DNA of 21,023 nt from a virus. The notes beneath the pieces were generated by a model, which was given only the letters and a program-made list of their open reading frames with translations, was not told the DNA's origin and searched no databases. This document shows, in pieces, positions 1 through 21,023 of this stretch (position 1 is the stretch's first letter; every line of letters begins with the position of its first letter). The position numbers and the translations under genes were made by a program. The DNA lies in the IMG/VR virus record IMGVR_UViG_3300046001_003483, positions 1-21,023 of that record; one strand, written 5' to 3'.

Positions 1-78
1 GAAAGTGATATAAGAAATGTTATGAATAAAGTTAATGTTTTAGAAACAAGATCGACTTTATCAGGAGCAGGTAATTAA
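1..78 (+). CDS. 3' end of an unidentified gene (partial)
   Basis: The window opens inside an open frame whose last 25 codons end in TAA at 76-78. The visible tail is polar, without a recognisable motif. It is followed by a 29-base A/T-rich gap before the capsid protease, so it probably belongs to the same rightward virion gene block. Its function cannot be judged from this fragment. Confidence 0.6.
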   Translation, partial: ESDIRNVMNKVNVLETRSTLSGAGN

Positions 79-89
79 AAAATTAAATA

Positions 90-107
90 AAAATAATATA
101 TATTATT
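90..107 (+). promoter_or_regulatory. A/T leader element before the protease gene
   Basis: An A-run followed by TAATATATATTATT abuts the ATG at 108. Similar elements precede the starts at 1726, 3451, 4090, 14341 and 19261, all of which are not coupled to an upstream gene. It may be a phage promoter or a translation enhancer; in so AT-rich a genome, chance similarity is possible. Confidence 0.35.
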
Positions 108-1088
108 ATGAAAAAACCAAAATATGATACAACAAGATTACCATTATATGACATTGAAATAGGTGATGATGAAGATGTAACTGGTATTAAGTTTATATCA
201 ATTGTAGCAAAACCAGCAATAGAAGTTAAAGGTATAGCATTTAATGATGAAGATGAGGAACCAGATGCGGATTGTAGTGATTTACATGAGCATGATTTTG
301 CTGATACATTTTGTGACAATCCACCATGTCATCCAAATTGTGTATGCTTTATAGACGATAGAGGATATTGGCAAAATAAACCATACGCTACTAAAACTGG
401 TGTATGTCCTGTTTGCAAAGCTAATAAGAAAAGATTTAATAGCAAACTTTATGGTAAAAGAGTAAGCGAAAGTAAAAACTTCTCAATGGAATTTGCAGTA
501 AAAGAAGATCAACAGATTTTAGCAGGACCTACTATGATACCTTATAAGAATATTTATAGGTCAGACGAATCTGGTGAATACATGGTAAGATTTACACCAG
601 ACACAATTAAAAAAATAGTTCAAAAGTTTTTTAAGAATAATAATAATTCGTCTATAAATGTAGAACACACTAATGAAATGGTTAAAGGTTATATAACCGA
701 ACACTGGATAGTAGAAGATCCAATGTATGATAAATCAAAATTATACGGATTTAATCTACCAGTTGGCTCACACTTTATGTTAGTTAAAATAGAAGATGAA
801 AAGTTTTGGCAAGAACAAGTTAAAGGTGAAAATAAAAAAGGATTTAGCATAGAAGGTATATTAGGACAAAAGTTAGTAAGCATGTCTAAAATGTTAAATA
901 TGGAAGAATTTATTGATTCATTGACAGAAATAGAATTAGCAAGTATTTTATCATTTGTTGAACCTGGTAAAAAAGAAACAGAAGATGAGTTTATTGGTAG
1001 ATGTATACCTTATGTTATAAATGATGGTACAGCAAAAGATAACTCTCAGGCTTACGCCATATGCAAAACTAAATGGGACACAAAATGA
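108..1088 (+). CDS. Capsid maturation protease, XkdF-like (Peptidase_S78_2 type)
   Basis: This 326-residue protein resembles the putative phage serine proteases of the XkdF family, which cleave scaffold and capsid proteins during head maturation. The core shows a candidate catalytic His in VEHTNEM (near 186) and a candidate Ser in KGFSIEG (near 247), separated by the family-like segment LPVGSHFMLVKIEDEKFW. Upstream, near residues 70-105, is a cysteine-rich stretch, CDNPPCHPNCVC followed by CPVC, like the HPNCRC signature at the C-terminus of Mu F-type minor head proteins. The C-terminus (FIGRCIPYVINDG...QAYAICKTKW) is a small tail seen on many phage head proteins. It lies two genes upstream of the scaffold-like gene and is coupled by ATGA to the lysozyme. 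Protease assignment is fairly firm; the meaning of the Cys-rich insert is inference. Confidence 0.8.
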   Translation: MKKPKYDTTRLPLYDIEIGDDEDVTGIKFISIVAKPAIEVKGIAFNDEDEEPDADCSDLHEHDFADTFCDNPPCHPNCVCFIDDRGYWQNKPYATKTGVCPVCKANKKRFNSKLYGKRVSESKNFSMEFAVKEDQQILAGPTMIPYKNIYRSDESGEYMVRFTPDTIKKIVQKFFKNNNNSSINVEHTNEMVKGYITEHWIVEDPMYDKSKLYGFNLPVGSHFMLVKIEDEKFWQEQVKGENKKGFSIEGILGQKLVSMSKMLNMEEFIDSLTEIELASILSFVEPGKKETEDEFIGRCIPYVINDGTAKDNSQAYAICKTKWDTK

Positions 1089-1519
1089 AAAAAGCAATAG
1101 AAATTATAAAAGAATTTGAAGGTTGTAAATTAAAAGCATATTTATGTCCGGCAGGTATACCAACAATTGGATTTGGTAATACATATTATAATGATGGTAA
1201 AGTTGTTAAAATAGGTGATACTATAACACAAAGTGAGGCAGACATGTTATTAACTTTAACGGTTAGAATATTCTATGACAAAGTAATAAAAGCAGTTAAA
1301 TCTAATATTAACGAAAACCAAATAGCAGCTTTAACATCTTTCGCCTACAATGTAGGTGTTGGTGCTTTTGAAAAATCAACATTATTAAAAAAAGTAAATG
1401 CTAATCCAGATGATCCAACAATAGAAGCAGAGTTTATGAAATGGACAAAAGCAGCAGGTATAGTATTAAATGGTTTAAAAAAGAGACGCATGTCAGAATA
1501 TAAATTATATACATTATAA
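1085..1519 (+). CDS. Endolysin, T4-type lysozyme (GH24 muramidase)
   Basis: This 144-residue protein would hydrolyse the MurNAc-GlcNAc bonds of peptidoglycan. The N-terminus carries the GH24 triad in the E-8aa-C-5aa-T form: E12 (in FEGCKLKAY), C21 (in LCPAG) and T27 (in PTIGFGNT). Cys instead of Asp at the second position also occurs in P1-type lysozymes. The mid-region ALTSFAYNVGVGAF is also typical of the family. No signal peptide is seen, so release would depend on a holin, and one is encoded at 6800. I chose the ATG at 1085 because it forms an ATGA overlap with the protease stop; an in-frame ATG at 1073 would add four residues. Its location between protease and scaffold genes is unusual for a lysis gene. 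Confidence 0.88.
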   Translation: MKKAIEIIKEFEGCKLKAYLCPAGIPTIGFGNTYYNDGKVVKIGDTITQSEADMLLTLTVRIFYDKVIKAVKSNINENQIAALTSFAYNVGVGAFEKSTLLKKVNANPDDPTIEAEFMKWTKAAGIVLNGLKKRRMSEYKLYTL

Positions 1520-1680
1520 TGGAACACAAAACACTTTGTTTAAAGCTTATAGAGTTAGAAGCCTTGTTGAATGCCGCTATATTTACAGACAATTTGCCTG
1601 ATATAGAATACTATTCTAAAAAAATAGGATTGATGATTGTGAGATATTTGGATGAAAGAAAGGCATATGTAAGAAAATAA
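1519..1680 (+). CDS. Small hypothetical protein, 53 residues
   Basis: The ATG at 1519 overlaps the lysozyme TAA (TAATG), which argues for translational coupling and for a real gene. The product is a predicted two-helix protein with a conserved-looking hydrophobic pattern (LCLKLIELEALLNAAIF, then IEYYSKKIGLMIVRYL) and a basic end. No signal peptide, cysteine pair or known motif is seen. Its position suggests a role with the lysozyme or head genes, but no function can be assigned. Confidence 0.6.
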   Translation: MEHKTLCLKLIELEALLNAAIFTDNLPDIEYYSKKIGLMIVRYLDERKAYVRK

Positions 1681-1703
1681 TTTTACTGAAAAGTAAAAAA
1701 ATA

Positions 1704-1725
1704 AAAAATAATTGTATATATAATT
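1704..1725 (+). promoter_or_regulatory. A/T leader element before the scaffold-like gene
   Basis: AAAAATAATT followed by GTATATATAATT ends directly at the ATG of the next gene. It matches the pattern seen at 90-107 and 4068-4089. The 45-base gap before this gene contains no other obvious signal. Confidence 0.35.
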
Positions 1726-2382
1726 ATGAATAGGAATGAATTATTAAATAATATCAAGGCACAGTTTAAAAAACTAATGTTCGCAACTGAAAACTACACT
1801 TGTACAACAGTAGATGGTAAAAATCTTATCGTTTTAGGTGGTACAGATATTGCAACGGGTTTAGAAATTTATGAAGTAAATGCTGATGGTACTCAAATAC
1901 CATTAGAAAATGGTGATTATAAATTAATGGATGGTAGATCAATAATGATTACAAACAATTTAGTATCAGAAGTTAAAATGCCAGAAGCACCAGCAGCAGA
2001 AGTAGAAGCACCAGCAGAAGAAGTTGAAATGTGTGGAACTACAATTATGGAAGTATCACCTGACGAAATATCAGAAGTAGAAGATGAAATGCCAGAAATT
2101 GAAGATGAAATGATGGAAGACAAAGGCTTAATGGCTAAAAGAATTGAAGCATTAGAATCTCAAATTGCTGAAATTATGAATATGTTATCAGGCACTATGA
2201 AAAAGGCGACAGATATAGAAGATAAAACTATTAAAATGTCCGAGCAGATTATTAAATTATCAAATGAGCCGGCTGGCGAAAAAGCCAATGTAGGTAAAAA
2301 GATGGTTCAAGATGTAGCAACTAAAAATAGTGTTACTATGGACGAAATAAGAGAAATTGCAAAAAAAATAAATAAAAACTAA
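1726..2382 (+). CDS. Scaffold-like capsid assembly protein
   Basis: This 218-residue protein sits immediately upstream of the major capsid gene, the usual place for a scaffold. The first 85 residues look like a small beta domain (YTCTTVDGKNLIVLGG, then ADGTQIPLENGDYKLMDGRSIMI). Residues about 86-130 form a very acidic Ala/Glu/Pro/Met segment. Residues 135-175 form a predicted coiled coil (LMAKRIEALESQIAEIMNML). The tail is basic and Lys-rich. Acidic, helical, low-complexity composition between the protease and capsid genes is what scaffolds look like, so the protease is its probable processor. A head decoration or tail-linked protein is an alternative. Confidence 0.55.
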   Translation: MNRNELLNNIKAQFKKLMFATENYTCTTVDGKNLIVLGGTDIATGLEIYEVNADGTQIPLENGDYKLMDGRSIMITNNLVSEVKMPEAPAAEVEAPAEEVEMCGTTIMEVSPDEISEVEDEMPEIEDEMMEDKGLMAKRIEALESQIAEIMNMLSGTMKKATDIEDKTIKMSEQIIKLSNEPAGEKANVGKKMVQDVATKNSVTMDEIREIAKKINKN

Positions 2383-2416
2383 AACCATTAAGGTTTAATA
2401 AAAAAAAAACAAAAAT

Positions 2417-3379
2417 ATGAGTTCAATTAATTTAGCGAACCTTGTGGATTATGTAAATCAATTAAATCCAGAGATTCAAAAAGAAGCAGTATTAAAAGGT
2501 AGATTTGTAGATCAAATCTCTGTTATGCCAGGTATCAAAAATGCTGAGGTAATAAACGCTATCAGATCTTCTTTGGTATTGACAGCACCTACTTGTGGTA
2601 CAGTATTGTCACCAACAGGTTCAGTTACTCCATTCCAAAACACATTAACGGTATGTGAGTTACAAAGCGCAGAAGTTCTTTGCGTAAAAGACTTTGAAAG
2701 CAAATACTACGGTATGTATGCGAAACTTGGTTCTTATAACGAAGATGTTACAGAAGCTTTCTCAAAAGTATATGTAGCTGATAAAATGGATAAAATTCAA
2801 GCACAAATCGAAGATTCTTTAATCTGCGGTTCATCTACTGGTACATTCAGTTCTACTGCAACTACATTATGTAATGGTTTGTTACACACTTTAATCTTAA
2901 CTTCTGCGAGTGCATCAGTTGTACCAGCAGGTTTAACAGCGGCTTACACATTAGCAACTGCAATTAGCACTGTTGATACAATAGTAGATAAAACACCAAC
3001 TTCAATTTGGAATATGCCAGACTTAACATTATTTATGTCTTATCCTAATTTTAGAACATATGTAAGAGCTTTAAGAACAGCTAACCTTTATCATTTCAAT
3101 GCACTTGAATCAGAAGGTGGTTTAATATACGAAATATATCATCCAGGTACTAATGTTAAAATATCTGCTACAAGAGGTTTTAACGCAGTAACTAATGGTA
3201 AATCTTATTTTATCTTAACAAACGCTTCTAACCTTTATTATGGTTATGATGACGCTGCTGATTACCAAAAGTTCCAATACTTCTATTCTGAATTAACAGA
3301 TGCGGTTAACTTCCGTTCTAAATTCAAAATTGGTATCAATGCTGCTTATTACGATCAAATCGTATTAGGTGTAATCTAA
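2417..3379 (+). CDS. Major capsid protein
   Basis: This 320-residue protein follows the protease and scaffold-like genes and has the size and composition of HK97-fold capsid proteins: an N-terminal helical region with GRFVDQISVMPGIKNAEV, a mixed alpha/beta middle, and a C-terminal aromatic stretch (YYGYDDAADYQKFQYFYS). Eight cysteines are present. Its codon use differs from most neighbours, with many ATC, TTC, AAC and TCT codons where others use ATA, TTT and AAT. That pattern usually marks selection for high expression. It is followed by a GC-rich hairpin that would end or protect the transcript. The major-capsid assignment rests on context, size and codon bias more than on a diagnostic motif. 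Confidence 0.78.
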   Translation: MSSINLANLVDYVNQLNPEIQKEAVLKGRFVDQISVMPGIKNAEVINAIRSSLVLTAPTCGTVLSPTGSVTPFQNTLTVCELQSAEVLCVKDFESKYYGMYAKLGSYNEDVTEAFSKVYVADKMDKIQAQIEDSLICGSSTGTFSSTATTLCNGLLHTLILTSASASVVPAGLTAAYTLATAISTVDTIVDKTPTSIWNMPDLTLFMSYPNFRTYVRALRTANLYHFNALESEGGLIYEIYHPGTNVKISATRGFNAVTNGKSYFILTNASNLYYGYDDAADYQKFQYFYSELTDAVNFRSKFKIGINAAYYDQIVLGVI

Positions 3380-3395
3380 ATAAATATAATATAAT

Positions 3396-3413
3396 GGGCG
3401 GATAAAACCGCCC
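3396..3413 (+). terminator. Hairpin after the major capsid gene
   Basis: A perfect 6-bp all-G/C stem, GGGCGG (3396-3401) and CCGCCC (3408-3413), surrounds the loop ATAAAA, 16 bases after the capsid stop codon. What follows is alternating TATATAT, not a clean T-run. It may act as a partial terminator or a 3' stabiliser of the capsid message. Confidence 0.6.
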
Positions 3414-3450
3414 TATATATTAAAATTAATAAAAAATAATTATAAATAAT

Positions 3451-3969
3451 ATGAGTTGCTTAATAACATCAGGATTTCCTCTACAATGTAGAGACAATAC
3501 AGGTGGCGTTCAAAATGTATATATAGGTGCTTTTACCAATATGACTCCAATTCTTGGTACTACTTCAAATGTAGGTCAAATTACAGGTTTCACTGGTACT
3601 ACTGCTTCATTCTACACTTTTAACCAACCTTTGGAGACAGCCGACTTCACACAAGCAGGTGCGTTCTCAATAGAAAATGGTACAAGTATGTACACACAAA
3701 CTGTAAACATTACATTACAAAAATTAGATGCTACCGCTTCTACACTAATTAACACCTTGGGGCAGGGAGTATGGCACATAATTGTGATCGATCAGAATGG
3801 TAACTATTGGTACATAGGTAATAAAAATGGCGCAAGAGTCACAGCCGCTACACCAGGTGTTGGTAAAGCTATGGGTGATCTTAATGGTGCTGTAATAACC
3901 TTTGAAGGTAAAGAGCAGGTAACTGCTTATCAAATGACTGCTGCGGCAGCATTAGCATTGATTGCTTAA
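3451..3969 (+). CDS. Virion structural protein, tail-tube-like
   Basis: This 172-residue protein is rich in Thr, Gly, Ala and aromatic residues and is probably mostly beta. It ends with a segment (VGKAMGDLNGAVITFEGKEQ) that resembles the end of tail-tube and related virion proteins of Bacteroidota phages. The middle part (WHIIVIDQNGNYWYIGNKNGARV) also fits a beta-sandwich. Codon use is nearer to that of the capsid gene than to the non-structural genes, as expected for an abundant virion protein. It stands alone between two hairpins, so it may have its own transcript. The specific call of tail tube is inference; a head decoration protein is possible. Confidence 0.5.
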   Translation: MSCLITSGFPLQCRDNTGGVQNVYIGAFTNMTPILGTTSNVGQITGFTGTTASFYTFNQPLETADFTQAGAFSIENGTSMYTQTVNITLQKLDATASTLINTLGQGVWHIIVIDQNGNYWYIGNKNGARVTAATPGVGKAMGDLNGAVITFEGKEQVTAYQMTAAAALALIA

Positions 3970-4017
3970 ATAATAGTGGTACATTAGCAAAACTCACGCT
4001 TTTTGCCACGCAGAATT

Positions 4018-4048
4018 AAAAATACCGGCACATGATGTCGGTATTTTT
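4018..4048 (+). terminator. Rho-independent terminator
   Basis: A 13-bp stem (AAAAATACCGGCA, 4018-4030, with 4036-4048, one G-U pair) closes a CATGA loop and ends in five T, followed by GTTTTG. The A-run on the left arm means it could also stop transcription on the other strand. It separates the tail-tube-like gene from the portal group. Confidence 0.85.
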
Positions 4049-4067
4049 GTTTTGTTATAATAAAAAG

Positions 4068-4089
4068 TAATATTTTTATATATATAATT
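4068..4089 (+). promoter_or_regulatory. A/T leader element before the portal group
   Basis: The stretch ending TATATATATAATT abuts the ATG at 4090. It directly follows the terminator at 4018-4048, so a new transcript probably has to start here. This makes it the best-placed candidate promoter among the repeated A/T elements. Confidence 0.4.
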
Positions 4090-4251
4090 ATGAGAATTAA
4101 AGAAGAATTTATTAATTTAACCTTTATTTGTCCTTTTACTAAAAAAGTAACAAATGCTTTTATGGTTGATCCTGAAATGTATATACATTATTATAATTTT
4201 GGTATGCAGTGGTTATTTACAGAAGAAAAAATTCAAAAAAAGAAAAAATGA
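4090..4251 (+). CDS. Small hypothetical protein, 53 residues
   Basis: The first gene after the terminator at 4018-4048. The ATG at 4090 follows the A/T leader element, and the TGA at 4249-4251 overlaps the next start (ATGA). The product has a hydrophobic, aromatic middle (MYIHYYNFGMQWLFT) and a very basic end (KIQKKKK). No known motif is seen. Coupling to the next gene supports that it is translated. Confidence 0.6.
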   Translation: MRIKEEFINLTFICPFTKKVTNAFMVDPEMYIHYYNFGMQWLFTEEKIQKKKK

Positions 4252-4646
4252 TATATTTAGATATTAATCAATCACAGAATGTAGTAGTAACTTTGTCTGA
4301 AAAGGCAATAGGTGCTTCGCCTTCTTATATTTGGAATATAAATGATGCGGATACTAATATAAATTATGTTTTTGCGGCTGATGATATATCTCCTACACCA
4401 TGGACTTATAATATGTTCTCGTTTTCAGTTATACCAGGAGCAACTTATGGTGCTACAAGTGGTATAATATCAGCACCACAGGGTCCTTATATATACACAT
4501 GTTACGAAACTAATTATCCATATATATTATCAGTAGCATCAGCATCAAAAATAGTAGAGGTTGGTATATTAATTATAGAAGGTACTGCATCTATAACAAA
4601 TACCTATAATAATATACCAACCTTTATAACTTATAAAAAAATATAA
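4248..4646 (+). CDS. Hypothetical virion-associated beta protein
   Basis: I place the start at 4248, where ATGA overlaps the previous stop; a longer reading from 4209 would only add a Lys/Arg-rich stretch that belongs to the preceding frame. The 132-residue product is rich in Ile, Tyr, Ser and Thr and alternates strands and turns. It has the pattern SYIWNINDADTNINYVFAADD, then QGPYIYTCYE, then KIVEVGILII. I recall similar small proteins next to portal genes in Bacteroidota phages, but I know of no demonstrated function. It lies five bases upstream of the portal gene, in what is probably one transcript. Confidence 0.6.
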   Translation: MIYLDINQSQNVVVTLSEKAIGASPSYIWNINDADTNINYVFAADDISPTPWTYNMFSFSVIPGATYGATSGIISAPQGPYIYTCYETNYPYILSVASASKIVEVGILIIEGTASITNTYNNIPTFITYKKI

Positions 4647-4651
4647 TAAAT

Positions 4652-5932
4652 ATGATAAATAAAAAAGCCGGTTTAATGTCGTTTAGTAATTATGATTTCA
4701 CACCATCAGCACCAATATATTTAGAAAGAAAGAACAGAGGTGGATTTATTGACTTTGGTAAAAATAATTTATATCCAAATTATTTAATGTCTTTGGTAAA
4801 TAGATCACCATTACATAACGCAATAGTAAATCTTAAATCATCAATGATAGGACGCAATGGATTTATAAGTGCCAATTGGAGTCCTGAAACAATTAATTTT
4901 ATTAACAATCCAAATAACGAATTAGACCTTGAAGAAATATTAGCAAAAATTAGTTTAGACTATGTTATATTTGGTGGTTATTGTTTAAACATAAGATGGT
5001 CAAAAGATAGGTCAAAAATAGCAGAAATTAATTATGTATCACCATTAGATGTAAGAATAGCTGTACCAGCAACTAATGTAGAAGAAGAATCATATTATAT
5101 ATCTTCTGATTGGACGAATATAAGAAACAATGTACCAGTTTTGTATCCTGCATTTTCAACAATAAATAGAGCAGAAGCGAGCCAGATACTTTATTACAAA
5201 GAACATAGAGGTTCAAATAACTTTTATCCAGTACCAGAATATTTAGCAGGTATAAATATGATGGAAACTAATTATCAAATTAACGAATTTCACCTACATG
5301 GTATTATGCAACAATTTAGTCCATCAATGCATATTAACTTTAATTATGTGCCTAATTCTGACGAAGAAAGAGATGAGATTGTAAGAAGATTAAAAATGGA
5401 ATACGAAGGTGCAAAAAAAAGTGGTAATGTTATCATATCATTTACAGAAGATTCAAGTAAAAAACCAACAATAGAACCAATACAATTAAACGATTCTGAT
5501 AAAAAGTTCATCGAATTAAAGAAAGATGTTTTAGATGGTATAGTATCGGCTCACGGTTTAACTGATAAGAAATTATTAGGTTTAGAAATAAGTGGTGAAT
5601 TAGGTGGTCATAAAAATGAACTATTAGAATCTTTATCAGTATTTCAGGCAATGTATATATCTGCTAAACAGAGGTCATTAGAAAAAATAATTAATATGTT
5701 AGGTAGAATAAATGGCTTAACTGATAAAATCGTTATTAAAAAATATGATACAAATTTAACACCAACCATATCAGTAGGTGACATGTTAGCAATATTACAA
5801 TCAACTATTGATGCAAGACAAAAAATAGAACTATTAGTCAATCATGGTTACAGTAGAGATACTGCCGAATTATTGATTAACACAAACACAAATCCAATTA
5901 CAGTTGGACCAACAACAGAACAAATAAAATAA
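4652..5932 (+). CDS. Portal protein
   Basis: This 426-residue protein has the size and layout of phage portals, which form the dodecameric ring at the capsid vertex through which DNA enters and leaves. The N-terminal third has the typical opening DFGKNNLYPNYLMSLVNRSPLHNAIVN, and then DYVIFGGYCLNIRW. The middle includes YVSPLDVRIAV and the C-terminal half has a long helical stretch (HGLTDKKLLGLEISGELGG). Its stop overlaps the connector start (TAATG), the usual portal-connector pairing. It sits downstream of the capsid gene instead of between the large terminase and the protease, which is an unusual order. Confidence 0.82.
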   Translation: MINKKAGLMSFSNYDFTPSAPIYLERKNRGGFIDFGKNNLYPNYLMSLVNRSPLHNAIVNLKSSMIGRNGFISANWSPETINFINNPNNELDLEEILAKISLDYVIFGGYCLNIRWSKDRSKIAEINYVSPLDVRIAVPATNVEEESYYISSDWTNIRNNVPVLYPAFSTINRAEASQILYYKEHRGSNNFYPVPEYLAGINMMETNYQINEFHLHGIMQQFSPSMHINFNYVPNSDEERDEIVRRLKMEYEGAKKSGNVIISFTEDSSKKPTIEPIQLNDSDKKFIELKKDVLDGIVSAHGLTDKKLLGLEISGELGGHKNELLESLSVFQAMYISAKQRSLEKIINMLGRINGLTDKIVIKKYDTNLTPTISVGDMLAILQSTIDARQKIELLVNHGYSRDTAELLINTNTNPITVGPTTEQIK

Positions 5933-6495
5933 TGTCAAACTACGCCAGATTTATATCATATGAATTCCTTATAGAAACTACAATTATTGATTCAAATGTA
6001 GATGCGAATTTAATAACAAAGTTTATAGACTCCGCTCAGGATATGCATATTCAACAAGTGATTGGATTTTCTTTATATACAACTTTAATGAATAAAATTG
6101 CTGATGGTTCAATTGCAGGTCAATATCAGTTTCTTTTAGATACTTTTATACAAAAATGTCAAGCACAATATGTGGTATACATGGCTCTACCATATATAAA
6201 TTATCACTTGACTAACAAATCAGTATCAACCAAATCATCTGACAATGGTCAACCTTCAAGTTTAGAAGAAATCCAATATTTAAGAAAGGATATAGAATCA
6301 ACCGCACAATTTTATGCTCAAAGAATAAGAGAATATATTATAAATAATCCTGGTTTCTTTCCTGAATACTGGGCAACCAGTGGTATAGATAGAATTACTC
6401 CAAAGTCTAATAATTATTTTGGTGGTATATATTTAGATAACAGAATGAAAATACCTTATGGTGTTAATATAACAAATGATAATTTAAATTGTTAA
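5932..6495 (+). CDS. Head-tail connector (gp6-like adaptor)
   Basis: This 187-residue, mainly helical protein is coupled to the portal gene by TAATG. The pattern FISYEFLIETTIIDSNVDANLITKFI followed by AQDMHIQQVIGFSLYTTLMNKI resembles the head-completion/connector proteins of Bacteroidota phages, which dock under the portal. The second half (EIQYLRKDIESTAQFYAQRIREYI) is a predicted long helix. Family recall is moderate; context is strong. Confidence 0.65.
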   Translation: MSNYARFISYEFLIETTIIDSNVDANLITKFIDSAQDMHIQQVIGFSLYTTLMNKIADGSIAGQYQFLLDTFIQKCQAQYVVYMALPYINYHLTNKSVSTKSSDNGQPSSLEEIQYLRKDIESTAQFYAQRIREYIINNPGFFPEYWATSGIDRITPKSNNYFGGIYLDNRMKIPYGVNITNDNLNC

Positions 6496-6511
6496 AAAAT
6501 AATATACAATA

Positions 6512-6724
6512 ATGACACAATCAGTAAATGATATTTTAAATGGTAATATAGCGGATTTACAGGCACAAAATATACTCTTAACAGAAGATTATGTTAATTT
6601 AGGCTTAGAAATAGAAGATGTAGAGTTAGTATTATCAGGTTTAACTACTTCTCAATATGGCGCATCTGCGAGCATATCTTATAATAATTCTATAATAGCA
6701 ACATTACAAGGATTTATACAATAA
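6512..6724 (+). CDS. Small hypothetical protein, 70 residues
   Basis: An acidic protein with a helical first half (DILNGNIADLQAQNILLTEDYVNLGLEIEDVELVLSGL written here in part: LQAQNILLTEDYVNL) and a Ser/Ala/Gly-rich end. It is preceded by an A-rich leader with AATAATATACAATA. Its stop overlaps the next start (TAATG). It lies between connector and lysis genes; no function is apparent. Confidence 0.6.
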   Translation: MTQSVNDILNGNIADLQAQNILLTEDYVNLGLEIEDVELVLSGLTTSQYGASASISYNNSIIATLQGFIQ

Positions 6725-6831
6725 TGGCAAATAAAAAAATATCAAAAAAAACTATTACAAAAGTAATGGTTTTTTTAGAAAAAATAAAAAAGAAGAAAGA
6801 TGAAGACATGGTTACTAAACCACGCCAATAG
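6724..6831 (+). CDS. Very small basic ORF, 35 residues
   Basis: The ATG at 6724 overlaps the preceding TAA (TAATG) and the ORF ends 32 bases inside the holin gene in another frame. The product is strongly basic (12 Lys in 35 residues). Translational coupling on both sides supports translation, perhaps mainly to carry ribosomes into the holin start. Whether the peptide itself matters is unknown. Confidence 0.45.
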   Translation: MANKKISKKTITKVMVFLEKIKKKKDEDMVTKPRQ

Positions 6832-7228
6832 TTTACTAATAGGATTAGTGGCTATATTAAGTCCGATAAAGACATTATTATTAACTATTGGATTCTTAAT
6901 AGCGGCAGATTTTATCTTCGGTATAATAAGAGCTTACACCAAAAAAGAAATCATTAGTAGCAGAAAAATGTCCAATACTATTGGTAAAATATTATTATAT
7001 AATTTAGCCATCATATCAGTATATTTTTTAGATAAATATTTAATTGGTAGTGGATTACATCTCGAAAAAGTAGCAGCAGGTTTAATCGGACTAACTGAAT
7101 TCAAAAGTTTGGATGAGAGCTTTAAAACTTTATTTGGTTGGTCATTATGGGATTTGTTAAAAAAGACAATACAAAGAGGTTCATCTACAACAAAGGAAAT
7201 AATAGATGATATAGACAAAGCAGAATAG
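6800..7228 (+). CDS. Holin-like membrane protein
   Basis: This 142-residue protein has two or three predicted membrane segments: about residues 11-28, 29-46 and 61-82, and a short amphipathic region at about 90-100. The motif FLIAADFIFGIIRAYTKKEIISSRKM is typical of the toxin-secretion/lysis holin family, with an acidic residue and a GxxxA-like pattern in the membrane and a basic exit. The tail is charged. It would form the inner-membrane lesion that releases the lysozyme encoded at 1085. The lysis pair thus flanks the head genes. Its last four codons and stop form the 5' acceptor strand and first bases of a tRNA gene. Confidence 0.72.
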   Translation: MKTWLLNHANSLLIGLVAILSPIKTLLLTIGFLIAADFIFGIIRAYTKKEIISSRKMSNTIGKILLYNLAIISVYFLDKYLIGSGLHLEKVAAGLIGLTEFKSLDESFKTLFGWSLWDLLKKTIQRGSSTTKEIIDDIDKAE

Positions 7229-7291
7229 AGCAGTGGTCAGCTCGTTTGGCTCATAATCAAAAGGTCGTTGGTTCGAATCCAACTTCTGCTT
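7219..7291 (+). tRNA. tRNA with CAT anticodon (Met or lysidine-type Ile)
   Basis: A full cloverleaf can be folded by eye. The acceptor stem is AGCAGAA (7219-7225) with TTCTGCT (7284-7290); the D stem is GAGC/GCTC (7228-7231, 7240-7243). The anticodon stem is TTTGG/TCAAA around the loop CTCATAA, with anticodon CAT at 7252-7254, and the T arm is GTTGG-TTCGAAT-CCAAC (7267-7283). CCA is not encoded. An A1-U72 pair argues against initiator tRNA. CAT could read AUG, or AUA if modified to lysidine as in tRNA-Ile2. AUA is very common in the genes here, which makes the Ile reading attractive. Ten bases overlap the holin coding end. Confidence 0.9.
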
Positions 7292-7326
7292 CACATAGCC
7301 ATAGGACCGTTATGTTGCTGCAAGGC

Positions 7327-7364
7327 AAAAAAATACCAACCTCGCTACGGTTGGTATTTTTTTT
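7327..7364 (+). terminator. Strong bidirectional terminator
   Basis: A 15-bp perfect stem (seven A then TACCAACC, and the reverse complement) closes a 7-base loop and ends in eight T. Because both a T-run and an A-run flank the stem, it would stop the rightward holin-tRNA transcript and the leftward transcript from the minus-strand island. Confidence 0.92.
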
Positions 7365-7391
7365 ACTAATATGTAGTTTTGTTATTATAAA

Positions 7392-7673
7392 TTAGTAAGA
7401 ACTATTTATTAGTAAGAACATTATATCTTGACCATTAGTTATATCTTCACCATTACTTATATCTTCATTAAGTTTTTCAATATATTCTTCAAATCCATCA
7501 TAGCCAGTTAGTTCTATTTTTAGTTTAGATAAATCATCATACATTGCCTCTGATAATTTAAGTCTTTCATCGTAATCATCTATATCACTAATTATTAATA
7601 TACCTGATAAGATCACATTAAGTTTGTAATTTAATTCTTTATTCATATTTTTGTAATTTAATTCTTTATTCAT
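7392..7673 (-). CDS. Hypothetical acidic protein, 93 residues
   Basis: A minus-strand gene with its own Bacteroidota-type promoter just upstream (7693-7724) and a terminator beyond its stop. The product is acidic and probably helical, with a hydrophobic stretch near the start (LNVILSGILIISDID) and an Asp/Glu-rich C-terminal half. A 27-base tandem duplication gives two start codons (7673 and 7646) with the same flanking bases, so a 93- and an 84-residue form are possible. No family is recognised. Placement beside the helicase-methyltransferase suggests an accessory or regulatory role, which is inference. Confidence 0.65.
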   Translation of the reverse strand: MNKELNYKNMNKELNYKLNVILSGILIISDIDDYDERLKLSEAMYDDLSKLKIELTGYDGFEEYIEKLNEDISNGEDITNGQDIMFLLINSSY

Positions 7674-7676
7674 ATT
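7623..7676 (-). repeat. 27-bp tandem duplication over a start codon
   Basis: Two exact copies, 7623-7649 and 7650-7676, lie head to tail. Each encodes MNKELNYK plus a linking codon on the minus strand and each includes an ATG with its A-rich leader. The unit is nine codons, so the frame is kept. Confidence 0.95.
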
Positions 7677-7692
7677 TTTGCTTTTATTTATA

Positions 7693-7724
7693 CAAAGATA
7701 CGAATAATTATTGACTTGACAAAA
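7693..7724 (-). promoter_or_regulatory. Bacteroidota-type promoter for the 93-residue gene
   Basis: Reading the minus strand, TTTTG (7720-7724) is followed after 19 bases by TATCTTTG (7693-7700). This fits the Bacteroidota -33 TTG / -7 TAnnTTTG consensus. The start codon is 19 bases further on. The 14 bases TTCGTATCTTTGTA are identical to those before the helicase gene. Confidence 0.8.
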
Positions 7725-7802
7725 TTATTCAAAAAAATAAACAAATTAATTTTTTTATAATATAATATATGTTCATCCATAATGAATAACTTGTTTTTAT
7801 TT

Positions 7803-7830
7803 AAAAGCCATCCATTGGATGGCTTTTTTT
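7803..7830 (-). terminator. Terminator after the helicase-methyltransferase gene
   Basis: AAAAGCCATCC (7803-7813) pairs with GGATGGCTTTT (7817-7827) around a 3-base loop, immediately after the minus-strand stop codon. On the minus strand it ends in TTTTA; on the plus strand in seven T. It separates the helicase gene from the 93-residue gene, which then needs its own promoter. Confidence 0.82.
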
Positions 7831-10800
7831 ATTTAATACCATCTATGTAAATAAATTTGTCTGTATTTTTATATATATCAGAACATTTAAATCCACAACT
7901 TTCAATTATATCTTTTAATCTTTTTTCGTTGTTTTTCCATTTGCTTGCTGGCTCTGCTATATATAATTTACCACCAATTGATAATGTTCTATATGCCTCT
8001 TTTATATAATCTTTGCAATTTCTACCCATTAGTGCCAAACATATAACAGCAACATCTAATGTTTCGTCAGGTAAATTTGTATTTTTTATATCACACTCAA
8101 TTACAGAATCATCTACCGCAATATAGTCAAATGGATAAATTATATTTTTATCAGAAATCTTTTTAGACAGAAGATTTTCACCACAACCAAAATCACCTAC
8201 AATTGCACCTTCTTCAATTCTATCAGCTATATTATAGACTGGTACTTCTAACCAATTTTTAGTAGCTTCTTTATATAGTTCGTGATATTCAAACCAATCT
8301 TCTGGATTATCTTTTAATTGTTTTTGTATAGTATCAGAATTAGACACACTCCAATTTTGATTCATTTCTGAAAATCTGCCTAATTTAAACTTTCTTCTAT
8401 TATCTTCATCTAATTCTTCTAATATAACCTCATCTGCTGTTCTGTCAATAGAATTCATACCATTTTCTTCAATTCTTTTTTTCCATTCTATTAATGAATT
8501 TATAGCAGTTCTTTCTAATGATGCTCTATCCATAATTTTATCAGAAGGTATATTACCATCAACCGCACAGTCTGCTAATGTTTTTTTCCAATTAATTCTA
8601 TCTACTCTGTGTTTGTCCCATGACCATATTTGACAATCTGTTTCTATATTTATCATAGGTACTGTAATTGTAACTTTATTAGTTTGACCTGGACGATATA
8701 ATCTACCGATTAATTGTATCCAGTTAGCATTAGTCCATGGTAAAGAATAAACAATCATATTATCAGATACATTTTGTAAGCCATCAATACCAGTATTTAT
8801 ACAAGACGAACCAATCAGTATATCAACTTGACCATTTACAAACTTATCTTTACCTGCTTTATCATCACCTATAAAAAGACCTACACTAAATCCTTGTTGT
8901 TCGCAAAATTCTTTAATAGGTAATACTAAACCATCTATATATTCGCAATATATTAATGTTCCTTTTTTTAATAAATGTTTTGTTGCTTCTAATTTAAGAT
9001 TCAGAATAGTCCGTTCAATAGGTAATGTTGGATGCTTCTTATCAATCAATAATAAGTCATTAACTAATTCTTGTCCGTCAATTATAGGATAATTAATATC
9101 CATATCTATATTGTATTGTGGTTTAAATCTAATACCATTATTGACTAATTGTGTATGTATCATAATGGCGTTATTAACATCATTTTTACCACTGATTTCT
9201 GGAAATTTTTTATTTAATGCCAATTCAAGTAAAGTTTTAGCTTCATAAAGATTATTAATAACAGGTGTGCCTGTTAGTGACATTACTTTTGTATCATAAT
9301 TAACACTATTATTCATCTTATAGATTTTATCTAAGGTGCCTAATAATGTTTTTCTTCTTATTGATTCTTCTTTTTCGGTAGTTTGCTTTGCCTTTTGTAT
9401 CTCATCAATAATAACCGCTGCAAAATGATATTGATTTAATATATCTAATATGTCATTATTTAATCCTTGTTGGAAATATTCATAGTTTAAAATTAAATAG
9501 TTCCACTTTGTACCACTATTATCAAATGTGCATTTCTTATTACCTTTTAAATCTTCTCTTATTACAATATGATTATGGTTAAATGATTTTTTAATTTCTT
9601 TAACCCAGGTATCAATAGTAGCATTACAAGTAATAATTAAAGTATTACAAACACCGAGTAATTTAGAAACTACTATACAAGGTAGTGTTTTACCAGCACC
9701 AGGTAATGATAGGTTCATATATGAATTTCTTTCATACATTTCATAGGCAAATACTTTTTGCTCCATATATAAATCATGTGGAAATATATAAGTATCACCT
9801 TCAATACTTCCTCTATAATCCCAATGTTCTATATTATATATCTTTTCTAATAGTTTAGTTCTTAATGTATCAGAAAAACCATTCTTCTCAAATATTTCAT
9901 TCTTAAAATAGGCAAATGTTATTTTATCATTAACATATACATTCATCCATTCATTTATATATGATTCTTGTAAAAATATATAAACTTCATTATCCATAAA
10001 TGAAGATAAATTAACCATATCAATGGCTTTCATCTCTCTTAATCTTCTACCAGAAGTTAAAGTTTTATCCTCAGTTATATCAAAATCATCTTCATCATAA
10101 GTATCAGTATCACCATTTAATCCTGAATATAAATCTTCATATGCTTTATTTTGTTGTTCTTCTGTATCCGCATTAATTAATCTTTTAAAGGCAGTATTTT
10201 TTCTTAATGTTTCTAAAAAATAACCATTTTTAGCAGCCTGTATTATTACAATAAGATTTATTGAACTTAAAGTCTTCATAACCGGTTCAAGTTTAGTAAT
10301 GAAATCTAAAACTTCTTGCTTTATTTCTCTACTTATAATATATTTTGCTATATTACCAGTACCTAAAAAATCACCCAAAGATGTCCATCCTTTATCTTTA
10401 TAAACAATATCTGGTGTTTTTGGTATATCATTTGGTAATAAACCAGATTTACAATAAGTAATCCATTCTTTTTGATTTTTTAAATTTAAAGTATGTACAT
10501 ATAATTCCGCTTCTTTATAAGATTTGTGTTGTATATTAAATGTCGCAATTGTGCCTGTACCTAAAAAATCACCCCAAGAAATCCATCCTTTATCTTTATA
10601 ATATATAGCAGCTCCTTTTGGTATGTCTGTTGGTAATAATCCATCTTTAACACATTTTTTCCATTCTTCAACATTGTTCAATTTTAAAGTCTGCACATAT
10701 TCTTTTGCATCTTCATAATTTTTAAATTGCATATTTTGTGTCGCAATCGTGCCGGTGTCTAAAAAAGCACCCCAAGAAATCCAACCTTTATCTTTATAAA

Positions 10801-11329
10801 ACTTGTCGGGTGCTTTTGGTATATCTTGTAATAATAAACCAGATTTAGCATAATTCCTCCATTCTATTTGAGATTTTAAATTTAAAGTCTGCACATATTC
10901 TTTTGCATCTTCATAATTTTTAAATTGCATATTTTGTGGTGCAATTATTCCAGTGCCTATAAAATCACCAAAAGAAATCCAACCTTTATCTTTAAAAACT
11001 TTTCGTGGATTCTTTGGTATATCTGCTGGTAATAAACCAGATTTAGCATAATCTAACCATTCTGTTTGAGATTTTAAATTTAAAGTCTGCACATATATCT
11101 TTGCTTCTTCATAATTTCTTATATTTTTACATGAGCATCTATTTGTGCCTAAAAAATTATTTAAAGATATCCATCCTTTATTTTTATATGTGCTGGCTGG
11201 ATGCTTTGGTATATCATCAGGTAATAAACCTGATTTACAGTATGTTGTCCATTCTTCACGATTTTTTAAATTTAAACTATGTGCATATAATTCCGCTTCT
11301 TCATAAGTTCTATATTGTATTTTACTCAT
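7829..11329 (-). CDS. Five-repeat / SNF2 helicase / Rrp8-like methyltransferase fusion
   Basis: This 1166-residue protein has three parts. Residues 6-325 hold five repeats of about 60-66 residues with the pattern YEEA..Y...L.LK...EW..Y.KSGLLP.DIP....YKDKGWISWGDFLGTG, the phage-integrase repeat (INT_rpt). Residues about 515-920 form an SNF2-type SF2 ATPase: Walker A SLPGAGKT (541-548), DEIQ (642-645), SLTGTPVINN (684-693) and QLIGRLYRPGQ (872-882). Residues about 1008-1166 match Rrp8-type SAM methyltransferases: FEYHELYKEATKNWLEVPV, DFGCGE (1046-1051), YPFDYIAVDDSVIECD and VICLALMGRN (1095-1104). Rrp8 in eukaryotes makes m1A in rRNA; the substrate here is unknown. It is leftward, has a host-type promoter and an adjacent terminator, so it behaves as an independent accessory gene. 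Confidence 0.88.
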   Translation of the reverse strand: MSKIQYRTYEEAELYAHSLNLKNREEWTTYCKSGLLPDDIPKHPASTYKNKGWISLNNFLGTNRCSCKNIRNYEEAKIYVQTLNLKSQTEWLDYAKSGLLPADIPKNPRKVFKDKGWISFGDFIGTGIIAPQNMQFKNYEDAKEYVQTLNLKSQIEWRNYAKSGLLLQDIPKAPDKFYKDKGWISWGAFLDTGTIATQNMQFKNYEDAKEYVQTLKLNNVEEWKKCVKDGLLPTDIPKGAAIYYKDKGWISWGDFLGTGTIATFNIQHKSYKEAELYVHTLNLKNQKEWITYCKSGLLPNDIPKTPDIVYKDKGWTSLGDFLGTGNIAKYIISREIKQEVLDFITKLEPVMKTLSSINLIVIIQAAKNGYFLETLRKNTAFKRLINADTEEQQNKAYEDLYSGLNGDTDTYDEDDFDITEDKTLTSGRRLREMKAIDMVNLSSFMDNEVYIFLQESYINEWMNVYVNDKITFAYFKNEIFEKNGFSDTLRTKLLEKIYNIEHWDYRGSIEGDTYIFPHDLYMEQKVFAYEMYERNSYMNLSLPGAGKTLPCIVVSKLLGVCNTLIITCNATIDTWVKEIKKSFNHNHIVIREDLKGNKKCTFDNSGTKWNYLILNYEYFQQGLNNDILDILNQYHFAAVIIDEIQKAKQTTEKEESIRRKTLLGTLDKIYKMNNSVNYDTKVMSLTGTPVINNLYEAKTLLELALNKKFPEISGKNDVNNAIMIHTQLVNNGIRFKPQYNIDMDINYPIIDGQELVNDLLLIDKKHPTLPIERTILNLKLEATKHLLKKGTLIYCEYIDGLVLPIKEFCEQQGFSVGLFIGDDKAGKDKFVNGQVDILIGSSCINTGIDGLQNVSDNMIVYSLPWTNANWIQLIGRLYRPGQTNKVTITVPMINIETDCQIWSWDKHRVDRINWKKTLADCAVDGNIPSDKIMDRASLERTAINSLIEWKKRIEENGMNSIDRTADEVILEELDEDNRRKFKLGRFSEMNQNWSVSNSDTIQKQLKDNPEDWFEYHELYKEATKNWLEVPVYNIADRIEEGAIVGDFGCGENLLSKKISDKNIIYPFDYIAVDDSVIECDIKNTNLPDETLDVAVICLALMGRNCKDYIKEAYRTLSIGGKLYIAEPASKWKNNEKRLKDIIESCGFKCSDIYKNTDKFIYIDGIK
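10355..11314 (-). repeat. Five INT_rpt-type repeats within the helicase gene
   Basis: Repeat units cover residues of about 6-65, 72-127, 138-193, 202-259 and 270-325. Similarity is also visible in the DNA: blocks such as TTTAAATTTAAAGT with GCACATAT, and AAAAATCACC with CTTTATCTTTATA, recur with a period of about 200 bases. Units 3 and 4 share an identical opening (NMQFKNYEDAKEYVQTL), which implies recent duplication or conversion. Confidence 0.9.
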
Positions 11330-11346
11330 ATTTTTTATTGTTTTTA

Positions 11347-11378
11347 CAAAGATACGAAAATAATTCTATACTAACAAA
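11347..11378 (-). promoter_or_regulatory. Bacteroidota-type promoter for the helicase gene
   Basis: Reading the minus strand, TTTG (11375-11378) is followed after 20 bases by TATCTTTG (11347-11354), and the ATG lies 17 bases further on. The core and flanks match the promoter at 7693-7724. It sits just after the stop of the 85-residue gene. Confidence 0.8.
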
Positions 11379-11390
11379 TTATTTTCATAT

Positions 11391-11648
11391 TTAATTTAAT
11401 ATACTATCAATCTGTGATTCACGCCATTCAGCCATTGATATAACATTTAATTTATATTCTATATAATCAACTAAGTACCAATCGCCATCTATCATTATAG
11501 ATGCCTTGTTACATGCTATTTCGCTAATAGGTTCATTATTCATATCTTTAAAATCAACCCATGCTTCTTTTATAATTCCTGCTGGTAATATAAATCCAGT
11601 AATTTCGTCAGTTAAGTCCGAAAGGACTACATAATTGCTAATCTTCAT
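11391..11648 (-). CDS. Hypothetical protein, 85 residues
   Basis: A minus-strand gene upstream of the helicase gene. The product is mixed alpha/beta, with a probable small beta domain (NYVVLSDLTDEITGFILPAG, then ASIMIDGDWYLVDYIEYKL) and a short C-terminal helix (MAEWRESQIDSIL). No motif or family is recognised. A weak promoter-like GACTTTTG lies 22 bases before the ATG on the minus strand, one base off the TAnnTTTG form, without a clear -33 partner. It may be cotranscribed with the helicase gene, since no hairpin separates them. Confidence 0.6.
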   Translation of the reverse strand: MKISNYVVLSDLTDEITGFILPAGIIKEAWVDFKDMNNEPISEIACNKASIMIDGDWYLVDYIEYKLNVISMAEWRESQIDSILN

Positions 11649-11683
11649 AATAATTATATTTAAAAAAGAACAAAAGTCGCATT

Positions 11684-11761
11684 AAAAATATAATATATAT
11701 ATTATAAAAAAATATGTAAAAAAAGCCAAAGGGAGTATTACAAATATAATATATATAATAA
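11684..11761 (+). promoter_or_regulatory. Two A/T elements in the divergent intergenic region
   Basis: AAAAATATAATATATATA begins at 11684 and AAATATAATATATATAATA begins at 11742. They resemble the elements that abut starts elsewhere, but here they lie roughly 85-160 bases upstream of the ATG at 11846. If they are promoters, the transcript carries the structured leader at 11763-11843. Confidence 0.4.
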
Positions 11762-11762
11762 C

Positions 11763-11843
11763 AAGAGGATTTAGTAGTTTATAAATGAGTGGATGTCGAC
11801 AATCCACTCGCCTCTTAAAAACTACTTAAAAATAAAACTACTA
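11763..11843 (+). promoter_or_regulatory. Candidate structured RNA leader (pseudoknot) of the polymerase-like gene
   Basis: Three helices can be drawn. AAGAGG (11763-11768) pairs with CCTCTT (11811-11816). GAGTGGAT (11787-11794) pairs with ATCCACTC (11802-11809) inside it. AGTAGTTT (11773-11780), in the outer loop, can pair with AAACTACT at 11819-11826 or at 11835-11842, which makes a pseudoknot. The second partner ends three bases before the ATG. The two exclusive pairings would leave the start region free or hidden. The H-type layout recalls preQ1 riboswitches, but the inserted hairpin and the downstream gene do not fit preQ1-I. Confidence 0.6.
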
Positions 11844-11845
11844 CA

Positions 11846-13015
11846 ATGAACATTACAATTCCAACACCATTGGTTGATATTATCTTCCAAGCCATAAATA
11901 TAGATGCCACATTTATGGATTTTAACGAAAAACAAAAGCAAAAGATTTTTAATAACTGTATAGAATTATGGTTATATATATTGTCACAACAAGATGGCAA
12001 CAATTATATTAATATACATAATACAACATTGGATAAATATTATGTAAAAATAGATAAAAAGTATGGTTATAAGTATTTTTTAACTATATTAGAAAATGCG
12101 AACATATTAGATATAAACAATAAGTTTAAATATGGTACATTTCCAAAAAGTTATAGAGTATTATGTAACTTTACTGCCGACAAAAATACAACAGAAATAA
12201 ATATAGATTTAAATAAAGTATTCCATAATATACAATCAAAAGAATATTGGTTAGATAAATATCCTAAATATGCTCATTTAATAGAAGATTGTTATAGGAC
12301 TAAAATAGAATTAAATGATTGGGTAATCTTTTTATATAGCAATGAGAATATAAAATTAAAATCAACCATAAAAAATGGCTTTTTTAAAGAAAGATATTTA
12401 AATGCTGATAGAATTATGGATTATATTATGAGAGCAATAAAGGTTAATGTTAATAATCTATGGTTTGGTATATCTGAACAAGGTCGCTTTTATTCTTCAA
12501 TAGCATCTTTACCAGCATTAATTACACCATTTATTAGAATAGATAATAAACCAGTAGAGAGTATTGATATACCAAATTGTCAACCATTATTATTGTCATC
12601 ATTAATAGGTAATAATGATTATAAACAAGATGTAGAAAATGGTTTATTTTATGAGAAATTAGGTAAAATAATGTATGGCGAATGGAATGTAGATGTAAAA
12701 CAAAAAGTAAAGTTACAAGTAATGGTAAGATTTTTTAACCAAGATCAATTAAAGACTGGTGAATTTGTAGATGCTATTAATTTTTTATATCCAGGATTTA
12801 TACAACAATTAAACTTACTTAAAGAAACCAACAAGATAGCTCACTTAACACACAAAATGGAGTCTACAATAATGGTAGAAGGTGTTGGGTCATTAAATAT
12901 GAATAAGATACTTAAACATGATGAGGTATTAATTTATAAAGAAAATGTTACAAAGGTAAAGAAATATATAGAGAATAAGATATTAAATATTTTTTTGGTG
13001 AAGGTAAGTTTATAA
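11846..13015 (+). CDS. Compact family-A DNA polymerase-like protein
   Basis: This 389-residue protein shows three elements in the order and rough spacing of family-A polymerase palms. Motif A is ESIDIPNCQPLLLSSLIGN with D241, followed by NDYKQDVENGLFYEKLGKIM, as in the DYSQIELR...EGxDIH stretch. A motif-B-like helix is VKQKVKLQVMVRFFN (285-298). Motif C is LKHDEVLIYKENVTKVKKYI, with HDE at 358-360. The residues before motif A, GRFYSSIASLPALITPFI, also fit. The first 200 residues are helical with no visible 3'-5' exonuclease motif. The protein is far shorter than Pol I, so it may be a replication or repair enzyme or a degenerate relative. It follows a structured leader. A slippery T-run near the end may give an alternative C-terminus. 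Confidence 0.6.
   Translation: MNITIPTPLVDIIFQAINIDATFMDFNEKQKQKIFNNCIELWLYILSQQDGNNYINIHNTTLDKYYVKIDKKYGYKYFLTILENANILDINNKFKYGTFPKSYRVLCNFTADKNTTEINIDLNKVFHNIQSKEYWLDKYPKYAHLIEDCYRTKIELNDWVIFLYSNENIKLKSTIKNGFFKERYLNADRIMDYIMRAIKVNVNNLWFGISEQGRFYSSIASLPALITPFIRIDNKPVESIDIPNCQPLLLSSLIGNNDYKQDVENGLFYEKLGKIMYGEWNVDVKQKVKLQVMVRFFNQDQLKTGEFVDAINFLYPGFIQQLNLLKETNKIAHLTHKMESTIMVEGVGSLNMNKILKHDEVLIYKENVTKVKKYIENKILNIFLVKVSL
12991..12997 (+). other. Possible -1 slippery heptamer near the polymerase-like stop
   Basis: T TTT TTG in the reading frame is followed after six codons by the TAA at 13013-13015. A -1 shift would read FFGEGKFINNK and end at 13041, nine codons later than the zero frame. The same heptamer occurs in the tail chaperone gene. 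It could equally be chance in a T-rich tract or a sequencing slip in the seven-T run. Confidence 0.3.
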
Positions 13016-13110
13016 ATAATAAAATAATAATAAATAAATAATATAATAATACAACATTCATATATTCAATGCCAGAACCATAATAGATATTAGTATCTCG
13101 GAGCAAAAAA

Positions 13111-13467
13111 TCAACTAAACCACTTATTATCTTTATTAAGAGCATATGTTACAGACCACTGTTTCATATGCTCTTTTTCTTTTTTAAGTAATAATTTTCT
13201 AAACGAAGAATCTAACGCTTTACCTTTAAGTCCTGTTTCTTCTCTATGAGAAGTCTTACTTACAATCTCTAATATTTTAAATTCCCAATCAGTAATAGGT
13301 GATGAATTCCATAAATCAACCAATTTAATTGAAGTATGTTTAGTCATTTTTATATCAGAATAGTGACTACCCCATCTACCAAATATATCAGTAGACATAC
13401 CAATATAATATTGCTCAGTTATTTTATTATAAATCTGATATATACCAGCCAATTTTCTTTTAAACAT
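13111..13467 (-). CDS. GIY-YIG endonuclease, probably free-standing homing type
   Basis: This 118-residue minus-strand protein has GIY at 8-10 and YIG at 21-23, ten residues apart, the signature of the GIY-YIG fold. R31 (FGRWGSH) and an acidic residue in the KKEKEHMKQW segment (E97 or E99) fit the catalytic Arg and Glu. It consists of little more than the nuclease domain. A longer frame exists to 13584, but the first 39 residues are hydrophobic low-complexity sequence, so I take the Met at 13467. It is inserted against the direction of its neighbours, between the polymerase-like gene and another nuclease gene, as mobile homing endonuclease genes often are. Confidence 0.85.
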   Translation of the reverse strand: MFKRKLAGIYQIYNKITEQYYIGMSTDIFGRWGSHYSDIKMTKHTSIKLVDLWNSSPITDWEFKILEIVSKTSHREETGLKGKALDSSFRKLLLKKEKEHMKQWSVTYALNKDNKWFS

Positions 13468-13524
13468 ATTTATTATACCATAAAAATAATTTTTGTTTAA
13501 CCATAAATAGTCCATATAGGAGAG

Positions 13525-13546
13525 CCATATATTTTTATATATATGG
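13525..13546 (+). promoter_or_regulatory. Hairpin directly before the nuclease start
   Basis: CCATATAT (13525-13532) pairs with ATATATGG (13539-13546) around TTTTAT, one base before the ATG at 13548. It would occlude ribosome access and could limit translation of the nuclease. Some phage endonuclease genes are held down in this way; here it is inference from sequence only. Confidence 0.5.
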
Positions 13547-13547
13547 T

Positions 13548-14114
13548 ATGAATTATATAAAAACAGGTGGTAAACTAAATACAATTAACGAAAAATATGG
13601 TATTAATAATCCTAAAAAATGTGGATTTAGCATGAACAACATAATAAATAATAATAAATTTGACAGCGAAGAAGATTTATTAAATTTTATTGGTAAAGAT
13701 AAAATACAACAATATGGTAAAGAATTATTTGAAGCAAGCATACAAGAAAATTACCAATCATCATTAGAAGAATGCATCAATTTCCAATATAGCCTATTTG
13801 TTGTTAACTCATTTAAAGGATTTAAAATGGAGAATAAAGCATACGAACTCCTTAAACATAATTATAATATAAAAAAGGCAACAAGCGATATAGATTGTAA
13901 TTATTCAGTTGACCTTGTAATCAAACATAATAATACTATAATAGGTATACAAGTAAAACCAATATCTTATATAAATATGCCTAAACATAAAAAACAAATA
14001 AATATTATTAAAAACAACAGATTTAAAACTGAATATAATGCCAAAGTTCTATACCTATTTTATTCACCTAATGAAGAATTTACGAATATGGAAACCATAT
14101 TACAATATATATGA
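13548..14114 (+). CDS. PD-(D/E)XK nuclease, restriction-enzyme-like (MjaI-type)
   Basis: This 188-residue protein has a C-terminal half with the layout of a PD-(D/E)XK nuclease: E100 (ENKAYELL), D122 in YSVDLVI, and Q135-V-K137 in IIGIQVKPISY. The segment from VDLVI to QVKPISY resembles the MjaI family of type II restriction endonucleases, where a variant Gln can replace the acidic residue of the catalytic pair. The N-terminal half is polar and Asn/Lys-rich, perhaps for DNA recognition. A GIY-YIG gene lies divergently next to it and a DNA methyltransferase lies 2.3 kb downstream. It may degrade host DNA, act as a restriction enzyme, or be mobile cargo. Confidence 0.65.
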   Translation: MNYIKTGGKLNTINEKYGINNPKKCGFSMNNIINNNKFDSEEDLLNFIGKDKIQQYGKELFEASIQENYQSSLEECINFQYSLFVVNSFKGFKMENKAYELLKHNYNIKKATSDIDCNYSVDLVIKHNNTIIGIQVKPISYINMPKHKKQINIIKNNRFKTEYNAKVLYLFYSPNEEFTNMETILQYI

Positions 14115-14311
14115 AATATAAATTAACAAAAATAAACATACCAGAAAAGTTTTGTAGTAAATGTGGTGATTGGTATTTAATACAAGCAGAAGATGGTAAA
14201 ACTATACAAGAATTAGCAGAGCCATTTTATAATATGTTACTTATGTTAATGGATTATAATAAAATAAAACAAGCAGCAGATGAATGGCAAAGAATAAATA
14301 ATCCATCATAA
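14111..14311 (+). CDS. Small protein with one CxxC pair, 66 residues
   Basis: ATGA overlap with the nuclease stop shows coupling. The N-terminal part contains a single CSKCGDWYLI knuckle, half of a zinc ribbon, followed by a helical region (ELAEPFYNMLLMLMDYNKIKQ). It might dimerise around a metal or bind a partner such as the nuclease, but this is speculation from position. No family is recognised. Confidence 0.6.
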   Translation: MKYKLTKINIPEKFCSKCGDWYLIQAEDGKTIQELAEPFYNMLLMLMDYNKIKQAADEWQRINNPS

Positions 14312-14322
14312 ATACATATTTT

Positions 14323-14340
14323 AAATATAATATATAATAT
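14323..14340 (+). promoter_or_regulatory. A/T leader element before the small-gene cluster
   Basis: AAATATAATATATAATAT abuts the ATG at 14341 and follows a 29-base gap after the previous stop. It closely matches the element at 11742-11761. It would drive the run of coupled small genes that includes the sigma-like factor. Confidence 0.4.
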
Positions 14341-14505
14341 ATGAATTATGAAAAAATATTAACCAGAAAACAAAAAATACTTTTTACACTAAAAAGGATA
14401 TTACCAAATTATACAAATCAAGAAATGGAAGATGATATAATTTTGTTAAAAATACAAATATTATTACAAAATGACAAAAAATACAGGAATAAGCGAATTA
14501 TTTAA
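14341..14505 (+). CDS. Small basic hypothetical protein, 54 residues
   Basis: The ATG at 14341 directly follows the A/T leader element. The product is Lys/Ile/Leu-rich and helical, without a motif. It overlaps the next gene by 35 bases in another frame, a spacing also seen between the next two genes. This arrangement supports translation of the ORF but not any function. Confidence 0.5.
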   Translation: MNYEKILTRKQKILFTLKRILPNYTNQEMEDDIILLKIQILLQNDKKYRNKRII

Positions 14506-14869
14506 CTTTTGCATCGAAGAATCCAATCAAGTACCTGACTTTATAAATATAAGAACAAAGGCACATAAGTTACCATATAGTACAATATGCGCCTTAGTAT
14601 CAGAATTAACCTATTTAATTAAACCAATTTTCTTAAACGAAAAGGATATTTTTAGATTTTTAATAGATTTTGAAGTAATGGCAGCAAATGGATTTGAACC
14701 AATTGCTTCATCAGTATTATACCTAAAATGTCTTCAATATATAAATGGTATAGTAGATGAATTAATGGAAAAAGCAGAACAACTACAAGAATATGAAGCA
14801 GCAAAAAACCTACATATTTTTAAAAAATTACGAAATGAATATCAACACAGAGATTACTTTAAGGACTGA
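14471..14869 (+). CDS. Hypothetical helical protein, 132 residues
   Basis: The product is mostly alpha-helical, with a middle hydrophobic segment (YSTICALVSELTYLIKPIFL) that is too interrupted by charged residues to be a clear membrane span. The C-terminus is a charged helix (YINGIVDELMEKAEQLQEYEAAKN). It overlaps the genes on both sides by 35 bases each. No known domain is recognised. Being next to the sigma-like gene, it could be an early or middle regulatory protein, but there is no direct sign of this. Confidence 0.62.
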   Translation: MTKNTGISELFNFCIEESNQVPDFINIRTKAHKLPYSTICALVSELTYLIKPIFLNEKDIFRFLIDFEVMAANGFEPIASSVLYLKCLQYINGIVDELMEKAEQLQEYEAAKNLHIFKKLRNEYQHRDYFKD

Positions 14870-15386
14870 AATATTGGATTACATATTAAATAACCAAATT
14901 ATTAATCAATATTTTAATAAAATAGAATATGAATATAGAGATGATTTTAGAAGCCATATTTGGCTCATCATTATGGAAATGATAGAAAATAAATGGGATA
15001 AAGTTGTAGAATTATATAATAAAAATGAATTAGGTAAATTTATAATAGGTATTATGAATAATCAACTTAAAAGTAATACGAGTTCATTTACCAAAGATTA
15101 TAAAAACAAAAAATTTATATATCCCGACGATTTACCAGAAGTAGAAGATGAACCAATGGTAGTGATAAACACAAGAATTATATTAATGAAGGTGTTAAAT
15201 ATATTAAATAATATACACTTTGTAGATGCCATCTTGTTTAAACTATATTATGGTATATGTCCTGTAACAAATGAGATAACTGAACCTAAAACATATCAAC
15301 AGATACAAACTATAATAAATATAAATTATCAAACCGTGAGAAATTCGGTATTGAAAACCAAAAAATTAATACAAGAATCTATATGA
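14835..15386 (+). CDS. RNA polymerase sigma-70-like factor
   Basis: This 183-residue protein (start taken at the second Met, 14835; the frame opens at 14793) resembles short sigma-like proteins of Bacteroidota phages. A region-2-like helix set is at about residues 30-85 (YRDDFRSHIWLIIMEMIEN, then LGKFIIGIMNNQLKSNTSSFTKDYKNK). A C-terminal helix-turn-helix is at about 150-183 (TYQQIQTIININYQTVRNSVLKTKKL), like region 4. The middle is acidic (PDDLPEVEDEPMVV). It could direct the host polymerase to phage promoters, for example the repeated A/T elements. The match is to the pattern, not to exact motifs, so a non-sigma DNA-binding protein remains possible. Confidence 0.6.
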   Translation: MNINTEITLRTEILDYILNNQIINQYFNKIEYEYRDDFRSHIWLIIMEMIENKWDKVVELYNKNELGKFIIGIMNNQLKSNTSSFTKDYKNKKFIYPDDLPEVEDEPMVVINTRIILMKVLNILNNIHFVDAILFKLYYGICPVTNEITEPKTYQQIQTIININYQTVRNSVLKTKKLIQESI

Positions 15387-15655
15387 TAACACTATTTAAT
15401 ATATTCATTTTAAGCTGGTTATTAACGCATTTTAGCCCTATAAAAATGATATTTGATATGATACCCATTAAAAAATTAAATGCTTTATTTTCGCTTATAA
15501 TTAGCATTATAGTATTACCATTTAGCTGCCTAATGTGTATGTCTTTTTGGATTGGTTTAATATGGACTCATTCAATTATAACTGCGGCTACTGTATCATT
15601 TATAGGTTATTTGTGGAGTAAAATAGAAGCTAAAATAGAATATGAGCGATTTTAG
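15383..15655 (+). CDS. Hypothetical membrane protein, 90 residues
   Basis: ATGA overlap with the sigma-like gene. The protein has two to three hydrophobic segments, at about residues 2-16, 33-55 and 57-79, separated by short charged or polar links, and a charged end (WSKIEAKIEYERF). This is an inner-membrane protein in form. A second holin or antiholin, or a superinfection-exclusion protein, would be possible, but the holin-like gene at 6800 is a better holin and no specific motif is present. Confidence 0.6.
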   Translation: MITLFNIFILSWLLTHFSPIKMIFDMIPIKKLNALFSLIISIIVLPFSCLMCMSFWIGLIWTHSIITAATVSFIGYLWSKIEAKIEYERF

Positions 15656-15893
15656 AACATGTAAAGATTGTGGTATACAAGGTGATTTTGATTGGATGTG
15701 TAAACCGTGTTGGAGCGAATATAGAAAAAAGCGATATGAAGTAACAAAAAGGTTAAAAAGAAATGCAACCACATTATTAGATATAAAAAATGTAGATAGG
15801 TTTTTTAAATCAGGTTATAAAGAAAGGATTAAAAAATATATAAACGAAGAAGTAATACCAGAATTAGATAAGGTATATAAAAATAATAAATAA
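15642..15893 (+). CDS. Small zinc-ribbon protein, 83 residues
   Basis: Two cysteine pairs, CKDCG (7-11) and CKPCW (20-24), make a four-Cys zinc site within the first 25 residues. A strongly basic helix follows (YRKKRYEVTKRLKRNATT), then a helical tail (YKERIKKYINEEVIPEL). The Cys-X2-Cys knuckles plus basic helix suggest nucleic acid binding. It overlaps the membrane protein gene by 14 bases. Its partner is unknown. Confidence 0.65.
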   Translation: MSDFRTCKDCGIQGDFDWMCKPCWSEYRKKRYEVTKRLKRNATTLLDIKNVDRFFKSGYKERIKKYINEEVIPELDKVYKNNK

Positions 15894-15894
15894 T

Positions 15895-16104
15895 ATGAAA
15901 CCAACACAAGAAGAAAAAGATTTCGTAATGCGACTACTAAAAGCAGGTGGAGCAGGATCAGAAGATAAGCAAAAGATATTTGAACTTTATAAAAAATATA
16001 TAGACCCTACACATTTAAGTTGGGTTGATACAAGCTGTGGTGGCTGCTCATCAAGTATATTGAGAATGTGGAACTTAGTTAAAGAATATATAATGAATAA
16101 TTAA
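15895..16104 (+). CDS. Small hypothetical protein with CGGC, 69 residues
   Basis: The first two thirds are helical and charged (QEEKDFVMRLLKAGG, then KQKIFELYKKYI). A short SCGGCSSSILRMW segment follows near residues 47-60. I recall similar small proteins with a cysteine pair followed by an aromatic helix in Bacteroidota phages, but of unknown role. The gene starts one base after the previous stop codon, so it is part of the same transcript. Confidence 0.6.
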   Translation: MKPTQEEKDFVMRLLKAGGAGSEDKQKIFELYKKYIDPTHLSWVDTSCGGCSSSILRMWNLVKEYIMNN

Positions 16105-16119
16105 AAAATAAATAAAAAT

Positions 16120-16440
16120 ATGAAAAGAAAACTTAACAACTATTATTTAACCATCAAAACTAAAACCGACATATACGATTTTAGTCAAGATGCCTTTAAT
16201 TTATATTATTTTACTTTAACAAATCAAGACTCATTAAATGAACTATTAAATGATACTTATAGTAAATATATAACAGAAGAAGGTATAGAGATTTATATAT
16301 GCCAGGAACCAAATAGCAGTGATGATTCTAATAAAAAAAATGAGATAGTAAGATTGCTAAAAAACTTACCTAAATATACCACAATTGTAAATAAAAAGGA
16401 AAGCAATAAAATAATATATACATTACAAAAAAATAAATAA
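16120..16440 (+). CDS. Hypothetical protein, 106 residues
   Basis: A Lys/Asn/Tyr-rich protein with likely beta strands at the N-terminus (NNYYLTIKTKTDIYDF) and a polar loop rich in Ser, Asp and Asn near residue 70. A short beta ending (NKIIYTLQKN) follows. It is preceded by a 15-base A-rich leader and followed one base later by the methyltransferase gene. No motif or family is recognised. Confidence 0.55.
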   Translation: MKRKLNNYYLTIKTKTDIYDFSQDAFNLYYFTLTNQDSLNELLNDTYSKYITEEGIEIYICQEPNSSDDSNKKNEIVRLLKNLPKYTTIVNKKESNKIIYTLQKNK

Positions 16441-16441
16441 T

Positions 16442-17653
16442 ATGAAGAAACAATTTAAATTAATGCAAGGTGATAATATGGCAAGCCTTAAACAATTGCC
16501 AGACAATTCTATTGATAGTGTAGTAACCGATCCACCATATGGATTAAACTTTATGGGTAAAAAATGGGATTATGATGTACCATCAGTAGAGTTTTGGACA
16601 GAAGTATATAGAGTTCTTAAACCAGGTGGTCATATTTTATCATTTGGTGGTACAAGAACTTATCACAGAATGGTGGTTAATATAGAAGATGCTGGCTTTG
16701 AGATAAGAGATCAGATAATGTGGATATATGGTAGTGGCTTTCCAAAATCTCATAATATAGGTAAAGCAGTTGATAAGATTGAAGGTAATAAAAGAGAAGT
16801 TGTTGGTAAATCACCAAATGAAAGATTGAATAAAACAGACTGTGATAGTTTTGATTGTAATGGATTAAAAAAAGAATTAGATATAACCAAAGGCAATTCA
16901 GCATATGAAGGTTATGGGACAAATCTCAAACCAGCAGTGGAGCCAATTTGTGTAGCAAGAAAACCTTTAAGTGAAAAGACTGTTGCTGCTAATATGATGA
17001 AATGGGGCACAGGTGGTATTAATGTTGATGGTTGTAGAATAGAAGGTGCTTATGGAGATGGTGAGAATAAAGTTGTTGAAGGTAAAGAAGCGGTAATGAT
17101 GGATAAATATGATGAAACAAGAAAAAGTGGAGCAGGTATGAAACAAAAAATTCAAGTAAGTAATTCAGAAGGTAGATTCCCAGCAAATATTATATTTGAT
17201 GAAGAAGCAGCACAATTATTGGATGAGCAAAGTGGTGTGAGTAAGTCAAGTAAATCTAATAAACAATATAATAATGATGCCAATGGTAGAGTAGTTAAAA
17301 ACTCTCCTGGTGGACAAAGAAGTCCTGAATCAACTTATTCTGACAAAGGTGGAGCAAGTCGCTTTTTTTATGTAGCAAAAGTTTCTAAGAAGGAGCGCAA
17401 TTTAGGTGTGCCAGAAGATATGAAATCTACACATCCTACTATGAAGCCAATTAATCTTATGACATATTTAATTAGATTAGTTACACCTGAAAATGGTATA
17501 GTATTAGAACCTTTTATGGGTTCAGGTTCAACTGGTATAGCAGCAATGTTAGAAGGTAGAAGATTTGTAGGTATGGAAATGGATGCTGATTATTTTAAGA
17601 TAGCCGAAAAGAGGATTGAAAGTTGGGAACAATATAAAAAATTAATTAAATAA
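16442..17653 (+). CDS. DNA methyltransferase, beta class (N6-adenine or N4-cytosine)
   Basis: This 403-residue protein has the catalytic DPPY at 30-33 (VVTDPPYGLNFMGKKWDYD) and the SAM-binding FMGSGST at about 358-364 near the C-terminus. This DPPY-first order is the beta class. The middle (about 110-300) is a Gly/Asn/Lys-rich target-recognition region with EPICVARKPLSE and RFPANIIFDEEA. The segment HPTMKPINLMTYLIRLVTP is also typical. DPPY favours N6-adenine. It probably protects phage DNA from host restriction and may pair with the PD-(D/E)XK nuclease at 13548, though they are not adjacent. It ends 27 bases before the terminase small subunit gene. Confidence 0.9.
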   Translation: MKKQFKLMQGDNMASLKQLPDNSIDSVVTDPPYGLNFMGKKWDYDVPSVEFWTEVYRVLKPGGHILSFGGTRTYHRMVVNIEDAGFEIRDQIMWIYGSGFPKSHNIGKAVDKIEGNKREVVGKSPNERLNKTDCDSFDCNGLKKELDITKGNSAYEGYGTNLKPAVEPICVARKPLSEKTVAANMMKWGTGGINVDGCRIEGAYGDGENKVVEGKEAVMMDKYDETRKSGAGMKQKIQVSNSEGRFPANIIFDEEAAQLLDEQSGVSKSSKSNKQYNNDANGRVVKNSPGGQRSPESTYSDKGGASRFFYVAKVSKKERNLGVPEDMKSTHPTMKPINLMTYLIRLVTPENGIVLEPFMGSGSTGIAAMLEGRRFVGMEMDADYFKIAEKRIESWEQYKKLIK

Positions 17654-17680
17654 ACTATATATTATAAAGGATTAGAATAT

Positions 17681-18046
17681 ATGAGATTTGATAAAGATAA
17701 ATTAATAGAAGAGGTAGTTAGGATGAGAATAAAAGACTTAGCCTCTACCTCTACTATTTTAGAATATGTAATGAAGGAGGCTAATGTTAAACAGGCACAG
17801 GCTTATAACTATTTAGCTGACGCACAGGCAATAATTGCTAATATGTATAAAGATATAAGAAAGGCAGCATTAGAAGAGGCGATAGCACAAACGCAAACAT
17901 TATTGGAGCAGGCAGAAACTATTGCTGATAAGTTGAAGGTAAGACAAGAGTTGAGCAAGCTACAAGGACTTTATGTTGATAAAATAGAACATAGTGGTGA
18001 AGTTAGTATTAAAACAATAAGATTATTAGGACCAGATGAAGGATAA
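17681..18046 (+). CDS. Terminase small subunit-like protein
   Basis: This 121-residue protein overlaps the large terminase gene by 11 bases, the standard place for the DNA-recognition subunit of the packaging motor. The N-terminal 60 residues look like a helix-turn-helix (STILEYVMKEANVKQAQAYNYL). A long helix follows (ALEEAIAQTQTLLEQAETIADKLKVRQELSKL), as in oligomerising small terminases. The ending VDKIEHSGEVSIKTI closely resembles the C-terminus of many such subunits. No leader element stands before it; the 27-base gap holds a purine stretch AAAGGATTAG that is one of the few SD-like sequences in the window. Confidence 0.75.
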   Translation: MRFDKDKLIEEVVRMRIKDLASTSTILEYVMKEANVKQAQAYNYLADAQAIIANMYKDIRKAALEEAIAQTQTLLEQAETIADKLKVRQELSKLQGLYVDKIEHSGEVSIKTIRLLGPDEG

Positions 18047-19202
18047 TTTAGACATACAACATACAGTAGTATTTAGTCGCAATCTTAAAGCATATGAAAA
18101 TGGTAAAAGATTTATATGTAATCAAGGTGGTAGTAGAAGTTCTAAAACATATTCTATAATCCAACTGTTAATATATCTATGTTTAGTTACACCAAAGTTA
18201 CAGGTATCAGTAGTTAGAAAATCTTTTCCTGCGCTTCGTGGTTCTGTACTACGAGATTTTGTTGAGATAATGAATGAATTAGGATTATATGATATAAATA
18301 ACCATAATAAAACAGAACAAAGATACATATTCTCGAATAAGGCAAGCATAGAGTTTTTCTCAATAGATGATAGTCAGAAGGTAAGAGGTAGAAAAAGAGA
18401 TATATGTTATTGTAATGAAGGCAACGAACTGACACGAGAAGATTATTTACAATTAAATATGAGAACCTCTAAATGTTTATTTATAGATTTTAATCCATCT
18501 GATGACGAACATTATTTATACGAATTAATGAAAGAAGATAATGCTATATTAATTAAATCTACATATTTAGATAACATTTATTTAAGTGAGGATATTAAAA
18601 AAGAAATAGCAAACCTTATAAATGTGGATGAGAACTATTATAAAATATACGCATTAGGTGAGCGACCTATACCAAACACAAGAATATATACACATTTTAG
18701 GCAAATAGAATTAATGCCGCCAGTTGATGATTGGTGTTATGGTATAGATTTTGGTTATAATCACCCTACTTGTTTATTAAAAATAAGTTGGTCTGATGGT
18801 AATGTTTATGTAAAAGAAGAATTATATAAATCCAATTTAACCAGTCAAGATATTATAAAAGAAATGAATAATTTAGGTATAGATAAAAAGAAATATTGTT
18901 TTGCCGATTACGCACGACCAGAAATAATAGAAGATTTAAGGCGTGCTGGTTATAATATGAAAGAAGCAGTCAAAGATGTAAAAGAAGGTATAATGTCTGT
19001 TAAAATGAATAAGATATTTGTAGATAAGACAAGTTTAAATGTATGGAAAGAGTTTAAAATGTATTCTTGGAAGACAAATAAAGAACAAATATTAGATGAG
19101 CCAGTTAAATTATATGATGATGCTATGGACGCATTGAGGTATGCAATATATACAACAGAAAAAAGAGGTAGATATGATAAAAAATATGTAGGTTTCTTTT
19201 AG
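18036..19202 (+). CDS. Terminase large subunit (ATPase-nuclease, Terminase_3 type)
   Basis: This 388-residue protein powers DNA packaging and cuts the genome concatemer. The ATPase part has the Walker A variant GGSRSSKT (31-38), RKSFPALRGSVLRDF (61-75), and a Walker B with catalytic Glu at about 128 in ICYCNEGNEL. The motif CLFIDFNPSDDEHYLYEL (147-164) is typical of the family. The nuclease part has GIDFGYNHPT (D238), FADYARPE (D291) and DDAMDALRYA (D361/D362), the metal-binding acidic residues of an RNase H fold. All key residues are present. It lies directly before the tail genes, not next to the portal. Confidence 0.93.
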   Translation: MKDNLDIQHTVVFSRNLKAYENGKRFICNQGGSRSSKTYSIIQLLIYLCLVTPKLQVSVVRKSFPALRGSVLRDFVEIMNELGLYDINNHNKTEQRYIFSNKASIEFFSIDDSQKVRGRKRDICYCNEGNELTREDYLQLNMRTSKCLFIDFNPSDDEHYLYELMKEDNAILIKSTYLDNIYLSEDIKKEIANLINVDENYYKIYALGERPIPNTRIYTHFRQIELMPPVDDWCYGIDFGYNHPTCLLKISWSDGNVYVKEELYKSNLTSQDIIKEMNNLGIDKKKYCFADYARPEIIEDLRRAGYNMKEAVKDVKEGIMSVKMNKIFVDKTSLNVWKEFKMYSWKTNKEQILDEPVKLYDDAMDALRYAIYTTEKRGRYDKKYVGFF

Positions 19203-19241
19203 AAAACCATTTTATTAATTTAATATATAAATAATAAACAC

Positions 19242-19260
19242 AAAAATAATATATATAAAT
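19242..19260 (+). promoter_or_regulatory. A/T leader element before the tail genes
   Basis: AAAAATAATATATATAAAT ends at the ATG at 19261 after a 58-base intergenic gap with no terminator. It is close to the elements at 90-107 and 11742-11761. Confidence 0.4.
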
Positions 19261-19848
19261 ATGAGATTCAAATTTGAAGAAGCTGAGTATAATATGACAA
19301 CCAATTGGAGTGATATGACTATGAGGCAGTTTATTGATTTAAACAAAATACAAGAAAAACAAAAGGTGTTAGCCATGTCTGATGATATACTAACTCAACA
19401 ATTAGTAGAAGTTTTAGCAAAGGTAGATATAGGTGTATTTGATGAGATGTCTTATGGTCAATTATGTGAGTTAGCTGTACCATTAGTTGAATTAATGAAT
19501 AGTTTAAATAGTTTAAATGCTGTTAACATTACACCACCATTATATTTTGAAGTAGGTGGTATCAATTATAGTTACAAACAAAATGCTTTTGATTATAATG
19601 TTGGTGAAGTGAGTGATATAAAGACAATGATAACTAATAAAAAGAATGATTGGGATTATTTGGCTGATATAGCATCAGTAATGATAAGACCAGCTACCAA
19701 AGAAGTAACAGAAGGTGGTACAGAATATTGGAAGTTAATAAAAAGAAATCCATTAGATTTTGAATCTAATAAAAGAGTAATACTATCTATGAAATTGGTA
19801 GATGTAATACCAGTCATTAATTTTTTTTTGAATGGATTGCTGAAATAG
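19261..19848 (+). CDS. Tail assembly chaperone, zero-frame product (gpG-like)
   Basis: This 195-residue protein is the unshifted product of a frameshift pair. It is mostly helical (MTMRQFIDLNKIQEKQKVL), with an insert DWDYLADIASVMIRPATKEV typical of tail chaperones, which bind the tape measure and tube proteins during tail assembly. Near the end, nine T (19821-19829) form the slip site; the zero frame stops 18 bases after it with TAG. A second open frame without its own start follows in the -1 phase. This arrangement is the lambda G/GT pattern and implies a long-tailed phage. Confidence 0.8.
   Translation: MRFKFEEAEYNMTTNWSDMTMRQFIDLNKIQEKQKVLAMSDDILTQQLVEVLAKVDIGVFDEMSYGQLCELAVPLVELMNSLNSLNAVNITPPLYFEVGGINYSYKQNAFDYNVGEVSDIKTMITNKKNDWDYLADIASVMIRPATKEVTEGGTEYWKLIKRNPLDFESNKRVILSMKLVDVIPVINFFLNGLLK
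19824..19830 (+). promoter_or_regulatory. -1 programmed frameshift site
   Basis: T TTT TTG in the zero frame (19824-19830) is a canonical X XXY YYZ slippery heptamer. A one-base slip back joins the chaperone to the 80-codon frame ending at 20072. No stable stem is evident downstream. Confidence 0.8.
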
Positions 19849-20072
19849 ACAAAAGATACGAAAAGTTATATTCAAGTAGAGGTGGTGATGGATTTGCTCC
19901 AAAAATACCAGAAGAATTTGGTTGGCACTCAATGATAAATAGATTAGCCAAAGATGATATAACAAAATTTGAACAAGTAGTTGAACTAAATTATATAATG
20001 GCACTTAACCAACTATCATTATGGTATTACCAAGACAAAGTAGAAGAGTACCACATAAAAAAGAAAAAATAA
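19824..20072 (+). CDS. Tail assembly chaperone, -1 frame extension (GT-like)
   Basis: From the slip site, the -1 frame stays open to TAA at 20070-20072 and encodes FFEWIAEIDKRYEKLYSSRGG, then PEEFGWHSMINRLAKDDITKFEQ, then helix LNYIMALNQLSLWYYQDKVEEY and a Lys-rich end. The frame has no start before an internal Met about 36 codons in, so it is almost certainly made as a fusion of roughly 270 residues with the upstream protein. The T-like part normally helps load tube protein on the tape measure. It is followed immediately by the next start codon. Confidence 0.78.
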   Translation, partial: FFEWIAEIDKRYEKLYSSRGGDGFAPKIPEEFGWHSMINRLAKDDITKFEQVVELNYIMALNQLSLWYYQDKVEEYHIKKKK

Positions 20073-21023
20073 ATGAATAATACATTAAGCCTAAATAAAA
20101 TAATAGATATATTCTATTCGGTAGCCATGAATAACAAAATGGTGAACGATTATTTCTTTGGCACATCATATAATATTAACTCAGCTAATGAAAGAAGATA
20201 TCCTTTAATTGCTGTTGAACCGACTAACTCAACAGTTACAAGTTCAGGTAATGGTGGTGCGAGTAGAATGAATGTATATTTACATACCTTTAATGTTTAT
20301 GCCTTAGATAGAGTAGCAAAAGGTGATGCTAATTTTAATGAATTACTATCAGACATGCAGTTCGTATTACAAACCTTTATAACACAAATAGATCAACATC
20401 CATATTATACTGATTTAGGTATGATGTTTGATGGTGATATTAATTTACAACCAGTTTTTGAAGTAGAAGATGATAATGTAAATGGTTGGATGGCTTCAAT
20501 TACAATTAAAGTACCAAATAAATATACACCTTGTTCTACACCACAGATACCTATTTTAGGTTGGACTACATCTTATAATAATGGAACAAATCAATTAAGA
20601 TTAGTAGGACCACAAGGACCTACTGGACCGGCAGCAACTATACAAGTAGGTTCTGTAAGTACATCAGGTAGTGTGCCAACTGTTACAAATGTTGGTAATT
20701 CTTTTAGTGCCATATTTGACTTTACATTTCCTGCATCATCTGGTGGTGGTAATTTACAACAGACACTTTTATTAGGTAATACTGCGAGTTTAGGCTTTCA
20801 ATTATATGAAGGTAGTTTAATAGATTTGAATGATAATTTTGGTAACACAAACACACTTGGAGCAGCAAATATAAACATTTCTAATAATATTGGTGATGAA
20901 GTATTAATAAATAATCAAGGTATAGAAATTGGTAATACATCAAGTTCTATTAGTATTCAGAATAGTAGTATTGTTAAATTAGATAAAGTAAGTGGTGCTG
21001 AAACTGTATTAAACTTCAATCAA
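20073..21023 (+). CDS. Tail terminator-like domain fused to a collagen-like and fibre-like region (partial)
   Basis: An open frame of 317 codons begins at 20073, right after the chaperone stop, and is still open at the window end. Residues 1-155 look like a small neck/tail-completion domain (LNKIIDIFYSVAMNNKMVNDYFFGT, then ERRYPLIAVEPTN, then FNVYALDRVAKGDANFNELLSDMQFVL). Residues 182-188 contain the collagen-like triplets GPQGPTGPA. The rest is Ser, Gly, Asn and Thr-rich and repetitive (NISNNIGDEVLINNQGIEIGNTSS), as in trimeric fibre or beta-helix proteins. The combination suggests a head-tail or tail-tip protein that carries a fibre. The remaining length and C-terminus are unseen. Confidence 0.7.
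   Translation, partial: MNNTLSLNKIIDIFYSVAMNNKMVNDYFFGTSYNINSANERRYPLIAVEPTNSTVTSSGNGGASRMNVYLHTFNVYALDRVAKGDANFNELLSDMQFVLQTFITQIDQHPYYTDLGMMFDGDINLQPVFEVEDDNVNGWMASITIKVPNKYTPCSTPQIPILGWTTSYNNGTNQLRLVGPQGPTGPAATIQVGSVSTSGSVPTVTNVGNSFSAIFDFTFPASSGGGNLQQTLLLGNTASLGFQLYEGSLIDLNDNFGNTNTLGAANINISNNIGDEVLINNQGIEIGNTSSSISIQNSSIVKLDKVSGAETVLNFNQ

What the first reader, a model, noticed from the sequence alone, without database searches (positions are those of the whole stretch)
7829..11329. A phage protein joining integrase-type repeats, an SNF2 helicase and an Rrp8-like methyltransferase
The three parts are read directly: five INT_rpt-like units, a full set of SNF2 motifs, and a C-terminal domain matching Rrp8 in sequence (DFGCGE, FDYIAVDDSVIECD, VICLALMG). 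Rrp8 is known as an rRNA N1-methyladenosine methyltransferase of the eukaryotic nucleolus. A phage helicase that carries such a domain suggests modification of RNA, or of opened DNA, coupled to translocation. Its own host-type promoter and terminator point to an accessory gene, for counter-defence, exclusion of other phages or host takeover. I know of no described system with this architecture.
Basis: partly seen in the sequence, partly recalled or inferred. Interest (0 to 1): 0.85.

Follow-up and report, generated by a model that had tools for sequence, protein, structure and literature searches.

The report
Phage repeat–SNF2 motor–Rrp8 methyltransferase protein
This phage gene encodes a DNA-translocating motor fused to a methyltransferase that was known from the eukaryotic nucleolus, and to a row of variable recognition-like repeats; we find the same unstudied machine scattered through giant phages, plasmids, bacteria and archaea, often beside DNA-modification genes, so it may be a new kind of molecular weapon or marking device.

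Summary
Window 7829-11329(-) is one 1166-aa ORF, identical in contigs from two further metagenome records and in a complete 34-kb Bacteroidota-type phage. It has five INT_rpt-like units, an SNF2 motor with all motifs, and a C-terminal domain that is Rrp8 by sequence (Pfam 1e-38; human RRP8 2ZFU 7e-25) and by predicted fold (TM 0.82, 1.8 Å). The SAM site and the Rrp8-specific Y-H, W and P residues are invariant in 51 prokaryotic or viral sequences and human RRP8.

The architecture is not unique to this phage. I found over 50 relatives in phages (up to 379 kb), plasmids, cyanobacteria, Myxococcota, Acidobacteriota, Chloroflexota and archaea, each in about 1% or fewer of sampled genomes. The motor-methyltransferase core is constant. 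The front end is a swappable tandem array of INT_rpt or treble-clef units, fused or encoded as 1-6 adjacent genes. In 12 myxobacterial-type loci it lies directly behind an MmeI-like DNA methyltransferase whose nuclease motif is degenerate in all eight copies read.

Best explanation: a DNA-tracking, repeat-addressed base methyltransferase used in conflict between mobile elements and hosts (0.45). Substrate (DNA or RNA) and m1A chemistry are untested. No paper describing the architecture was found in the held library.

The parts
7829..11329 (-). SNF2-Rrp8 fusion gene, 1166 aa
   Evidence: identical in L002 and L003
10346..11305 (-). five INT_rpt-like units (residues 9-65, 73-130, 139-196, 205-262, 271-328); predicted as four short helices per unit
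8540..9772 (-). SNF2-family motor (about residues 520-930): Walker A GAGKT 544-548, DEIQ 642-645, SLTGTP 684-689, QLIGRLYRPGQ 872-882
7844..8407 (-). Rrp8-type methyltransferase domain (residues 975-1162), DFGCGE 1046-1051, Y1015-H1016, W1026, D1068, D1080, N1104
11347..11378 (-). Bacteroidota-type promoter TTTG-N20-TATCTTTG
7803..7827 (.). terminator-like stem, 11 pairs, T-rich on both sides, just after the stop codon
11391..11648 (-). 85-aa ORF directly upstream on the same strand, no family; may be co-transcribed or independent
7392..7673 (-). 93-aa ORF downstream with its own TTTG-N19-TATCTTTG promoter at 7723-7693; same accessory block, no family

Best explanation
The gene belongs to a widespread but undescribed prokaryotic and viral family: [tandem recognition-like repeats] - [SNF2 dsDNA translocase] - [Rrp8-type base methyltransferase]. 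Shown by sequence and predicted structure: the architecture, an intact motor, and an intact SAM and active site shared with human RRP8. Inferred: the repeat array gives target choice. The motor runs along duplex DNA (or strips a nucleic acid-protein complex) and presents an opened strand to the methyltransferase, which methylates a base, most likely adenine N1 as Rrp8 does. N1-methyladenine blocks Watson-Crick pairing, so the product would disable the target. In cells this would act on incoming DNA; in myxobacteria a nuclease-dead MmeI-like methyltransferase would mark self. In the phage it would act on the host chromosome, host mobile elements or rival phages.
For: Family and architecture in over 50 loci. 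Invariant residues across 51 prokaryotic or viral sequences plus human RRP8. The motor's best fold matches are nucleosome or DNA translocases (ISWI, BAF, INO80, Mot1) and RapA. Patchy occurrence: 3/194 cyanobacteria, 2/189 Myxococcota, 2/151 in the phylum of L051 (Nitrosopumilus), 2/201 in that of L046 (Chloroflexota), 1/149 in that of L024 (Acidobacteriota), always counting the seed genome, plus plasmids and phages. Twelve loci have an MmeI-like methyltransferase gene immediately upstream, 5 nt away in L043, with its nuclease ExK lysine missing in 8 of 8 readable copies. L030 lies next to an ABC-3C conflict pair (DUF2326 plus CTD10). Where the motor-methyltransferase ORF lacks repeats, repeat-protein genes lie next to it: L012; L016 with six genes; L051 with five plus a larger one. 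Repeat scaffold columns are conserved while the same few columns vary most in cell and virus copies (rho 0.85).
Against: No activity is shown. The only tested Rrp8 enzymes modify rRNA (PMC6085284). Most viral and cyanobacterial members have no DNA-methyltransferase or defence gene next door. The variable repeat columns evolve at roughly the synonymous rate, not clearly faster, so diversifying selection is not shown. INT_rpt has no solved fold relative, so nucleic-acid binding is an assumption. The lost nuclease of the MmeI partner was read by eye against one phmmer alignment to MmeI 5HR4.
Confidence: 0.45

Rival explanations
1. RNA-directed enzyme: the motor remodels a ribonucleoprotein or transcription complex and the domain makes m1A in host rRNA, tRNA or mRNA, shutting off or retuning host translation.
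For: Rrp8's proven job is m1A645 of 25S rRNA and m1A1322 of human 28S rRNA (PMC6085284); the Rrp8-specific Y-H and W residues are kept; RapA, which acts on RNA polymerase, is among the fold matches.
Against: SNF2 motors act on dsDNA; cellular neighbours are DNA-modification genes; rare, mobile-element-borne genes are unlikely housekeeping rRNA modifiers.
Confidence: 0.22
2. Self-marking: the phage or plasmid methylates its own DNA (or strips host proteins off it) to escape host nucleases.
For: Carried by phages and plasmids with other modification genes; the window phage also has an N6_N4 methylase at 16442-17653.
Against: A pairing-blocking m1A mark would harm the carrier's own genome; the cellular, chromosomal members do not fit a purely self-protective phage role.
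Confidence: 0.15
3. Cargo of a selfish element or a chromatin or replication factor, with the repeats steering it to recombination or insertion sites.
For: INT_rpt is named from phage integrases (Pfam); an IS1595 transposase lies two genes upstream in two phages, L008 and L019.
Against: No recombinase in most loci; does not explain the strictly conserved methyltransferase site.
Confidence: 0.1

Closest known systems
Rrp8 / nucleomethylin (PF05148 Methyltransf_8; 2ZFU)
   Same: Fold (TM 0.82), SAM motif DFGCG[ED], Y-H, W, P, D and N residues invariant or nearly so
   Different: Eukaryotic Rrp8 has no SNF2 motor and no repeat array and acts on rRNA; here the domain is nearly always part of a motor protein
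SNF2 family (ISWI/BAF/INO80, Mot1, bacterial RapA)
   Same: Two RecA lobes with all motifs; predicted fold E down to 1e-15
   Different: No chromatin-reader domains; C-terminal methyltransferase; N-terminal INT_rpt or treble-clef arrays
DISARM and related SNF2-plus-methyltransferase defence (DrmD, DrmMI)
   Same: Twelve myxobacterial-type loci pair an SNF2 protein with an MmeI/DrmMI-like DNA methyltransferase (PADLOC DrmMI up to 1e-74)
   Different: The motor matches DrmD only weakly (about 1e-5 to 1e-6); no drmA or drmB seen in the flanks read; extra Rrp8 domain
Type IIL/IIG MmeI restriction-methylation enzymes
   Same: The partner gene has MmeI N, helical, methyltransferase and target-recognition domains
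   Different: The partner's PD-ExK lysine is lost in all 8 readable copies; a separate SNF2-Rrp8 gene follows

Membership tests
Rrp8 / Methyltransf_8 (PF05148) | Match above the Pfam gathering score | tested here: met
   133.6 bits against cut-off 27
Rrp8 / Methyltransf_8 (PF05148) | Rrp8 fold and SAM/active-site residues | tested here: met
   2zfu TM 0.82; invariant residues
Eukaryotic Rrp8 enzyme | m1A methylation of large-subunit rRNA helix 25.1 | not testable with these tools
   needs biochemistry
SNF2 helicase-like family | Full set of motor motifs with SNF2-type fold | tested here: met
SNF2 helicase-like family | ATP-driven dsDNA translocation | not testable with these tools
   inferred from family only
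INT_rpt (PF14882) | Direct match to the Pfam model | tested here: not met
   no hit at E<1 for P0001 nor in G000; linked only through relatives such as L007
DISARM | DrmD-type SNF2 helicase | tested here: not met
   only weak DrmD matches: E=3.4e-5 in PADLOC for P0001; 14.3 bits against cut-off 610 in NCBIfam
DISARM | drmA and drmB present | tested here: inconclusive
   not noticed in the flanks read; the flanks were not scanned systematically for them
Type I/II/III restriction-modification | Nuclease plus cognate methyltransferase | tested here: not met
   no nuclease domain in SNF2-Rrp8 proteins; the MmeI-like partner lacks the ExK lysine
Any defence family of PADLOC 2.0.0 | Specific strong match | tested here: not met
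   P0001 best hit BrxHI 5.6e-8 on motor motifs only

The most novel reading that the evidence does not exclude
A categorically new conflict mechanism: a motor guided by exchangeable repeat modules tracks target DNA and disables it by writing pairing-blocking N1-methyl groups instead of cutting it, with a nuclease-dead MmeI-like methylase as the self-marker in bacteria, and with eukaryotic nucleolar Rrp8 as a domesticated offshoot of this prokaryotic family.
Probability: 0.2. Interest if true: 0.92.

Novelty: new variant of a known kind. Interest (0 to 1): 0.74.

Why it matters
Rrp8 is treated as a eukaryotic nucleolar enzyme. Finding its domain in bacteria, archaea, plasmids and phages, almost always joined to a DNA motor and an exchangeable repeat array, gives a concrete family on which to ask whether base N1-methylation is used as a weapon or mark, what the INT_rpt and treble-clef arrays recognise, and where Rrp8 came from. 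In PLSDB its members carry only the name 'zinc-ribbon domain-containing protein', and none was found among 50,697 sequenced phage records, so it has been easy to miss.

Tried and rejected
Misassembly or chance fusion: rejected (identical gene in two other contigs, homologous fusions elsewhere). Unique to this phage: rejected. Standalone prokaryotic Rrp8: strong hits (E<1e-15) in the phylum surveys lie in frames of 869 aa or more, except G005:C258, whose 183-aa Rrp8 ORF overlaps the end of its SNF2 ORF (L088, like L027); a 357-aa copy in G003 is a remnant that still carries the SNF2 end. Positive selection on repeat positions: a first count suggested it, but with variable columns taken from cell loci and tested on virus loci, pN there is about equal to pS, so I do not claim it. 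A PDB fold for the INT_rpt array: none. Named phages carrying the fusion: none; tblastn hits are repeats or motor motifs only. Related phages lacking the gene, to show an empty site: none found beyond near-identical contigs. Origin of human RRP8: it attaches on the cellular side nearest archaeal rows, without support; left open. Papers: none for Rrp8+phage+SNF2 on this subject, Methyltransf_8+SNF2, INT_rpt+helicase or Rrp8+domain fusion; subscription journals and preprints were not held.

Full report
WHAT IS THERE. The window carries a single 1166-aa ORF at 7829-11329(-). Residues 9-328 are five units of 57-58 residues spaced by 64-66. AlphaFold predicts four short helices per unit with good local confidence (mean pLDDT 84) but no fixed overall shape (pTM 0.34) and no PDB relative. 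The part from residue 340 on is predicted with pLDDT 78 and pTM 0.69. Its motor matches SNF2 translocases (ISWI, BAF, INO80, Mot1; E to 1e-15) and its C-terminus matches nucleomethylin 2ZFU with TM 0.82 and 1.8-1.9 A over 191 columns. Sequence searches agree: PF05148 1.2e-38, SNF2-rel_dom 2.1e-9, Helicase_C 9.2e-8, and 2ZFU by phmmer 6.9e-25. The gene has its own TTTG-N20-TATCTTTG promoter and a terminator stem.

THE CARRIER. The window overlaps a 34,159-bp IMG/VR record with a 126-bp end overlap, so the phage map is a circle of about 34.0 kb. It has terminase, portal, protease, lysozyme and presumed capsid and tail genes; the terminase is nearest in the listing to Parabacteroides and Flavobacterium phages, at about 33% identity, which fits the Bacteroidota-type promoters. 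The gene takes up 10% of the genome and is on the strand opposite to most of the other genes, next to a tRNA-Met.

IT IS A FAMILY. Searching with the Rrp8 domain gave 18 viral and 36 genome loci, and a second scan gave a few more viral ones. The full-length members share the same order: tandem modules, SNF2, a conserved linker, Rrp8. Alignment of 34 motor-methyltransferase parts shows invariant motor residues; 52 Rrp8 domains, human included, share S998 (51 of 51 with a residue there), Y1015, H1016, W1026, P1030, D1046-F-G-C-G1050, D1068 and D1080 without exception (window numbering). Trees put the viral members together (13 of 14, 14 of 14 with support 90), which suggests an old phage lineage, but the window is a long branch and its exact place is unsure.

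MODULES. Three kinds of repeat alternate at the front: INT_rpt (4-9 copies in the fused proteins), 'KYDYS' treble clefs (DUF723/DUF4379, up to 9) and 'WHPTKN' treble clefs (DUF4379, 3-9). L008 has five copies of yet another unit (read). When the motor-methyltransferase ORF lacks them, repeat-protein genes lie beside it: one in L012, one on the other strand in L082, six in tandem in the 308-kb phage of L016/L062, and five overlapping ones plus a larger one beyond in the Nitrosopumilus locus L051/L061. This split-or-fused pattern is good evidence that arrays and motor-methyltransferase work together. The Ktedonobacteria copy L046 showed no module. In INT_rpt the same columns (16, 17, 20, 30, 34, 35, 37, 38) vary most in both cell and virus repeats (rho 0.85), at about the synonymous rate and well above the scaffold. 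That fits a constant scaffold with a free surface; it does not show positive selection.

NEIGHBOURS AND SPREAD. In 12 loci (Myxococcota or Deltaproteobacteria MAGs and one Acidobacteriota MAG; two of the twelve from one MAG) the gene directly follows an MmeI-like gene, about 50-65% identical among loci, matching PADLOC REase_MTase_IIG at 1e-233 and DrmMI at 1e-74 and all MmeI domains listed in Pfam for N, helical, methyltransferase and target recognition. Against MmeI 5HR4 its nuclease E-x-K is E-V-A, D-V-V, H-V-A or similar in all eight copies that could be read, so the pair seems to have no nuclease. L030 sits beside an ABC-3C pair and L045 beside a large NTPase that may carry a nuclease-like front (the nuclease part is my reading). 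The family is rare: 3/194, 2/189, 2/151, 2/201 and 1/149 genomes in five phyla, always counting the seed genome. It is also on three plasmids and in no cultured phage record.

HOW IT MOST LIKELY WORKS. Shown: architecture, intact motor and methyltransferase sites, module exchange, co-location with DNA-modification genes. From established knowledge: SNF2 proteins translocate on dsDNA; Rrp8 makes m1A in large-subunit rRNA (PMC6085284); 1-methyladenine in DNA is damage that AlkB reverses (PMC544882). Inferred: the arrays address the complex, the motor exposes a strand, and the domain methylates adenine N1, disabling the target. An RNA target is the main rival (0.22), then self-marking (0.15) and a mobile-element factor (0.1).

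NOVELTY. Each part is known and SNF2-plus-methyltransferase defence exists (DISARM), but membership tests for DISARM and restriction-modification fail on the helicase type and the missing nuclease. No paper in the held library describes the fusion. I therefore call it a new variant of a known kind, with a real chance that the mechanism is new in kind.

Noticed in passing
window 13548-14114 (+), whole 34-kb phage genome (L063+L064): A protein of the MjaI restriction endonuclease family (PF09568, 1.4e-6). MjaI cuts CTAG (my knowledge), and the phage genome has 0 CTAG against about 65 expected from its trinucleotides, so it may carry a nuclease to which it is itself blind. ACGT and CGCG are also absent and GGCC is rare, so other pressures act too.
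   Followed up: partly
window 13111-13584 (-) and 16442-17653 (+): A GIY-YIG endonuclease overlapping the start of the MjaI-like gene, and an N6/N4 DNA methylase elsewhere in the genome.
   Followed up: no
L008 1974-3215, L019 1091-2319: In two phages an IS1595-type transposase and an 80-aa ORF with a shared start precede the SNF2-Rrp8 gene, suggesting a mobile cassette.
   Followed up: partly
L061 2-1558 (-), units 7-61 and 326-383: Two almost identical INT_rpt units far apart in one array, a sign of recent repeat copying.
   Followed up: no
L092 4826-5833: A truncated second copy (SNF2 end plus Rrp8) in the Trichocoleus genome that also has a full copy.
   Followed up: no
window 11846-13015 (+): A 389-aa gene with no clear family in Pfam or PHROGs, next to the accessory block.
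   Followed up: no
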